From NCBI RefSeq assembly GCF_001713395.1, contig NZ_CP016452.1, positions 1,178,001 to 1,242,000 on the forward strand: a stretch of DNA of 64,000 bases. The letters run 5' to 3'. Both the position numbers and the translations under genes were made by a program. A model generated the notes under the pieces. The model was given only the letters and a program-made list of their open reading frames with translations, ran no database searches and had not been told where the DNA came from. The stretch comes from Sinorhizobium sp. RAC02 (lineage in GTDB: Bacteria > Pseudomonadota > Alphaproteobacteria > Rhizobiales > Rhizobiaceae). Below, one piece after another: positions 1-64,000 of the stretch; the first letter of the stretch is position 1; each line of letters starts with the position of its first letter.

Positions 1-1
1 G

Positions 2-373
2 CTGCGCGAGCGACTGGTGTTGTACTCCGCACACGATACGACGGCCTTCGCCTTCAACGTGCTTGGCGGTAGCGGAACGTTTTCCACTGCGGCAAATCTC
101 GCGCCGCGCCTGACGAGCGCGATGCACCAGGCGTTGCGCACGCGCAATGTCGATCTCGCCCTCGACCTCAAGGATCGTCTTGCGCCCCTCTTCATGGCGC
201 TCGGCGATACGCCGGATCCGGCTGCCATTAAGCACGGGCTCATGCCCGTCCTCGGCCTGTCCGAGGCGGTGCGGCTCCCGCTGGTGCCGACCACGCTCGG
301 GGCCGGCGCGACCGTGCGCCGTGCGCTTGCCGGCTTGCCGGAAAGCGCCGCGCAGCTTGCCAGGGCAAGCTGA
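2..373 (+). CDS. DapA-family lyase/aldolase, C-terminal part (5' end outside window)
   Basis: The reading frame is open from the left edge, so only the last 123 residues are present. They look like the C-terminal third of a dihydrodipicolinate synthase/N-acetylneuraminate lyase (DapA) superfamily TIM barrel: a GSGTFSTAANLAP stretch matches the late-barrel segment (usually G-x-x-S-v-x-a-N), followed by the helical tail where such proteins carry an LxxxLxPLFxAL motif and a short region before the Pro-Leu-Val-Pro end. The Schiff-base lysine and the YNxP tyrosine motif would lie upstream, so substrate cannot be judged; DapA itself, a sugar-acid aldolase or another lyase are all possible. It is followed after 11 nt by a tiny ORF on the same strand. 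Confidence 0.7.
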   Translation: MRERLVLYSAHDTTAFAFNVLGGSGTFSTAANLAPRLTSAMHQALRTRNVDLALDLKDRLAPLFMALGDTPDPAAIKHGLMPVLGLSEAVRLPLVPTTLGAGATVRRALAGLPESAAQLARAS

Positions 374-384
374 GGGCAAGTGAC

Positions 385-537
385 ATGGCACGCAAGAAGA
401 AAACCCATAAGACGCTGGCGGTCACCGCCACCATGCGGCAGCCACAGCCGCCGTTGCCGATACCGGCGCTTCTGCTGCGCGTTGGCCTGATCCTGGCCGC
501 CGCAGCCGCCGTCCAGCATTTTCTCCCGCAACTTTGA
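385..537 (+). CDS. Small putative single-pass membrane protein (50 aa)
   Basis: An ATG preceded by a purine-rich GAGGGCAAG opens a 50-codon frame directly downstream of the DapA-family gene. The product begins MARKKKTHKTLAV, strongly basic, passes through a proline-rich stretch and ends with a hydrophobic helix of about 17 residues (LLLRVGLILAAAAAVQHF). This is the layout of a short tail-anchored membrane peptide. I do not recognise a family. Support is the start, the spacing to the upstream gene and the coherent membrane-like composition only; it could be a chance frame in GC-rich DNA. Confidence 0.45.
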   Translation: MARKKKTHKTLAVTATMRQPQPPLPIPALLLRVGLILAAAAAVQHFLPQL

Positions 538-573
538 GCGCAGACTGCGCTATTCCTTCCGAAAGAAACATCC

Positions 574-819
574 ATGCGTAGTCCTGCCCGACACCGTCGC
601 CCGCACCGTCCTGCCGCGATAACCGAACCGCCCCGCTTCACGGTCGGGCGCGATCATCACGGCTGGTGGGTCGTCGAGGACCGTCTCGGTCGTGTCGGCG
701 GCCTCTTCGCCAATGAAGACGCCGCCATGCATTATGCCCTGGAAGAGAGCAACCGGGACCGCCGGGCGGTCCGTTGCCAGCGCCGCGGCGCGTCCGTCGA
801 GTTCCGCCTCGCCCGGTGA
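574..819 (+). CDS. Hypothetical protein, 81 aa
   Basis: An 81-residue protein with a basic N-terminal tail and a core reading HHGWWVVEDRLGRVGGLFANEDAA. A W-x-V-x-D...G...F...AA pattern of this kind occurs in small proteins of the DUF2188 type, in which a two-stranded sheet is followed by a helix carrying the AAxxxA element; that assignment is tentative. The gene lies between the small membrane ORF (same strand) and convergent kup, 22 nt from the kup stop. No signal peptide or cysteine pairs are visible. Role unknown. Confidence 0.6.
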   Translation: MRSPARHRRPHRPAAITEPPRFTVGRDHHGWWVVEDRLGRVGGLFANEDAAMHYALEESNRDRRAVRCQRRGASVEFRLAR

Positions 820-840
820 GCCGCGGTGCCTCTGAAAAAA

Positions 841-2736
841 TCAGATGGCGACCTGCTCGCCGAGCTCAACCACCCGGTTGGCGGGCAGCTTGAAGTAATC
901 GGACGGATCGATGCCGAAATTGGCGAGCGCGATATAGAGGCGCTCCTGCCAGACCGGCAGGCCAACGGTCGGCGAGCGCACGAGGACGCGCCGGCCGAGA
1001 TAGAACGAGGTCTGCATGATCTCGAACTTGAAGCCTTTCTTGCGGCAGATGCTGAGCGCCTTGGTGACGTTCGGTTCATCCATGAAGCCGAAGGTCAGGT
1101 CGATGCGCAGGAAGCGGTCGCTGAGCTTCTGCATCTCGATGCGTTCTTCTTCCGGCACGTAGGGCTTGTCCTGCGTCCACACCGTCAGGATGACGTTTCG
1201 CTCGTGCAGGACGTGGTTGTGCTTGATGTTGTGCAGAAGCACCGCCGGCGTGCGATCCGGCACGCTGGTCAGGAACACGGCCGTGCCGGGCACGATGGCC
1301 GGGGCGTGTTTGGACTTCTTCTCCAGCGCCGCGATGAAATCCGTCAGCGGAATATCGCTTTGCGCGGTCTTGGTCTTGAGATATTTGGTGCCCTTCGTCC
1401 AGGTCCACATGATCAGCATGATGGCGATCGCCAAGGCGACCGGTACCCAGCCGCCATCATGGACCTTCAGAAGGTTCGCGGCCAGGAACACAGCCTCGAC
1501 CAGAAGAAGCGGCAGCAGGAGCAGGGTGGCGGTGAGGGTGGAGTAGCCCCAGATCTGGCGCAGGAACTGGTGCGCCATCAGGGTCGTCACCACCATCGCG
1601 CCCGTCACCGAGATACCATAGGCGGTTGCCAGCGATTCCGAATCCCCGAAGGAAAAGATGAGCACGATCACCCCGACGAACAGCACGCCGTTCACCGCCG
1701 GCACGTAGATCTGGCCGGTATTGGTTTCCGAGGTGAACTTAATCATCAGGCGCGGCAGGAAGCCGAGATGCACCGCCTGGCGTGCCAGCGAGAAGGCACC
1801 GGTGATGACCGCCTGGCTGGCGATTATGGTCGCCATGGTGGCGAGGATGACGATCGGCAACAGGGCCCAGTCGGGATAGAGCAGGTAGAACGGGTTCTCG
1901 ACGGCCTCGGGATTGGTGAGGACGAGGGCGCCCTGTCCGAGATAGTTGAGCGTGAGTGCCGGGAAGACCAGGATGAACCAGGCCCATTGGATGGGCCGCC
2001 GACCGAAATGGCCGAGGTCGGCATAGAGTGCCTCGGCGCCGGTGACGGTGAGGAAGACAGCGCCGAGCACGATTAGGCCGACGGCGCCGGCATGGGTGAT
2101 GAACCACAGCGCATTCAATGGGTTGAGCGCCTGAAGGATCGTCAGGTTGTCACCGATATGGATGAGGCCGCCCCAGGCCATGGCGAGGAACCAGACGACG
2201 GTGACCGGCCCGAAGAAATTGGAAACCGCGGCCGTGCCCTTCGATTGCACGAGGAAGAGGCCCACCATGATCGCCGCCGACATGGGCAGCACGTAGTCGG
2301 CGAAGGCTGGCGTCACGAGCTTCAGCCCCTCCAGCGCCGACATGACGGAGAGTGCCGGCGTGATCATCGCATCGCCGATGAAGAGCGCGGCGCCGATGAC
2401 GCCAGCAAAGAACAGCACCGGCAGGTAGCTGCCAGATTTTTTCATGAGCAGCGCGAGCAACGACAGCGTTCCGCCTTCGCCGTCATTGTCGGCACGCAGC
2501 AGGAACAGCACATATTTGAAGGTCACGATGATGGTCAGCGTCCAGACCATCAGGGAAATGAGGCCGATGACGACGTCCTCGCGGACAACGCCGTCGGCGA
2601 CGAACGGCCGCAACGCTTCGCGGAAGGCGTAGAGCGGGCTCGTGCCGATGTCGCCATAGACAACGCCGATAGAACCGAGAAGCAGGACAAGGAATTTGCG
2701 CGAATGGATTTTGCCGTCGGCGTCCAGCGATGTCAT
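841..2736 (-). CDS. kup: Low-affinity K+ uptake transporter Kup
   Basis: A 631-residue inner-membrane potassium/proton symporter of the KUP/HAK/KT family. The N-terminal [20 protein letters not shown] is the family hallmark, followed by about twelve membrane segments over the first 450 residues and a cytosolic C-terminal domain (from roughly residue 470) ending VELGEQVAI. Length matches rhizobial Kup proteins. I place the start at the ATG giving MTSLDADGK, with a GAGGA about 10 nt upstream; the frame stays open to a TTG 45 nt earlier, which lacks a good ribosome site. The gene stands alone, convergent with the small ORF downstream and divergent from the VOC gene. Confidence 0.95.
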
Positions 2737-2984
2737 TCGGTGCGGTGTCCTCGGGTTCGCGCCAGCGGCAATATGGTGCAAAGCAAGATAGCTGGCAATG
2801 AGGGGTGATCCCTAATGCAGAAGGGGCCGACGCCGCAAGCATTTCCATTCTGCCCGTGCGCCTGGAAGTGGGCAGGCCATCAGTGATGGTCGCCGCAGGT
2901 TGACTTGGACCGCAATTTACGTTGATATCAATTCATTCGCGGACTGTAGGCCCGCGGAGGGAGAACAACAACGAGGAGCCAACC

Positions 2985-3431
2985 ATGAAGATCGTGACAA
3001 GCCTGAGTTTCCAGGGCCAGTGCCGCGAAGCATTCGAATTCTATGCCAAGGTGCTGGGCGGCAAGATTACCGCAGCCATGCCCTATGGCGACGCCCCGCC
3101 GGACATGCCGATCAGCGATGCGAAATACAAGGACTGGCTGATGCATTGCTGGCTGGATGTCGGCGATCAGGCGCTGATGGGGGCCGACATGGATGTCGCC
3201 TGGGCGCCGAATGTCGACAAGCCCAAGAACGGCTTCGACGTCACCCTGCATACGACCGACAAGGCCGAAGGCAGGCGCTGGTTCGACCAGCTTTCCGAAG
3301 GCGGCAAGCAGGTCATGCCGTTTGCGGAAACGTTCTGGTCCCCCGGCTTCGGCTCCCTCGTCGACAAGTTCGGCGTGCCTTGGATGATCAACAGCATCCC
3401 CTCGGGCGATTGGAAACCGTCGCAGGGCTGA
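2985..3431 (+). CDS. VOC-superfamily (PhnB/glyoxalase-like) protein
   Basis: A 148-residue protein starting MKIVTSLSFQGQCREAFEFYAKVLGG, the typical opening of PhnB-like vicinal-oxygen-chelate proteins often annotated as 3-demethylubiquinone-9 3-methyltransferase-like. The pattern F-x-G-x-C-x-E-A-F-x-F-Y is followed by a second beta-alpha-beta repeat ending PWMINSIPSG; the DKFGVPWMIN ending is characteristic. These small cytoplasmic proteins dimerise; their substrates are mostly unknown. ACGAGGAGCC sits 6-8 nt before the ATG and decides the start over an in-frame ATG 63 nt upstream. It is monocistronic, with a strong hairpin terminator downstream. Confidence 0.88.
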   Translation: MKIVTSLSFQGQCREAFEFYAKVLGGKITAAMPYGDAPPDMPISDAKYKDWLMHCWLDVGDQALMGADMDVAWAPNVDKPKNGFDVTLHTTDKAEGRRWFDQLSEGGKQVMPFAETFWSPGFGSLVDKFGVPWMINSIPSGDWKPSQG

Positions 3432-3460
3432 TCGCGGAAATTGGCCGTTTTGCATTTCAG

Positions 3461-3490
3461 ACGGGGACCGCCGCCGGCGGTCCCCGTTTG
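3461..3490 (+). terminator. Intrinsic terminator after the VOC gene
   Basis: A perfect 12-bp stem (ACGGGGACCGCC with its complement) around a 3-nt loop, followed by a short TTT run. It lies 30 nt past the VOC stop and just before the convergent efflux permease gene. Confidence 0.75.
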
Positions 3491-3519
3491 CATTCAACTT
3501 GACGCGCAAGCCGGGCCGG

Positions 3520-4638
3520 CTAGTTCAGCCGGTGCTTGAACATCCATGCGGAGATCGGCATCGTCACGGCCGCGATGGCGATGAGCGCCAGCATGTCGGG
3601 CAGGAGTTCGGCGAACTGGCCGCCTTCGAGGTAGACCGTGCGGGTGATGCGGATGGCGTAGGTCAGCGGATTGATCATCGTCAGGTATTGCAGGGCGGCG
3701 GGCATGTTGTCGGTTGGCGAGACGAGGCCCGACAGCAGCATGAATGGCATGAGAAAGACGAAGCACAGGATCATCGCCTGTTGCATGTTTCCCGCAAGCG
3801 ACGAGAGGAAGAGACCGAAGCCGATGGCGGCGGCGAGGAAGAGGGCCAGGCCGACATAGAGTGTGAAGAGGGATCCCGCGAAGGGGATCTGGAACCAGAA
3901 GAGCGCAACCAGCAGGATCGCCGAGGCCTGGGTGATGCCGACGATCATCGAGGGCACGGCCTTGCCGATCATGATCTCGGTCGGTGTGAAGGGGGCGACG
4001 AGAAGCTGATCGAACGTGCCTTCCTCCCGTTCGCGCGCCACGGACATCGCAGTCAGCATCATCGTCATCATCATGGTGATGGTACCGATGAGTGACGGGA
4101 CCATGCTCCAGCGGGTTTCGAGTTGCGGATTGAACCAGGCGCGCGTCGATGCCTTGACGCCCGCACTTTTGGCACCCGTTTCCGCCTGCCGCGCGGCCGC
4201 AAAATCGCCGATGATCGTGCTTGCATACCCCTGGGCGATGCCGCTGGTGTTTGAATTCCGGCCATCGGCAATCACCTGAACGGGGGCCGCCGCACCCGCT
4301 TCGAGGTCGCGTTCGAAGCGGGGTCCGATCACCACGATCACCATGGCGCGCCCGGCATCGAGCAGCGGTGCGGCCTGCGCCGTCTGTGTGAACGTGCCCT
4401 GTCGCTGGAAAAGGCCCGAGCCTTCGAGCTTGGCGACAAGGGCGATCGACGCGGTGCTGCGATCCTGGTCCACCAGGACATAGGGCACGCTGTTAAGGTC
4501 GTAGGTGGCCGCGTAGCCGAAGATCAGGCATTGCAGGATCGGCGGCACGACGAGGCTGGCGCGGCTTTTCGGATCCTTCAGGATGACGAGAAGCTCCTTG
4601 CGGATGAGGGTCAGGATACGAAGAAAAGAGGCCAGCAT
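3520..4638 (-). CDS. ybhR: ABC-2 efflux permease, YbhR-like
   Basis: A 372-residue ABC-2 type membrane permease: one N-terminal transmembrane helix after LIRKELLVILKDPKSRASLV, a large extracytoplasmic domain (about residues 45-170), then five helices in the C-terminal half. The RKELxxxxxDP and EREEGTFDQLLVAPFTP motifs are typical of YhhJ/YbhR/YbhS proteins. It starts one base after the stop of the partner permease and is the last gene of a four-gene unit (HlyD-family adaptor, double ATPase, two permeases) matching E. coli ybhGFSR in order and in size. The E. coli system is linked to drug tolerance and cation/proton antiport; substrate here is inferred only. Confidence 0.85.
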   Translation of the reverse strand: MLASFLRILTLIRKELLVILKDPKSRASLVVPPILQCLIFGYAATYDLNSVPYVLVDQDRSTASIALVAKLEGSGLFQRQGTFTQTAQAAPLLDAGRAMVIVVIGPRFERDLEAGAAAPVQVIADGRNSNTSGIAQGYASTIIGDFAAARQAETGAKSAGVKASTRAWFNPQLETRWSMVPSLIGTITMMMTMMLTAMSVAREREEGTFDQLLVAPFTPTEIMIGKAVPSMIVGITQASAILLVALFWFQIPFAGSLFTLYVGLALFLAAAIGFGLFLSSLAGNMQQAMILCFVFLMPFMLLSGLVSPTDNMPAALQYLTMINPLTYAIRITRTVYLEGGQFAELLPDMLALIAIAAVTMPISAWMFKHRLN

Positions 4639-5787
4639 CTAGGCGATCCTCTTGCGCGTGAGACGTGCGGCAAGTGTCAGGAGCGCGATTGCCATTCCGG
4701 CAAGAACGGCGGCATTGGGAAGGATGACGCTCCAGTTGTTGCCCGAAAGGAAAAGCGACTGCAGCAGCGTCACGAAGTAGCGTGCCGGAAACACATAGGT
4801 GATCACCTGGACGGCAAAGGGCATGCTGCGCGGGTCGTACATGAACCCGGACAGCATCATCGCCGGCAGGAAGGTGAGCAGCACCGTCACCTGGCTTGCG
4901 ACGAACTGGCTCTTGGCCGCCGAAGAGATGACGAGGCCAAGGCCGAGGGCGACGAGCAGGTAGAGCATCGACACAACGGTAAGGATGACGAGCGACCCGC
5001 GCAGCGGCACGCCGAACAGCAGCTTGCTGCCGACGACGCAGAGCACGAGCCCGATCAGGCCGAGTAGGAAATAGGGCACGGTCTTGCCGAGAAGAATTTC
5101 GATTGAGCGGACCGGCGTCACGAACAGCGCCTCGAACGTGCCGCGTTCCCATTCGCGCGCCATCACCAGCGCCGTCAGCAGGGCGCCGATCAGGGTCATC
5201 ACAAGAACGATCAGACCGGGCACGAGAAAGTAGCTGCTGTCATTGGCTTCGTTGAACCAGAGGCGAGGCTCGATGACGATGCCACCGCTCACGATGCCGC
5301 CAGTGCGCGCGGCTTCCTTTGCCGCCCAGATGCCGACGGCCCCTTGCGCATAACCGAGGGAGATGCGCGCGGTATTGGCATCGGCGCCGTTGATGATCAA
5401 CTGAACCTCTGCCGCGCCGAGGTCGATGCCGCGGGCGAAATCTGAGGGGATGCGGACAATGGCGCGCACGTCCGCGGCCATCAGCATCCTTTCGGCCTCG
5501 TTCATGGTGTGGACGGTTCGCGTGGAAAAATACGGCGAGAGTTCGAAGGCGGCGGCGACGCCGCGCGCCTCGACGGAACTGTCCTCCATCAGGATCGCGA
5601 CGGGCACGTTCTTGACGTCCAGGTTGATGCCGTAGCCGAACAGGACGAGCAGCGTGACGGGCATGACGATGCCGATCGCGATGCTGCTGATGTCGCGCAG
5701 GAGCTGCCGCGTTTCCTTGCGGATCAGGGCGCGTGTTCGGCGCAGCGATGCGGCAAGACCGCCGGACTGATCGGAACGTCTGGTCAT
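4639..5787 (-). CDS. ybhS: ABC-2 efflux permease, YbhS-like
   Basis: A 382-residue ABC-2 permease with the same layout as its neighbour: cytoplasmic RRTRALIRKETRQLLRD start, first helix near residues 35-55, periplasmic domain to about residue 185, then five helices. The EWERGTFEALFVTPV coupling segment and FLPAMMLSGFMYDPRSMP are standard for the family. Its ATG overlaps the stop of the ATPase gene (ATGA) and its own stop abuts the next permease start, so the two permeases are translationally coupled and probably form a heterodimer in the inner membrane. Confidence 0.87.
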   Translation of the reverse strand: MTRRSDQSGGLAASLRRTRALIRKETRQLLRDISSIAIGIVMPVTLLVLFGYGINLDVKNVPVAILMEDSSVEARGVAAAFELSPYFSTRTVHTMNEAERMLMAADVRAIVRIPSDFARGIDLGAAEVQLIINGADANTARISLGYAQGAVGIWAAKEAARTGGIVSGGIVIEPRLWFNEANDSSYFLVPGLIVLVMTLIGALLTALVMAREWERGTFEALFVTPVRSIEILLGKTVPYFLLGLIGLVLCVVGSKLLFGVPLRGSLVILTVVSMLYLLVALGLGLVISSAAKSQFVASQVTVLLTFLPAMMLSGFMYDPRSMPFAVQVITYVFPARYFVTLLQSLFLSGNNWSVILPNAAVLAGMAIALLTLAARLTRKRIA

Positions 5788-7547
5788 GCGGCCTTCTCCG
5801 TTCGCTTCAGCCGCTCCCGCTCGACGATTGTGATGAAGGCCTCCTCCATGGACGGCGCGGCGTCATCCGATGTCGCCACCCGCTCGCGGATTTCGAGAGG
5901 TGTTCCCTCCGCAAGGTTCCGGCCGGCATCGAGGATGATGATCCGGTCGCAATATTCCGCCTCTTCCATGAAATGGGTCGTCACGATGACGGTGACGCCC
6001 TGTTCCGAAAGCGCGGTGATCCGGCCCCAGAACTGCCGTCGGGCGATGGGGTCGGCGCCGCTCGTCGCCTCGTCGAGGAAAAGGATATCCGGTTCATGCA
6101 GGAGGGCGGCGGCTAGGGCGAGGCGCTGCTTGAAGCCGCCGGGAAGCTGGCCGCTCGGCAGATCGGAGAGGCTTTCCAGCGCGAATTCGTTCTTCAGCGC
6201 GCGGATTCTGTCTTTCTTGCCGCTGCCGCGCAGGCCATAGGCGCTGGCGAAGAATTCCAGATTCTCGTCGACCGTCAGCTGGCCGTAGAGCGAGAATTTT
6301 TGGGCGACATAGCCGAGCCGCTCGCGGGCCTTCGCGCCCGCCCGCAGCAGGTCGGCGCCCGCCACCTTCAGCGTGCCGCCGGTCGCCGGCAGCAGGCCAC
6401 AGAGCATGCGAAAGGTCGTGCTCTTGCCAGCACCATTGGGCCCGAGAAGCCCGTAGACCTCGCCGCGGCGGACGCTGAAACTGACATGATCGACGGCCGT
6501 GAAATCGCCGAACATTCGCACGAGGTCACGCACTTCGACGACCGCTTCGTCAACCGGGCCGCTGCCACCTGCGGCAATCGCCGTGTGGCTGACACGGTCC
6601 CGTTCTCCCGCGACGCTGTCGAAGAGCATCATGAAGGCATCCTCGAAGCGGGGCTCGACCGGCTCCATGTCGAGCGAAAGCCCCTCGATCTGCAGGGCGG
6701 CGTCCTGCTGGCCGGGCCGGCGCACCACCCGGACCCGACCGGCCTCCGGCACGGCATCCACGACGCCGGGCAGCGCAAACAGGCGGGCTTGCAGGGAGCG
6801 GGCGGGTAGGCCTTGCGGTCCGTTGACGAGGAAGCAGCAGCTTTCCGCCTTGGCGGTGATCTCCGCCGGCGGCCCTTCGGCGAGTATCTTGCCCGCATGC
6901 ATCAGCACTGCATGATCGCAGCGTTCCGCTTCGTCGAGATAGGAGGTGGCGACGACAACCGACAGGCCGTCCTCGCGGATCAGCTTGAAGACGATGTCCC
7001 ACAATTCGCGCCGCGACAGCGGGTCGACGCCGACCGTCGGCTCATCGAGCAGCAGCAGTTCGGGCGCGCGCACCAGCGTACAGGCAAGGCCGAGCTTCTG
7101 CTTCATGCCGCCGGAAAGTTTCCCGGCTGGCCGCTCCCTGAACCGCCCTAGCTGCGTCATTTCGAACAGGCGCGGGTAGACTTCCGCGCGTTGCGCGCCG
7201 GTGACACCGTGCAGGTCGGCATAGAGGTCGAGGTTTTCCTGCACGCTCAGGTCTTCATAGAGGCCGAAACGCTGCGGCATGTAGCCGATACGGTCCTGAA
7301 CGGCCTGCGGCACGGTGCTTACATCAAGCCCGACGACCTCCAGGCTGCCGGAATCCGGGGCGACCAGTCCGCTCGCCAGGCGGAGAAGGGTCGTCTTGCC
7401 GGCTCCGTCCGGGCCGACAAGGGCGGTCAGGGCACCCTTGCGCACGGCCAGCGAAATGCCGGCAAGCGCTTCGACCGGTTCGCCGCTATTCCGGCGGAAG
7501 GTCTTGTGCACATCCCTCGCGATAAGGCAGAGCGGCCGCTCGTCCAT
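5784..7547 (-). CDS. ybhF: Tandem ATP-binding protein of ABC efflux system, YbhF-like
   Basis: A 587-residue cytoplasmic ATPase with two nucleotide-binding domains. Domain 1 (about residues 8-235) has GPDGAGKTT, signature LSGGMKQK and LLLDEPT; domain 2 (about 335-565) has GPNGAGKST, signature LPGGFKQR (first Ser replaced by Pro) and ILFLDEAT. Size and tandem arrangement equal E. coli YbhF (578 aa). It would power the two downstream ABC-2 permeases with the HlyD-like adaptor encoded just upstream. I start at MDERPLCL, 4 nt after the adaptor stop; the frame extends further upstream into the adaptor gene but that part reads as Ser/Arg-rich shadow sequence. Confidence 0.88.
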   Translation of the reverse strand: MDERPLCLIARDVHKTFRRNSGEPVEALAGISLAVRKGALTALVGPDGAGKTTLLRLASGLVAPDSGSLEVVGLDVSTVPQAVQDRIGYMPQRFGLYEDLSVQENLDLYADLHGVTGAQRAEVYPRLFEMTQLGRFRERPAGKLSGGMKQKLGLACTLVRAPELLLLDEPTVGVDPLSRRELWDIVFKLIREDGLSVVVATSYLDEAERCDHAVLMHAGKILAEGPPAEITAKAESCCFLVNGPQGLPARSLQARLFALPGVVDAVPEAGRVRVVRRPGQQDAALQIEGLSLDMEPVEPRFEDAFMMLFDSVAGERDRVSHTAIAAGGSGPVDEAVVEVRDLVRMFGDFTAVDHVSFSVRRGEVYGLLGPNGAGKSTTFRMLCGLLPATGGTLKVAGADLLRAGAKARERLGYVAQKFSLYGQLTVDENLEFFASAYGLRGSGKKDRIRALKNEFALESLSDLPSGQLPGGFKQRLALAAALLHEPDILFLDEATSGADPIARRQFWGRITALSEQGVTVIVTTHFMEEAEYCDRIIILDAGRNLAEGTPLEIRERVATSDDAAPSMEEAFITIVERERLKRTEKAA

Positions 7548-7551
7548 GGTC

Positions 7552-8553
7552 TCATCCACCGTTTTTCTGGGGCGTCTCGTCGAGACGCGGCCGAACGGTG
7601 GCCGGCATGCCGAGGCGCAGCACGTTGTCAGGGTCTTCGACGAAGACGCGGACTTCGAAGACGAGGCTGGTGCGCAATTCCTCGGTCTGCACCGTCTTCG
7701 GCGTGAACTCCGCGACCGACGAGATGAAGCCGATCCAGCCCGCAATCGCGCGGCCGGGCATAGAATCGACGCTAATCTCTGCCCTCATCCCGGGGCGGAT
7801 TTGCCCGAGTTGGGTTTCCGAAACATAGGCGCGCACCCATTTCGGGCTGATGGTTACGAGCGAAAATGCGGCGCGCGTCGGCGATGCCATCTCGCCAGGC
7901 TCGATCAGGCGGGAACGGACGACGGCATCGACCGGCGCCCGGAGGTCGGTATCGGCAAGCTGCGCCCGCAGAAAGGCCGCTTGCGCCTCGGCGGCGCGCA
8001 ATTGAGCATCAGCCTGCTGGATTTCCTCGATCCGCGTTCCGGCGACGAGAAGATCCAGCGCCTTGCGCGTAGCAACGACCTTGGCGTCAGCCACCGCCGC
8101 CGCCGACCGGGCATTGTCGAGCGTTTGCTGGCTGGCGGCGGCGCGGGGGACGAGCGCACTTTGTCGCTCGAATTGCAGGCGTGCATTGGCGGCCTCCGCC
8201 TCCGCAGCCACGAGATTGGCGCGCGCCTGGGCGATTTCCTCCGGCCGGGTGCCGTTCTTCAAGCGTGTCAGGCTCGCTTGCTGGGCATCCACCTGGGCCA
8301 CCGCCTGGTCGATCTGCGGTACGATGCGGCTGGTGTCCAGCCGGGCGATGACCTGGCCTTTTTTCACCTGCGCGCCCTCTTCGACAAGCACCTCGGTCAC
8401 CGGTCCGTTGCCGTTGAAGGCAAGGGTTACCTGCCGGAAGTCGATGTTTCCGTAAAGGGCAAGTTCGGCCGGTGCTTGTGTGCGCTGCCGATACCACCAG
8501 GCGCCAGCGGCGAGGATCGCCAGAAGGAGGGCAATAATGAAGAGGCGTTTCAT
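7552..8553 (-). CDS. ybhG: HlyD-family periplasmic adaptor, YbhG-like
   Basis: A 333-residue membrane-fusion protein: a short N-terminal anchor (MKRLFIIALLLAILAAGAWW), a biotinyl-lipoyl-like half motif VTEVLVEEGAQVKKGQVIARLD, a long coiled-coil hairpin rich in Ala/Gln (about residues 80-210), the second lipoyl half LRAPVDAVVRSRLIEPGEMA, then a beta-barrel domain. It spans the periplasm and links the inner-membrane ABC transporter to an outer-membrane channel encoded elsewhere. It is the first gene of the operon and is read away from the TetR gene across a shared 108-bp promoter region. Confidence 0.88.
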   Translation of the reverse strand: MKRLFIIALLLAILAAGAWWYRQRTQAPAELALYGNIDFRQVTLAFNGNGPVTEVLVEEGAQVKKGQVIARLDTSRIVPQIDQAVAQVDAQQASLTRLKNGTRPEEIAQARANLVAAEAEAANARLQFERQSALVPRAAASQQTLDNARSAAAVADAKVVATRKALDLLVAGTRIEEIQQADAQLRAAEAQAAFLRAQLADTDLRAPVDAVVRSRLIEPGEMASPTRAAFSLVTISPKWVRAYVSETQLGQIRPGMRAEISVDSMPGRAIAGWIGFISSVAEFTPKTVQTEELRTSLVFEVRVFVEDPDNVLRLGMPATVRPRLDETPQKNGG

Positions 8554-8619
8554 TCTGTTGATCCCTGAAATGCGCCCGTAGAAGCCGGTCAGGAGCGACC
8601 AAGCGGGTTGTCAAATCGT

Positions 8620-8642
8620 AATTTTAAATCTAAATTTGAATT
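8620..8642. promoter_or_regulatory. Candidate TetR operator in the ybhG/tetR divergent promoter
   Basis: A strikingly AT-rich 23-bp element in otherwise GC-rich DNA forms an imperfect palindrome (AATTTTAAATC, a central T, then AAATTTGAATT; 8 of 11 positions pair). It lies 19 nt before the regulator ATG and 67 nt before the adaptor start, where a repressor could block both promoters. Binding is inferred from position and symmetry only. Confidence 0.5.
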
Positions 8643-8661
8643 CGGTCAACGAGGAGCAGGA

Positions 8662-9339
8662 ATGGCGAAAGGTTCAAGGCGGTCGTCGACGGTTGGCGGG
8701 CGGCCTGACGGCGCCGCGACTCGGGTAAGCCTGCTCGAGGCGGCAGGGGCGGTCTTTGCAGAATCGGGCTTTGACCGCGCGACGGCGAAGGAGATTGCTC
8801 ATCGCGCGGGCGCGAATGCCGCCGCCGTCAACTACCATTTCGGCGGGATCGAACCGCTCTATGAGGAGGTGCTGGCCGAGGCGCATCGCCGGCTCGTCAA
8901 CTATCAGGTTCTCGCCCGGGTGGTTTCCGCCGACCAGGACCCGAAGGACAGGCTGCGCCGGCTGATCGGCCTTCTCGTCAGCGTGGTTCGCTCTGAAAGC
9001 AGCGCGTCATGGCCGGCCAAGGTGATCGTGCGTGAACTGATCGCGCCGACGCCCCATTTCGAAAAGCTTCGCCGTGAGGAACTGGAGCCGAAGAAGGCCC
9101 TGATTTTCGGCGTCCTTTCCCAGACCATGGGCGTGGCACCGGATCACCCGCTCGTCGCCCAGGCCGCCCTGTCGATCATGGCGCCCTGCTTCATGCTGCT
9201 GATTGCCGAGAAACGCCTGACGGAGGTGTTGAGCCCCCTCGACCGCGCAAATGTCAGCAACGAGACACTGGCAGACAGGCTGGCGAATTTTACCCTCGGC
9301 GGCATCGCCCAACTGGTGGCGACGGAGCTTGGTGGATGA
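8662..9339 (+). CDS. TetR-family regulator, CecR/YbiH-like
   Basis: A 225-residue transcription regulator. The N-terminal TetR domain (about residues 20-70) contains the helix-turn-helix sequence AKEIAHRAGANAAAVNYHFGG, and the rest is an all-helical ligand domain of the DUF1956 type found in E. coli CecR (YbiH). In E. coli this regulator sits with ybhGFSR and represses it; here it is divergent from the same set. GAGGAGCAGG precedes the ATG chosen; a longer frame starting 54 nt upstream would run through the putative operator. The ligand is unknown. Confidence 0.85.
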   Translation: MAKGSRRSSTVGGRPDGAATRVSLLEAAGAVFAESGFDRATAKEIAHRAGANAAAVNYHFGGIEPLYEEVLAEAHRRLVNYQVLARVVSADQDPKDRLRRLIGLLVSVVRSESSASWPAKVIVRELIAPTPHFEKLRREELEPKKALIFGVLSQTMGVAPDHPLVAQAALSIMAPCFMLLIAEKRLTEVLSPLDRANVSNETLADRLANFTLGGIAQLVATELGG

Positions 9340-9490
9340 TAGGCGAGTGACTTGCATGTAAAGCCCCGCCGTAGCTCTTCGCAGCATGGATTCGTGCGGT
9401 ACGAGGATGGGGCTTCTATACCTGCACTCCTGAGCGTTCCGAATAGAAACGGCCATTGACCCGTTCCCTTCAAATAGAGCGGGGCAGGTG

Positions 9491-9741
9491 ATGAGGCATA
9501 AACTTCTGGCAGGAGACACCGGCGGACGCTGCGTCATCCTTGCTCTCGACACGGGCGAAGAGGCCTTCAATGACATTTCGAATTTCGCGATGAAGGAGGG
9601 CGTGCCGGTGGCGGCTATTATGGCGATTGGCGCCTTCCGCGCCGCGACCCTAACCTTCTTCGAGTTCGACACACGAAACGGCAAGAGGATCCCCGTCGAA
9701 GTGCAGTCGGAAGAGTTGGCATGATCAGCCTCGGCGAACCT
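9491..9741 (+). pseudogene. Truncated DUF296 (PPC-domain) gene
   Basis: The frame begins MRHKLLAGDTGGRCVILALDTGEE, the standard start of PPC/DUF296 DNA-binding proteins (about 140 aa), and continues through AIMAIGAFRAATLTFFEFDTR. It stops after 77 codons. A +1 shift near position 9717 would continue with MISLGEPL, resembling the family's next strand (xxSLxGD), but homology then ends, so about the last 60 residues (the conserved HxHxxLG region) are missing. The break coincides with an IS5-type transposase remnant on the other strand. Most likely a dead gene cut by an old insertion or deletion. Confidence 0.65.
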
Positions 9742-9768
9742 CTGACGCCATTGCGCCAGAGGGAGCGG

Positions 9769-9885
9769 ACCGGCTCGGGCAGGCCACAAAAGCGCCCCAA
9801 TGAACTGACGATTGTCACTCCCGTTGCGTCGAGGGGCCGTTGGTTTCCCCAGACAAAGCGGATTCATGTTCACCCTTTGGCGCTT
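9769..9885 (-). mobile_element. IS5-family transposase N-terminal remnant
   Basis: On the minus strand the sequence reads LGKPTAPRRNGSDNRQFIGA followed by LLWPARAG. This matches the N-terminal signature of IS5-group transposases (PGKPxDPGRxGxDNRxFxxAxLWxARTGxPWRDLP) up to the WRDLP motif, after which it degenerates. No DDE residues and no terminal inverted repeats are visible, so only a short scar of the element remains. It adjoins the truncated DUF296 gene. Confidence 0.55.
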
Positions 9886-10171
9886 GCCGATACAAGATGA
9901 TCAACCCATAACTTGAATCATGATCCTCCGCTCCGCGTCAATCCTCGATCTCACCAAGACTCTGGTGGGTATAGCTGTTAATTCTTTACGCCATATGCTC
10001 CGGCTGGAAGCTGCTTATGCGTTTCTATTCTCACATGTGTTTCGCTCTTGGTAGGAGGTTCTTTTACAGCCAATTTTTCTAACGCTATAAGACACCAATC
10101 GATCCGACACTGAACCTCTATCTGGCATGAACCATGATCTGTCGAGAAAGAGAAAACGGGAGACGCACTAG
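9886..10171. other. AT-richer gene-free stretch
   Basis: No convincing coding frame, repeat or RNA gene. Base composition is clearly more AT-rich than the flanks, as in the orphan ORF that follows. GAGAAAACGGGAG near 10151-10163 could serve as the ribosome site of that ORF. Confidence 0.4.
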
Positions 10172-10390
10172 ATGGCATGGCTTCAATTGACGACAGAGGA
10201 CAACCGTCCAATATTGCTCGATTCTGAGAAGATACTTTTCGTGAAGCCGCATACTTTGGGTGCGCACGTCACCTTGACGATTGGCGCACCCAACAAAGAC
10301 GGGAATTTGGCGCTCAAGACAGCCACGGTGCAGGAAGATGTTATGTATATTGGCAAATTATTGAGGGCGTCCGTCTCAAAGATTAAATAG
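10172..10390 (+). CDS. Orphan small hypothetical protein (72 aa)
   Basis: A 72-residue protein starting MAWLQLTTEDNRPILLDSEK and ending LLRASVSKIK, with an alternating hydrophobic pattern that suggests a small beta sheet plus terminal helix. The L-T-T-x-D-x-R-P-I-L-L...I-x-F-V arrangement recalls FlbD-like short domains, but this is a weak resemblance. Codon use is less GC3-biased than in neighbouring genes, and it sits alone between decayed sequences, consistent with acquired DNA. A purine-rich stretch precedes the ATG. Function unknown. Confidence 0.5.
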   Translation: MAWLQLTTEDNRPILLDSEKILFVKPHTLGAHVTLTIGAPNKDGNLALKTATVQEDVMYIGKLLRASVSKIK

Positions 10391-11417
10391 GGTAACTGTG
10401 CAAATCCCGCGTCATACGCTCGTTGCTTTTCGCAACGCGCCTTGGATTGCCAGTCGCCGGTTTAGGATTGTAAAATCATTGCGGACCATGAAATGTGCTT
10501 GCGCGGTCTGATGGACTGAAGATGGTGCAGGCCATCGCGACTGCATCTAAAGCGTGTTGTAGCTTTCCTGATGCAGGGGCTCCAAATTCCCGAGATGTGA
10601 TTCCTTGCCGTGAACGAAGGACAACCGTCGGCAAGTGAATCGCAGATCGAAATCGATACGCCCCGAAGTCCGGAAACCCGTTACGCATTGTAACGTCATC
10701 TGCGTTTGAGGGTTCGCCGAGACCCGTACACTCTTGCCATCGGATTTGGGTAGCGTCTTGATTTTCAAGGTTGCCGGAACATCACCGATTTCGTGCTTCA
10801 GAGCGACGGGTCGGTGAGTGAGTATACAGGTGCTTGCCTGGCTATATTGTGTTGCTTTTATGTATAACGTACGCCGTGCGATGCAGTTTCGACAGGAAAT
10901 GAAAGGTGGCTCGGCATGTTTGAGCAGTTTCGGACGTTCGGAGGTGAAATTCCGCCTCGTTTCCGCTGCCGGCAGGATTGGTGGTGTTGCGTTAAAGTAG
11001 GCCCGAGCTGACGCTTGCCGGTCAAGAAATGAGTGAGGGCTTCGGTTATTCGGGTCCTGTAAAGGGTTAGATAGCGGTCGCTGCCCGCCCGATCCTCGGA
11101 CGCGGTTTTGTCGAAGTAGAGGTATAGACCTCCTTCTATTGATTGACCGCCACAGCGGCTCGACGAATACGTTGTTTCGCTGCCGCATTTGCCGTCCGTC
11201 GAGATGCAGCCCTTCAGCACCAATGAGCAGCACGCTTGCAGAACGGTGAGCTCGATTCGGGTAGGGCCGCAATCAATGAGGGCGTTCGACAAGACGGCCG
11301 TGACCGCGACCATGCCGGGTTTGCCGGGTCGCTCCGCGTCAGCCCCGAGGGTGACAGAGCGGAGATCGGGTAGGGTTTGTGCATGCTCGGCGTCGTCGTT
11401 CCACTAACCTCCCCCCC
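10391..11417. other. Gene-poor accessory stretch without an identifiable gene
   Basis: About 1 kb with no product I recognise. The minus strand has two overlapping frames (about 151 and 241 codons, 10547-11313); one contains cysteine-rich sequence such as LTVLQACCSLVLKGCISTDG and the other ends with TQMTLQCVTGF. Neither keeps a convincing frame, codon bias or ribosome site throughout, so they may be parts of a decayed exported protein or chance. The stretch leads into a decayed gspD remnant, so the whole interval looks like relic DNA. Confidence 0.35.
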
Positions 11418-11837
11418 AACGAACGCGTGAAGATCGACGTCACGGACACGTCTCTGGCGATGTCCTGAGGCAATTTCTCGGCGGAGCGTTTGGGATAAAC
11501 TACGTCGGTCCAGGCAATCTGCCGGGGGACAACGTTTCGCACTGGGCAGCCTGTTCCCAAGGGCCGCGTGCTTCAGATCGTTCGAGATATCCTTTCGCGC
11601 AATGGGCTCCCGGTGCGTTTTCCAGTGGCGTCTATCAGATTGGCAGCCAGGCTTAAATCGACGCCCTGCGGGGCCGGTACGGTTGTCTGCCGGGACGGCG
11701 AGGAGGTGACGCGGGTCGTCAGGCTCAGGAGCGCCAATGCCGCAGTGGCGCTGGCATCGCAGTTCGTGCCGGCTGTCGGGTGGTCATTGCGGCTCTCGCA
11801 CAATCTCCTATTTTGCGGCGGCGCGAAAATCGGGTGA
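11418..11837 (+). pseudogene. gspD: Degraded type II secretion secretin gene (gspD remnant)
   Basis: Read across at least four frame changes the plus strand gives NERVKIDVTDTSLAM, then LRQFLGGAFGINYV, then GQPVPKGRVLQIVRDILSRN, then SSGVYQIGSQA, then EEVTRVVRLRSANAA and SLRLSHNLLFCGGAKIG. In this order these match the N0-N1 domains of GspD-type secretins (bound-DNA-like N0 with ...LRxxLGxxxGLNYVVDP, the LxLLxxxLxxNGLxxV helix, GVYxI, then xxVxRLRNANAxxLA). The secretin ring domain is absent. No single frame covers it, so it is a pseudogene left from a lost secretion locus. Frame changes lie near 11467, 11523, 11620 and 11655. Confidence 0.65.
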
Positions 11838-11882
11838 AAGCCGCATTTTCGTCGGGAATTTCGAGAATTGGAAGGCAGCGCA

Positions 11883-12179
11883 ATGCTCAAGGTCATCGCA
11901 CAGGATTTCATTCGAGCCGAGGCTATCGGCATTGTGGCACCTCTCTATCGCGAGCTTGTGGAGCTCACCCGTCGGGAGCCGCTGTGCATTGGCTATGAGC
12001 TTTTTACGGACCAGAAGGACCCGGGCCACTTCATCTTCATCGAAACCTGGCCTGACCGTGCAGCGCTGGATATTCACTGCGCGACGGAGCACTTCCGCCG
12101 CCTTGTCCCTCAGATTGACGCCCACCAGCGGGAGAAGGGGACCTATATCCTGATGGACGCTTTTACCGCTGCGACCTGA
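11883..12179 (+). CDS. Antibiotic biosynthesis monooxygenase-domain protein (YgiN-like)
   Basis: A 98-residue ferredoxin-like ABM protein: MLKVIAQDFIRAEAIGIVAPLYRELVELTRREPLCIGYELF, then the E-T-W-x-D-x-x-A-L-D-x-H segment conserved in YgiN/putative quinol monooxygenases, ending RREK-type sequence and a short tail. Such proteins are cytoplasmic dimers without cofactor acting on quinols or related aromatics, but many have no known substrate. The ATG follows GGAAGGCAGCGCA; an in-frame ATG 15 nt upstream is less well placed. Convergent with recX 13 nt downstream. Confidence 0.82.
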   Translation: MLKVIAQDFIRAEAIGIVAPLYRELVELTRREPLCIGYELFTDQKDPGHFIFIETWPDRAALDIHCATEHFRRLVPQIDAHQREKGTYILMDAFTAAT

Positions 12180-12192
12180 GCCTTCCTTACCG

Positions 12193-12768
12193 TCAGAAGT
12201 GACGGCCCGCGTCCAGGGCTTCTTCGGCCTCCTCGATCGGCATCGACAGGATGGTTTTTCCGATGTCGAAACCGAACCCCGCCCTGGCGAAGGCGGAAAG
12301 CTCCTTGGCTTTCCGTTTGTCATCCAGGGGCACTTTGCGAAAAGGTCCGAAAGCGCGCTTGCGCGCAAGGACGATCGCTGCATAAAAATCGTCGATCTCG
12401 GCGACGGCCGCGGCTGCCGTATCCTTCGCAACGCCCTTTTGTGACAGCTTCTGCGACACCGCGCGCCGGGATTTGCCGCTGCGCATTCCGGAACGGCTGC
12501 TGGTCTCGGCATAGGTGCGGTCATCGAGGGCGCTGATGTCGTAACCGAATTTCACCGCCGAGTCGGCGAGCACCTTGACCTGGGCATCGGTAATGTCTTC
12601 GAACTTCTCGCGCGCCTTGCGCGAAATGGCGTCGAACAGCTGCTTTTCCGTATGCATGCTGCGTCCGAGGCGGTAGATCGCCGAATTGCGCGCCCACGAA
12701 AGCATGCGCGGAGACGGCGTGTCGGGTGGTGTCGTATCGTCCTGCACGTCTGAATCGGGTCCGGCCAT
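12193..12768 (-). CDS. recX: RecX-family regulatory protein
   Basis: A 191-residue all-helical protein with repeated three-helix units: RNSAIYRLGRSMHTEKQLFDAI, then KARExFEDITDAQVxxLADSAVKFGYIsDxxYA-like sequence, SRxMRSGKSRRAVSQKLSQKGV and a C-terminal repeat KRKAKELSAFARAGFGFDIGKTIL. This is the RecX pattern; RecX binds RecA filaments and limits recombinase activity. recA is not in the window, as is usual in rhizobia where recX is often unlinked. I use the ATG of MAGPDSDVQ; the open frame continues 72 nt further upstream without a good ribosome site. Confidence 0.8.
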   Translation of the reverse strand: MAGPDSDVQDDTTPPDTPSPRMLSWARNSAIYRLGRSMHTEKQLFDAISRKAREKFEDITDAQVKVLADSAVKFGYDISALDDRTYAETSSRSGMRSGKSRRAVSQKLSQKGVAKDTAAAAVAEIDDFYAAIVLARKRAFGPFRKVPLDDKRKAKELSAFARAGFGFDIGKTILSMPIEEAEEALDAGRHF

Positions 12769-12981
12769 TCGTCGCTGCGATCGCGTCTGTCCGCGTTGTG
12801 ATTTGCGGCAATGGTAGTCCGATCGCCCGGTGAAACACAAGGTTCGGACGACGACGTTGCGGTTCGTCTTTGCCCATCCCGCGGGTTGGTGTGTGTTTGA
12901 GGACTTGTCGCGGTGACAATGTGGTCGATCGCCTTCAAGATCGCCGGCGGGCTATATGATTTGCGGCAGGAGACCCACACA

Positions 12982-13872
12982 ATGACTCTTTTCAGCGGCC
13001 TTTCGGCCTTTTCCATCACTCCGACGGACACCGCAGGACGCGTCGATACGGCAACGCTTGCCCGCCTGCTCGAACGCATCGTTGTGGCTGGCGTCCATTC
13101 TATCGGCCTTCTAGGCAGTACGGGCGGGTATGCCTTTCTCTCGCGGGAGGAGCGACGTCGCGCGGTGGCCGCCGCGGTGGAGAGCGTCGGCGGCCGGGTT
13201 CCGCTCATCGTCGGCGTCGGCGCGTTGCGCACGGACGAAGCCGAGATTCTGGCGCACGACGCCAGCAAGGCCGGCGCGGACGGGCTACTGCTGGCGCCCA
13301 TGTCCTATACGCCGCTTACGGAAGAAGAAGTTTTCCAGCACATGTCCGCCGTCGCGACGGCGGGCGGCCTGCCGCTCTGCATCTACAACAATCCCGGCAC
13401 CACGCGTTTCGTCTTCAGCGACGATCTGATCGTGCGGCTTGCCGAGGTGCCGAACATCGCCGCCATCAAGATGCCGTTGTCGGCCGATGGCGATTTTCGT
13501 GGCGAGCTCGTCCGGCTGCGCGCGCGGCTGCCGGCGGATTTCGCCATTGGCTACAGCGGCGATTGGGGTGCGGCGGGCTCGCTGCTTTCGGGTGGCGATG
13601 CCTGGTACAGTGTTGTCGCCGGCCTCCTGCCGGCCGAAGCGCTGGCGCTCACGCAGGCGGCTATGGCCGGCGACGGGGCGGAAGCCGAGCGGCTCGACCG
13701 GGCGTTCCAGCCGCTCTGGAGCCTGTTCAAGGAATTCGGCAGTTTCCGCGTGATGTATGCCATCGCGGAACTCCTCGACCTCTGCCGGGTCGACCCGCCA
13801 CGACCCGTCCTGCCCTTGCAGCCCGACGACGTCGCACGGGTAAGAGCAGCGGTTGATCACCTTCGGATGTGA
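12982..13872 (+). CDS. DapA-family dihydrodipicolinate synthase-like lyase
   Basis: A 296-residue TIM-barrel protein of the DHDPS/NAL superfamily. The LGSTGGYAFLSREERRR segment corresponds to the family's GTTGExxxLxxeE, the catalytic tyrosine lies in LPLCIYNNPGTT, and the Schiff-base lysine is in NIAAIKMP. The usual second Thr of the TT pair is replaced (STGGY), which argues against canonical DapA and for an aldolase or lyase with another acceptor. GCAGGAGACCC precedes the ATG. Single gene; the partial gene at the window start belongs to the same superfamily but is not close in sequence. Confidence 0.85.
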   Translation: MTLFSGLSAFSITPTDTAGRVDTATLARLLERIVVAGVHSIGLLGSTGGYAFLSREERRRAVAAAVESVGGRVPLIVGVGALRTDEAEILAHDASKAGADGLLLAPMSYTPLTEEEVFQHMSAVATAGGLPLCIYNNPGTTRFVFSDDLIVRLAEVPNIAAIKMPLSADGDFRGELVRLRARLPADFAIGYSGDWGAAGSLLSGGDAWYSVVAGLLPAEALALTQAAMAGDGAEAERLDRAFQPLWSLFKEFGSFRVMYAIAELLDLCRVDPPRPVLPLQPDDVARVRAAVDHLRM

Positions 13873-14261
13873 CGTTCAGGTAAGCGTTGTCACTGTTGGT
13901 GTGGCTCCGGCTACAGAAAAGACCAACGGACAAGCAACAAAAAAGAGCATTTTCGCGATGGTAGTAAACCGTGGGTATATTTACGAAACTTATGCTCGTC
14001 TTTGCATAATTTCTTGATGGCAAAGTACTTACGGTTGAAAATTAGCAGGAATATTGAGATTTTCCGGAATCATGGTTGGAGCGTGCAGTAAAAATCGCCG
14101 ATGATGGCGGGATTAGCGATTCCATAACCAATTTAAAGTACCTGTTCATAGTATTCCGGCGATGCGGTCGGATATTGCACTCATGTGCGGCATGACTTCA
14201 TGACGTCAGAAATGAGTTCGGCGCGGCAGAAGAGGCATGTCCACGCCAGGAAATGTCCATC
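13873..14261. other. AT-rich intergenic region upstream of the chemoreceptor gene
   Basis: Nearly 400 bp without a plausible gene. It is much more AT-rich than the surroundings, with A-runs after 13935, and presumably holds the chemoreceptor promoter, but I cannot assign a specific sigma-factor site with confidence. Confidence 0.4.
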
Positions 14262-16286
14262 ATGAGAATCAAGACGCAGTTCATCGTCCTCGCATCGGCA
14301 ACGGGCGTCGCGATCGCGGGGCTTGTCGGCAGCCTGTGGGGTTATGCCGGCGCGGCCGGCGACGTCACCAGCGCCTATGACCAGAAATACAAATCCTATC
14401 TGCTGGCCGACGGCTTCCGTCAGTCTTCCGACGATCTGACCCGCCTTGTGCGAACCTATGCCGAGACGGGTGATCCGTCGTTCAAGGACCAGTACAACGC
14501 CGTCATCGAGATCCGCAACGGAACGCGCCCGCGCCCGCAGGATTATCACCGGATCTACTGGGATTTCGTTGCAGGTGGCGAAGCCAAGCCCCGCCCTGAC
14601 GATGCTGCCGTTTCCATGCACGACCTGATGAAACAGGCCGGCTTCACCGATGAGGAATTCGCCCTGCTGGACGAAGCCAGCAAGCGTTCCGATGCACTGG
14701 TCAAGATCGAGACCGAGGCGATGGCCCTCGTGGACAATATCGCTACGCTCGGCCCCGAGGCCAAGGCGAAGGCAACGGCGATGTTGAATTCGCCCGACTA
14801 CCACGCCTTCAAGGCGCAGATCATGAAGCCTGTCGACAGCTTCTTCGTGAAGCTGGAGCAGCGCACCCAGGGCGCCGTCGACGAGGCGAACGTGCGCGCC
14901 TCGTTCTACTGGACCCTCATCACCATCGCCATGTCCGCGCTTGTGCTGATGCTCGCCATCGTCGGCATCGTCACCTTCAAGCGCATCATTGGCGGGATGG
15001 ATACGCTGCGCAAGTCGATGGGACTGGTCGCAAACGGGGAGCTCGACACGCAAATCGGCCTTGCGAAGAACGACGACGAAATCGGCGACATGGGCAAGGC
15101 GCTTGAGGTCTTCCGCCAGGGCGCCATTGCCAATCGGCGGCTGGAACAGGAAGCCGAAGAGAGCCGCAAGCGGGCGGAAGCCGAACGCATCACCGTGCAG
15201 GAAAAGGCCGAGGCCGATGCGGCCGAGCGGCTGCGTGTTGCGACCTCCGGTCTTGCCGCTGGCCTGAAGCGCCTGGCAGGCGGCGATCTTGCCTTCCAGC
15301 TCAACGAGGCCTTCGCGCAGGATTTCGAGGCGCTGAGGCACGATTTCAACCGGTCAGTCGGCCAGCTCGGCACGACACTTGGGGAGATTTCCGGCTCCAT
15401 CGCGACGCTCGACAGCGGCACGCGCGAGATTGCCAGCGGTACGGACGATCTTTCCAAACGTACCGAGCAGCAGGCGGCCTCGCTGGAGGAAACGGCGGCA
15501 GCGCTCGATGAAATCACCGTCAACGTGGCGAATTCATCGAAGCGTACCGAGGAGGCGAAGAATGTCGCAAGCCGCGCGAACCATTCGGCCGCCGAATCCG
15601 CCGAGGTGGTTTCCCACGCGGAAGAAGCGATGCGCAAGATCGAGGAAAGCTCGCAGCAGATTTCCAACATCATCGGCGTCATCGACGAAATCGCCTTCCA
15701 GACCAATCTTCTCGCGCTGAATGCCGGCGTGGAAGCCGCGCGTGCGGGCGATGCCGGCAAGGGCTTTGCCGTCGTTGCACAGGAAGTGCGCGAGCTTGCC
15801 CAGCGCTCCGCCCAGGCGGCCAAGGAGATCAAGGGGCTGATCCACAATTCCTCTACCGAAGTCGGGAACGGCGTGAGGCTTGTGCGGGATGCCGGTACGG
15901 CGCTGAAGACCATCAGCGCCTTCATCGTCGAGATCAATGCGCATATGGAATCGATCGCGACCTCGGCGAAGGAACAGTCCGTCGGGCTGGCCGAAGTCAA
16001 CATTGCGGTCAACGCCATGGACCAGACGACACAGCAGAATGCCGCAATGGTGGAGCAGTCGAACGCAGCCTCCAACACGCTTGCCAACGAGGCGGTCCGC
16101 CTGCGGGAACTCGTCAGCCAGTTCCGTGTAGAGGGTGCCACATCGCCCCAGGCCGGTTCGGTCCGGTCTGCCCGTCCCGCGGATGCCGCCTACGCCTCTC
16201 CCGCCCGCGCCCTTGGCCGCAAGGTCGCCTCCGCCTTCAACGGCAACGCGGCCCTTGCCGCGAAGAACGACTGGGAGGAATTCTGA
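14262..16286 (+). CDS. Methyl-accepting chemotaxis protein
   Basis: A 674-residue inner-membrane chemoreceptor. First membrane helix at residues 8-28, a periplasmic sensor of about 190 residues, second helix near 215-240, a HAMP-like linker ([19 protein letters not shown]), a second HAMP-like element near 335-360, and the cytoplasmic signalling domain with the hairpin tip [20 protein letters not shown], which contacts CheA/CheW. The protein ends DWEEF, an xWxxF pentapeptide that tethers CheR/CheB for adaptation. AGGAAATG lies 6-8 nt before the ATG used; another ATG is 9 nt upstream. The ligand is not evident. A strong terminator follows. Confidence 0.9.
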
Positions 16287-16331
16287 GGCGAAAATCCTTT
16301 CCTTCGGGAAACGGCAGGTTCTTGAAAGAAG

Positions 16332-16365
16332 AACCCACCCGCGTCATTCGCGGGTGGGTTTTTTT
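16332..16365 (+). terminator. Intrinsic terminator of the chemoreceptor gene
   Basis: A perfect 12-bp stem (AACCCACCCGCG and complement) with loop TCATT, followed by seven T residues. It also separates the receptor from the convergent LysR gene. Confidence 0.9.
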
Positions 16366-16384
16366 GCATGTGTTGACGCGAGCG

Positions 16385-17290
16385 TCAGACGATCCCCTCT
16401 TCCCAATAGGGTGGGTCGCCGAAGGCCGCCTTGAGGTGGTCCGCCAGGGCGCGCAACTTGGCGGGTGGCCGGCGGCCTTCCGGATGGGCGAGGTAGATGA
16501 ATTCCGGCGTGGGGCGGACGCCAACATCGACCACCGTCAGGTTTCCTGCCCGAATATCCGGCCCGGCGATGAAGAGAGGGAGCAGGGCGATGCCAAGGCC
16601 GGCAATCGCCGCATCCCTCAGCATTTCGCCGTTGTTGACCCGAAGTCCCACATGTGCGCGAATGATCTCGACCCCGGTGGGGGTAGCGAAGCGCCAGTCC
16701 GCAATACCCCTGTTCGTGTAGAAAATGCCTTTGTGCGCGTCGAGCTCGTCTGTCGTGGCCGGCATGCCGTGACGGGCGAGGTAATCGTTCGAGGCTACGA
16801 GCATGCGGCGGCTGGGCGCGAGGCGCCACACCATCAGCCGGGAGTCCTCGATCACCCCGTGGCGCACCACCCCGTCATAGACGCCGGAGGCGATATCGAC
16901 ACGGCGGTCGTCGACATCGAGCGACATCTCGATCTTGGGATTGGCGGCAAGGAATGGATACAGTGCCGGCCCCAGATGCAGCCGGCCGAAGGTGACGGGT
17001 GCGGAAATGCGCATCGGGCCAGCGAGGGTCCCGCGCCGCTCGGCAAGATCCGTCGCCGCTTCCGCCACTTCGCGCAGGATCCGCCTGGCGCGTTCGAGAA
17101 AGGCGGCGCCGTCCTCCGTCACCGACATGCGGCGGGTCGTTCGGTGGAGCAGCGTCGCGCCGAGGCTGCGCTCCAGTTCAACCAGCCGCTCGCTCACCAC
17201 CGACTTCGACAGCCGTAATGTCCGCGCCGCCTCGCTGATGGAGCCCGCTTCGGCAACCGCCACAAAACTTGTTATGCCGTCGAGTTTCAT
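16385..17290 (-). CDS. LysR-family transcriptional regulator
   Basis: A 301-residue LysR regulator: N-terminal winged helix (residues 1-60; FVAVAEAGSISEAARTLRLSKSVVSERLVELE) and a periplasmic-binding-like effector domain (about 90-295) with GPMRISAPVTFGRLHL, characteristic of the AaeR/DsdC-like branch that often governs adjacent oxidoreductases. It is divergent from an SDR gene across 109 bp, so autoregulation and control of the SDR are expected. The effector is unknown. Confidence 0.88.
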   Translation of the reverse strand: MKLDGITSFVAVAEAGSISEAARTLRLSKSVVSERLVELERSLGATLLHRTTRRMSVTEDGAAFLERARRILREVAEAATDLAERRGTLAGPMRISAPVTFGRLHLGPALYPFLAANPKIEMSLDVDDRRVDIASGVYDGVVRHGVIEDSRLMVWRLAPSRRMLVASNDYLARHGMPATTDELDAHKGIFYTNRGIADWRFATPTGVEIIRAHVGLRVNNGEMLRDAAIAGLGIALLPLFIAGPDIRAGNLTVVDVGVRPTPEFIYLAHPEGRRPPAKLRALADHLKAAFGDPPYWEEGIV

Positions 17291-17314
17291 TGTTCGGCTT
17301 TTCCGGAAGATAGG

Positions 17315-17339
17315 TTCTCATTCTGCATTGTAGTGCGAA
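17315..17339. promoter_or_regulatory. Possible LysR operator between the LysR and SDR genes
   Basis: TTCTCA and TGCGAA are near-complementary half sites (5 of 6) separated by 13 nt in the short divergent promoter, with a T-N11-A core inside. This is the usual geometry of a LysR recognition site; assignment rests on position and symmetry. Confidence 0.35.
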
Positions 17340-17399
17340 CGTTCGGCCTGCGCCATAGTCCGCTTCAACAACCCAACCCCAACGACAAGGAACACCACC

Positions 17400-18149
17400 A
17401 TGGACAGGCTCAAAGGCAAACGCGCACTCATCACCGGCGGCACCAGCGGCATCGGCCTGGAGACGGCGCGTCAGTTTCTCGCTGAAGGCGCGCGTGTCGC
17501 CGTCACCGGCACCAATCCGGAGACATTGGAGGCCGCGCGCAAGGAACTCGGCGACGGCGTGCTGGTCATCAAGTCCGATGCCGCCGATGTCATCGGCCAG
17601 AAACAGGTGGCGACAGCCATCGAGGAGGCCTTCGGTGGCCTCGACATCCTCTTCGTCAACGCCGGCATTGCCCTGTTGAAGCCGCTCGATGCCTGGGATG
17701 AGGCGGGCTTCGACCGCGTCTTCGACATTAATGTCAAAGGCCCGTATTTCCTGATCCAGGCACTTCTGCCGATCCTCGCCAACCCCGCGTCGATCGTGTT
17801 GAATACCTCGGTCAATGCCCATATCGGCATGCCCAACTCCAGCGTCTACGGGGCCTCGAAGGCGGCGCTGCAATCGCTCATCCGCACGCTGTCGGGCGAA
17901 TTGATCAGCCGCGGCATCCGCGTCAATGCGGTCTCGCCGGGACCTGTCTCGACGCCGCTCTACGGCAAACTCGGCTTCAGCGAGACGGACTTGAAGACCG
18001 TCGCCGAAAACATCAAGGGTCTCGTTCCGGCCGGCCGGTTCGGCACGCCGTCCGAAATCGCCAAGACCGTGGTCTTCCTCGCATCCGACGAGGCGGCCTA
18101 CACCGTCGGCAGCGAGATCATGATCGATGGCGGCATGGGCACGCTGTAG
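17400..18149 (+). CDS. Short-chain dehydrogenase/reductase (classical SDR)
   Basis: A 249-residue classical SDR: cofactor motif TGGTSGIG near residues 12-19, NAG at the end of strand 4 (LFVNAGIA), active-site Tyr and Lys in SVYGASK, and the C-terminal SDEAAYTVGSEIMIDGGMG. The cofactor-binding loop after strand 2 reads VTGTNPETL, which favours NADP(H). This subgroup is commonly encoded beside a divergent LysR regulator. It probably reduces small carbonyl compounds; substrate unknown. AAGGAACACCACC precedes the ATG. Confidence 0.88.
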   Translation: MDRLKGKRALITGGTSGIGLETARQFLAEGARVAVTGTNPETLEAARKELGDGVLVIKSDAADVIGQKQVATAIEEAFGGLDILFVNAGIALLKPLDAWDEAGFDRVFDINVKGPYFLIQALLPILANPASIVLNTSVNAHIGMPNSSVYGASKAALQSLIRTLSGELISRGIRVNAVSPGPVSTPLYGKLGFSETDLKTVAENIKGLVPAGRFGTPSEIAKTVVFLASDEAAYTVGSEIMIDGGMGTL

Positions 18150-18421
18150 GCGGGTCAGGCCAGCATGCCGATGGCAGGCAGTTTCATTCGCTTACCATCG
18201 GCACAATGCGGGCTTGCGCGGCCAGTCAACATGATGAAATAATTGGATGGCGGTCGCGCAGGGGAGGCGTGATGGCTTTTAGAATTCTACCCAAAAGAGC
18301 TGAAACAAAACCCCCTGCGCCAACGTAACATCGACGTCGCATATCCATGACACGTTCATGAAGTCGTCGGACCATCTTCCGCCCGGCTTCGCAGGTTGCA
18401 GGTGGGGAGGTTTCGAAAGCC

Positions 18422-20749
18422 ATGACGACAGTCCGCACCATCCTGCATTGCAAGGCCGCTTGCATTGCGATCATCCTGCTTCTCATCGGCTTTGCCTTTC
18501 CTGCACAAGCGCAGGAGGTCGGGACACCACCGGCCGACAAGCTGCGCGAGATTTCGCGGCTGCTTGCCGATCCTGATGTCGCTGCCTGGCTCAACAGTGC
18601 CCAGGCAGGGGAAACCAAGGCGAACGAAAGCAAGACCGACCAGACGCCGGTCGCTGGCGCCGAAGCTGATATGCAGTCGGGCTATGTTGCGGAAAAGCTC
18701 GGCCTGATCCAGGAAAGGATCGACACCGCCATGCAAGGCGGCATGGAGTTCGGGCCTGGCGCACAGACGGCCATGACCAGGCTTGAGGCCGAAGTCACCC
18801 AGCGCGGCCCGTTGCGTTTCTTCCTGCTGCTGCTTCTCGTGCCCTTGCTTGCCATCGGCGCGGAGCGGTTGTTCAACCGCCTGTCGGCCCGCCACTGGCG
18901 CCGTCAGGCGGCGGGACCGATGGCCGACCCGGTCGGCGTGGTGCCAATCGGCCTTCATGCCTGTGGCCAGGCCATCTGTTTTGCGCTCGGCGCCTTGCTG
19001 CCGCTTGCCCTCGTTGCCTGGCCGCCGCTTTTGGCGCGCACCGCGCTCATTCTGGCCATAGCGGCCATTGTCATACGATTTTCCGGTCTTCTCGGGGCTT
19101 ATATCGTCTGGCTGCTCGAACAACCGGTTGGGCATGCGCTGCCGGTGACCGAGACCTCGCCAGAGGTGCCGCCTGTCTCAGCGGAGATCGCGCCGGCAGT
19201 CGAGATGCCGCCGCCCGAACTGGCCGTTGCTTCCGAAAGCAAAGCTGCGCCGGTCGTGTCTGAAGAAACCGCTTCAGTACAGGCCGCGATGCCCGAGCCG
19301 GATGGCGACGTCAGTGTGCAGCCGCGCGTGACGCCGGAGCGCGTCCGTTACTGGTTCTCCCGTTTCCAGCGGGGCTTGCGTGTCTTCATCGCCGGCTGGA
19401 CGGTGGTGGAACTCATGCGGCTGTTCGGCTTCTCGCAGGGCGCGTTGCTGCTCGTCATCTTCGCCTTCGATCTGGCCCTCTTCGTCATCGCCGTCGATGC
19501 GTTCTGGCGCCGACCGTATCGAGCCGACCACAGCGAAACCGCCCGCAAGATCTGGTCCTGGCTGGCGACAGTGGCTTTCATCCTGCTCCTGGTCGTGTGG
19601 ATAGCGGGGCTGCGCCTGTTGTTCTGGGGCGGCGTGGTCGCCCTCCTGTTGCCACCCGCCCTGCGGCTGACGACGGCGGTCGTCGCCCGCCTGCATGGCG
19701 GAAGCGAGACCATGCGCCCGACCAGCATGGGCTTCGTCATCGGTGAACGAGGGGCGCGCGCGCTCGTGATTATCCTCTCCGCCTGGTGGGTCGCGTCTGT
19801 CGCGGGTGTCGATGCCGCCGGCATGATGATGGGGTCCGGCGATACGGTGGTCAGCCGCGTCGCCCATGCCGTCACCCAGGCGATTGCCGTTCTTCTGGTC
19901 GCCGACATCCTCTGGCAGTTCGTCAAGTCCGACATTTCCGCACGCATGGCCAACGAGCCGGTTGGTCGCCGCGTGAGCGATGAGGAGCGTAGCCGCAACG
20001 CCCGCATCCGTACGCTGCTGCCGATCCTGCGCAACATGCTTTCGATAACCCTCGCCATCGTGGCCGTCATGATGGCTTTGACCAGCCTCGGCGTCGATAT
20101 CGGCCCGCTGATCGCCGGTGCCGGCGTGGCGGGCGTCGCCATCGGCTTCGGCGCCCAGACCATCGTCAAGGACCTGATCTCGGGCATCTTCTATCTGTGG
20201 GATGACGCCTTCCGCATCGGCGAATATATCGAGACCGGCAAATACAAGGGCGTGGTCGAGAGCTTCTCGCTGCGTTCGGTCAAGCTGCGCCATCACCGCG
20301 GACCGCTCACCACCGTGCCCTTCGGTGAGCTCGGCGCGGTGCAGAACATGAGCCGCGACTGGTCGGTGACCAAATTCAACATCTCCGTTCCCTATGACAC
20401 CGACCTTGAGAAACTGCGCAAGGTCATCAAGCGCATCGGGACGGATATCGCCGAGAAGCCCGAGTACAAGGAAAGCCTGCTGGAGCCGCTGAAGATGAAA
20501 GGCGTGGGGGAGTTCGGCGAATACGCTATTATCGTGCGCGTCGGCTTCACCACAAAGCCGGGCGAGCAGTTCATGATCCGCCGCGAGATTATGAACCGCA
20601 TCAAGCTGGACTTCAAAGCGAATGGTATCCAGTTCGCGTCACCGACCGTTCAGGTCGGCGGGCACCATAGCGATGCCGATGCGGCTGTCGCCGAAGCCCA
20701 TCGCCGGCGCCAGGAGGCGCTAGCGGCTGCCAATGGGGCGAGCGCCTGA
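18422..20749 (+). CDS. Large MscS-family mechanosensitive channel
   Basis: A 775-residue inner-membrane channel subunit. A cleavable signal sequence (about residues 1-30, ending PAQAQ) precedes a periplasmic segment, then roughly ten membrane helices, one loop with a long acidic/Pro stretch (about 240-305), and the MscS core from about residue 540: the pore helix GVAGVAIGFGAQTIVKDLIS, the beta domain GEYIETGKYKGVVESFSLRSVKLRHHRG and the alpha/beta vestibule. It is thus of the extended type, larger than E. coli MscS (286 aa). It releases solutes upon hypo-osmotic shock. Monocistronic. Confidence 0.9.
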   Translation: MTTVRTILHCKAACIAIILLLIGFAFPAQAQEVGTPPADKLREISRLLADPDVAAWLNSAQAGETKANESKTDQTPVAGAEADMQSGYVAEKLGLIQERIDTAMQGGMEFGPGAQTAMTRLEAEVTQRGPLRFFLLLLLVPLLAIGAERLFNRLSARHWRRQAAGPMADPVGVVPIGLHACGQAICFALGALLPLALVAWPPLLARTALILAIAAIVIRFSGLLGAYIVWLLEQPVGHALPVTETSPEVPPVSAEIAPAVEMPPPELAVASESKAAPVVSEETASVQAAMPEPDGDVSVQPRVTPERVRYWFSRFQRGLRVFIAGWTVVELMRLFGFSQGALLLVIFAFDLALFVIAVDAFWRRPYRADHSETARKIWSWLATVAFILLLVVWIAGLRLLFWGGVVALLLPPALRLTTAVVARLHGGSETMRPTSMGFVIGERGARALVIILSAWWVASVAGVDAAGMMMGSGDTVVSRVAHAVTQAIAVLLVADILWQFVKSDISARMANEPVGRRVSDEERSRNARIRTLLPILRNMLSITLAIVAVMMALTSLGVDIGPLIAGAGVAGVAIGFGAQTIVKDLISGIFYLWDDAFRIGEYIETGKYKGVVESFSLRSVKLRHHRGPLTTVPFGELGAVQNMSRDWSVTKFNISVPYDTDLEKLRKVIKRIGTDIAEKPEYKESLLEPLKMKGVGEFGEYAIIVRVGFTTKPGEQFMIRREIMNRIKLDFKANGIQFASPTVQVGGHHSDADAAVAEAHRRRQEALAAANGASA

Positions 20750-20840
20750 TCGGTAGAAACCCGCCGGCCGCCCACATATATGAACGCTCTTCCAGGGCAA
20801 GGCCCCACAATCGCGCCTGTGTCTATGGCCGATCTGAAGG

Positions 20841-20871
20841 AAAAACCCTGCGGCGGTGTCGCCACAGGGTT
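20841..20871 (-). terminator. Intrinsic terminator of the amphi-Trp gene
   Basis: A 12-bp stem with one mismatch (AACCCTG-x-GGCG and its complement) read on the minus strand ends in GGGTTTTTCC. It lies 40 nt beyond the amphi-Trp stop; on the plus strand it could also stop mscS transcripts, though without a T-run. Confidence 0.65.
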
Positions 20872-20910
20872 CGGCAGTCTTCAATACTGTCGTGTGAAGC
20901 TCGACCGGTT

Positions 20911-21189
20911 TTAGGCTGCGGCTTCTTCGCTCTCGTCTTCGTCCTTGTCATTCTCGACGTCGCCTTCGGCTTCACCGGCTTCCCAGGTCAGCTGGAACTC
21001 GATTTCGGCGCGCCCGTCTTCGATCTCGTAGGCGATCGAAGCGATGGCGTGCTCGGGGACCTGGACGTCTTCTTCGTCGATCTGGATCGAGAAGCGCTCG
21101 TTCGATTCCAGCGTGTCTGCCAGACGGCGGAGTTCAGCAATAAATTCCGTCAGCGAATAGTCTTTTTCGATTTCGCGATTGGCATCCAT
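20911..21189 (-). CDS. Amphi-Trp domain-containing protein
   Basis: A 92-residue acidic protein: YSLTEFIAELRRLADTLESN, then a beta segment FSIQIDEEDVQVPEHAIASIAYEIEDGRAEIEFQLTWE, and a low-complexity Asp/Glu tail. The helix followed by I-x-V/I-P-x-x-A...E-I-x-x-G-x-x-E-I-E-F-Q-L-x-W is the amphi-Trp family pattern, small proteins of unknown role. The ATG of MDANREIEKD follows GGAGAGAAC; an upstream in-frame start is 42 nt away in AT-rich promoter sequence. Monocistronic with its own terminator. Confidence 0.75.
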   Translation of the reverse strand: MDANREIEKDYSLTEFIAELRRLADTLESNERFSIQIDEEDVQVPEHAIASIAYEIEDGRAEIEFQLTWEAGEAEGDVENDKDEDESEEAAA

Positions 21190-21322
21190 GTTCTCTCTCC
21201 TGTTTAAGAGTTGGCATTTTAATAAGATCATGGATTTGTAATGCGGTGATGACCGTATAAATTTAAGTTCGTGACAAACTATTCTTTATAGTTCTCTTTT
21301 ATTCAGGATTTCTATTGCTGAT

Positions 21323-22495
21323 TTATCTTGGATCATCTCGATGCACGTCATGGACGGTCATTCCGATGGATTCCGGTGGTTTTTCCAGCCAGCGGGGGTG
21401 CTTCAGGGTCTTGCGGGTGTCCTCGTAGCCGGAATCCCAATGCTCGCGCATCGAGGTGCCGGAGAACTCGTAGTCCTTGGCGTCGCTCTCGTAGATCTTC
21501 TGTTGGTAGATAAGGTGGACGATGTTGATCTGCGGCACGTCCTCCATCGCGGCGAGGAAGGCCCGGTCGTCGTCCGTCAAGGCTTCCTGGGGCACACGCA
21601 GCAGCGCCTGGTGCAGCTTCAGGCGTAGGTTGTGGATGCGGCGGAACGTGTCCGTGTTGTTGCGGGTGCGGCTGGAATAGAGGATGTCCTTATGCCGGGC
21701 GAGCACATCCGCCATGTCGCGGGGCAGGATGCCGCGCGCGCTGAAAAGGTCGACCTGGAAGACCAGCGTATCGCGCACATCCTCCTGCTCGAGCAGGTAT
21801 TGCAGCGGCGTGTTGGAGACGATGCCGCCGTCCCAGTAATATTCGTTCTCGATCAGCACGGCGGGGAAGGCGGGCGGCAGTGCGCCGGACGCCATGACAT
21901 GCTCCGGGCCGAGCACCTCGATATGACTGTCGAAATAGCGGTAGTTGCCGGTCTGCACATTGACGGCACCGACGCTGAGCCGCTGGCGGCGGTCGTTCAG
22001 GACGTCCCAGTCGATCAGGCGGTTCAACGTGGTTTTCAGTTCGGATGCATCGTAGAAGCTGGTCGCCGTGGAGGCACCCGGCGGCTGGAACCAGGGATTG
22101 ATCTGGTGGGGGGAAAAGAAACCGGGTAGGCCCGATGTCATCGTCATCATGGCGCTGGCCTGGTTGCGCATCTTGCGGAAGACATCGCCTTCCGGCGTAA
22201 AGTGCCAGATCTTGCGGGCGGAGATCGTCTCCCAGAAGTCGCGCAGCCGATCGAGCCGGTTGCCCTTGGTGTTGCCAGCGATGATCGCGGCATTCACCGC
22301 GCCGATCGAGACGCCGGACAGCCAGTTCGCCTCGATACCGGCTTCGTCGAGCGCCTGAAAGACGCCGGCCTGATAGGCGCCGAGCGCGCCACCGCCCTGA
22401 AAGACAAGGCCCACCGCCGGATAGCCGCCGACGACATCGGCGATATCAGGCGTTTCGGATTTGCGCTTCGGCTGCAATCTGACCTGCTTGTCCAT
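21323..22495 (-). CDS. Patatin-like phospholipase with DUF3734 tail
   Basis: A 390-residue serine hydrolase. GLVFQGGGALGAYQAG (about residues 29-44) forms the oxyanion hole, GVSIG (61-65) carries nucleophile Ser63, and YWDGGIVSNTPL supplies the catalytic Asp of the Ser-Asp dyad. The C-terminal 150 residues contain RRIHNLRLKLHQALLRVP, the DUF3734 region of patatins commonly paired with ketone-body genes. AAGGA overlapping the adc stop codon sets the ATG; a TTG 15 nt upstream is possible. As third gene after bdhA and adc it may release fatty acids or act on stored polyhydroxybutyrate; that role is inferred. Confidence 0.88.
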   Translation of the reverse strand: MDKQVRLQPKRKSETPDIADVVGGYPAVGLVFQGGGALGAYQAGVFQALDEAGIEANWLSGVSIGAVNAAIIAGNTKGNRLDRLRDFWETISARKIWHFTPEGDVFRKMRNQASAMMTMTSGLPGFFSPHQINPWFQPPGASTATSFYDASELKTTLNRLIDWDVLNDRRQRLSVGAVNVQTGNYRYFDSHIEVLGPEHVMASGALPPAFPAVLIENEYYWDGGIVSNTPLQYLLEQEDVRDTLVFQVDLFSARGILPRDMADVLARHKDILYSSRTRNNTDTFRRIHNLRLKLHQALLRVPQEALTDDDRAFLAAMEDVPQINIVHLIYQQKIYESDAKDYEFSGTSMREHWDSGYEDTRKTLKHPRWLEKPPESIGMTVHDVHRDDPR

Positions 22496-22506
22496 GATCT
22501 CGTCCT

Positions 22507-23250
22507 TCAACCTAGTTCGCCCATGTAGTCGTGCACCACCTCGCCAAGCCCCAATGTGAGGTCGGCGACGAAATGCACCGCCGAGACAACCTCCAGCACG
22601 GGCAGGCGGGCGACGTCGGCGATGACGTGGCGGAAGAGCTGCAGGTCGGCCGGTCCCGTCCAGGCGCCCTTCACCGCGATGTCCTCGAGATGATAGCGCA
22701 CCAGTTCGCAGATGCGAGGTGTCGCGTCGACATGCGGGATGATCTTGACGAGGAAATTCGGCTTGGCAAGCGAGTGGGCAACCTCGGCGACGTCGAGCGT
22801 ACGGTGCTTGTAGCCCATGGTGGCGCTGGCGCAGAGCACGGAGCCGTAGTGCAACGTACCGACGATCACCTCGCCCTCGTGTACGAGCTTGGGAAAAGCG
22901 AGCTTCTTGGGAAAGCCCCAGATTTCCCGCCCGCCGGCGATGGGCGCGTCGTCGTCGAGATACATGGCGTGCACGTAGACGCCTTCTTCACCCTCGAAGC
23001 GAACCGGGATGACCTGGCCGGATTCCGTGTAGTCGCCAAACCCGGTGGAGTCCGGCATCTTGATGAACTCGTATTTGACGATGGGATCGATGATCTCCAG
23101 CGGCTCCGGCACCACGGCGCGCAGTGCATCGGGATCCGTCCGGTAGCTGATGATGACATATTCCCGATCGATGAACCGATAGGGACCCGGCGGATAGGCG
23201 GGGTTCGTCAGCGGCATGGCGTAGGCGTTGCGGACGTCGGTGGCCTTCAT
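22507..23250 (-). CDS. adc: Acetoacetate decarboxylase
   Basis: A 247-residue protein with the Adc signature [15 protein letters not shown]; the first lysine falls at residue 115, exactly where the Schiff-base lysine of Clostridium acetobutylicum Adc lies, with Lys116 that lowers its pKa. The family's E(x)G and the acidic pair are present ([17 protein letters not shown]). It converts acetoacetate to acetone and CO2. It is located directly after 3-hydroxybutyrate dehydrogenase (40-nt gap) and before a patatin, so it can drain acetoacetate made from hydroxybutyrate. Starts at MKATDVRN, after the sequence AGGAATCA. Confidence 0.9.
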
Positions 23251-23290
23251 GTCATTGATTCCTACAGGAGAAAAATAGGGTGGGCGGCGA

Positions 23291-24097
23291 TCAGTGCGCC
23301 GTCCAGCCGCCGTCGAGCGAAAGGATCGCACCGGTCATCGAGGCCGCCTCCTCGCTGGCGAGGTAGAGGGCGAGGCCGGCGACCTGCTCGACCGTCACGA
23401 ACTGCTTCGTCGGCTGTGCCTCGAGCAGCACGTCATGGATGACCTGCTCCTTGGTAAGCCCGCGTGCGGCCATCGTGTCGGGGATCTGTTTTTCGACGAG
23501 CGGCGTCCAAACATAACCGGGGCAAATGGCGTTGACCGTGACGCCATTGGTGGCGGCTTCCAGCGCGACGGTTTTTGTCAGGCCGGCAATGCCGTGCTTG
23601 GCCGCCACATAGGCGGATTTGTACGGCGAGGCGACGAGCGCATGGGCAGAGGCGACATTGATGATACGGCCGAAGCCATGCTCTTTCATCGCCGGCAGTG
23701 CAGCCTTGATGGTATGGAACGCGGCGACGAGGTTGATCTGGACGATCGCCTGCCATTTCTCGTCCGGAAATTCCTCGATCGGCGCGACATGCTGGATGCC
23801 CGCATTGTTGACGAGGATGTCGCAGCCTCCAAATGTGTCGAGCGCGAGCTTCACCATCTCACCGATTTCGCTGCCGGAAAGCATGTTGGCCGGCGAATAC
23901 AGGCAGCGCACGCCATAGTCCGCCTCGATGCCGGCGCGCTCTGCCTCGATTGCGGCCGCATCACCCAGCCCGTTGATGACGATGTTCGCCCCCGCAGCGG
24001 CGAAACGGCGGGCGATGGCAAGGCCAATCCCGCTGGTCGAGCCGGTGACGATGGCCGTTCGGTTGCTGAGGGTTTTCGGCTGGGATGCGTCGTTCAT
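23291..24097 (-). CDS. bdhA: 3-hydroxybutyrate dehydrogenase
   Basis: A 268-residue SDR with TGSTSGIG cofactor motif (18-25), NNAG (97-100), and catalytic Ser150, Tyr163 and Lys167. The sequence [23 protein letters not shown] followed by an SLDGGWTAH end is specific to D-3-hydroxybutyrate dehydrogenases, whose C-terminal Gln/Trp region binds the substrate carboxylate. It oxidises (R)-3-hydroxybutyrate to acetoacetate with NAD. GGAGAT lies 4 nt before the ATG; another ATG is 12 nt upstream. First gene of the bdhA-adc-patatin unit, divergent from pstS. Confidence 0.93.
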
Positions 24098-24198
24098 CGG
24101 GATCTCCATCGGACGTGGCGCGTGGCGTGGTTTGGAGCACGCCGACATTTCACGCAGATGACAGTCGTCTCGGAGCGATTGTGGCGATGCCGCCAATA

Positions 24199-24216
24199 TT
24201 GTCATGTGCCCGTCAA
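24199..24216 (+). promoter_or_regulatory. Pho-box-like site upstream of pstS
   Basis: TTGTCAT and CCGTCAA are 7-mers separated by 4 nt, the spacing of the PhoB box (consensus CTGTCAT-N4-CTGTCAC). It lies about 145 nt before the PstS-like gene. A third, weaker 7-mer may follow after another 4 nt. PhoB control is inferred. Confidence 0.5.
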
Positions 24217-24361
24217 GCAAACTTAATAGTAAAGAATGGCTGAAAACGCAGTTTGCTAATTTACGTCTTATGGTCATGCGCATTTTCGCGCCTGGCAGTC
24301 GGTGATGACTGTCGGGGCGGCTTCCCGTTGTCTGAAGGTGCGCATTGACGAGGGGAGATTC

Positions 24362-25438
24362 ATGATGAATGCATTCCAACCCCTTGCCCGCAATGTGTGG
24401 AGCAGGTTTGCGCTGTTGCTTGGCGCTGTAATTTTTTCCACCACAAGCGTCCATGCGGAGCCCATTCTTGGTGCCGGATCGACCTTTGCCGCGCCGATCA
24501 TCCAGCTCTGGTCGCATGATTACGAGGCGATGCGCACGGATGGCGGCGACTTCACGTCGCCGGACTGGCGCGTCGACTATGAGCCGGTCGGCTCGCTCGC
24601 CGGCGTGATGCGCCTCGGTCAGATCGAGACGGATTTTGCCGCAACGGATGCCCCGCTGCCGGCCGATGAACTGAAGGCGCGCGACCTCCTCCAGTTCCCC
24701 GTCGTCATGGGTGGCATCGTCGTCGTCGCCAATGTCGATGGCATAGGTGCCGGGGCGCTTCGCCTGTCCGGCCCCGTGATTGCCGATATCTATCTCGGCA
24801 AGGTCACCAAATGGTCCGACCCCTCCATCAAGGCGTTGAACCCGGATCTCGCCCTGCCGGATGCGGCAATCGAGGTTTTGCATCGTGAGGACGGATCAGG
24901 CTCGACCCTGGCCTTCACGGGATTCCTCTCCAAAAGCAGCCCGGAATGGGCGCAAAAGCCCGGCGCCGGCACGCTGATCGAGTGGCCGCTCGGCAAGGGC
25001 GAGAAGGGTACCGGCGGGCTTGCGAGCCTGGCGACCACGACGAAGAACAGTATTTCCTATCTCGAATATGGCCAGGTCGTGCGCCTCGGCCTGCCCTTTG
25101 CTTCGCTGCAAAACCAGGCCGGCACCTTCATCCGGCCAAGCCCGGAGGCCTTCCAGGCGGGCCTGGAGACGGCCACCTGGGACGGCACGACGGGTTCTGC
25201 CGCCGATGCCGCCGAAGCTGCGGGTGAAAAGGCCTATCCGATGACGGTCGTCACCTATGCGGTCGTGCCGAAGGACCGCGGAGAAGGGCGCATCAACCGC
25301 GTGCTCGATCTCTTCCGCGTCGCCTTCAGCCGTGGCGGCGATGAGGCGAGTGCGCTTGGCTACATCCCCGTATCGCCGGTGCTGGCCGGCAAGATCGAAG
25401 CGTACTGGACCGCGAATCTGGGCTTCGCGAACAACTAG
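24362..25438 (+). CDS. pstS: PstS-like phosphate-binding periplasmic protein
   Basis: A 358-residue exported protein. The signal sequence runs to about residue 35 (ending SVHAEP) and the mature part opens with ILGAGSTFAAPIIQLWSHDY, the PstS phosphate loop. Further ligand-binding motifs are ATDAPLPADEL and HREDGSGSTLAFTGFLS, both typical of PstS. The usual partners pstC, pstA, pstB and phoU do not follow; a Na/Pi cotransporter gene follows after 43 nt. It may serve a Pst transporter encoded elsewhere or act as a scavenger or sensor. GAGGGGAG precedes two adjacent ATGs; either could be used. Confidence 0.88.
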   Translation: MMNAFQPLARNVWSRFALLLGAVIFSTTSVHAEPILGAGSTFAAPIIQLWSHDYEAMRTDGGDFTSPDWRVDYEPVGSLAGVMRLGQIETDFAATDAPLPADELKARDLLQFPVVMGGIVVVANVDGIGAGALRLSGPVIADIYLGKVTKWSDPSIKALNPDLALPDAAIEVLHREDGSGSTLAFTGFLSKSSPEWAQKPGAGTLIEWPLGKGEKGTGGLASLATTTKNSISYLEYGQVVRLGLPFASLQNQAGTFIRPSPEAFQAGLETATWDGTTGSAADAAEAAGEKAYPMTVVTYAVVPKDRGEGRINRVLDLFRVAFSRGGDEASALGYIPVSPVLAGKIEAYWTANLGFANN

Positions 25439-25481
25439 GCGCCAGAACGCTGCATTTGCTCCAATAGAAACGAGTTTTCCC

Positions 25482-27212
25482 ATGGAAATAAATATCTTCA
25501 AGGACATCCTCGTGCCGGTCATCGGCGGCCTGGGCATTTTCATGCTCGGCCTCGAATTCATGGCCAACGGCATCCAGGCCCTCTCCGTCAACAAGATGCG
25601 CGCGTTTCTCGCGAAGGCCGCCGGCACGCCGGTCAAGGGCGTGCTCGCCGGCACCTTCATCACGGGCGTCATCCAGTCCTCGACGGCGATGACCGTCATG
25701 GTGGTCGGTCTCGTCAATGCCGGTGTCGTCGGGCTCCGGCCAGCGATCAGCGTCATCATGGGCGCCAATATCGGCACGACGCTCGGCAATGGTCTCATCG
25801 CCTTGCCGCTCGGGCCGCTCGGCCTCATTCTTGGCGGTATCTTCGCGCTCATCTATTGCTTCGCCAAGAGCGAGAAGGTGCGCAACATTGCGCTCGCCTG
25901 CATGGGTTTCGCGCTGATCTTCTACGGCCTCAACCTCATGACGGGCGGCCTGCGTCCGCTGCGCAACCTGCCGGAAGTCATGGAATTGCTCCAGACGCTG
26001 AAGGCTGACTCCTACTTCAACCTGATCAAATGCGTGCTGATCGCCGCCGGTGTCACTGCGATGATCCACTCGTCCTCAGCGACAATCGGTATCGTCATGG
26101 GCCTCGGCGCCGCCGGCATTCTCGACTGGACGACGGCCGTTGCCTTCTCGCTCGGTGCCGACCTCGGCACGACCATCACCTCGTGGATGGCCTCGCTCAA
26201 CCTTTCCAAGAATGCCAAACGTGCCGCCTACGCCCATATCTCCTTCAACATCATCGGCGTGTGCATCACCGTGCCGCTGTTCTTCGTCTCCATCGGCGTC
26301 CTCGAATGGGCGATGCAGTGGTTCGGCGGTGATCCGGCCGTGGCCGTGATGGTCGATGGCAAGGAGACGTTCCCGCTGGTGCCGGTTGCCGTGGGTCTCT
26401 ATTCGACCTTCTTCAACATCTTCAACACGCTGTTGCTCTTCCCCTTCATCGGCGTGTTCGAGCGCGTGCTGTCGCGCGTCGGCCGCACGGATGCTGAAGA
26501 CATCGAGGACTATTCGACCCCGCGATTCCTCGACGGCAAGCTCTCCAACGACTTCGCGCGTGCCGTTCCCGCGATCCAGCAGGAAACCCAGCGCCACCTC
26601 CAGGCCGGCGCCATGTTCCTCGGCATCGCGCGTGGCGACAAGAAAGCGCCGTCGGACCCTGGCGAGCACTATCTCGCGACCGATATTCTCAGCCGTGACA
26701 TCCGCGCCTATACCGCCAACCTGATGAAGGAAGACCTGCCCTACGACCAGCTCGACCTCATCGCCAGCCTGATCGAGGAGGCCGACTTCACCGCGGCACT
26801 GACGGAATCGATGCATCAGGTCGCCCGCCGTGTGAAGCGTGAGAAATTCGGCAGCCAGGCCCAGCCGATCGTCGATACCGCGCTCGACAAGCTCGATGCG
26901 TCGCTGCGCGCCATCCTGCCGACCTATGGCCTTGCCGATCCGCAGATGCCGGCTGGTCACGCGAACTACCCGGAGGTCGAGGAACTGCGTGCCCGCACGC
27001 TGTCACTCGGCCCGAATGCGGGTGCTGCCGAACGCGGTACGATCCTCGCTCTGCTCGGCTCCATCGAGCGCGCGGAAATCCTCATCCGCCGCATCGATGC
27101 CGAGCGCAAGTCGGTCAATCGCCAGAGCGTGCTCGCCCGCGCCACCAACCGCAAGGAAACCCGCGAGCAGCAGATGGACGAAGGCGGGATGAGCCCGGTT
27201 CCGGCCGAATAG
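25482..27212 (+). CDS. Na+/Pi cotransporter family protein with PhoU-like tail
   Basis: A 576-residue membrane protein of the Na/Pi cotransporter II family. It has two inverted repeats, each with a QSST-type motif: TGVIQSSTAMTVMVVG near residue 60 and IHSSSATIGIVMGLGA near residue 190. After the last membrane helix (about residue 330) comes a 240-residue helical cytoplasmic domain of PhoU type. Bacterial NptA/YjbB-like members move phosphate with sodium and some export phosphate. It lies 43 nt after pstS on the same strand and probably shares its transcript; a good terminator follows, making a two-gene phosphate unit. Confidence 0.9.
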   Translation: MEINIFKDILVPVIGGLGIFMLGLEFMANGIQALSVNKMRAFLAKAAGTPVKGVLAGTFITGVIQSSTAMTVMVVGLVNAGVVGLRPAISVIMGANIGTTLGNGLIALPLGPLGLILGGIFALIYCFAKSEKVRNIALACMGFALIFYGLNLMTGGLRPLRNLPEVMELLQTLKADSYFNLIKCVLIAAGVTAMIHSSSATIGIVMGLGAAGILDWTTAVAFSLGADLGTTITSWMASLNLSKNAKRAAYAHISFNIIGVCITVPLFFVSIGVLEWAMQWFGGDPAVAVMVDGKETFPLVPVAVGLYSTFFNIFNTLLLFPFIGVFERVLSRVGRTDAEDIEDYSTPRFLDGKLSNDFARAVPAIQQETQRHLQAGAMFLGIARGDKKAPSDPGEHYLATDILSRDIRAYTANLMKEDLPYDQLDLIASLIEEADFTAALTESMHQVARRVKREKFGSQAQPIVDTALDKLDASLRAILPTYGLADPQMPAGHANYPEVEELRARTLSLGPNAGAAERGTILALLGSIERAEILIRRIDAERKSVNRQSVLARATNRKETREQQMDEGGMSPVPAE

Positions 27213-27222
27213 GATTTGCGAC

Positions 27223-27260
27223 GAGGCGTCGCGGCTTTATCGCCGCGGCGCCTCTTGTAT
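27223..27260 (+). terminator. Intrinsic terminator after the Na/Pi gene
   Basis: A 13-bp stem (GAGGCGTCGCGGC against GCCGCGGCGCCTC, one G-U pair) with a 6-nt loop followed by a T-rich TTGTATT, 10 nt beyond the stop. Confidence 0.75.
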
Positions 27261-27333
27261 TGTGTGGCTTCCGGGTTGATCTTGTCTAACGGTGCGGTAG
27301 CTCTGGCGTGTCGGTAAGTCTGGAGAACGGCGT

Positions 27334-28791
27334 TTGGGACAGGAAATCGAACTGAAGCTCGACCTTACGCCGCAGGCAGCAGCGGACTTTCTCGCCTCGG
27401 ACCTCGCCGCAAGCGAACCCTTCATACTCGAGCGGCGTGCGACCTATTTCGACACGCCGGACGCGGACCTGCGCGCTGCCGGCTTTTCCCTTAGAATTCG
27501 AGACGATGCGCAGGGGCGCGTCCAGATCGTCAAGGCTGTCGGCGCCAGCGCGGCCAGCCTTTTTGCGCGCCCGAAATGGGAGCAAAATGTCGATGGCGAC
27601 AAGCCCGTGCTCGACGATACGACGCCACTCAAGACCTTTCTCGGCCGGCGCGCCGAAGCGTTGGAACCACTTTTCGAGGTGGTCGTCGAGCGGCGGCGTT
27701 GGTCGGTGGCCTGGGAGGATGCGCGCATCGAGGTAGCGCTCGACCGTGGCGATATCGTTGTTGGCGAGCGGCGTACGCCGGTCTGCGAAATCGAGCTGGA
27801 ACTCGTGGAAGGCCCGCCATCCGCGCTGTTTTCCTATGCCCGTACGCTGGACCGGGTCGCGCCGTTGCGGCTCGGCGTGCTGAGCAAGGCGGAGCGAGGT
27901 TATCGGTTGCTCGGTGCCGCTGTCCGCGCCGTCAAGGCCGAGCCGGTCGCGCTGACGCCCGACATGAGCGTTCCCGGCGCCTTCCGCATCATTGCTGACG
28001 GCTGTCTCAAGCCGTTTCGCCTCAACGAGATGCTGTTTGAGGGCGGCGGCGAGGAAGCTGTGCACCAGGCGCGCGTTGCGCTGCGCCGGCTGCGTTCTGC
28101 GCTTTGGGTGTTCAAGGCCGTACTGGAAGATGATGCCTTCGGGCACATGAAGGACGAGCTGAAATGGCTGGCCGGCGCTCTCGGCGAGGTGCGTGACCTC
28201 GACGTGCTGATCCGCCGTTGCAAGGACGAAGCGCTGCGGAAGGTGCTTGCGGATACGCGCGAGACGGCCTTCCGGGCCGCGATCGCCGACCTTGAATCGC
28301 CGCGCGCCCGCGCCTTGATGCTGGACTTCGCCGACTGGCTCGCCTGCGGCGCCTGGCACGGTCTCATGTCTGCACGGGAAATTCGCGAGCAGCCGGTCAG
28401 CGAATTCGCAGCCTCAGCCCTCGACCGGCTACGCCGCAAGGTCAAGAAGGGCGGCCGCGACCTCGTCGATCTCGACGACGACGCCCGTCACGAAGTGCGC
28501 AAGGACGCCAAGAAGCTGCGATACGCGGCGGAGTTCTTTGGTTCGCTCTTCGATCGCAAGCGCCAGAAGCGCCGCCATGGCCGGTTCCTCGCCGCGTTGG
28601 AACCCTTGCAGGATCAGCTCGGCGCGCTTAACGACGCCGCCGCGATGCCGGAGCTTCTGGCACGACTCGGCCTGGCGGACGACGCTCGAAAAGCCTTCCC
28701 TTCCAATGCGATCGACAGTAGACGGGATGTGATCAAGGCGGCGGCGGATGCCCATGACGCCTTGGTCGATACGAAACGCTTCTGGCGCTAG
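27334..28791 (+). CDS. CYTH-CHAD domain inorganic triphosphatase-like protein
   Basis: A 485-residue two-domain protein. The CYTH domain (about 1-200) opens with GQEIELKLDL, the ExExK metal/triphosphate motif, and has paired basic and acidic strands (RRATYFDTPD, LRIRDD). The CHAD domain (about 215-480) is helical and rich in conserved His/Arg/Lys such as EEAVHQARVALRRLRSALWVF and DARHEVRKDAKKLRYAAEFF, which in this family bind polyphosphate. E. coli YgiF is a comparable triphosphatase. The start is a TTG, decided by GGAGAA 6 nt upstream and by the ExExK motif beginning at residue 4. Its position after the PstS/Na-Pi pair suggests a role in tripolyphosphate or polyphosphate turnover. Confidence 0.9.
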   Translation: MGQEIELKLDLTPQAAADFLASDLAASEPFILERRATYFDTPDADLRAAGFSLRIRDDAQGRVQIVKAVGASAASLFARPKWEQNVDGDKPVLDDTTPLKTFLGRRAEALEPLFEVVVERRRWSVAWEDARIEVALDRGDIVVGERRTPVCEIELELVEGPPSALFSYARTLDRVAPLRLGVLSKAERGYRLLGAAVRAVKAEPVALTPDMSVPGAFRIIADGCLKPFRLNEMLFEGGGEEAVHQARVALRRLRSALWVFKAVLEDDAFGHMKDELKWLAGALGEVRDLDVLIRRCKDEALRKVLADTRETAFRAAIADLESPRARALMLDFADWLACGAWHGLMSAREIREQPVSEFAASALDRLRRKVKKGGRDLVDLDDDARHEVRKDAKKLRYAAEFFGSLFDRKRQKRRHGRFLAALEPLQDQLGALNDAAAMPELLARLGLADDARKAFPSNAIDSRRDVIKAAADAHDALVDTKRFWR

Positions 28792-28818
28792 TTCGCCTGT
28801 CTCCCGCAAGGACTTTCC

Positions 28819-29784
28819 ATGACGGTCGTCGCCTCTTATCTCTACCGTGACGGACGACGATTCCAGGAGGTTCCGCTCGAATCCGTGGCGATGCCGACGG
28901 AAAAGACGGATTTCATCTGGATCGGCCTGCATGAGCCGACCGCGGAGGAACTCGCCATCCTCAAGGCGCGTTTCAACCTGCATGAACTGTCCGTCAGCGA
29001 CGCGGCGAACCCCTTGCAGACGCCAAAACTCAGCGCCTATGACGACCAGATCTTCGTGCTCGCCCAGACCGCCAAGCTCGACGGCGATGGCATCACCTAT
29101 GGCCGCACGGCGATCTTCGTCGGCGAGCGCTACATCATCACCGTCCGCCATGGTTCCGAACGCGGCCATGGCGAACTGCGTGGCCGGCTGGAAACCTCGC
29201 CGCATACGATGCGTCACGGCACGGACTATATCCTGCACGCCATTCTCGATTTCATCGTCGACGGCTACCTGCCGATCGTGCGCACGATCGAGGATTCCGT
29301 GCTCGACATGGAACGCAAGATGCTCGATTCCTTTCTCGACCGTGCCCAGATCAAACGCATCTTCCGGCTGCGGCGCGAGGTCATCCTGTTCCAGCGCGTG
29401 CTGGATGCCATGCTGGACCTCTGCGGCAAGCTCGTGCATCTCGACCTGCCGTGCCTCGATGTCGAGGCCAAGCCCTATTTCCGCGATGCGCTCCAGCATA
29501 TGCACCGCATCGAGCAGATGGTGGGTGGCCTGCGGGACGTCATCACCTCGGTCTTCGAAGCGAGCAACCTGCTCGAACAGCAGCGCCAGGGCGTGATTAC
29601 CCGCCAGCTCGCCTCCTGGGCGGCCATCCTTGCGGTGCCGACGGCGATTGCCGGCATCTACGGCATGAATTTCGAGAACATGCCGGAGCTGAAGACACAG
29701 TACGGCTATTTCGCCGTGCTCGCCGTCATCGTCGTCTTCTGCGGTACGCTCTACTGGCGCTTCAAGCGCGCCAAATGGCTGTGA
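28819..29784 (+). CDS. corA: CorA-family magnesium/divalent-cation channel
   Basis: A 321-residue CorA: a cytoplasmic funnel domain (1-250), the long stalk helix, and two C-terminal membrane helices with the Y-GMN selectivity motif at residues 281-284 (IYGMNFENMP) and a basic KRAKWL end. It forms a homopentameric inner-membrane Mg2+ channel (possibly Co2+ or Ni2+). It starts 27 nt after the CYTH-CHAD gene with AAGGAC before the ATG, so the two are probably co-transcribed; Mg2+ is the usual cofactor of CYTH enzymes and counter-ion of polyphosphate, which makes the pairing sensible. Confidence 0.92.
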   Translation: MTVVASYLYRDGRRFQEVPLESVAMPTEKTDFIWIGLHEPTAEELAILKARFNLHELSVSDAANPLQTPKLSAYDDQIFVLAQTAKLDGDGITYGRTAIFVGERYIITVRHGSERGHGELRGRLETSPHTMRHGTDYILHAILDFIVDGYLPIVRTIEDSVLDMERKMLDSFLDRAQIKRIFRLRREVILFQRVLDAMLDLCGKLVHLDLPCLDVEAKPYFRDALQHMHRIEQMVGGLRDVITSVFEASNLLEQQRQGVITRQLASWAAILAVPTAIAGIYGMNFENMPELKTQYGYFAVLAVIVVFCGTLYWRFKRAKWL

Positions 29785-29796
29785 TCTGGCTGGTGC

Positions 29797-31077
29797 TCAG
29801 GCGCGAAGCGCTCTCGCCGGGCTGAGGCGAAGCGCCGAAAGCGCCGGTATGATCGATATCAGCACGGCGAGAATGCCGAACCAGACAGCCAGCGAGATAT
29901 CCTCGCGGGCGAACTCCACGGGCATACGCACGGCCGTCGTCGCGGTGAGCGAGGCGGAGATGAGTTGTGCTGCGCCGTAACCGAGCACGATGCCCAGCCC
30001 GAAGCCGGCGAGGAATAGCAGGAACAGCTCGCCCCAGACGATGGCGACGACCGCGCGCGCCGGTGCGCCAAAAGCTCTCAATGCGCCGATTTGCTTCTGG
30101 CGCGTGCCGATATGCATGATCGTGACGAGCAGGATGGCGGCGATGACGATGACCTGCGTGCCGATGGCAATCGCCAGAAGCAGGCTGCGCGCATCGCCAA
30201 GTGTCGCGTAGAGGCGCGTCAGCACCTCCGCCGGAAAGACGGCGAGCGTCGTCTCGCCGCGATATTCCTGACGCAGGCGATAGGCGTCGGCGACCGTCTT
30301 CGGCTTGACGAGAACGGCGGGGAGGCCAGGCGTCTCGGCGTCGAAATGCTCGTCAATCGCGGCGGCAGGATCGATATGCGCCTCGTGCTCCTGTTCTTCG
30401 GCGTGCTCGTGCTCGGCCGCAGCAACCGTCGCGAGCCCCCCGGCGGCGTGGTCATGATCGTGCCCGGCCTCGCCCTCCATGCCGTGCAGTTGCCAGACGG
30501 CGCGGATCGGCACGAGGATGGCGCGGTCCCAGGCGGTGCCTGTCGGGGCCATGCGGCCGCTCACCGTGTAGATGAGCTCGGTGTGCGTATGGCCACCCTC
30601 GTCAGCGCCGCCATGCATCGGCTTGATCTCAGCACCGACGGGCTTTCGCACGTCCGCGCCGATCACCGCCTCGCCGAGACGGGCGAACATCGTTCCCTCG
30701 GCGAGCGTCGGCGAGAGCGCGGAAACAAGCTTGCTCGTCGTGCCGACGACCGGATGGCCATCCGCGGAATCGCCGAAGCCGACCGGGGCGGCGAATTCGA
30801 CGCGGGGGTCCTCGGAGAGTTTTGCCAGCACGCTGCCGGACATCAGCGGCAGCGGCGAGGGTTGCAGGAAGACGGCCGATAGTGCGAGTTGTGTTTCGCT
30901 GCCGGCTGCTCCGATGACAAGGTCGAATTTTTCCGCCGCGCGGGCGCTGCCAAGCCGGACGGCGCGCTCCTGCAAGGTGACGGTGACGCTGAGCGCAACG
31001 GAAAGCGCAATCAGCACGATGACGGCAAGTGCTCCACCCTTGAAGCGGCGAAGATCGGCAAGGATGAAGCGTATCAT
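29797..31077 (-). CDS. FtsX/MacB-like ABC permease with His-rich periplasmic loop
   Basis: A 426-residue FtsX-type permease: one N-terminal helix (about 15-35), a large periplasmic domain, then three C-terminal helices with QIGALRAFGAPARAVVAIVWGE, the coupling segment. The periplasmic domain contains a stretch around residues 200-250 dense in His, Asp and Glu (GHDHDHA, EHEHAEEQEHEAH), a likely zinc-binding site. Its start overlaps the ATPase stop (ATGA). With the ATPase and the DUF3299 protein it resembles the zinc-linked Pseudomonas PA4064-PA4066 genes; here the set follows an alkaline phosphatase, itself a zinc enzyme. Confidence 0.85.
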   Translation of the reverse strand: MIRFILADLRRFKGGALAVIVLIALSVALSVTVTLQERAVRLGSARAAEKFDLVIGAAGSETQLALSAVFLQPSPLPLMSGSVLAKLSEDPRVEFAAPVGFGDSADGHPVVGTTSKLVSALSPTLAEGTMFARLGEAVIGADVRKPVGAEIKPMHGGADEGGHTHTELIYTVSGRMAPTGTAWDRAILVPIRAVWQLHGMEGEAGHDHDHAAGGLATVAAAEHEHAEEQEHEAHIDPAAAIDEHFDAETPGLPAVLVKPKTVADAYRLRQEYRGETTLAVFPAEVLTRLYATLGDARSLLLAIAIGTQVIVIAAILLVTIMHIGTRQKQIGALRAFGAPARAVVAIVWGELFLLFLAGFGLGIVLGYGAAQLISASLTATTAVRMPVEFAREDISLAVWFGILAVLISIIPALSALRLSPARALRA

Positions 31078-31760
31078 GCCGCGAGCACCTCGCTGCTGTC
31101 TTCGACGATGCATCCGCCATCGAGGTCGACGCGCCGGTCGAGCCGCTCCATGAGCGCCGGATCGTGGGTGACGACGATAAGCGTTGCCCCCTCATCGCGG
31201 GCGAGCCGGACGATCAGCTCGGCCACTTCGCTGCCAGTACGACGGTCGAGGCTGGCGGTCGGTTCGTCGGCAACGATCACGCCGGGCTTCGACAACAGCG
31301 CGCGCGCCACAGTCACGCGCTGCATCTCGCCGCGCGACAGGGTCTCGATGGCCTGGTCAGGGCGGGCAATGCCCGTTGTTTCGAGGAGATGCAGCGCGCG
31401 TTCGCGCTCGGCCGGCTTGAGGCGCCGGGAAAGGCGGACCGGCAAGACGACGTTCTCGAAAGCCGAAAGGCCGGGAAACAGATGGAAGTCCTGCATGACG
31501 AGGCCGATATTGGCTGCGCGGAACGCATCGCGTTTGCCTGCGGCAAGGGCGGTGATATCGGTGCCGCCCCAGGACACTGAACCGCTTGTCACGGTATCGA
31601 GCCCGGTCATCGCGTTAATCAGCGTGCTCTTGCCGGAACCCGATGCGCCGGTGATCGCGAGGCGTCCGCCGGCGGGAAGGTGAAGCTGGTCGATGGACAG
31701 CACCGGCGTGTCGAGGCCGGGAAAGCGCATGGTGAGACCGGAAATAGCGAGAGCCAGCAT
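31074..31760 (-). CDS. MacB/LolD-like ABC ATPase
   Basis: A 228-residue ATPase with Walker A GASGSGKST, signature LSRGEMQR (the usual LSGGQ with Arg at the third position, as in several LolD/MacB-type proteins), Walker B VIVADEPTASLD and the switch His in VVTHD. It partners the FtsX-like permease whose start it overlaps by 4 nt. Such mechanotransmission pairs do not import through a channel but drive periplasmic conformational work. The ATG chosen (MLALAISG) lies 2 nt past the stop of the DUF3299 gene. Confidence 0.88.
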   Translation of the reverse strand: MLALAISGLTMRFPGLDTPVLSIDQLHLPAGGRLAITGASGSGKSTLINAMTGLDTVTSGSVSWGGTDITALAAGKRDAFRAANIGLVMQDFHLFPGLSAFENVVLPVRLSRRLKPAERERALHLLETTGIARPDQAIETLSRGEMQRVTVARALLSKPGVIVADEPTASLDRRTGSEVAELIVRLARDEGATLIVVTHDPALMERLDRRVDLDGGCIVEDSSEVLAA

Positions 31761-31762
31761 CG

Positions 31763-32233
31763 TCAGGCCGTGTCGAACGCGGCTTCGCGAAGACGCAATT
31801 GGCTGACGAAACCGGTATCCGGATCGGTCCATGAGCCGTATTCGAGCACGCCCTGTGCCTCGATCGGCGCATTGAACTGCACGAAGGTCTGCTTGCGGGC
31901 GAGATAGACGACGAGAATGTTGTCGGGCCAGTCCGCATCCGAGGAGCAGAAGGGGCAGAGCGACATCGGGATTTCGGTGAGCACGAAGAAGTTCGCCTCC
32001 GCCTTCAGCGGCGGCGCCATGAAGCCCTTGATGGTGATTTCCTGGCCTGTCAGCCGCTTCACCTTGTCGGAGAATTCGAGCCCCAGCACGCCAAAGCTCT
32101 TGTAGAGCTCGCCGAAGCCGAGTGTCTCCCCAGCCAGGGCCGGGCGGGCAAGAGGCAGGATCGGCAGGGCAGCCAATGCGCAGAGCATCCGCCGCCTGTC
32201 GAAAAACATACGGGAATCGTCCGTCATGGCCAT
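31763..32233 (-). CDS. DUF3299-family exported protein
   Basis: A 156-residue protein with an N-terminal export signal: RRRMLCALAALPILPLARPALAGE has an arginine-rich n-region and may go through Tat (consensus only partly met). The mature part has the pattern G-x-E-I-T-I-K-G-F-M-x-P, FVLTEIPMSLCPFCSSDADWP and LEYGSWTDPDTGFVSQLRL, which matches DUF3299 proteins encoded beside zinc-linked MacB-like ABC genes. The CPFC pair could bind metal or form a disulfide. It lies 65 nt after alkaline phosphatase and is likely in its operon. A second ATG 6 nt inside has better spacing to AGGAAG. Confidence 0.78.
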   Translation of the reverse strand: MAMTDDSRMFFDRRRMLCALAALPILPLARPALAGETLGFGELYKSFGVLGLEFSDKVKRLTGQEITIKGFMAPPLKAEANFFVLTEIPMSLCPFCSSDADWPDNILVVYLARKQTFVQFNAPIEAQGVLEYGSWTDPDTGFVSQLRLREAAFDTA

Positions 32234-32298
32234 GCTTCCTTCTTCATCGGCGAGAATGCGGACAGGCGGCGCGGGGCCGCCTGTCCGTTATGGGTAGC

Positions 32299-34053
32299 TC
32301 AGTCCTTCGCTACGCCGAGCGCGAAGGCATCGGCCAGCACGCGGTACACGTCGCTCTGCTCCATGTAGCCACGGAAGCCTTCCGAGCCGGGGCCGATCGC
32401 CTGAAGCACCACGTCGTCGACGGCGTGAACGCCGGTATCGCCATCCTTCGGAATGTTACCCTGCACGAAGACGGCGCCGGGCACGCCCTTGTACTCTTCG
32501 TTGGCGACATATTCCTTCGCCTCGTTCTGCACGGCCGGAACGAACGGGCCGTCGAGCTTCGGACGGAAGGTCTCGTAGTGGTCCGGACCGTTATTGGCCG
32601 CCAGGAACAGGCGACGCGAAACGTCGATACGATCCGGATAACCATCGCCATTCGCATCTTCATAGTTCGGGAAGCCGGCATCGTCATAGGTGCCGACCTT
32701 GGCGCGCATTTCGTCGCCCGGCTTCTCGTCATCGACGGTGCCGATGATGCCGACGCCATGGGTGTGGTCGCCGGTGACGACGATCAGCGTATCCGGGTTC
32801 TTGTCGGCAAATTCACGGGCGACGGCGATAGCCTTGTCGAACTCAATCGTCTCGACGAGCGCACGGTCCCAATCGAGCGGGTGGCTCATCTTGTCGACCG
32901 AGGCAGCTTCGACCATGAGGAAGAAGCCCTCCGGGTTCTTCGAGAGCTTGTCGAGTGCGACCTTGGTCATTTCGACGAGGCCGGGCTGGTTCGGGAATTT
33001 TTCGACGGTGCCCTTCTTGAGGAATTCACGGTCGAGCGTCACGTCCAGGTTGCCGGTGTGGAAGAGGCCGAGCAGCTTGTCCTGGTTCGAGCCGGCAGCA
33101 GCGGCAAGTTCCGTCTTGTCGATCGCCAGGGCATAGCCAGCGTTCTTGAACTCGGCGATATAGTCCTTGTCGTCCTTGCGCTTGGAGCCCGGCACGTCCT
33201 TGCCGAGGAAGTAGGCCGAACCGCCGCCGAGAAGCACATCCGGCTTGACGTCGAGCAGCATGCCGACGATTTCCGCCTTGTCGGCGCGCTTGCGGGTGTG
33301 GGAAACGAGGGCAGCCGGCGTCGCATCCTGGAGTTCCGAGGTGGAAACGATGCCGATCGACTTCTGCGTGGTGCGGCGGAGCGCTTCTGCAATGGTCTCG
33401 ACCTTCGGGTCGTCGAGGCTTGCCGGCGTGCGGTCGGCGTAGACGCCGAGCGCGTTGACGCGCGACTTGTGACCGGTCATGTAGGCCGACATGGTGTTGG
33501 CGCTGTCGGTGGCGATCGAGTGCGTGGACGACGTGCCGATGAAGGCGACCGGCGGGATGTCGTCCATGGCGAGGCGGCCGTTCGCCTTGCCCTCGGTCAT
33601 GCCCTTGGACATGATGCGCGCACCGGTGCGGTGGGCGACGGACAGGCCGTCGGCGATCAGGAAGATGATGTTCTTGGCCTTCGGCTCGGCAACGGTTGCG
33701 TAGACGTCCCAGTTGACCGACTTGGCTTCGCTGCCGGCCGAGACCTCGACCTTATAGGCGCCGGCTTCAGCGATCGTCAGGCCACGCAGGAGGAGGGCCG
33801 AACCGAGAACCTTGTCCTCAGCGCCCTTTTCTTCCGCGACAAATTCGGCCTTCTTGCCGAAGACGGTTTCGTAGTCCTGGCCGTTGACGGTGACCTTCAC
33901 GTCTTCCGGCTTCACCACGGTGTCGAACTCGACCTTGAAGTCGAAGGGCGAGCCGACGAGGATCGTCGCGCGATCCAGCGGATAAACGGTTGCGGCATTT
34001 GCGGCGCCGGCGAGCATCGTTGCCGATGCCAGAGCGAGGATGAGTTTACGCAT
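32299..34053 (-). CDS. Exported alkaline phosphatase (PhoA superfamily)
   Basis: A 584-residue periplasmic phosphomonoesterase. Signal peptide to about residue 20 (GAANA), an additional N-terminal beta domain (about 22-120) not found in E. coli PhoA, then the alkaline phosphatase fold. Metal ligands and nucleophile are visible: IADG with Asp135, THSIATDSANTMSAY with Ser184 as the phosphorylated serine, VEAASVDKMSHPLDW, and TGDHTHG. It would use two Zn ions and one Mg. A three-repeat Pho box sits 52 nt before the start, so PhoB induction at low phosphate is expected. It heads an operon with DUF3299 and ABC genes. Confidence 0.92.
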   Translation of the reverse strand: MRKLILALASATMLAGAANAATVYPLDRATILVGSPFDFKVEFDTVVKPEDVKVTVNGQDYETVFGKKAEFVAEEKGAEDKVLGSALLLRGLTIAEAGAYKVEVSAGSEAKSVNWDVYATVAEPKAKNIIFLIADGLSVAHRTGARIMSKGMTEGKANGRLAMDDIPPVAFIGTSSTHSIATDSANTMSAYMTGHKSRVNALGVYADRTPASLDDPKVETIAEALRRTTQKSIGIVSTSELQDATPAALVSHTRKRADKAEIVGMLLDVKPDVLLGGGSAYFLGKDVPGSKRKDDKDYIAEFKNAGYALAIDKTELAAAAGSNQDKLLGLFHTGNLDVTLDREFLKKGTVEKFPNQPGLVEMTKVALDKLSKNPEGFFLMVEAASVDKMSHPLDWDRALVETIEFDKAIAVAREFADKNPDTLIVVTGDHTHGVGIIGTVDDEKPGDEMRAKVGTYDDAGFPNYEDANGDGYPDRIDVSRRLFLAANNGPDHYETFRPKLDGPFVPAVQNEAKEYVANEEYKGVPGAVFVQGNIPKDGDTGVHAVDDVVLQAIGPGSEGFRGYMEQSDVYRVLADAFALGVAKD

Positions 34054-34104
34054 GGAGGTGCCTCTCTTGAGCGGTGCGTTACCCCCTTGCGATAGAAACT
34101 CAGC

Positions 34105-34133
34105 ATGACAGGCGTATTACAGCCGTGTCACAG
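34105..34133 (-). promoter_or_regulatory. Three-repeat Pho box of the alkaline phosphatase operon
   Basis: On the minus strand CTGTGAC, CTGTAAT and CTGTCAT occur as three 7-mers each separated by exactly 4 nt, i.e. an 11-nt periodic PhoB array (consensus CTGTCAT-N4-CTGTCAC), one more repeat than a minimal box. It ends 52 nt before the phosphatase ATG and overlaps the intergenic space to the antiporter stop. Confidence 0.85.
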
Positions 34134-34139
34134 ATGGCT

Positions 34140-35723
34140 TCACCCCTTGGCAGAAATAGCGCTCAGCTCTTCGAGGTCGAGGTCCCGTTCCAGTTCGTGC
34201 AACGTCTCGTCGTCGATCTCGCCAGCGCGGTGGAGCCGGATGAGTTCGCGACGCCCCGTCGCGACCGCTTCGAGAACGAGGTCGAAATGGGCGTGCAGCA
34301 TGGGTGTGTAGTGCTGTGTGCGCTCAGCATAATCGACGATCGACACGGCCCTGCGCTGATACTTGTCCAGCAATTGCGGATGGATGAGCTTGCCTTCGCT
34401 GTCGTAAGCCCGGCTTTGCACGATGACGAATTGCGCCTGCGCCATGGCGGCTTCGGCCTGGCTCATGGTGAGCCGGGCCTTTTCCGACTCCGGTTCACTC
34501 AGCCGCGCCCAGGCGATCACACGTCCCAGCGTCGTGCCTTGCAGCAGCACGGTGCCGAGAATGACGGCGAACGACGTCACTAGAATGAAGTCACGGCCGG
34601 GAAAGTTTTCCGGCACGCTCAGCGCCAGCGCGAGCGTGACCACGCCGCGAACACCGGCCCAACTGAGCACTGTCGCGCCACCGGCGCCGACTGGCGTGTA
34701 TCGCTTGATCCCCAGAGCATTGCAGAGCCTGATGACGAGGTCCGACCCGAACACCCAGGCGAAGCGGGCGAGGGTGAGGGCCACCAGGATCACCAGGATC
34801 GGCCATCCGAGATCGGCGATCACCACGCCAAAGCCGCCGCCGCGTTCGACGACGCCGCGCAGCGACAGGCCGATCAGGATGAAGACCGCCGCCTCCATCA
34901 GGAAGACGAGTACGGTCCAGAAGGAGGTGCCGCGCATGCGCGTTGCGGCCGAAAAGGCGGTGTGCTGATGCCATCCGGCGATCAGGCCGGTGGTCACGGT
35001 GGCAATGACGCCCGAAACGTGGATGAATTCGCCGAGCAGGTAGGACACCCAGGAAAGCAGGGCCGTGGCGGCGATGATCAGATATTCGTCGCCAAGCCGG
35101 CGCACCAGCAGAACCCATGCCATGCCGATGGCGATGCCGACGAGTGCGCCGCCGACCGCTAGAACGAAAAAGCTGCCCATGGCATCGACCGTGCTGAAGA
35201 TGCCGGTGACGCCGGCGGCAATGGCGAAGCGGAAGAGGACCAGGCCACTCGCATCATTGAATAGGCTTTCTCCCTCGAGCAGGATCTGCAGGCGACGCGG
35301 CAGCTTTACCCGTTGCAGCACGGCGCGGGCGGACACCGCATCGGGCGGCGAGACGATCGCTCCCAATGCCGCGCAGGCCGCCCAGGGGAGTGACGGGAAC
35401 AGCAGATGCGTGACGACAGCCACGACGGCGCAGGTGAAAAACACCGCACCAATGGCAAGCGAAGCGATGCCGATCATATGGCGGCGCAAGGGGCCGAGCG
35501 CAATGAACCAGGCCCCGTCCATCAGCAGCGGCGGCAGGAAGATGACGAGCACCAGCTCCGGATCGACTTCAATGGCGGGCAGACCCGGCATGAAGGCAAG
35601 CAGCGCGCCTCCCGCAAGCAGCGCCACGGATGGCGGCAGCCCGAGCCGGTGGGCTGCGTAATGCAGCGCGATGATCGCCACGAACATGCCGATCACGAGC
35701 TCGAACAAATGTGTTGGATCCAT
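34140..35723 (-). CDS. CPA1-family Na+(K+)/H+ antiporter
   Basis: A 527-residue membrane antiporter with about twelve helices. Family motifs: FLPPLLMDGAW in helix 3, GAIVSPPDAVSA in helix 5 and LLEGESLFNDASGLVLFR with the paired Asn-Asp ion-binding residues. A C-terminal cytoplasmic tail of about 110 residues follows (KARLTMSQAEAAMAQAQ...LERDLDLEEL), partly coiled-coil. NhaP/YjcE-type function in pH and Na+ homeostasis is likely. The stop lies just upstream of the Pho box of the following phosphatase operon. Monocistronic. Confidence 0.9.
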   Translation of the reverse strand: MDPTHLFELVIGMFVAIIALHYAAHRLGLPPSVALLAGGALLAFMPGLPAIEVDPELVLVIFLPPLLMDGAWFIALGPLRRHMIGIASLAIGAVFFTCAVVAVVTHLLFPSLPWAACAALGAIVSPPDAVSARAVLQRVKLPRRLQILLEGESLFNDASGLVLFRFAIAAGVTGIFSTVDAMGSFFVLAVGGALVGIAIGMAWVLLVRRLGDEYLIIAATALLSWVSYLLGEFIHVSGVIATVTTGLIAGWHQHTAFSAATRMRGTSFWTVLVFLMEAAVFILIGLSLRGVVERGGGFGVVIADLGWPILVILVALTLARFAWVFGSDLVIRLCNALGIKRYTPVGAGGATVLSWAGVRGVVTLALALSVPENFPGRDFILVTSFAVILGTVLLQGTTLGRVIAWARLSEPESEKARLTMSQAEAAMAQAQFVIVQSRAYDSEGKLIHPQLLDKYQRRAVSIVDYAERTQHYTPMLHAHFDLVLEAVATGRRELIRLHRAGEIDDETLHELERDLDLEELSAISAKG

Positions 35724-35772
35724 AGGGCTTTATCCTGAAATGGCTTTATTACGACGCGCTTCATTACAAGGC

Positions 35773-35789
35773 GCGTTTTGCCAAAACGC
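35773..35789. repeat. 17-bp palindrome upstream of the antiporter gene
   Basis: GCGTTTTGCCAAAACGC is a perfect 7-bp inverted repeat around GCC, located 50 nt before the antiporter start and 73 nt beyond the dhaL stop. It could be an operator for the antiporter or a weak terminator of the dha operon; no T-run follows on the minus strand. Confidence 0.4.
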
Positions 35790-35861
35790 AATCGCTCAAG
35801 GGCAACTACGGGATCAGACCCACGGAAAACTTCTCTGCCAAATGGCGCGTAAAATCCCGCT

Positions 35862-36497
35862 CTAGACTGTCTCCGAGATTGCCCTCACGAGCGCTTTTGC
35901 AGAGACGGCGCCGGGGTCGAGGTGGCCGAGGGAGCGTTCCCGCAGGCGGGCGGCGCGGCCCTTGGCGGCAACCATCGTGGCAGTCGCGGCCGCTCCGTTG
36001 TCGGCTGCGGCCGTAACGGCGGCCCAGAATTCTTGTTTCGACCGGCCTTCGGCAACCGCCGTGGTGGCGGCTTCTGCGGCGGGCAGCCAGACGTCGAGCA
36101 TCGTCTTGTCGCCGCGCTGCGCCTTGCCGCGGTCGCGAATGCCCTCGGAAATCGCGACCAGCATATCCCGGCAGGCGACGAGGTCGAGTTCGGAGCGCTC
36201 GGCAAGGACCTGGGCGGCGCGGCGAAAGCCCGTCGAATAGAGGGGTCCCGTCGATGCTCCGACCGCGTCAAGGAAGCCGGTTGCCGCCGTCGACATCACC
36301 TCTGAAAGGCTCGCTGTGCCGAGGTCCAGCTTCGCAAGCGCCGCGTTCACGGCCTTGAAGCCGATCGACATGGTGATGCCGTGATCACCATCGCCGATCG
36401 CGCCGTCGAGTTCGGACAGGCGATCCTTTTCCGTCTCGATCACCTGGGACATTCTCTCGAACATCCTGGCGAGAGCCTGTGCCGCATTTTCCGACAT
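35862..36497 (-). CDS. dhaL: DhaL-type kinase nucleotide-binding subunit (pairs with regulator-DhaK fusion)
   Basis: A 211-residue all-helical DhaL protein. LSELDGAIGDGDHG holds the aspartates that bind Mg-nucleotide, GASTGPLYSTGFRRAA is the conserved lid region and RGDKTMLDVWLPA is the third family motif. With a DhaK partner it phosphorylates dihydroxyacetone or related ketoses. No DhaM is encoded nearby, so ATP exchange as in ATP-dependent two-chain kinases (e.g. L-erythrulose kinases) is more probable than PTS phosphotransfer. GGGGAGGAAGAC precedes the ATG; 28 nt follow the stop of the SorC-DhaK fusion. Last gene of the operon. Confidence 0.9.
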   Translation of the reverse strand: MSENAAQALARMFERMSQVIETEKDRLSELDGAIGDGDHGITMSIGFKAVNAALAKLDLGTASLSEVMSTAATGFLDAVGASTGPLYSTGFRRAAQVLAERSELDLVACRDMLVAISEGIRDRGKAQRGDKTMLDVWLPAAEAATTAVAEGRSKQEFWAAVTAAADNGAAATATMVAAKGRAARLRERSLGHLDPGAVSAKALVRAISETV

Positions 36498-36525
36498 GTC
36501 TTCCTCCCCTTGGGCGCACGCGGCC

Positions 36526-38643
36526 TCAGCTCCGAGCCGCCTCGTCCGGTTCAGGTGCGTTGATGGTCAGGATCGCCGACTGGCATGGATAGTGCAGCAG
36601 ATCGGTCAGTTGGCGGTCGAGATGCAGGATCGAGATGGAGGCGCCTGCCATATCCAGCGACGTGCAGTAGTGCCCCACCCAGTTGGCCTCGATTGTGATG
36701 TTCTTGGCGGTAAGCCGCTGCTCCACGCGCCGGAACAGGATGTAGAGCTCCATTAGCGGCGTTGCGCCGAAGGAATTGACCAGCACCGCCACGCGGTCGC
36801 CGGGCTCGGCCTTCATCTCCTTGAAGATGTTGTCCATGATCGTATCGACGATCTCGTCGGCGGTGCGCAGGCGCTCGCGCGACACGCCGGGCTCGCCGTG
36901 GATGCCCATGCCGAGTTCCATGTCATCCGGGCCGATTTCGAAATTGTGCCGCCGTGTCTGCGGCATGGAGCAGGATTCGAGCGCGACGCCGACCGTGAAG
37001 GTGCGGTCGTTGGCCTTGCGGGTGATCGCCTCGCATTCGTCGAGCGTCAGGCCGCGATCACAGGCGGCGCCCGCGACCTTGAAGACGAAGAAATTACCGG
37101 CGACGCCGCGCCGGCCTTCCTTGTCTTCGATCGGCGAAGAAACGATATCGTCGGTGGTGAGGACGGTGCGGACGGGAATGCCCTGTTCCTCGACCAGTTC
37201 GGCTGCCATCTCGAAGTTCATCACGTCGCCGGCATAGTTGCCGTAGACGAAGAGCACCCCGGCGCCACCGGAGGCTGCGACGGCACACTTGGCGATCGGG
37301 TCGGGCGGAGGCGAGGAAAAGATGTTGCCGACGGCCACGGCATCGGCGAGCCCCTTACCGACATAGCCGACAAAACAGGGCTCGTGTCCCGTGCCGCCGC
37401 CGATGACGAGGCCGACCTTGCCGGGGCGGGGGCCGTTGCGTGCGACGAGCGCGCGGCGCGATCCGGTCACGGGTTGCAGATAGAGCTTGTGCGCGGCAAT
37501 CAGGCCGTCGAGCATTTCCTCGACCACGTCGTTGGGATTGTTGAGGAATTTCTTGACATGCGTGCGGTAGGCATTGGCGATGGGCGCGCTTTTCTGCCGT
37601 TGCGAAAGCTTGCTGTCGAGGCTTGTCACACCATCGGCGCGCAGGATGCCGGCGCCCGTCGCCGCATCCGTCACCAGCACGTTGACATAGCCGCCGCGCA
37701 GGGCCGCCAGCAGTGCCGGCACCTTGTCGAAACCGCCGGCGACGGCGACGCGGGTGCCGATGCCGCGCAGCATCTCCAGCGACATGCCGATCGTGCGATC
37801 ATCGAGGGGGCCACCGACCGGGCGGCCGCGCTCATCGATGAAACGTCCGGCCAGCACACCCGCCGCGCCCTTGGCGAGATAGTGCTGCAGCGGCACGGAT
37901 TCGAAGAATCCGCTGGTGTGGATCGTCGAGTTTGGCCGGAGCGACGATATGCCGAAGACAATGCGGTTGGCCCGCGCGAGCGTGTCGAACTGCTCGCGGA
38001 TCAGCGGCTCGGCAAGCAACATGCGCTGCATTTCGGCAGACGCGACGACGGCGGGTGCCGTGATGTTGACGCAGCGCGCCGAGATCGCCCGCGCGACGGC
38101 GGCGGTGGTGAGTTCCGGCGTATAGGCGAAGCTTGCCGTGGTGCCGCCGGTTGCCTGCACGACCGTCACGTCCTGCAAGGCTCCCACTTCCAGATGCTCG
38201 CCGACCGAGAGGATCGTGCGGCCCCAGGCGACGGCGAGCGTGTCGCCGGACTTGATCATCTTGGCAAGCGCCTGCGCGCCCGCCGCACCCAGCCGGCCGA
38301 TCAGTGGCCGCGTGTTGTCGTCATTGGGTACGACCAGGCAATCCGACAGGCCGAAATGGCGCTTCAGTTCCTGCGCGATGGTGAGCGATGCAAGCCGCGC
38401 GGGCTCGATGGAGATGTTGACGATGCCTTTTTCGCGAGCGTCGGCGAGGTAGCTGTTGACGGTGGCGCGCGACACACCCATCGCCTCGGCGATCTCGCCC
38501 TGCGTCATGCCGTCTTCGTAGTAGAGCCAGCAGGCCCAGACATAGGGGTCGTCGCCATAGCGCAGCGGTATCGAATCCACGCCTTCCGGCCCGTTCGCCC
38601 GGCCGATGCCGCCTTTGCGCGGCGAGGAAGTCTTGATTGCCAT
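36526..38643 (-). CDS. SorC-type transcriptional regulator fused to a DhaK kinase domain
   Basis: A 705-residue polypeptide with two full modules. Residues 30-75 hold a SorC/DeoR-like helix-turn-helix (DGMTQGEIAEAMGVSRATVN), and 85-340 a SorC sugar-binding domain with GDTLAVAWGRT and VLAGRFIDERG. From about 363 to 695 it is a complete DhaK: VGLVIGGGTGHEPCF, FVYGNYAGDVMNFEMA, and GMGIHGEPG in which His582 matches the histidine that forms the hemiaminal with dihydroxyacetone in DhaK. The joint is in one frame with no overlap or slip signal. Separate regulators and kinases are the norm. I infer a regulator that may sense or phosphorylate the same ketose. The ATG of MAIKTSSPRK is preceded by a distant AAGGGGA, so translation may be weak. 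Confidence 0.9.
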   Translation of the reverse strand: MAIKTSSPRKGGIGRANGPEGVDSIPLRYGDDPYVWACWLYYEDGMTQGEIAEAMGVSRATVNSYLADAREKGIVNISIEPARLASLTIAQELKRHFGLSDCLVVPNDDNTRPLIGRLGAAGAQALAKMIKSGDTLAVAWGRTILSVGEHLEVGALQDVTVVQATGGTTASFAYTPELTTAAVARAISARCVNITAPAVVASAEMQRMLLAEPLIREQFDTLARANRIVFGISSLRPNSTIHTSGFFESVPLQHYLAKGAAGVLAGRFIDERGRPVGGPLDDRTIGMSLEMLRGIGTRVAVAGGFDKVPALLAALRGGYVNVLVTDAATGAGILRADGVTSLDSKLSQRQKSAPIANAYRTHVKKFLNNPNDVVEEMLDGLIAAHKLYLQPVTGSRRALVARNGPRPGKVGLVIGGGTGHEPCFVGYVGKGLADAVAVGNIFSSPPPDPIAKCAVAASGGAGVLFVYGNYAGDVMNFEMAAELVEEQGIPVRTVLTTDDIVSSPIEDKEGRRGVAGNFFVFKVAGAACDRGLTLDECEAITRKANDRTFTVGVALESCSMPQTRRHNFEIGPDDMELGMGIHGEPGVSRERLRTADEIVDTIMDNIFKEMKAEPGDRVAVLVNSFGATPLMELYILFRRVEQRLTAKNITIEANWVGHYCTSLDMAGASISILHLDRQLTDLLHYPCQSAILTINAPEPDEAARS

Positions 38644-38712
38644 CAGTTTCGCCGGTCCCCTTCTGGCGGCGAAGATGAAAGCAATGCCACCGGTTTGCAA
38701 CCTGCCTTCATC

Positions 38713-38754
38713 AAAAAAGCGGTGCGCGGCCCGTCACGAAGGACAAGGCCGCGC
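38713..38754 (-). terminator. Intrinsic terminator between dhaL and the regulator-kinase gene
   Basis: On the minus strand GCGCGGCC and GGCCGCGC form an 8-bp stem with a 15-nt loop, and the sequence continues ACCGC followed by six T residues. It divides the operon, so the fusion gene and last dhaL would be made by read-through or by an internal promoter. Confidence 0.7.
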
Positions 38755-38793
38755 TTCCTGGGAGGAACGCGCAAATTCCGGGCGTCACGAATG

Positions 38794-39435
38794 TCAGGTC
38801 AGCCGCGCGCGCGCGCCGTCGGACAATTCCTTGAGAATGATGGCGCAGGAGGTTGCTCCAGCATCCAGCACGCCGAGCGACCGTTCGCCGAGGCGGCTGG
38901 CGCGGCCGATTTTTGCGACCAGATCGATCGTCGAGTCGCGGCCGGCTTCGGCGGCGGCAACCAGGGCTTCCAGCGCGTCGCCGAACGATTTGCCTTCGGC
39001 CGTGGCCTTGTCGAACGCCTCGACGGCCGGAACGAGCGTGTCGATCAGCGTCTTGTCGCCGACCTTGGCGGAGCCGATCGACTGGATGCCGGCCAGGCCC
39101 GCATGCAGCATCTTGCTGTAGGCCGCGGCGTCGATCTTTTCGACACCCTCGATCGTCTCGGCAAATTCGGTGAACATCACGCCGTAGAGCGGGCCCATCG
39201 AGCCGCCGATCTCCGTCATCAGCACGGTGCCGAGCGTATCGAGGGATTCGGCGAGCGGGGCGTTTTTACCCTTTAGCCGTTCCGCCGCCATGGCAAAACC
39301 CTTGGCCATGTTCACGCCGTGATCGCCATCGCCGATCTTGCCGTCGATCTCGCTGAGATAGGCGCGGTTCTCGACGATCCGCTCTGCCATCGACAGAACG
39401 ATGGCGCCGGAGGATGCGTTGTCGAAAGTCTGCAT
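38794..39435 (-). CDS. dhaL: DhaL-type kinase nucleotide-binding subunit
   Basis: A 213-residue DhaL protein with LSEIDGKIGDGDHGVNMAKGF (metal-nucleotide aspartates), GGSMGPLYGVMF and KVGDKTLIDTLVPA. It is only moderately similar to the DhaL encoded 2.3 kb downstream, so the two are not a recent duplication. It follows dhaK by 15 nt with GAGGACGACC before its ATG and should form the first DhaK-DhaL kinase with it. Confidence 0.9.
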   Translation of the reverse strand: MQTFDNASSGAIVLSMAERIVENRAYLSEIDGKIGDGDHGVNMAKGFAMAAERLKGKNAPLAESLDTLGTVLMTEIGGSMGPLYGVMFTEFAETIEGVEKIDAAAYSKMLHAGLAGIQSIGSAKVGDKTLIDTLVPAVEAFDKATAEGKSFGDALEALVAAAEAGRDSTIDLVAKIGRASRLGERSLGVLDAGATSCAIILKELSDGARARLT

Positions 39436-39450
39436 AGGGTCGTCCTCCGG

Positions 39451-40443
39451 TTACAGGATGATCGTGCACCGCGTCTCGACATCGAGCAGCGGCTTGAGGT
39501 CTTCGTCGAGCGCCATGACGGTGAGCGTCGCGCCGACCATTTCCAGCGAGGTGAAGTAGTTGCCGATCCAGGTCTTGACGATCTTCAGGCCGCGGGCCGA
39601 AATCTCGCTCTCGATCGTGTCGTTGAGGATGTAGAGTTCGTTGAGCGGCGTGGCGCCGAGGCCCGAGACAAGCACGGCGACTTCGGTGCCCTGCGGCAGG
39701 TTATGATCGTCGAGCACGATCTTCACCATGTCCTTGGCGACCTCGTCTGCCGTCTTCAGTGCTTCGACACGAACGCCCGGTTCGCCATGGTGGCCGATGC
39801 CGACTTCCATCGTGCCGGGCTCGATCTGGAAGTTCGGATGGCCGACGGCCGGCAGCGTGCAGGGGCCGAGGCCGACGCCGATCGAGCGGCAGTTGTCGAT
39901 TGCCTTCTGGGCGGTGGCGCGCACCTCCTCGAGGCTGGCGCCGGTCGCGGCCTTCGCGCCGCCCATCTTCCACATGAAGATTTCACCGGCAACGCCACGG
40001 CGTTTCTCGCGCTCTTCGGGCGGGGCGGAGCAGACGTCGTCGTTGGCGACAACAGTTGCCACGTCGATGCCGGCCTTGGCGGCGAGCTTCATCGCCATCT
40101 TCACGTTCATGTTGTCGCCGGCATAGTTGCCGTAGAGCACAACGACGCCCTTGCCGCCGTTGGCTTCGCGGATGGCATCGTAGAAGCTCTTGGCTGTCGG
40201 CGAAGAGAAGAGTTCACCGACGGCGACCGCATCGAGCATGTTCTTGCCCGTATAGCCGATGAAGGCCGGCTCGTGTCCGGAGCCGCCGCCGGTCACCACG
40301 CCGACCTTGCCGGCAAAGGGGGCATCCTTGGCGACGATGACGCGCGGGTTTTCCGCGACGCGCACGATGTCCGAATGCGCCTTCACGAACCCCTTGACGG
40401 TATCCTCGACCACCAGGTCCGGATCGTTGATGAAACGCTGCAT
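39451..40443 (-). CDS. dhaK: DhaK-type ketose kinase substrate-binding subunit
   Basis: A 330-residue DhaK. GVVTGGGSGHEPAFIGY (49-64), VVLYGNYAGDNMN (101-113) and GIGHHGEPG (215-223) are the family motifs; His219 corresponds to the covalent substrate histidine of E. coli DhaK. The stand-alone protein ends directly after the K domain, so its phosphate donor is bound by the DhaL encoded next. The gene follows an SDR dehydrogenase, and I infer phosphorylation of the ketose product of that enzyme, for example erythrulose or dihydroxyacetone. The isomerases needed afterwards are not in the window. Confidence 0.92.
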   Translation of the reverse strand: MQRFINDPDLVVEDTVKGFVKAHSDIVRVAENPRVIVAKDAPFAGKVGVVTGGGSGHEPAFIGYTGKNMLDAVAVGELFSSPTAKSFYDAIREANGGKGVVVLYGNYAGDNMNVKMAMKLAAKAGIDVATVVANDDVCSAPPEEREKRRGVAGEIFMWKMGGAKAATGASLEEVRATAQKAIDNCRSIGVGLGPCTLPAVGHPNFQIEPGTMEVGIGHHGEPGVRVEALKTADEVAKDMVKIVLDDHNLPQGTEVAVLVSGLGATPLNELYILNDTIESEISARGLKIVKTWIGNYFTSLEMVGATLTVMALDEDLKPLLDVETRCTIIL

Positions 40444-40478
40444 GGTAACTCCTCAAAACTGCGCGAGCCGGTCAGGGC

Positions 40479-41252
40479 TCAAAGAATGGTGTAACCACCG
40501 TCGATCAGAAGATCGGCGCCGTTGATCATGTCGGCACCCGGCGAGGCCAGGAACACCGCGGCGGCGGCGATCTCTTCCGGGAAGGCGAAACGGCCGGTCG
40601 GGATGCGCTTCTTGGCGTTTTCACCCTTTTCGCCGGCCCAGGCCGCCTTGCCGAGCTCCGTCAGCACGATGGTGGGGGAAATGGTGTTGACCGTGATGCC
40701 GTGTTTGCCCCATTCGGCGGCAAAGGTCTTGGACATGCCGATGACACCGAACTTGGACGCGCAATAGGCGACATGCTCTTCGATCGCGACGGAACCGGCC
40801 TGCGAGGCTAGATTGACGATCTTGCCGCCTTTTCCGGCGGCAATCATCTTGCGGCCGACAGCCTGCGTGATGAGGAAGCTGCCCTTCAGGTTGATGTCGA
40901 TCGTCCTGTCCCACTGGATGAGTGTAAGGTCTTCAGCCGGCGCAAGTGCTACGATGCCGGCGCTGTTGACCGCAATGTCGATACCGCCGAAGGCGGCGAC
41001 CACGTCATCGACCGCTTTCTGCACGGACGCGGCATCCGCCACGTCGCAAACGAAAGGCCTTGCCGAGCCACCGAGTTCATCCGCCTTCGCCTTGGCGATG
41101 TCGGCATTGATGTCGAGCACGGCGATCTTCGCACCCTTCGATGCAAAGGCAGCGGCGATGGCCGCGCCGATGCCGGAAGCGCCGCCGGTGACGAGCGCGA
41201 CCTTGCCGTCGAGCGGGAAGTTGAGGTCGATATGCGGAGGGGTATCGGTCAT
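40479..41252 (-). CDS. Short-chain polyol dehydrogenase (SDR)
   Basis: A 257-residue classical SDR: TGGASGIG at 22-29, NSAG at the end of strand 4 and YCASK active site. An Asp at the end of strand 2 (AVLDIN) indicates NAD. The N-terminal extension before the core (MTDTPPHIDLNFPLDGKVALVTG) resembles D-threitol/galactitol-type polyol dehydrogenases, which in mycobacteria are encoded beside erythrulose (DhaK-type) kinases. It likely oxidises the imported polyol to a ketose. It precedes dhaK by 35 nt. Confidence 0.87.
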   Translation of the reverse strand: MTDTPPHIDLNFPLDGKVALVTGGASGIGAAIAAAFASKGAKIAVLDINADIAKAKADELGGSARPFVCDVADAASVQKAVDDVVAAFGGIDIAVNSAGIVALAPAEDLTLIQWDRTIDINLKGSFLITQAVGRKMIAAGKGGKIVNLASQAGSVAIEEHVAYCASKFGVIGMSKTFAAEWGKHGITVNTISPTIVLTELGKAAWAGEKGENAKKRIPTGRFAFPEEIAAAAVFLASPGADMINGADLLIDGGYTIL

Positions 41253-41280
41253 CGGTCTGGCTTTCAGCGATTGGGTGGAA

Positions 41281-41301
41281 CGGGGCGGCGTCGCCGCCCC
41301 G
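41281..41301. other. Hairpin between the binding-protein and dehydrogenase genes
   Basis: CGGGGCGG and CCGCCCCG pair perfectly around a 5-nt loop, 11 nt beyond the binding-protein stop. No T-run. Such hairpins after binding-protein genes commonly protect the upstream mRNA and lower downstream expression. Confidence 0.5.
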
Positions 41302-41312
41302 CATGTCATTCG

Positions 41313-42299
41313 TTACTTGCGCAGTTCCAGGAGCTTATCGACATTTTCGGTCGTGACCGGCGTCCACGGAACATTGTATTCCTTGTCCTTGCCGTCGTTG
41401 AACGCCATGTCGGGATACTGCGCCCAGATGTCCGACTGCGGCTTGTAGTCACCCTTTTTAGCATGGAGGATCGCGAGGTCGAGGGCACCCTGCGCCTGGG
41501 CACGGGCGTCCTGCAGGATCGAGGTCATCGTGCCTTCCTTGACGGCGCTGAGTGCGTCCGTGATGCCATCGATACCGGCGATGGCGAAGTCTTCAGGCTT
41601 GAGGCCGGCGGCCTTGATCGCCTCGATCGCGCCGAGCGCCATCTCGTCGTTCTGGCCGATGACGCCGTTGATCTGGCCGGAATGCGAGGTCAACCAGTTT
41701 TCCATCAGCGTCTGGGCTTCGGCACGCGACCAGTTGGCCGTCTGCTGTTCCAGAACCTTGACGTCCGGGCACTCGGCAAGCGCCTTCTTGTTGCCTTCAA
41801 GGCGGGAGATCTGCGCCGACTGGCCGATCGGGCCTTCGATGATGACGACGTTGCCCTTGCAGCCGATCTTGTCGAGCACGGTCTTGGCTTCCATGTAGCC
41901 GGAGATCGTATCGTCGGAGCCGACATAGGCGGTGAGCAGGTCGGAGTTTACGCGGGTGTTGGAGCCGACGACCGGAATGCCGGCGTCATGGGCGGCCTGC
42001 ACGGCGGTGGCGCCGGCTTCGATGTCGATCGGCACGAATATGATCGCGTTGAATTTTTGGGTGATCATCGTGTTGAACTGTTCCTGCTGGACCAGCGCGT
42101 CGTAGCGGCCGTCGAAGACCGTCAGTTCGACTTCGCCGTTCTTCACGGCCGGATGTTCTTCGAGGGCGGCGGACCAGATCTGCATGAATTCCGCATTCAG
42201 ACCATAGGGGGCCGCGCCGATCTTCAGCTTTTCCTGGGCCATGGCGGACGAGGCGAGCAGCACCGTCGCAGAGGCAAGGGCGATCATCAGTTTCTTCAT
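41313..42299 (-). CDS. Periplasmic sugar/polyol-binding protein (RbsB-like)
   Basis: A 328-residue exported protein: signal peptide to about residue 21 (SSAMAQ), mature fold of the Peripla_BP_4 type with KIGAAPYGLNAEF, a hinge region DGRYDALVQQEQFN and IFVPIDIEAGATAVQAAHDAGIPVV. It captures substrate for the RbsC/RbsA-like pair encoded upstream. In this operon the binding-protein gene comes third rather than first. AAAGGAGGAGAATGTC before the ATG is a very strong ribosome site, which suits the stoichiometric excess such proteins need. Confidence 0.9.
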   Translation of the reverse strand: MKKLMIALASATVLLASSAMAQEKLKIGAAPYGLNAEFMQIWSAALEEHPAVKNGEVELTVFDGRYDALVQQEQFNTMITQKFNAIIFVPIDIEAGATAVQAAHDAGIPVVGSNTRVNSDLLTAYVGSDDTISGYMEAKTVLDKIGCKGNVVIIEGPIGQSAQISRLEGNKKALAECPDVKVLEQQTANWSRAEAQTLMENWLTSHSGQINGVIGQNDEMALGAIEAIKAAGLKPEDFAIAGIDGITDALSAVKEGTMTSILQDARAQAQGALDLAILHAKKGDYKPQSDIWAQYPDMAFNDGKDKEYNVPWTPVTTENVDKLLELRK

Positions 42300-42352
42300 G
42301 ACATTCTCCTCCTTTGAGAATTCAGGCTGCCTTTTGGCAAGCCGTTTCGACG

Positions 42353-42371
42353 ACGGGCGCGGGGCGCCCGT
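42353..42371. other. Hairpin upstream of the binding-protein gene
   Basis: ACGGGCGC and GCGCCCGT form a perfect 8-bp stem with loop GGG just after the permease stop. It may stabilise the binding-protein mRNA or its 5' end. Confidence 0.45.
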
Positions 42372-42381
42372 ATTTCGGGGC

Positions 42382-43404
42382 TCAGGCGCCCTGATTGCGT
42401 TTCTGGTCGAGCATCACGGCGCCGACGATGAGCGCGCCCTTGAGGACCTGCTGGTAGTAGGATTGGATCCCCATCAGATCGAGGCCGTTGTTCATGACGC
42501 CGATGATGAGGGCGCCGATGAGGGTGCCGGTTACCCGGCCGACGCCGCCCGACAGGCTGGTGCCACCGATCACGACCGCTGCGATGGCGTCGAGTTCGTA
42601 GGCGATGCCGGCCTGTGGCAGGGCGGAGCCCGTTCGCGCCGAGAGGATCATGCCGGCGAGGCCGGAGAGTGCGCCCGAGATCACATAAACGAGGAAGCGG
42701 ATGCGCGTGACGTTGAGGCCGGAGGTCTTGGCGGCATGCGGGTTGCCGCCGACGGCGTAGATGTAGCGGCCGAAGCGCGTGCGGGTCAGCACCCACCAGG
42801 AGACCAGGAAGACGACAGCGAGCAGGATGACCGGCATCGGAATGCCGAGGATGTTACCGGTGCCGATCCAGCGGAATTCCGGTGTCAGCGCCGGGACCGG
42901 CCGCCCGCCGCCATAGATGAGTGTCGCGCCGCGCGCCGCCGACAACATGCCGAGCGTCGCGACAAAGGCTGGCACGGAGAAGCGCGAGACGATGAAGCCG
43001 ACCAGCGCACCGCAGCAGACGCCGACGAGGATGCCGACCGCAAGCGCCACGACCATCGGGTAGGGCGCGCCGGCAATGCCGGCCGTGGCCGAGCTGGTGA
43101 CGAAGCTGGCGCTGACCATGCCGGCGAGCGCCACGACCGAGCCGACCGAAAGGTCGATGCCGCGGGTCAGGATGACGAAGGTCATGCCGATCGCGAGAAC
43201 GCCGTTGATCGACGTCTGGAGCAGCACGTTGGAGATGTTGCCCGGCGTCAGGAAGAACTCGTTCGACAGGGCAAGAACGGCGACCAGCAGCAGGAAGGCG
43301 AGAAAGATGCCATATTCCTGCAGGATCAGCCGGCGGCGATCGGCGTTCAGCCAGGTGCTGGAGGTCTTGTTCTCTAAGCTGGACACGGTGTCACCTCTTG
43401 CCAT
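42382..43404 (-). CDS. Sugar/polyol ABC transporter permease (RbsC-like)
   Basis: A 340-residue inner-membrane permease of the BPD_transp_2 family with about ten helices. NISNVLLQTSINGVLAIGMTFVILTRGIDLSVGS is the family signature in the N-terminal half (given here only as motif name), and the coupling region GGNPHAAKTSGLNVTR and GGTSLSGGVGRVTGT are present. It would form a homodimer with the tandem ATPase encoded 38 nt upstream. Confidence 0.92.
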   Translation of the reverse strand: MARGDTVSSLENKTSSTWLNADRRRLILQEYGIFLAFLLLVAVLALSNEFFLTPGNISNVLLQTSINGVLAIGMTFVILTRGIDLSVGSVVALAGMVSASFVTSSATAGIAGAPYPMVVALAVGILVGVCCGALVGFIVSRFSVPAFVATLGMLSAARGATLIYGGGRPVPALTPEFRWIGTGNILGIPMPVILLAVVFLVSWWVLTRTRFGRYIYAVGGNPHAAKTSGLNVTRIRFLVYVISGALSGLAGMILSARTGSALPQAGIAYELDAIAAVVIGGTSLSGGVGRVTGTLIGALIIGVMNNGLDLMGIQSYYQQVLKGALIVGAVMLDQKRNQGA

Positions 43405-43442
43405 GCGGGTTGGATGCTTGCGGCGGTCGTCGGGTCTTCAAT

Positions 43443-44921
43443 TCAGGTCGACAGGTGCACAAGCGACTGGGCGTCGGCGTCCTTCCGGCTGTAGACACCG
43501 GCGGAGCGGCCCTGTCGCATGACGAGGATGCGGTCGGACATGCCCAGGATTTCGTCGATTTCGGAGGAGATCATCACGACCGTGCCGCCTTCGGCGGCGA
43601 AGTCGCAGATGATGCGGTAAATCTCGCGCTTGGCGCCGACATCGACGCCGCGCGTCGGCTCGTCGAGCAGCAGGACGCGGGGTTCGCGCAAAAACCATTT
43701 GCCCAGCACGACCTTCTGCTGGTTGCCGCCGGAAAGGCCGGAGACCGGCATCGTGTCGCGTGCGGCCTTGATGCCGAAGCGCGTGATCATGTCCGCGGCG
43801 GAGGACTGTTCGCGCCGGCGCTGCATGACGAAGGCCGGGCTCATCTCCGGCAGGCTGGCCAGGCAGATGTTGTTGCGAACGCTGTCCGTCAGGTTGAGGC
43901 CGGTGAGCTTGCGATCTTCCGTCACGAAGGCCATGCCCTCGGCCATCGCGTCGGATGGCTGGCGGATGGCGACCGGCTGGCCGTCGAGGCGGATGTCGCC
44001 GGCAGACGCGCGATCCATGCCGAACAGGCAGTTGAAGATTTCCGTGCGGCCGGAGCCCATCAGGCCGTAGATGCCGAAGATCTCGCCCTTGTGGGCGGTG
44101 AAGGAGATGTCCTCGATCTTGCCGGGCGCGGATAGGCCGGTGACTTCGAGCCCCGCAATCGCCGTCGGCGTGTTCGTCTTGATGTATTCCTCGCCAAGCT
44201 CGCGCCCGACGATCATGCGGATGAGGCCGGGCCGGTCGATATCGGCAAGCTTGCCGTCGCCGACGAAGCCGCCATCGCGGAACACCGTGTAGCTGTCGGC
44301 GATCTGGAAGATTTCCGACAGCCTGTGCGAGACGTAGACGATGCCCTTGCCATCTGCCTTCAGGCGTTTGATCGCCTGGAAAAGGTGCTGGGCCTCCTTC
44401 TCGCCGATCGCCGAGGTCGGCTCATCCATGAAGATAACGTCCGCATCATGGCTCAGCGCCTTGGCGATCTCGACGAGCTGCATCTGCGCGACCGAGAGGT
44501 TCATCATGTATTGGGTCGCGGAAATGTTGAACTCGAGACGATCGAGCAGCGCCTGCGCGTTGCGGTTCATCGTCTTGAAGTCGATGCCGCCGAAGCGGGC
44601 TGAGGGTTCGCGGCCGAGATAGATGTTCTCCGCCACCGTCATGTGCGGGACCGGGCTCAGTTCCTGCTCGATGATGGCGATACCGGAGGCGAGGGCTTCG
44701 GCCGGGCTGTTGAATTCGACCGGCCTGCCGCGATGCAGGATCGTGCCGCCGTCGCGTTTGTGGATGCCCATGAGGATCGAGAGGAACGTGGACTTGCCGG
44801 CGCCATTGCCGCCGCAAAGTGCATGCACCGAGCCGACTTCCAGCGCAAAACGGCCGTCGCGAAGGGCTGCGACGCCGCCGAAGGACTTTTTCAGTTCTTC
44901 CACTTTCAACAGTGGCTGCAT
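43443..44921 (-). CDS. Sugar/polyol ABC transporter tandem ATPase (RbsA-like)
   Basis: A 492-residue protein with two ATP-binding domains as in RbsA/MglA. Domain 1 has GGNGAGKST and LSVAQMQLVEIAKAL in place of a canonical LSGGQ; domain 2 has the degenerate Walker A GLMGSGRTE normal for this family and the intact signature LSGGNQQKVVLGKW followed by LLLDEPTRGVD. GGGAGGAATGC sets the ATG of MQPLLKVEEL; the frame extends 105 nt further into the promoter. First gene of the polyol operon. Confidence 0.92.
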   Translation of the reverse strand: MQPLLKVEELKKSFGGVAALRDGRFALEVGSVHALCGGNGAGKSTFLSILMGIHKRDGGTILHRGRPVEFNSPAEALASGIAIIEQELSPVPHMTVAENIYLGREPSARFGGIDFKTMNRNAQALLDRLEFNISATQYMMNLSVAQMQLVEIAKALSHDADVIFMDEPTSAIGEKEAQHLFQAIKRLKADGKGIVYVSHRLSEIFQIADSYTVFRDGGFVGDGKLADIDRPGLIRMIVGRELGEEYIKTNTPTAIAGLEVTGLSAPGKIEDISFTAHKGEIFGIYGLMGSGRTEIFNCLFGMDRASAGDIRLDGQPVAIRQPSDAMAEGMAFVTEDRKLTGLNLTDSVRNNICLASLPEMSPAFVMQRRREQSSAADMITRFGIKAARDTMPVSGLSGGNQQKVVLGKWFLREPRVLLLDEPTRGVDVGAKREIYRIICDFAAEGGTVVMISSEIDEILGMSDRILVMRQGRSAGVYSRKDADAQSLVHLST

Positions 44922-44966
44922 GCATTCCTCCCGGCATTCAAGGGATGCTCCCCATCCCTTGTTTAC

Positions 44967-44996
44967 AAAATACACATCGTAATCGACATATGTCAA
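44967..44996 (-). promoter_or_regulatory. Promoter of the polyol/dha operon with overlapping palindrome
   Basis: On the minus strand TTGACA (-35) and TATTTT (-10) are 18 nt apart, ending about 46 nt before the first gene. The -35 is part of the perfect palindrome GACATATGTC (44985-44994), well placed for a repressor such as the SorC-type fusion protein of this operon. Confidence 0.55.
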
Positions 44997-45023
44997 CATG
45001 ATGAATCGACAAACGTTGAAATG

Positions 45024-45036
45024 CAAATGTCATTTG
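45024..45036. promoter_or_regulatory. Second palindrome upstream of the polyol operon
   Basis: CAAATGTCATTTG is a perfect 6-bp inverted repeat with one central base, about 30 bp upstream of the -35 element. The outer sequences TTACAAAAT (44963-44971) and ATTTGTAAG (45032-45040) are also complementary over most positions, so the site may form a looped operator. The rest of the interval up to 45278 holds no feature I recognise. Confidence 0.45.
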
Positions 45037-45278
45037 TAAGGTTTGTGCCGCACCGACATGAGATCAAGCAGCTCTATGGATGACGGTAATGTCTTGGGAT
45101 GGCGCGCTTTTTCGGCGAAAGACGGCGTCGCTTTCACGGTCCGTCATGATGCGAAACAACCGGATATTTCTCGATGCACGCGGTTTCCGCCTCCGGCAAG
45201 ATCGATGTACCCTCGGGCGTTGAAGGAGCGGCCTTGACCGGAGAATGGTCCCGTGGCCTATGCGCAAACTGGTCTCAC

Positions 45279-45292
45279 TTGACATGCGTCAA
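45279..45292. promoter_or_regulatory. CRP/FNR-type box upstream of the LysE gene
   Basis: TTGACATGCGTCAA is a perfect palindrome fitting TTGAY-N4-RTCAA, the site of FNR/FixK/Dnr regulators, 59 nt before the LysE-family ATG. It might equally be a chance palindrome containing a TTGACA hexamer. Confidence 0.4.
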
Positions 45293-45350
45293 AGGTGTTC
45301 GACCCTATCAGCAGTAAGGATATCGCCGTTCTCTTCTATCGGATCTGCTC

Positions 45351-45911
45351 ATGATCACCCTGTCTTTCGTCCTGTCCTCCATTCTGATCCTGGTAACGCC
45401 GGGGCCGACGAACACGGTGCTTGCGACCTGTGGCGCATCGCTTGGCGTGCGCCGGGCGGCGATCATGCCGCTTGCGGAAGCCATCGGATATATTCTGGCG
45501 ATATCCCTGTTCGTTGCGGTGGCGGATGCCGTTCGGGGCAATGCCCTGGCCTTTGCCGCAATGAAGTTGCTGGCGGCGAGTTGGCTGCTCTACTCCGCGG
45601 TCCGGCTCTGGGGTATGCCGTTCAGGAGTGATGCGCGGTCGGCGCGCGATTCGTTCCTTCGCGTCTTCCTGACAACGCTGGTCAATCCGAAGGCCATGCT
45701 GGTTGGCACGGTGCTGATCCCCGCGGCGGCACCCATCCACACGTCGCTCTGGATTGCGGTCTATGCCGGGCTCTCGACGCTTGCCGGTCTTGGCTGGGTG
45801 GTCTTCGGCGCGTGCCTGCCGCTGGGCGTGCGGCAGCATTCCTACAAGCTGGCGTCGCTGGTGCTGGGCGGTTTTTCGATGGCTGCCGTGGCGAGCGCGC
45901 TGTCAAGCTGA
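45351..45911 (+). CDS. LysE/RhtB-family exporter
   Basis: A 186-residue membrane protein with five to six helices. LVTPGPTNTVLATCGASLGVRRA near the N-terminus is the LysE/RhtB motif (PGPxxxxV...G...G), and FLTTLVNPKAML is the second conserved block (LNPKA). It is slightly shorter than typical members (about 205 aa), mainly at the C-terminus. It likely exports amino acids or similar small solutes. The ATG is the first of the frame. Convergent with an amidohydrolase gene, so a metabolic link is possible but not shown. Confidence 0.85.
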   Translation: MITLSFVLSSILILVTPGPTNTVLATCGASLGVRRAAIMPLAEAIGYILAISLFVAVADAVRGNALAFAAMKLLAASWLLYSAVRLWGMPFRSDARSARDSFLRVFLTTLVNPKAMLVGTVLIPAAAPIHTSLWIAVYAGLSTLAGLGWVVFGACLPLGVRQHSYKLASLVLGGFSMAAVASALSS

Positions 45912-45950
45912 TCATCCGGCTTTGAAAGTCGGATTGCACAATGGGCTGAT

Positions 45951-45982
45951 TGCGAAGGGGCGACCACTGCCGCCCCTTCGCA
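45951..45982. terminator. Hairpin between convergent lysE-like and amidohydrolase genes
   Basis: TGCGAAGGGGCG and CGCCCCTTCGCA form a perfect 12-bp stem with an 8-nt loop, centred between two convergent stop codons. No T-run on either strand, but position suits a bidirectional terminator. Confidence 0.55.
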
Positions 45983-45987
45983 CGACG

Positions 45988-47181
45988 TCAATCGATCGAT
46001 GGCAGATCGGCGGCCGGTACGCCGTCGCGGACAAGGATGCGGCCGCGACGGATGACGGTGCGCGCCTGGGGCGTCAACGCCACGGCCTCGGCAAGCGTGC
46101 GTGCCGGCACCAGCACGAGATCGCCGAAATCCCCTTCGGACAATCCGTAACCGGAAAGGCCGATGCCTTCCGCGCCGCCGAAGGTGCAGATACGCGCGGT
46201 CTCAGCAAGATCCGCATCGTTGGTCATGCCGTTGCGTTGCGCCAGATATTTTGCCCGCTCCAGCATGTCGCCATTGCCCCAAGGCTCCCATGTGCCCTGG
46301 ATGCCATCCGAGCCGGAAGAAGCCACAAGGCCACTTTGTCGCATCAGGCGCAACGGCAGGGCAGGGGCAGCGGGGCTACCGACCGTCATCACCGCGATCT
46401 GCTCCGCCGCAAGTGCTGATATCAGCGTCTGCTGCCGGGTAGAATCCAGCATGCCGAGGCAATATGCGTGGCTCACCATCACGCGGCCCTGCATCGAGAG
46501 CGCCCGGGTGCGCTCGATGATGAGGTCCAGGCAGAAGGCGCCGAGCTCTCCAAGCTCGTGCAGATGGATGTCGATGGGTTTCCCGTAACGCTCCGCCAGC
46601 GCGAAAATGGCGTCGAGATGCTGGACGGGGTCGCGCTCGATGGTGGCGGGGTCGATGCCGCCGACGATGTCGGCGCCGGCCCGCATGGCGGCATCCATCA
46701 GTTCAAGCGTGCCTGCGCGCGGCAGCATGCCGCTCTGCGGGAAGGCAACGATCTGTATATCGACGAGGTCGCGCAGCGCCTCGCGGGTTTCAAGCACGCC
46801 TTCAATATTGGCGATGCCGATTTCCGTGTCGACGTCGACATGGCTGCGAATGTGGAGGACGCCGTATTTCAGCGTCTGCAGGGCCTGCCGGGCGGATTGG
46901 CGGCGCGCGTCGATGCCGAGGTCACGCTTTGCCTTGCGATCGGCGAGAATGCGGTCGCTGCGATTGGGGCCGACGCGGTTCTCGAACCAGTCCATGCCGA
47001 TCAGCGTCTTGTCGAGATGGGTGTGCGCCTCCACGAAGCCGGGCAGCGCGATGTACCCCGTTGCGTCGAATTCCCGCGCCGGCCGCGCACCGCCGGCGCT
47101 GAAGCGGCCGTTGCGGATGATGAGGTCTACCGGTTCCCCGCCCATGGGTCGCGCATTGCGGATGATGATATCGGCGGTCAT
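45988..47181 (-). CDS. Cytosine deaminase-like amidohydrolase
   Basis: A 397-residue metal-dependent amidohydrolase. The beta-sandwich N-terminus is followed by FVEAHTHLDKTLIG with metal ligands His53 and His55, HIRSHVDVD, IDIHLHELGE, MVSHAYCLG and the Asp-containing ASGSDGIQ. The HTHLDK motif is typical of CodA/AtzC-type deaminases acting on nucleobases or s-triazines. It would remove an amino or alkylamino group from a ring substrate. Its ATG overlaps the stop of the upstream amidohydrolase gene by 4 nt. Confidence 0.87.
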   Translation of the reverse strand: MTADIIIRNARPMGGEPVDLIIRNGRFSAGGARPAREFDATGYIALPGFVEAHTHLDKTLIGMDWFENRVGPNRSDRILADRKAKRDLGIDARRQSARQALQTLKYGVLHIRSHVDVDTEIGIANIEGVLETREALRDLVDIQIVAFPQSGMLPRAGTLELMDAAMRAGADIVGGIDPATIERDPVQHLDAIFALAERYGKPIDIHLHELGELGAFCLDLIIERTRALSMQGRVMVSHAYCLGMLDSTRQQTLISALAAEQIAVMTVGSPAAPALPLRLMRQSGLVASSGSDGIQGTWEPWGNGDMLERAKYLAQRNGMTNDADLAETARICTFGGAEGIGLSGYGLSEGDFGDLVLVPARTLAEAVALTPQARTVIRRGRILVRDGVPAADLPSID

Positions 47182-48569
47182 CGGCGATTCTCCTCTCCCG
47201 CCAGCCCGGCGCGCTGCATCGCCAGCCGGAAGGCCTTTTCCGCGCGGTCGAGGATAGCGCCTTCGTCGTGCTCGGTGAGCCTGCGACCGCGCATCAGCAC
47301 GCGACCACCAACGATGGTCGTGTCCACGTCCGCGCCATTGGCAAAGCGTGCAAGGCGCTGCACCGGATTGGTCGGCGGCCAGAGATGGGGCTGGCGCATG
47401 TTGACGAGCAGGATATCGGCACGTTTACCGGGCTCCAGCGAACCGATTTCCGCCTCCATCGACAGCGCGCGGGCACCGTCGATCGTCGCCATTTCGAGGA
47501 GCTGGAGCGGTGGAAGGATGGCATCATCGCGAAAATGGCGGGCGTGGTAGCGGTGCGCCTGGAACATGTTGCGGAACATGTCGAAGGAGCGGTCGGGTGC
47601 TGCGGCGTCCGTGCCGAGCGAGACGGTGATCCCTTCGGCCATCATTTCCGGCGCCGGGCAACGGGCGAAGACTGACATCAGCGCGCTCGGATTGTGCGCC
47701 ACCTTGGCGCCGGTGCGCTTCAGCACGGCGCGGTCGGCATCGGTGAGGTCGACGCAATGGGCGAGCAGCGAGCGTGCATCGAAGAGGTCGAGTTTGGCAT
47801 CGTTGGCGGCGATCGACCCGTCACGATGACCGTCCTGTATCAGGAGCACGTTCTTCTCGCGGGCCAATCGCTGTGCCCGTCGCGACAGGTCGAGCACAGC
47901 GGTGTCCTCCAGTTCCTCCGCGTTGAAGACGGGGAGGGAGACGGCCAGTTGCAGCCGGTCGTCGCGGTCTGTCCAGGCGTCGATCAGGGCGGCACTGACA
48001 GCCAGCTGCGCATCGGGAACGACGATGATCTCATTGTATGAGCCGTTTCGATGTTCACGGTATACACTTTTAGCGGACGGCCGATTGGGGCCGACGGCGA
48101 GTATTTCGCGTACGCCCATCTCGGCGATGGCGGCAAGGTGCGCTTCGGCGGCTTCCGGCGCCTCGGTCCGCATGATATCCGGCCCACCACCGAAGAGCAG
48201 GGCTGCGGTGGTCGTGCCGCACTTGATACGTTCGGCAGCGGAAAGAGCGGCCTCGGCCGCCCAGAACTCCGGATCGGTCGCCTCGGCATAGATGCGGCCG
48301 GTGATGTTCATCCAATCCTCGGAATCGCCGCCCAACCCCTTGGTCAGCATATGGCCGGCATGGGCGTGCGTGTCGATAAGGCCCGGCATCACCACCATCC
48401 CGCTCGCATCGATACGTTCGGCGTCCGCCGGGGCCATCGGCGCGCCTTCGCCGACGGCGGTGATGCGCCCGTGCTCCACCAGCACATAGCCCTTGTCGAG
48501 GATGCGCCGGTCGGCATCCATGGTGACGATTGCACCGTTTTCGATCAGCAAGGCCTTTTTCATAGGCAT
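47178..48569 (-). CDS. TRZ/ATZ-family amidohydrolase
   Basis: A 463-residue amidohydrolase of the AtzA/TrzN/SsnA group. Metal ligands His68 and His70 lie in LIDTHAHAGHMLTKGLGGD, followed by LLAHCVDL, KVAHNPSALMS and the Asp in SLGTDAAAPDRS. The C-terminal SLEPGKRADILLVNMRQPHL and a small beta-sandwich are standard. It shares the THAHAGH...TDAAAPD signature with the frameshifted amidohydrolase at the far side of the transporter genes, so the two probably treat related compounds. First gene of the leftward unit, divergent from the ABC importer. Confidence 0.88.
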   Translation of the reverse strand: MPMKKALLIENGAIVTMDADRRILDKGYVLVEHGRITAVGEGAPMAPADAERIDASGMVVMPGLIDTHAHAGHMLTKGLGGDSEDWMNITGRIYAEATDPEFWAAEAALSAAERIKCGTTTAALLFGGGPDIMRTEAPEAAEAHLAAIAEMGVREILAVGPNRPSAKSVYREHRNGSYNEIIVVPDAQLAVSAALIDAWTDRDDRLQLAVSLPVFNAEELEDTAVLDLSRRAQRLAREKNVLLIQDGHRDGSIAANDAKLDLFDARSLLAHCVDLTDADRAVLKRTGAKVAHNPSALMSVFARCPAPEMMAEGITVSLGTDAAAPDRSFDMFRNMFQAHRYHARHFRDDAILPPLQLLEMATIDGARALSMEAEIGSLEPGKRADILLVNMRQPHLWPPTNPVQRLARFANGADVDTTIVGGRVLMRGRRLTEHDEGAILDRAEKAFRLAMQRAGLAGEENRR

Positions 48570-48580
48570 TCTCCCGCTAG

Positions 48581-48685
48581 AATTGCATACATCTTATGCG
48601 CATTGTGTGCGCAAATTCTAATTCTGGTATCTTGATATTGTCCGCATATTATGTACAGTCATATTGAGAATAATCGTATGCAATT
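48581..48685. promoter_or_regulatory. Inverted-repeat operator pair in divergent promoter
   Basis: AATTGCATAC (48581-48590) and GTATGCAATT (48676-48685) are perfect 10-bp inverted copies, one near each divergent gene. A third TGCATAC lies at 48696-48702, and TGCGCA occurs twice around 48598. The TTGCATAC half-site resembles FCD-type GntR sites. Looping repression of both operons is inferred; no GntR gene is in the window. Confidence 0.5.
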
Positions 48686-48721
48686 TTTGGGAACATGCAT
48701 ACCTACCCGGGAGAATTCTTC

Positions 48722-50296
48722 GTGAAGACCACTGTGAAGACCCTTTTGGCGGGGCTTGCCATGCTGGCGCCGCTTTCCGCGCCCGCTTTTGCCGAAACGC
48801 TGCGCTGGGCAGCATCCGGCGACGTCATCTCCTACGACCCGAATGCGCACGTCGACAGTTTCACCCAGAGCGTCCAGCACGTCGTGTTCGATCCGCTGGT
48901 TCGCCGCAACAAGGAACTGAAGCTGGAGCCGGCGCTTGCCACGTCCTGGGAAGTCATCGAGCCGACGCGTTGGCGCTTCAAGCTGCGTGAGGGCGTGAAA
49001 TTCCACGAAGGCCAGGCCTTCAATGCCGACGACGTGGTGGCGACGATCCAGCGTCAGATCGACCCCGGTTCGCGCAACCGCGAAAACCTCTCCGCCGTCA
49101 CCGGCGTCGAGAAGGTGGACGACCACACGGTCGACCTCATCCTGCGCGGTCCCTATCCGCTGCTCCTCAACGACCTCGCCGCGATCTACATCATGAGCAA
49201 GCCGTGGATGGAAGAGCATGACGCGCTGAAGCCGGGCAACACCGCCACCGGCGTCGTCACCTATGCCAGCAGCCACGCGAACGGCACCGGCGCCTTCAAG
49301 CTGAAGAGCTACGAGCCCGATTCGCGCTCGATCTTTGAGGTGAACAAGGACTGGTGGGACAAGCCGCAGCATAACCTGACGGAAATCGAATTCCGTCCGA
49401 TCGCCTCCGACGCCACCCGCATTGCGGCGTTGTTGTCCGGCGAAGTTGACATGGTCGTTCCGGTTCCGCTTCAGGACGTCGATCGCATCGCCTCCACCGA
49501 GGGGCTGAAGGTCGTCGAAAACCCGTCGCTGCGCACCATCATGCTGGCACTGAACTTCAACAAGGAATTGCATGCGGCGCCCGGCGTGGCGAACCCGATG
49601 CTCAACGTCAAGGTGCGCCAGGCGCTCTGGCAGGCCATCGACCTCAACACGATCCAGAAGCGGCTGATGCGCGGCAAGTCGCGCGTTGCCTCCATGCTGG
49701 TCGCCCCGGCTGTTACGGGCCATGATGACGCCATCGATGTGGCTCCGGAATACGACGTCGACAAGGCGAAGGCGCTGCTTGTCGAGGCCGGCTATCCGGA
49801 TGGTTTTAAGACCGGCCTTTCCTGCTCGAACGACCGCTATATCGCTGACGAGCAGATCTGCCTGGCGATCTCCTCCATGTGGGCGAAGATCGGCGTGCAG
49901 GTCGATCTCAGCGTCGAGAGCAAGACGACCTATTTCCCGCGCATGGATAATAGCGAACTCGACGTCTACATGCTCGGCTGGGCTTCGCTTCCGGCGATGG
50001 ATGGCTATAGCGTGCTCCAGGCACTGCTTGCCACGAATGACGGCACCTATGGCGGCTCGAACCCGAATGGCCTGTCCGACCCACGCATCGATGCGCTCAC
50101 TCGTTCGGCTTCGGTCGAGCTCGACGAGACAAAGCGCATCGACATGCTGAAGGAAGCCTTCCGCATCACCCATGACGAGGCGCTGTTCATTCCGCTGCAC
50201 CAGCAGCCGGTCGCCTGGGCGATGAGCAACAAGGTCGATATCCCGCAGTTCCCGGACGAATACGTTCGCCCGTGGTTCGCGCAGGTCAAGAAGTAA
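48722..50296 (+). CDS. Peptide/opine-type ABC substrate-binding protein (SBP_bac_5)
   Basis: A 524-residue DppA/OppA-like protein. I use the GTG start giving MKTTVKTLLAGLAMLAPLSA with a signal peptide ending AFAE, because GGGAGAATTCTTC lies before it; an ATG 27 nt upstream would place charged residues in front. The mature protein begins LRWAASGDVISYDPNAH and has FDPLVRRNKELKLEPALATSW and WRFKLREGVKFHEGQAFNADDVV, the cluster-C signatures. It feeds the two permeases and the double ATPase downstream. Cluster-C proteins bind peptides, opines, nickel complexes or other bulky polar molecules; with amidohydrolases around, an N-rich heterocycle is plausible. Confidence 0.9.
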   Translation: MKTTVKTLLAGLAMLAPLSAPAFAETLRWAASGDVISYDPNAHVDSFTQSVQHVVFDPLVRRNKELKLEPALATSWEVIEPTRWRFKLREGVKFHEGQAFNADDVVATIQRQIDPGSRNRENLSAVTGVEKVDDHTVDLILRGPYPLLLNDLAAIYIMSKPWMEEHDALKPGNTATGVVTYASSHANGTGAFKLKSYEPDSRSIFEVNKDWWDKPQHNLTEIEFRPIASDATRIAALLSGEVDMVVPVPLQDVDRIASTEGLKVVENPSLRTIMLALNFNKELHAAPGVANPMLNVKVRQALWQAIDLNTIQKRLMRGKSRVASMLVAPAVTGHDDAIDVAPEYDVDKAKALLVEAGYPDGFKTGLSCSNDRYIADEQICLAISSMWAKIGVQVDLSVESKTTYFPRMDNSELDVYMLGWASLPAMDGYSVLQALLATNDGTYGGSNPNGLSDPRIDALTRSASVELDETKRIDMLKEAFRITHDEALFIPLHQQPVAWAMSNKVDIPQFPDEYVRPWFAQVKK

Positions 50297-50314
50297 CGGG
50301 TTTCTCCCAGGACA

Positions 50315-50346
50315 CGATCCCGGCAGGCGCAAGCAGGCCGGGATCG
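50315..50346. other. Hairpin after the binding-protein gene
   Basis: CGATCCCGGC and GCCGGGATCG form a perfect 10-bp stem with a 12-nt loop, 19 nt past the stop, without a T-run. It lies in a 210-nt gap before the permease gene and likely works as 3' mRNA stabiliser with partial termination. Confidence 0.55.
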
Positions 50347-50506
50347 TCCCGCAAGAGTCGCCGGTTTCTTCGCAGGCCGAAGACGGAGCGAAACGGCTCG
50401 TTCCTTCTACGCATTGTTTTGATGCAATTCCGAACGCAAAGCCGCTTTCGCGCTTTTGCCGGAGCTGCTCGCGGGGCTTGAGCGCTCCCTCCCAAGGACT
50501 ATTCCG

Positions 50507-51472
50507 ATGCTCAGACTTCTTTCGGTAAGGCTCCTCCAGGCCGCCCTCGTCATGCTTGCCGTGACGGCCATTGCCTTCATCATGTTCCGTTTCGTGGGCG
50601 ATCCCATCTCCTCGATGGTGCGCGAGGGTGCTACCCAGGCGGAAAAAGACGCGCTGCGCCTGGCGCTCGGCCTCGACAAGCCGATCGTGACGCAGTTTTT
50701 CGATTTCGTCGGTCAGGTGCTGACGGGCAATCTCGGCACGAGCTTCCGCTACCAGCAGCCGGTGGTGAGCCTGCTGATGAGCCGGCTTCCTGCCACGCTG
50801 GAACTGGTGATCGTCGCGACGTTCCTGGCGCTCGCGATCGGCATTCCGCTCGGTGTGCTCTGCGCGCTGAAGCCAAATTCCTTTCTTTCGCGGCTTACCC
50901 AGGCAACGACGCTGATCGGCATTTCCATGCCTACCTTCGTCACGGGCCTGCTCTTGATTCTCGTCTTTGCAGTGAACCTGCGCTGGCTGCCGTCGTCCGG
51001 GCGCGGTGATCTTGTCGATCTCGGCTTCTGGCAGACCGGCTTCCTCACTCTTTCAGGGCTGAAATCGCTGATCCTGCCGTCGATCACACTGGCGCTGTTC
51101 CAGCTGACGCTGATCATGCGGCTGGTACGCTCCGAGATGATCGACGTGCTATCGTCTGACTACATCCGCTTCGCCTTCGCTCGCGGCCTGCCGCGCACCT
51201 ACATTTACGGGCGACTGGCACTGCGCAATGCGCTGATGCCGGTGGTCACCGTGACGGGTCTGCAGATCGGCCAGCTCATCGCCTTCGCCATCGTCACGGA
51301 AACGGTGTTCCAGTGGCCGGGCATGGGCCTGCTCTTCACCAATGCCGTCGGCTATCCCGACGTGCCGGTGCTCGCCGCCTACCTGCTCTTCGTCGGCTTC
51401 CTGTTCGTCATGATCAACATGGTCGTCGACATTCTCTATACCTTCATCGATCCCCGCCTGAGGACACGATAA
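50507..51472 (+). CDS. Dpp/Opp-type ABC permease, first subunit
   Basis: A 321-residue DppB-like permease with six helices. [24 protein letters not shown] is the first helix, followed by the N-terminal periplasmic loop, GTSFRYQQPV, and the coupling motif DYIRFAFARGLPRTYIYGRLALRNA (EAA loop) and VTETVFQWPGMGLL. The ATG used follows CCAAGGACT; an earlier in-frame start adds 17 unlikely residues. Forms a heterodimer with the next gene product. Confidence 0.92.
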   Translation: MLRLLSVRLLQAALVMLAVTAIAFIMFRFVGDPISSMVREGATQAEKDALRLALGLDKPIVTQFFDFVGQVLTGNLGTSFRYQQPVVSLLMSRLPATLELVIVATFLALAIGIPLGVLCALKPNSFLSRLTQATTLIGISMPTFVTGLLLILVFAVNLRWLPSSGRGDLVDLGFWQTGFLTLSGLKSLILPSITLALFQLTLIMRLVRSEMIDVLSSDYIRFAFARGLPRTYIYGRLALRNALMPVVTVTGLQIGQLIAFAIVTETVFQWPGMGLLFTNAVGYPDVPVLAAYLLFVGFLFVMINMVVDILYTFIDPRLRTR

Positions 51473-52368
51473 TGGCCACGCAATCCCTGATGCGCCGGCT
51501 CCCGCCGGTTTCCGTGATGATCGCCGGCCTGGTGGTCTTCATCATGCTGATCCTCGTCGTCTTTGCCCCGCTGATAGCACCAGTTGACCCGCGCGACGTT
51601 TCTTCCTACTCGTTGATCGACATGGAAATCCCACCCTCCTTCATGGACGGCGGCGATCCACGCTTTCTGCTCGGCACGGACAACCAGGGCCGCGACCTCC
51701 TTTCGGTCATCCTGTTCGGGCTTAGAATTTCCGTCGTGATCGGCCTCGGCGCCGTGCTCTTCGCCGCGACGCTCGGCGTTGTGCTGGGGCTTGTCGCCGG
51801 CTTCTTCGGCGGCATTGTCGATGGCATCGTTATGCGCATCGCCGACGTGCTCGTCAGCTTTCCGACCATTCTTGTGGCGCTGCTGATCAGCGGTATTGCC
51901 CGCGCGCAGCTCAGTGCGGACACGATGCTCACCTGGGCGCCGCTCGTGCTGATCTTCTCCATCGCCGTCAACGAATGGGTGCAGTACGCCCGCACGGTGC
52001 GCGCCTCGACCATGGTGGAAGTGGCGCGTGATTATGTGCGTGCCGCCAAGGTCATCGGCCTGCCGCCGGGCCGCATCATGGGCCGGCACATCCTGCCGAA
52101 TGTCATGAGTTCGGTGATGGTCATCGCCACCATCAACCTCGCCGGCGCGATCCTGACGGAGGCGACGCTCTCCTTCCTCGGTGCCGGCATGCCGCCGACC
52201 TATCCCTCGCTCGGCACGCTGATCCGCATCGGCAACCAGTTCCTGTTCTCCGGTCTCTGGTGGATCGCCGTGATGCCGGCGGCCGTCCTGGTCATCCTCG
52301 TGCTCGCCGTCAACGTGATCGGCGATTATCTGCGCGACCGCTTCAACCCGAAACTGATGGCCCGCTGA
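51472..52368 (+). CDS. Dpp/Opp-type ABC permease, second subunit
   Basis: A 298-residue DppC-like permease: first helix at 14-35, LLGTDNQGRDLLSVILFGLRIS, EAA-loop VEVARDYVRAAKVIGLPPGRIMGRHILPNV and LTEATLSFLGAGMPP. Its ATG shares the last base of the upstream TAA, so translation is coupled (TAATG). A cytoplasmic RDRFNPKLMAR end is standard. Confidence 0.92.
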   Translation: MATQSLMRRLPPVSVMIAGLVVFIMLILVVFAPLIAPVDPRDVSSYSLIDMEIPPSFMDGGDPRFLLGTDNQGRDLLSVILFGLRISVVIGLGAVLFAATLGVVLGLVAGFFGGIVDGIVMRIADVLVSFPTILVALLISGIARAQLSADTMLTWAPLVLIFSIAVNEWVQYARTVRASTMVEVARDYVRAAKVIGLPPGRIMGRHILPNVMSSVMVIATINLAGAILTEATLSFLGAGMPPTYPSLGTLIRIGNQFLFSGLWWIAVMPAAVLVILVLAVNVIGDYLRDRFNPKLMAR

Positions 52369-52369
52369 G

Positions 52370-54100
52370 ATGCCCAACGAGACAATTGCCACAACGACAC
52401 CTGTCCTCGACATCCGCAAGCTTCGCGTCGAGTACCCGCTGGCCAACGGCGACACGCTGGTCGCCGTCAAGGACATCGACCTCCTGATCCGCCCCGGCGA
52501 GATCCACGCCCTCGTCGGCGAATCCGGCGCGGGAAAAACCACCGTCGGCAATGCGCTGATGGGCCTGTTGCAGGCGCCGGGGAAAATTGTCTCCGGCTCC
52601 ATCGAGATCGCTGGCAAGCCGATCGATCTGCGCACCGGCCGCACCGAGGGCATCGTGCCCGGCCGCGATGTCGGCGCGATTTTCCAGGACCCGATGACCA
52701 GCCTCAATCCGCTGTTCACGATAGAAAGCCAGCTTTGCGAGGGCATGCTTGCCCATCTTAAACTCTCCCAGAAGCAGGCGAAGGCCCGCGCGCTGGAGTT
52801 GATGAAGGCTGTCGGCATTCCCGAGCCCGAACGCCGGCTCGGCAGCTATCCGCACCAGCTTTCCGGCGGCCAGCGCCAGCGCGTCGTCATCGCCACGGCC
52901 CTTGCCTGTGGCCCGCAGCTCATCGTTGCCGACGAGCCGACGACGGCGCTCGACGTTTCGGTACAGGCGCAGATCCTCAAGCTCATTCGCGACCTTGCAG
53001 ATCAGCGTGGCGTCGGCGTGCTCCTCGTCACCCACAATATGGGCGTCGTCGCCGAAATCGCCGACCGCGTCACCATCATGCAGAACGGTGCGGTGGTGGA
53101 AAGCGGCCTGGCCCGCGAGGTTCTGACGGCGCCGAAGGCCGCCTATGCCCGCACGCTGATCGCCGCCGTGCCGCCGATCGAAACCCGTCTCGACCGTCTG
53201 CCGGTGCCGAGCGAGGAAACGCAGGTGACGCTCGATGCCCGCGCGAGCGTACGCCGTAACAGCACGACGGCCGAAACCGGAAGCCGCGACGACGTGGTGC
53301 TCTCCGTCACCGACCTCTGCGTCGAATATGGCGCGCGGTCGTTGATCCCGGGCCGAAAGGCCTCGGTCTTCAAGGCGGTGAAGGGCGTCTCCTTCGACGT
53401 CCGTCGTGGCGAAATCTTCGGTCTCGTCGGCGAATCCGGCTGCGGCAAGACCACCGTCGCCAACACCATCGCCGGCCTCGTCACCCAGAGCTCCGGCACC
53501 ATCGACTTCCAGGGCACGGCGCTCGGCGCCAAGCGCGAAAAGTCGGTGCGGAAATCCTTGCAGATGGTGTTCCAGGATCCGTATTCCGCGCTCAACCCGC
53601 GTCTGCGCATCAATGCCGCCATCGCCGAGCCGATCCTGTTCTACAAGCTCGCCTCCAATGCCGAAGAGGCCCGGCTGGATGCGAAAACGTTGCTGGAAGC
53701 GGTCGGCCTGCCGGCGGATGCGGGTTCGCGTTTCTCGCACGCCTTCTCCGGTGGCCAGCGCCAGCGCATCGCCATTGCCCGCGCCCTGGGGCCGCGTCCG
53801 TCGCTGCTGATCTGCGACGAACCGACGTCGGCGCTCGACGTTTCAGTGCAGGCGCAGCTTCTCAACCTGCTGAAAGACCTGCGCGACCTTGCCGGCCTAT
53901 CCATGCTGTTCATCAGCCACGACCTCGCGGTGATCCGCCAGATGTGCGACCGCATCGCGGTGATGAAGTCGGGCGAGATCGTCGAACTGGCCGACACCGA
54001 GACGCTGTTCACCGCGCCGAAGCACGACTACACCAAGGAACTGCTGCGCCTCGCACCCTCGCTCGACCGCATCCTGTCGCGGCAGGCCGCGGCGGAATGA
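52370..54100 (+). CDS. Dpp/Opp-type tandem ATPase (DppD-DppF fusion)
   Basis: A 576-residue ATPase with two nucleotide-binding domains that in classical systems are separate DppD and DppF proteins. Domain 1: [35 protein letters not shown]. Domain 2: [35 protein letters not shown]. Both have the family's C-terminal extension with a cap segment; the usual cysteines of a 4Fe-4S site are not obvious. GsiA-like tandem proteins of this size are frequent in rhizobia. Starts 1 nt after the permease stop (TGAGATG). Confidence 0.92.
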
Positions 54101-54122
54101 TCTGACAGACCGGAGACCCGCC

Positions 54123-55564
54123 ATGGCCGATATCCTCATCAAGAACGGCACCGTCATTGCCATCGATCCGGAGCGCCGGATCATCGCCGATGGGGCGGTC
54201 GCCATCACCGGCGACCGCATCGTGGCCGTCGGGCCGACGGCGGAGGTGGAGGCCGCGCATCCGGCCCGCGAGGTCATCGATGCGCGCGGCATGGCGATCA
54301 TGCCCGGCTTCGTCGATGCCCACGCCCATGCCGGCCACGGGTTGATCAAGACACTCGGCGGCGGCAAGAGCGATCCGTGGTACCAGGCCTGCCGCGGTGC
54401 CTATACGGTCGGCTCGACGCCGGAGTTCTGGTTTGCGGAGGCGCAGCTTGCCGCGCTGGAGCGCCTGCGTTTCGGCGTCACCACAGGTGTCTCGCTGCTC
54501 GGCGGCGGTGATTCCGTCATGCGCACCGACGATCCGATCTATGGCGATGCACATATGGAGGGCGTGCTCGGCATCGGAACGCGCTCGGTGGTGGCCGTCG
54601 GCACCACGCGCCCGCCGCATCCGCTGGCCTATGCCCGCTGGGACGGTGAGAAGCGCACCGATTACCCGTTTCCTTCGAGCAGCAGTTTGCCACCTGCAAG
54701 ACGCTCATCGATCGCTGGCATGGCAGCCATGATGGCCAGTTGCACGTTGCCCTGCTCACGCCGACCCTGCACCGGGGATATCATGAAGCCGCCGGTGCGG
54801 AAGAGGCGGTCGCCCAGTCGCGCTTGGTCAAGCAGTTTGCCGAGGAACGCGGCCTCGTCTTCACGCAGGACGGCCACACCAAGGGCAGCGTTCGCATCGC
54901 CCACGAGGTTGGCATTCTCGGCCCGCGCACCCTGCTGTCGCATGCCACCGGCCTGGACGAGGAAGAGATCGCGATCTGTGCCGAGACCGGCACCACCATC
55001 GTGCACAATCCAAGCGCCGTCGCCGCTATTATGGCGCGCTGCCCGGTGACGGAGTTGATTGATGCCGGCGTCACCGTCGTCATCGGCTCGGACGCCACCG
55101 CTCCGGACCGTTCGGCCGACATGTTCCGCCACATGCAGCAATGCATGCACTACCACCGCACCCATTTCCACGATCCGAGCTGGCTGCCGCCGGGCAAGGC
55201 GCTGGAAATGTGCACCATTGACGCCGCGCGCGTGCTTGGCCTCGAAACGGAGATCGGCTCGCTGGAGCCGGGCAAGAAGGCCGACATCATCCTCGTCGAC
55301 CTGCGCCGCCCGCATCTCTACCCGGCCCACATGCCGGAATTCCGCGTCACCTATTTCGCCAATGGCAACGACGTGCACACCGTGCTCATCGGCGGCAAGG
55401 TTTTGCTGCGGGATCGGCAGCCGGTCCATGTCGATCAGGATGCCGTGCTCGACGCAGCACAGCGTGAGGCGGACAAGATGATCGACCGGCTCGGCCTGCG
55501 TTATGCGCTGGAGACGCCGCGCATGTTCTGGGGCCACAGCCGCGATCTGGACCTGATCGAATAA
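54123..55564 (+). pseudogene. TRZ/ATZ-family amidohydrolase gene with a 1-nt frameshift
   Basis: The first frame (MADILIKNGTVIAIDPERRI to DYPFP) has the metal motif FVDAHAHAGHGLIK with His67 and His69. The second frame resumes FEQQFATCKTLIDRWHGSHD and goes on through TIVHNPSAVAA and VIGSDATAPDRS to the stop. One missing base near 54668 (CCCG-TTTCC; an added G gives DYPVSFEQQ) restores a single 480-codon gene of normal length. Domain structure is otherwise intact with no other lesion, so it is either a very recent mutation or a sequencing error. It follows the ATPase gene by 22 nt with CCGGAGACC before the ATG and belongs to the transporter operon. Confidence 0.8.
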
Positions 55565-55582
55565 TCCCGTCGCTGCCCCGCA

Positions 55583-57937
55583 TCAAACCTGGCGCGGGGC
55601 ATCCTGCAACGACTCTGTGTAGTACTGGTCGTAGAGTTGCCGGTATTTTTCCGCCGCCCCGAAGTCGCTGTAGCGGGGAAGCGCTGCCATGTCGGTCTTA
55701 TTGAGGATGACGCCCAGCACCTTCGCCTCGATGCGGTTTTCCGCGTTGAGCAGGTCGCGCACCAGGGCCGAAGGGGTCTTGCCCCATTCCACGACGAAGA
55801 CGAAGCCGTCGGCAAGCGGTTCGAAGGCCTTGGCATCGACCACAGGGCCGAGAGGTGCGAGGTCGACGATCACATAGTCGAAGGCCTTGCGAACCTCGGC
55901 GATGAGCCGTTTCATGCCGGGGGAGGAGACCAGTTCGTTGGTATGGTGCAGCGCGCCGCTGCCGGAGCGGAGCGCGATCGGCAGCACGGCGAGCTTGGTC
56001 TGGCGGTCGATCTTGATCGCCTGGTTCCAGGGGATGTCCCCGAGGATAGCCTCGACAAGGCCCACCTCGGGCGTCGGCTTCAGCATGGCGCTGAGGCTCG
56101 GTTTGCGCAGGTCCGCGTCGATCAGCAGCGTACGCTTGCCGCTGGCGGCGAGCAGGGCGGCGAAATTGGTCGCAACGGTGGATTTACCCTCACCGGGCAG
56201 CGACGACACGACGCCGATCACCCGGCTTTCCTGGCCTTGCAGCATCACGTCGCTGGCAAGTTTGGCATTGCGCAGCGTCTCGGCGAAGGCCGAGCGCGGC
56301 GCATCCAGCACGATGCGCGTCATGCGCTCGAGCGGAATGACGTCCTCCTCCTCCGGATTGGTCGGTTCCGCCTTCATCGCCTTCGCGCCGATCATCGCCG
56401 GTTTGCGCTTCTTCTGCCCGCCGACCAACGGCAGGTAGCCGAGCGGTTTCAGGCCCAGCACGGTGCGCACATCGCCCTCGACGCGGAAATAGCGCTCGCG
56501 CATTTCCTGCACGAAGGTGAGTGCTGCGCCCGCCATCAGGCCGAGCACCAGTGACAGGCCGATGACCATCGTCTTGCTGGGGCTCGACGGCGAGACCGGC
56601 ACGCCCGCATCGGAAATCACGCGCGCCTTGGCGATCGGGAAGGATTGCTGCTGTGAGGCCTGTTCGTAGCGGCTGAGATAGGATTCCGACAGCACCTTCA
56701 GCGCCGTCGCCTTCTGTTCCAGCTCGCGCAGGTGCACCAGCGATCGGTTGGCCACGGCATTGTTGCCGGCGACCTTTTCAATGCTCTCACGCAAGGAATC
56801 CTCCCGGGAGCGGGCGACCTCGTATTCGTTGCGGTAGCTCGCCGTCAGTTGCTGGAGCTCCTGGTAGATCTGCCGCGTGAGGTCTTCCTTGTCGGTGCGG
56901 AGTGCCACGGCCTGCGGGTGGTCCGCACCAAAATTCTGGGTGATTTCCTGCTCGCGCTTGACGACGGAAATGTAGCGGCCACGCAGATCCTGGATCAGCG
57001 AATTGTCCGTCTGGCGTGTCGGGACCGTCGCATTGTCGACGGCCTTTTCCGCGCCCTGTTCGATGATCGCTTTGAACTGGTTGTAGCGGGCCGAGGCGCT
57101 CGCAGTATCTGCCTGCGCGACGATAAGCTGGCTGTTCAGGTCAGAGAGTTGCTGCTCCGACATCAGTTCACCGCGGGCGGAGGTCAGCCCATTCTCGTTC
57201 TTGTAGCGCTCCACTTCGAGCGCGGCAGACTGGGCGCGGCCCTGCAGGTCGGTCAGGCGCTCCTGCAGCCAGATCGTCGCCTGTTCGGTGGCGTCAAAAT
57301 TGGCGTTGAGCTGATCTTCGAGATAGGCGTCGGCATATTTCTTGGTGATCGCCGCGGCGAGCTGCGGATCGGACGAGCGGAAGGAAACCGCCACGACGGA
57401 GCTGCGGGCGACGCGCTCGACGTTCAGCGACTGTTGCAGGATCGCCGCCGCCTTCTGGCGCCGGCCATTCAGCAGGTCGGCCTCCGATGGCCCGGGACCG
57501 GTGGAGGCGAACGAGGTCAACGACTTCATCCAGCCCTTGGCGATCGCGATGGGGGATTGCGGCGGGTTGAGGATGATCTCGTTGTCCCCAAGCTTGAGAT
57601 CGTCAACCACGCGCAGCGCCATGCGGCCGGATTTCAGGATTTCGACGGCGCTCGATATGCGCATATCAGCCTGCTGGCTGCTCTGCGCCGAAGGCTCGGT
57701 TTCCTCGGCATAACGCGACAGGTTCTCGTCGAGCAGCACCTGCGTCATCGACGTATAGATCGGCGTCGCGAAGACGAGGTAGGAGACGCCCAGCGCGACC
57801 GCGAGGACGACCGTCATCGCAATCAGCCGCGTATGGCGCACGAGGATCGTGAGCAGGCGGTTGAGGTCGATGAAGGAATCGGACGGGTCCGGTTCTCCGC
57901 GGAAAACGCGGCTGTGCGGTACGGTGCGTTGATGCAT
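55583..57937 (-). CDS. exoP: Succinoglycan chain-length/export tyrosine kinase ExoP
   Basis: A 784-residue polysaccharide co-polymerase. Wzz domain with first membrane helix at about 38-57, a long periplasmic coiled-coil region (about 220-430), a GNVR-like stretch before the second helix (456-475, preceded by Pro-Ser-rich PVSPSSPSKT), and a C-terminal bacterial tyrosine kinase with Walker A SLPGEGKS (579-586) and IDADLRKPS (607-615). The tail has a tyrosine cluster (KYRQLYDQYYTESL) for autophosphorylation. It governs polymerisation and chain length of succinoglycan. Size agrees with S. meliloti ExoP (786 aa). Confidence 0.94.
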   Translation of the reverse strand: MHQRTVPHSRVFRGEPDPSDSFIDLNRLLTILVRHTRLIAMTVVLAVALGVSYLVFATPIYTSMTQVLLDENLSRYAEETEPSAQSSQQADMRISSAVEILKSGRMALRVVDDLKLGDNEIILNPPQSPIAIAKGWMKSLTSFASTGPGPSEADLLNGRRQKAAAILQQSLNVERVARSSVVAVSFRSSDPQLAAAITKKYADAYLEDQLNANFDATEQATIWLQERLTDLQGRAQSAALEVERYKNENGLTSARGELMSEQQLSDLNSQLIVAQADTASASARYNQFKAIIEQGAEKAVDNATVPTRQTDNSLIQDLRGRYISVVKREQEITQNFGADHPQAVALRTDKEDLTRQIYQELQQLTASYRNEYEVARSREDSLRESIEKVAGNNAVANRSLVHLRELEQKATALKVLSESYLSRYEQASQQQSFPIAKARVISDAGVPVSPSSPSKTMVIGLSLVLGLMAGAALTFVQEMRERYFRVEGDVRTVLGLKPLGYLPLVGGQKKRKPAMIGAKAMKAEPTNPEEEDVIPLERMTRIVLDAPRSAFAETLRNAKLASDVMLQGQESRVIGVVSSLPGEGKSTVATNFAALLAASGKRTLLIDADLRKPSLSAMLKPTPEVGLVEAILGDIPWNQAIKIDRQTKLAVLPIALRSGSGALHHTNELVSSPGMKRLIAEVRKAFDYVIVDLAPLGPVVDAKAFEPLADGFVFVVEWGKTPSALVRDLLNAENRIEAKVLGVILNKTDMAALPRYSDFGAAEKYRQLYDQYYTESLQDAPRQV

Positions 57938-57991
57938 GTGGCTCCGTTCTGCCTTTCGGCTCGGTGGGGGCTTTCGTCCTCCCGCAGGCGG

Positions 57992-58020
57992 TGGTCCCGG
58001 GCCGCACCGGCCCGGGACCA
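57992..58020. other. Strong hairpin between exoN and exoP
   Basis: TGGTCCCGGGCCG and CGGCCCGGGACCA pair perfectly (13 bp) around CAC, starting 4 nt after the exoN stop on the minus strand. There is no T-run. It may reduce read-through into exoP or mark the end of the exoN transcript. Confidence 0.6.
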
Positions 58021-58024
58021 GGAA

Positions 58025-58930
58025 TTATGCCGCGCGAATCCGGCTCTCGTGCGACATCACCATGTCACGAAGGGATTCGTAGACGGCGGCGCCGATGTCT
58101 GGGCGGGCAAGCGCGAAGGCGACATTGGCCTCGATGAAGCCGTGCTTCGAGCCGCAGTCATAGGTTCGTCCCTCGTAGACATGGGCGTGGAAGTCCTGTG
58201 CTTCGGAGAGTTTCAGCATGCTGTCGGTGAGCTGAATCTCGTTGCCGGCGCCTCGCTTCTGATGGGCGAGATGACCGAAGACTTCCGGCTGCAGGATGTA
58301 ACGGCCGTTGAGGAAGAAGTTGGACGGCGCGTCGCCTGCCTTCGGTTTTTCCACCATGTGGGTGACGGCAAAACCATGCCGCACGGCTTTCCCCTTGCCG
58401 ACGATGCCATATTGGGAAGCGTCCTCCGGGGCGCATTGTTCGACGCCGACGACATTGCCGCCGACTTCCTCGTAGAGGTCCATGAGGCCGGCAAGGCAGC
58501 CACGCGGGCCGAAGGAAATCATATCGGGCAGGAGAAGCGCGAAGGGCTCGTCGCCGATCACGTCGCGCGCGCACCAGACGGCATGGCCGAGGCCAAGCGG
58601 TGCCTGCTGGCGGGTGAAGCTCACCGAACCGGCGGTCGGCAGAAGCCGGCCGAGTTCGCTGACCTTGTCGTCCTTACCGGATTTCTCCAGCGAGGAGATC
58701 AGTTCCGGCGTGTCGTCGAAATGGTCCTCGATGACCTGCTTGTTGCGGCTGGTGACGAAGACGACATGCTCGATGCCGGCTTCGCGCGCCTCGTCGAGGG
58801 CGTATTGCACAACCGGGCGGTCGACGATGGTCAGCATTTCCTTCGGCATGGCCTTGGTGGCCGGCAGGAAGCGTGTGCCGTTTCCGGCAACGGGAATGAC
58901 GGCCTTGCGGACAGTCTTGGTTCGCTCCAT
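58025..58930 (-). CDS. exoN: UTP--glucose-1-phosphate uridylyltransferase ExoN
   Basis: A 301-residue nucleotidyltransferase of the GalU family. [25 protein letters not shown] is the nucleotide-binding loop, [22 protein letters not shown] the next strand-helix, and [14 protein letters not shown] with LLPDMI the uridine/glucose phosphate site. It makes UDP-glucose for the repeat unit of succinoglycan. Starts 4 nt after the exoO stop. Confidence 0.94.
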
Positions 58931-58934
58931 GGCA

Positions 58935-59954
58935 TTATCCTTTGTTCTTGAGCGGCAGATCTTGCGCTGTCGATGGGGAGGGAGCCGCGCGGGGCGCGGC
59001 CGTTTTGCGATGGGACGACGCGGCCATCAGGCGGCGCCATCGGGCGGCGAGCGGCATCCTGAGATGCCGGAGCGCGACGGGATCGCCGAGCGCTACCCTG
59101 AGGGCAGGCCCGAACGAACGATTCTTGAGATGCTGGATGAGGGCGAGGAAGGAGCGGGTCTCTTCGAGGTTGCGCGTGCGCCGACGTTGTGCGGCGGTGT
59201 CGGTGCCCTTCAGCGCAAATCGCGCGAGGAAGCGCCGGTCGCCAGCCAGCATCGCGTCCACATGATGGAGGTGGAGCACGCGCGAAATCGAGGCTTCGCG
59301 AATGTGGTAGCTGTAGCCCGCTTCCGGCACCACGACGCATTTGCCGCCGGCGGCAAGCGCGGAGGCGAGCAGCAGGTAGTCCTCGCCGATCCTCAGATCC
59401 TCGTCGAAGGAGAGCGTGTTGCCTTCGAGAAATGCCCGCCGGAAGACGGGTTTCATATAGCCGAAATTGTGCGTGCTACGGAAAATCCGGTTGGAGTCGA
59501 TGAAGTTCGACAGGGTCAGAACCGGCGTGCGGGCCAGCAGGTCATGCGGGAACATCCGCTCCACACGGCCATCGAGATGCAGCACGTCGAGATTGTCGAC
59601 GGCCACAGCCGCGTCCTGGTGTTCCGCAACGTCGATCAGGCGGCGCAGACGCTCGGGTCGCATCGTATCGTCGGAATCGAGCACCGCGATCCATCGGCCG
59701 CGGGCGATTGCAAAGCCGGCATTGCGCGCCCCGCCCGGTCCGCGATTATGCTTGAGCGCGACGAGCTGCACATTGGCCTCGCCCATGGAGGAAACGATGT
59801 GGCGGGTCTCGTCCGTCGAGCAATCGTCGACGACAATGATCTCCACCGTCACATCGCGCTGGGCCGCGGCACTGAGGATCGCGCGCTGGATCGTATCGGC
59901 TGCGTTGTAGGCGGCGATCACCACGCTGACATCGGGCTGAGATGTGCCGTTCAT
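58935..59954 (-). CDS. exoO: Succinoglycan glucosyltransferase ExoO
   Basis: A 339-residue GT2 glycosyltransferase. The GT-A core starts [19 protein letters not shown], with VDDCSTDET and a D-S-D metal motif in [14 protein letters not shown] basic C-terminal tail follows. In S. meliloti ExoO adds a late glucose of the octasaccharide. ATGA overlap with the exoM stop fixes the ATG of MNGTSQPD; the open frame continues upstream into exoM without sense. Confidence 0.9.
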
Positions 59955-60871
59955 CGTACCGCCTCCAGCTTTCCATAGGGTTCGATGGTGCGGGCGCCGA
60001 ACAGGCCGGCTATGGCGCCGGCATGAAGGAGGCCGCGCAGGAGAAAGCGATTGCGTCGTGCCGGCAGCAAAGCGAGCGCCAGCGCTGCGGCAAAGCAGGC
60101 GGTGCATTTGGTCGTTGCGAGCACCGCCGCCGCCCAGCGGGCAGCGCCTTCATGTCGTTCGGCCAGGATCCGGCCATGCGTCTGGCCCATGCGCAGACGC
60201 CGCTGCGCCAACCAGGAAAAGCGCGCGCGGGAAGCCGGCACGGGTTCGCGCACCCAGGCGTCCTTGGCAAAGGCGATGCGCCCGCCGGCTGCATGTACCT
60301 GATCGAAGAAAGCCGTGTCCTCGCCGCCGCTTCGCCCGAGTGCGAGATCAAAGCGTCGCCCTGCAATCGACGCGGCCGCGAGGCGCATCAGGACGTTGCA
60401 GGTATAGCCGGTGCGGATTTCGCCCTTCACCCAGACGGGATGGGTGGAATGGAAGTAGCCGTGCCGCATCCAGCCGGGTGCCTCCGGTGCATAGACCGCC
60501 TGGACAGGACCGAGAACGACATCGGCACCGCTTGTCTCTGCTTCGGCAAGCAGGCGGTCGAGCCAGAGCGGTTCCACCGTCTCGTCGTCATCGACGAAGG
60601 CGAGGAAATCGGCATCCGCCGCATCCAGGCAGGCGTTGCGAGCGATGGAGATGTTACCGGCCGGGCAATGCACATACACCAGCTCCACCGGCATCGCCGT
60701 CTGGGCGGCGTCCACGCGCTCGCGGGCGCTGGGCTCGGCATCGTTGTCGGCAACGATGATCCGCAGATGCACACCCTCGGGCACGATCAGCCGGGCGAGC
60801 GATGCCAGGGTGTCGTCAAGTGCCTCGCGACGGAAGGTGCAGACGGCGATGTCGGCGCGAAGCGGGGTCAT
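59951..60871 (-). CDS. exoM: Succinoglycan glucosyltransferase ExoM
   Basis: A 306-residue GT2 enzyme (S. meliloti ExoM 309 aa). Motifs: ADIAVCTFRREALDDTLASL, IIVADNDAEPSA, CPAGNISIARNACLDAADAD and the metal-binding FVDDDETVE. Hydrophobic C-terminal helices (about 240-290) suggest membrane association. It adds the fourth glucose in the characterised pathway. Start and stop overlap both neighbours by 4 nt (ATGA). Confidence 0.9.
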   Translation of the reverse strand: MTPLRADIAVCTFRREALDDTLASLARLIVPEGVHLRIIVADNDAEPSARERVDAAQTAMPVELVYVHCPAGNISIARNACLDAADADFLAFVDDDETVEPLWLDRLLAEAETSGADVVLGPVQAVYAPEAPGWMRHGYFHSTHPVWVKGEIRTGYTCNVLMRLAAASIAGRRFDLALGRSGGEDTAFFDQVHAAGGRIAFAKDAWVREPVPASRARFSWLAQRRLRMGQTHGRILAERHEGAARWAAAVLATTKCTACFAAALALALLPARRNRFLLRGLLHAGAIAGLFGARTIEPYGKLEAVR

Positions 60872-61866
60872 GCCACCACCCTCCGCTGTCGGAGATCCAG
60901 CACCTCGCGCCAGAAACCGGCCGACCAGGCAAAATGCATGATCATCGCGGAGACGGCGGCGAGCGGGCCATAGGGATTGCGTTGCCCCAGTGCCATCCAG
61001 GCGCCGTAGCCGAGGCAGGCCGCCGCCCACAGCACGAACGGTACTGCTGCAATCCAGGTGATGGCCGCTAGAAAGGCGCCGACGGCAACCGGGGCAACCA
61101 TCAGCGGAATCATCTGCCGGAGGCTCGGGCGCGAGCGGTGTTTCAGGAAATTGCGGGCCCTCCCGCGGCCATAGCGGAAATACTGCTTGAACAGCAGCGG
61201 CGCGCTGGCGCGGGGATAGTAGATCATGCTCGTTCGCGCCGTCATCCAGATGCGGTAGCCGGCCTTGTTGAGGCGGTAGTCGCATTCGGCGTCTTCGTTG
61301 GCGTTGAAATTCTCGTCATAGCCGCCGACCGCGCGAAAGGCCGAAATGCGCATCAGCGCGTGGTGGCCATGATCCACCCAGTGGCTTTCTGCCCCGGCGC
61401 GATGTTTGGCGCCGCCATTGCCGAGCACGGAATTCTGCGCGACGGCGGTGGCCTTCTGGAACAGGCCGAAACCAACGGTCTGCATGGCGACCACGACGGA
61501 ATCAGCCTCGGTCGCCAGTGCCTCCTCGACCAGCACGCGGCAATAGTCGTGCGGATAGGTGCCGTGAGCGTCAATGCGGATCAGATAGTCGTGCTCCAGG
61601 CCGAAGGTTTCGACGGCGAGGTTGATGGCAGCGGCCTGGATGCGCCGCGGATTGTCGAGCACGTGCAGGTTCGGCAGGCTTTGCGCGAGGCGCTTGGCGA
61701 TGTCGCGCGTTCCGTCCGTGCTGCCGCCATCCACGACCACGAGCGTGGCCGTGAGTTCCTTCAGTGTTGGCTCGAGCTGCTGGATCAGCGGCTCGAGATA
61801 GGACGCCTCGTTGAGGCACGGAATCACGATCAGGCAACGCACGGATTTTACAGCGTCAACGGTCAT
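60868..61866 (-). CDS. exoA: Succinoglycan glucosyltransferase ExoA
   Basis: A 332-residue GT2 enzyme (S. meliloti ExoA 330 aa): CLIVIPCLNEASYLEPLIQQL, VVDGGSTDGTRDI, the N-terminal metal motif LIRIDAHGTYP and three helices after residue 230. It adds the first glucose to the galactosyl-lipid. Two ATGs are 6 nt apart; I use the inner one because AAGGTGG is 6 nt before it. Overlaps exoL by 11 nt. Confidence 0.9.
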   Translation of the reverse strand: MTVDAVKSVRCLIVIPCLNEASYLEPLIQQLEPTLKELTATLVVVDGGSTDGTRDIAKRLAQSLPNLHVLDNPRRIQAAAINLAVETFGLEHDYLIRIDAHGTYPHDYCRVLVEEALATEADSVVVAMQTVGFGLFQKATAVAQNSVLGNGGAKHRAGAESHWVDHGHHALMRISAFRAVGGYDENFNANEDAECDYRLNKAGYRIWMTARTSMIYYPRASAPLLFKQYFRYGRGRARNFLKHRSRPSLRQMIPLMVAPVAVGAFLAAITWIAAVPFVLWAAACLGYGAWMALGQRNPYGPLAAVSAMIMHFAWSAGFWREVLDLRQRRVVA

Positions 61867-63064
61867 GGACATCCACCTTGGTTGCGACGAGGGAAGGGAG
61901 AGGGTGCGGCACAGCCGGTTGGGCGCCCGGTTGCCGAAGGGCTGCAAGGCGTTGGACAAACGCCGTGCAATCCGCCCGGTCGATGATCCATGGCCGCGGC
62001 CCGAGCTCAACGAGATTGGCGTGGAGTTCGCGGTAAGCCTTGCCGTCAAAGGCGGTGAACTGCTCGATCAGCGTTTCGGGCCGCGCGTCGGCAAGCGAAA
62101 TGCCGACCCCGCGCTGAAGGGCAAGCCGCGCGGTTTCCGTGCCCGCAAGAACGATTGGCAGGGCGCCATGCCGGCAGCCTTCATAGAGCCGGTTGGGCAG
62201 GAGCCAGGCGGAATTCTGGCCTTCCTCGAAGAAATCGATCGCCCAGGAGAAATCCACCCCCGCATAGATCGCGGCAAGATCCTCCGGGTTGCGGTAAGGC
62301 CCCTCGAAGCGGATGAAGGGTTCGCGTGCGACCAGGCCATCGAAATCCTCGAACTCGGAGCGCGCCGGCCGGCCGCGCAACAGGACCTCGAAGCGCCCGT
62401 CCATGCGCCGGGTGAAATCCGACAGCAGTGCCAGGGATTTGCTGCAGCGGATCGCCCCGAACCAGCCGATACGCCAGGGCTCGTTCTCCGGCTTCGTCCG
62501 CGCCGGCAGTTCGTCCACGCTGCCATCCAGCTCCAGGACCTGGTTCTCCAGCAGATGCAGAGGTGCGCGAATGCCGGAGAGTGGCTTGAAGTAGTGTTCG
62601 ACAAAGGCTGGCGAACTGGTGACGAGCAGGCTGGCGTTTCGGCCGAAACGGCTTTCCGCCGCGCGCAATGCACGGCCAACCAGATCCTTGCGCAGAAGCA
62701 GGCGGTGGACGTCGAGGCATTCGTAGACGATCGGAACCGCGCCGCCGAAATATGCCGCCGCCTTGTTGGCAAGCACCAGCATTTCGAGATTGCGAGCAAT
62801 GATGACGTCGGGTCGAGCGACAGTGTGCAGCCGGCTCCCGAGTGTCGCCGTCGCGCCAATCACTGCCAGAAGGCGTCGAGCAAAGCGGGCGTCCTCGGTT
62901 GCGCCAAGCTCCAGCGGGACGATGCCCTCGATATCGGCAAGCCGGTTTTCGCCGCGCCGGAAACCGGCAAGCTTGATTTCGGCACCACCGGCGCGCAGCA
63001 TCATCACCCGCCGGCGCACGGCCGGATCGGATAGGTCATGGACGAGATACAGGACACGGAGCAT
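61856..63064 (-). CDS. exoL: Succinoglycan glucosyltransferase ExoL
   Basis: A 402-residue GT-B type glycosyltransferase, unlike the neighbouring GT2 enzymes. It opens MLRVLYLVHDLSDPAVRRRV and has a C-terminal half with WRIGWFGAIRCSKSLALLSDF and WLLPNRLYEGCRHGALPIVLA, the donor-binding E-G pattern of GT4-like enzymes. ExoL adds the second glucose in the known pathway. 19 nt after exoK. Confidence 0.9.
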   Translation of the reverse strand: MLRVLYLVHDLSDPAVRRRVMMLRAGGAEIKLAGFRRGENRLADIEGIVPLELGATEDARFARRLLAVIGATATLGSRLHTVARPDVIIARNLEMLVLANKAAAYFGGAVPIVYECLDVHRLLLRKDLVGRALRAAESRFGRNASLLVTSSPAFVEHYFKPLSGIRAPLHLLENQVLELDGSVDELPARTKPENEPWRIGWFGAIRCSKSLALLSDFTRRMDGRFEVLLRGRPARSEFEDFDGLVAREPFIRFEGPYRNPEDLAAIYAGVDFSWAIDFFEEGQNSAWLLPNRLYEGCRHGALPIVLAGTETARLALQRGVGISLADARPETLIEQFTAFDGKAYRELHANLVELGPRPWIIDRADCTAFVQRLAALRQPGAQPAVPHPLPSLVATKVDVHDR

Positions 63065-63083
63065 CAGGCAGATCCGATCGGGT

Positions 63084-63869
63084 TCAATTCATGAGGCAGG
63101 CGACGGAGCCGTCGAACTGGCAGGCTTCGCCTTCGGCGGTGAATGCAATGCGCTCGACCTCAAGCTTTGTCGGCCCGGCAAAGGCGAAGCGTCCCATCCA
63201 GTCGGACAGCGTGTCGGTGCCCCAGAGCGAGAGGAAAATCTTCTGGGCGTTGGTGGGGAGTTTTTGCGGATCCGTCACCTCGTGCACCAGCGCGCCATTG
63301 AGGTAGTAGCGAAGGCGATCCTTTTCCCAGACGAAGGCATAGTCGTTGAACCCGCTGTCGGCACCGCCAGGCACGTCGACCAGCTTTTCATTGCCGCCCT
63401 TGGCCGCGATGTACTGGTTGACCTGGACGCGTGACGTATCCTTGCCGAGAACCTCGAAATCGATCTCGTCATGCGGTTTCTTGTCGGTAGGGCCGATATA
63501 GGTGAAGAAGGCCGAGTTGAGCCCGGAGCCAGTGGCCGACTTCATGCGCACCTCATAGGTGCCGTAGCCGTAGCGCTGGCGCGTCTGCACCTCACCGCAG
63601 ACGTATTGGCGCTCACCGCCTGACGCGGCATCGAAGGAGAGTTCCAGCTTGCCGTCACGCACCGCGACCTGCTTGGCCGACCAGGTGCAGTTCTGGTGGG
63701 CGCCGTTGTTCCAGCCGTCGGAGACGTACCAGAGCTTCTTGTCGAGCTGGTCGAACTCTTCGACGAAGGAGGTGCCGTCTGCATCCTCCTGAGCGGCGAG
63801 GGGACTGACTGTGGCCATCACGGCAAGAATTGCTGTGGTCCACAGGATCGTTTTCGAGGGAGACGTCAT
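63084..63869 (-). CDS. exoK: Endo-beta-1,3-1,4-glycanase ExoK (GH16)
   Basis: A 261-residue secreted glycanase. Signal peptide to about residue 27 (SPLAAQ), then the GH16 jellyroll with DEIDFEVLG in which Glu135 and Glu139 are nucleophile and acid/base. It cuts nascent succinoglycan into lower-molecular-weight chains. The ATG chosen follows AGGAGGT by 7 nt; an in-frame GTG 9 nt upstream would fall inside that ribosome site. The exoH stop lies within the same AGGAGGTGA. Confidence 0.93.
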   Translation of the reverse strand: MTSPSKTILWTTAILAVMATVSPLAAQEDADGTSFVEEFDQLDKKLWYVSDGWNNGAHQNCTWSAKQVAVRDGKLELSFDAASGGERQYVCGEVQTRQRYGYGTYEVRMKSATGSGLNSAFFTYIGPTDKKPHDEIDFEVLGKDTSRVQVNQYIAAKGGNEKLVDVPGGADSGFNDYAFVWEKDRLRYYLNGALVHEVTDPQKLPTNAQKIFLSLWGTDTLSDWMGRFAFAGPTKLEVERIAFTAEGEACQFDGSVACLMN

Positions 63870-63874
63870 TGTCG

Positions 63875-64000
63875 TCACCTCCTTTGAGCGAGGGTGTCTG
63901 AGGGCTTCATCGGCGCATGTTGGGATCGTTCGGCCGATTGCCGTTTCTGGCCGCCGATGCGGCGACCGGTGAGGATGGCGTGCAGCGAGGGCAGAAAGCG
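63875..64000 (-). CDS. exoH: Succinoglycan succinyltransferase ExoH, C-terminus only
   Basis: The frame is open from the right edge and gives the last 41 residues, starting RFLPSLHAILTGRRIGGQKR and ending LAQRR. The RFLPSLHAILTGRR stretch before a basic tail fits the C-terminus of ExoH, an integral-membrane acyltransferase 3 family protein that adds succinyl groups. Assignment is mainly by position before exoK, as in S. meliloti. Confidence 0.65.
   Translation of the reverse strand, partial: RFLPSLHAILTGRRIGGQKRQSAERSQHAPMKPSDTLAQRR

Follow-up and report, generated by a model that had tools for sequence, protein, structure and literature searches.

A SorC-type regulator fused to a DhaK kinase subunit in Sinorhizobium sp. 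RAC02 and a predicted operator that accompanies it

Sinorhizobium sp. RAC02 carries a gene that joins a SorC-type transcriptional regulator to a dihydroxyacetone kinase subunit, DhaK, in a single polypeptide of 705 amino acids. We located this gene (36526..38643, minus strand) from its open reading frame and by profile searches in a stretch of 64,000 nucleotides, hereafter called the window. The SorC-DhaK architecture is already named in NCBI records and hence known; what our analysis adds is a predicted operator, a likely pre-fusion layout, and a constant DhaL partner. With moderate confidence, we favor the reading that the fusion is an autoregulated repressor-kinase for a tetrulose (erythrulose-type) or dihydroxyacetone (DHA) pathway, which would sense its own sugar phosphate product. 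If the domains are coupled, a single protein would form a feedback circuit, with the repressor itself making the inducer.

The open reading frame listing places the frame on the minus strand, which the original prediction had left unstated, with an ATG at 38643, a stop ending at 36526, and zero internal stops. Its parts are a helix-turn-helix (HTH) at about residues 33 to 76, a sugar-binding domain at 86 to 334, a linker at 343 to 364, and DhaK at 363 to 695. Pfam searches placed HTH models at about 40 to 76, the PF04198 sugar-binding domain at 86 to 334 (203 bits, cut-off 27), and PF02733 (Dak1) at 380 to 689 (391 bits), and an AlphaFold2 model displayed a SorC-family fold and a DhaK fold. 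The HTH followed by PF04198 identifies the first part as SorC/DeoR type, and a Dak1 fold with a His/Asp/His site identifies the second as DhaK; the claim that one 705-codon frame encodes a SorC-type HTH, a sugar-binding domain, and DhaK was thereby confirmed by both approaches. Within the HTH, residues T47, Q48, A52, G56, S58, and R59 are invariant among 49 aligned fused proteins. The linker was modeled with low confidence and is variable in the alignment, and the pTM of 0.50 makes the relative placement of the domains uninformative. Structures matching the model include LsrR with phospho-AI-2, DeoR with its ligand, and the DhaK-DhaR complex 4lrx.

The fused DhaK retains the motifs GGGTGHEP, GNYAGD, and HGEPG. 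Its three catalytic residues, H420, D473, and H582, correspond in the alignment to H56, D109, and H218 of Escherichia coli DhaK. All three are unchanged across the 49 aligned fused proteins, and the H/D/H set is present in 68 of 68 fused rows (71 rows minus three, of which two were copies of a single Shinella record and the third a duplicate). The original prediction of a full DhaK domain with His582 and the GGG/GNYAGD/HGEPG motifs therefore held. Against the NCBIfam model dhaK1 (TIGR02363), the fused DhaK scored 376.6 bits, under the cut-off of 406.25, as did the unfused DhaK2 of the same cluster (350.8 bits), and on these profile scores we class it as DhaK-like, outside the dhaK1 equivalog filing. 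The DhaK model nevertheless outscored the DhaQ model (376.6 versus 198.1 bits). No NCBIfam model covering both the SorC and DhaK parts matched the fusion protein. At residue 585, right after the active-site HGE, Arg replaces Pro in 23 of the 68 fused DhaKs, and Arg occupies the equivalent position in 0 of 126 rows scored as unfused.

The fusion recurs as a single frame in other genomes. SorC and DhaK shared one open frame in 47 of 47 loci holding both side by side, counted as a SorC match of >45% and a DhaK match of >50% within 400 bp, with one Shinella record entering twice and the contig-cut loci L036, L040, and L045 left out. The architecture is accordingly real, not the product of an assembly or stop-codon error, and both Pfam domains were present in all of the best 120 of 2831 database protein matches. 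Fused loci include complete replicon records of Shinella and S. meliloti, and there is a copy in S. meliloti 1021 (L080). When two candidates per genome were scored in the order sample, the full fusion was found in 22 of 397 genomes, our own included, spread over nine family codes; in one further genome (G690), outside the 22, the match was split over two contigs. In the class and phylum samples, 1 of 385 and 1 of 299 genomes carried the full fusion, each time our own. These samples miss rare cases, because a scan of genome contigs found the fusion in the Rhodobacterales Salipiger and Tropicimonas (L034 and L043). NCBI gives the protein the product name "bifunctional sugar-binding transcriptional regulator/dihydroxyacetone kinase subunit DhaK" in Shinella, Sinorhizobium, Ensifer, Rhizobium, Mesorhizobium, and the Brucella group; the architecture is the same as ours, and the name is annotation only. 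The literature matches listed, which comprised titles and the starts of abstracts and covered few subscription papers, included no functional study of a SorC-DhaK fusion.

The fusion belongs to a cluster of eight genes, all on the minus strand, assigned by profile searches. In order, these encode the ATPase (43443..44921), permease (42382..43404), and substrate-binding protein (41313..42299) of a sugar ABC transporter; a polyol dehydrogenase of the GolD/DthD family of SDR enzymes (40479..41309; NF005309, 404.5 bits, cut-off 286), with no other match in the genome exceeding that cut-off; DhaK2 (39451..40443, 330 amino acids), whose clade in the DhaK tree is separate from that of the fused DhaK; its partner DhaL1 (38794..39435); the fusion; and the partner of the fusion, the ATP-binding kinase subunit DhaL2 (35862..36497, 211 amino acids), which passes the TIGR02365 cut-off (180.4 versus 138.3 bits). 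The ABC ATPase likely starts at ATG 44921, behind GGGAGGA, rather than at TTG 45026, and the start region at ATG 44921 is conserved in relatives in the upstream alignment. The TTG-started frame would have 527 amino acids, and its extra N-terminal codons (44921-45026) span the predicted operator described below. Flanking the cluster are a PRK05985-type amidohydrolase gene before it (45988-47181) and an Na+/H+ antiporter gene (TIGR00831) after it (34140-35723), with no link seen for either.

DhaL was the constant companion of the fusion: all 68 fused rows have a DhaL gene on the same strand no more than 400 bp away, with the motif GDGDHG in 51 of them, IGDADHG in 15, and no pattern match in 2. 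Most fusion clusters also have a second DhaK-DhaL pair. At three loci (L020, L023, and L026), a different type of ABC transporter and an unfused DhaK-DhaL pair come first, with the fusion and DhaL2 behind them; at L034 and L043, DhaL2 lies ahead of the fusion; and at L039, L181, and L182, the fetched stretch held no second DhaK near the fusion. Given the intact active site, the adjoining DhaL, and these three loci that lack a second DhaK nearby, the fused kinase is probably active. DhaM, whose presence marks a PEP-dependent DhaKLM system, was not found in the RAC02 genome (0 of 1; the control search was positive in 3 of 14 known genomes), so the kinase is likely ATP dependent rather than PEP dependent.

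Two observations hint at the class of substrate, namely, the GolD/DthD-family dehydrogenase of the operon and an unfused sister DhaK linked to apionate genes. This sister, at L152 (G589), lies beside genes for a D-apionate lactonase (ApnL) and a 3-oxo-isoapionate-4-phosphate decarboxylase (OiaX), both over cut-off, and such apionate-pathway genes point to erythrulose chemistry. The same locus also holds an OiaK-like kinase gene below cut-off. The gene content of L023 is reminiscent of erythritol clusters: one gene passes the cut-off for glycerol-3-phosphate dehydrogenase, a second has xylulokinase as its closest match but stays below cut-off, and the opposite strand carries a further SorC gene. 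An L-erythrulose 1-kinase and an erythritol/L-threitol dehydrogenase are among the enzymes described in PMC10733421.

Regions upstream of the transporter operon are poorly alignable apart from a shared block, TTGACAtnTGTCGa-N9-GAnnnTTGTca. From this upstream alignment and from scoring, we predicted a palindromic site, TTGACAWWTGTCRA, which is often repeated at 21 bp and overlaps a -35-like hexamer. Sites were scored with the 14-position pattern TYGACAWWTGTCRA, a good site being one with at least 13 of 14 matches. In the window, the predicted operator is TTGACATATGTCGA (44983..44996, minus strand), the only site there of at least 13/14, and the exact site occurs once in the 6.63-Mb genome, before the operon, with four further places at one mismatch; the reversed pattern, used as a control, was found 0 times in the same genome. 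A good site was present in 43 of 46 fusion loci, many of which share the operator by descent of one inherited promoter, compared to 2, 2, and 4 of 46 in order-1 resamplings. The original prediction had proposed 44960-45040 as a DNA-binding stretch; a conserved palindrome that accompanies the fusion in many genomes does lie within it, and the binding itself stands as a prediction.

Spacing provides a second line of evidence. Over 35 sites hand-picked from fusion loci, without near-duplicates and including L184 and L185 in their rearranged contexts, the mean operator score at +21 bp was 10.6, compared to 4.46 (standard deviation, 0.93) at other offsets, and the +21 copy had at least 10/14 matches at 27 of the 35. 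A distance of 21 bp corresponds to two helical turns and would thus suit a tetramer on two palindromes. In the window, the second position is the degenerate GTGTATTTTGTAAA (44962..44975, minus strand), and because of this degeneracy the exact spaced two-copy pattern has no match in the window. The TTGACA of the operator, which is itself -35-like, is followed 18 nucleotides on by a -10-like TATTTT that the second position overlaps; one such arrangement was found versus 0.4 expected from shuffles. Further half-sites, ACAAATGACA ... GTTTGTCGA, occur upstream of the main operator at 45000-45055 of the window and in Shinella (L001 and L003), possibly forming an auxiliary site.

The operator tracks the fusion through about ten different layouts. 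It stands before other kinds of transporter at L020, L023, and L026, before DhaK2 in S. meliloti (L080, position 10030), and, at L024, L184, and L185, both before a detached fusion and before a detached DhaK2 or transporter unit. An unfused SorC gene in genome G484 has a 13/14 site at its start, overlapping a divergent transporter gene. No operator was found in 538 kb of DhaK loci L047 to L079, a control that is AT rich (mean GC of 0.39 versus 0.62). We therefore added a control of 20 DhaK loci without a fusion in the stretch; it also yielded 0 sites in 184,572 bases, with ten of the loci only about 4 kb long, several overlapping or repeating one another, and four of the genomes (G000, G466, G465, and G577) carrying a fusion elsewhere.

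Exceptions exist within and beyond the 46-locus set. Three of its members (L034, L043, and L039) reach only 12/14, and L028 and L030 have a detached fusion without a good site of its own. Of 14 further loci, mostly divergent or rearranged (L174 to L186 and L165), L184 and L185 alone reach at least 13/14; the other 12 reach 12/14 at most, some far from any gene start. At L132 to L141, L034, and L043, where no site exceeds 12/14, the recognition helix is mostly SRATV[IV] or similar instead of SRATVN. This difference could explain the misses of this clade and may mark a joint change of helix and operator. Helix and operator match only loosely, because several loci with SRATVN have no good site (L039, L181, L182, L186, and the short L183), whereas standalone SorC genes with SRATVV (L156 to L158) do have one. 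Taken together, the alignments and scores support the operator well in the Rhizobiaceae-like main group and leave it unproven in other groups; by co-occurrence only, the fusion emerges as the leading candidate for its binding protein.

The mechanism that we propose starts from what the sequence holds: one polypeptide with an intact SorC/DeoR-type DNA- and sugar-binding part and an intact DhaK, with DhaL adjoining. Comparative genomics suggests that the SorC part, probably as a tetramer, would occupy one or two of the predicted sites, at a spacing of 21 bp, across the promoter that serves the transporter-dehydrogenase-kinase operon, to which the fusion gene itself belongs. Because the operator overlaps the promoter, binding would be expected to cause repression. 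The DhaK part, together with DhaL2, would phosphorylate the ketose with ATP. In the final and weakest step, the grip of the SorC part on DNA would be relaxed by the very ketose phosphate that the fused kinase makes; a single molecule would then both produce and sense the inducer, as a trigger enzyme carrying a sensor for its own product. Sugar phosphates are frequent effectors of SorC-type regulators, and in the simplest coupling the sensor part would therefore recognize what the kinase part produces. A bolder version, which we entertain only tentatively, is that the fused DhaK, through its catalytic turnover or its occupancy by ketose, directly gates operator release within one polypeptide, the exchange of DhaL2 acting as the switch. 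The result would be a sensor of flux instead of concentration that makes its own inducer and that evolved from adjacent SorC and DhaK genes such as those of G484. The predicted operator, its natural variants, the unfused G484 genes, and the copy in S. meliloti 1021, a laboratory strain, make these proposals directly testable, and the fusion could be used as a compact tetrulose-responsive switch.

In the account of E. coli given in PMC6643234, which cites a DhaK-DhaR binding study, dhaKLM is controlled by DhaR, which DHA activates; regulator and kinase are separate there, and the kinase works with DhaM and depends on PEP. Here, in contrast, a SorC-type regulator is covalently joined and no DhaM was found. 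The action of E. coli DhaK on a separate DhaR (4lrx) serves as a two-protein precedent. LsrR, Bacillus subtilis DeoR, Klebsiella pneumoniae SorC, and CggR are without an enzyme domain, whereas the fusion has DhaK. In DeoR, a lysine forms a Schiff base; its position aligns with T165 of the fusion, which argues against DeoR-like chemistry in the fusion. NadR and PutA are trigger enzymes, or regulator-enzyme fusions. Like them, our protein places a pathway enzyme and its transcriptional control in one polypeptide, with the coupling here a proposal, and unlike them, it is built from different domain families. A pathway enzyme joined to its regulator is a known kind of protein.

The strongest competing explanation is that the fusion ensures co-expression only, fixing the stoichiometry of a regulator and a kinase subunit that both work without cross-talk, the SorC part sensing the product of any kinase. 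The poorly modeled, variable linker suits this explanation, as does the DhaK2-DhaL1 pair of the operon, which could make the same class of product; indeed, the second DhaK-DhaL pair of most clusters could carry the flux, a point against our preferred reading. Moreover, the separate tandem genes of G484, with their similar site, indicate that regulation needs no fusion. On the other side, a fused SorC clade spread over nine family codes hints at a lasting benefit, an argument that is weak because the unfused sister DhaK clade may have lost the fusion. On balance, we consider co-expression only to be rather unlikely. We are more doubtful still that the fused DhaK acts mainly as a sensor, in the manner of Lactococcus lactis DhaQ or of E. 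coli DhaK toward DhaR, in which case ketose binding or DhaL2 exchange would set DNA binding while DhaK2-DhaL1 catalyzes; the intact H/D/H set and adjoining DhaL in every fused row, the three loci without a second DhaK in the fetched stretch, and the preference for the DhaK over the DhaQ model all speak against it. An assembly or annotation artefact, with two genes read as one, is next to impossible, for although SorC and DhaK are separate adjacent genes in G484, G577, and G465, nothing in the window points to such an artefact, and the single frame holds at every side-by-side locus, complete replicons included, and within one SorC clade.

The 49 fused rows, joined by the contig-cut L040 and L045, fall into a single clade of the SorC tree (support, 96); other standalone SorC proteins fall outside it, several of them on long branches. 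The DhaK tree unites the fused rows with 16 unfused rows (13 distinct) in one clade (support, 99), within which three of the fused rows are placed among unfused ones (support, 82). This last placement would imply that the fusion arose twice, an idea that was considered and set aside, as an AU test does not reject a single fused clade (P = 0.50). A single origin is the simplest account of these trees but is not proven.

A likely pre-fusion layout is found in the distant genome G484 (L164, 7419-9507), where a stop-ended SorC gene is followed by a DhaK gene that has a start and a ribosome site (GGGAGG) to itself. We regard these separate tandem genes as pre-fusion because the G484 SorC branches outside the fused clade in the SorC tree. 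Less closely related separate adjacent SorC/DhaK pairs occur in G577, G465, and G015. In G000 (C1:2472407-2473426; L083 and L090), we observed a paralogue that matches the fused DhaK at 53%, in a 691-amino-acid frame that also has a DhaL match and is accompanied by a convergent SorC gene; related SorC and DhaK-DhaL genes are in tandem in G577 and G465. Frames of about 940 amino acids in those two genomes had suggested a triple SorC-DhaK-DhaL fusion, an idea rejected because SorC there is a gene of its own, with DhaK-DhaL encoded by the next one. Similarly, a SorC-containing frame of about 1050 amino acids in G589 resolved into a 334-amino-acid open reading frame beside one of 684 amino acids. 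Apparent frames of about 1050 amino acids with SorC also occur in G689 and G609 of the phylum sample.
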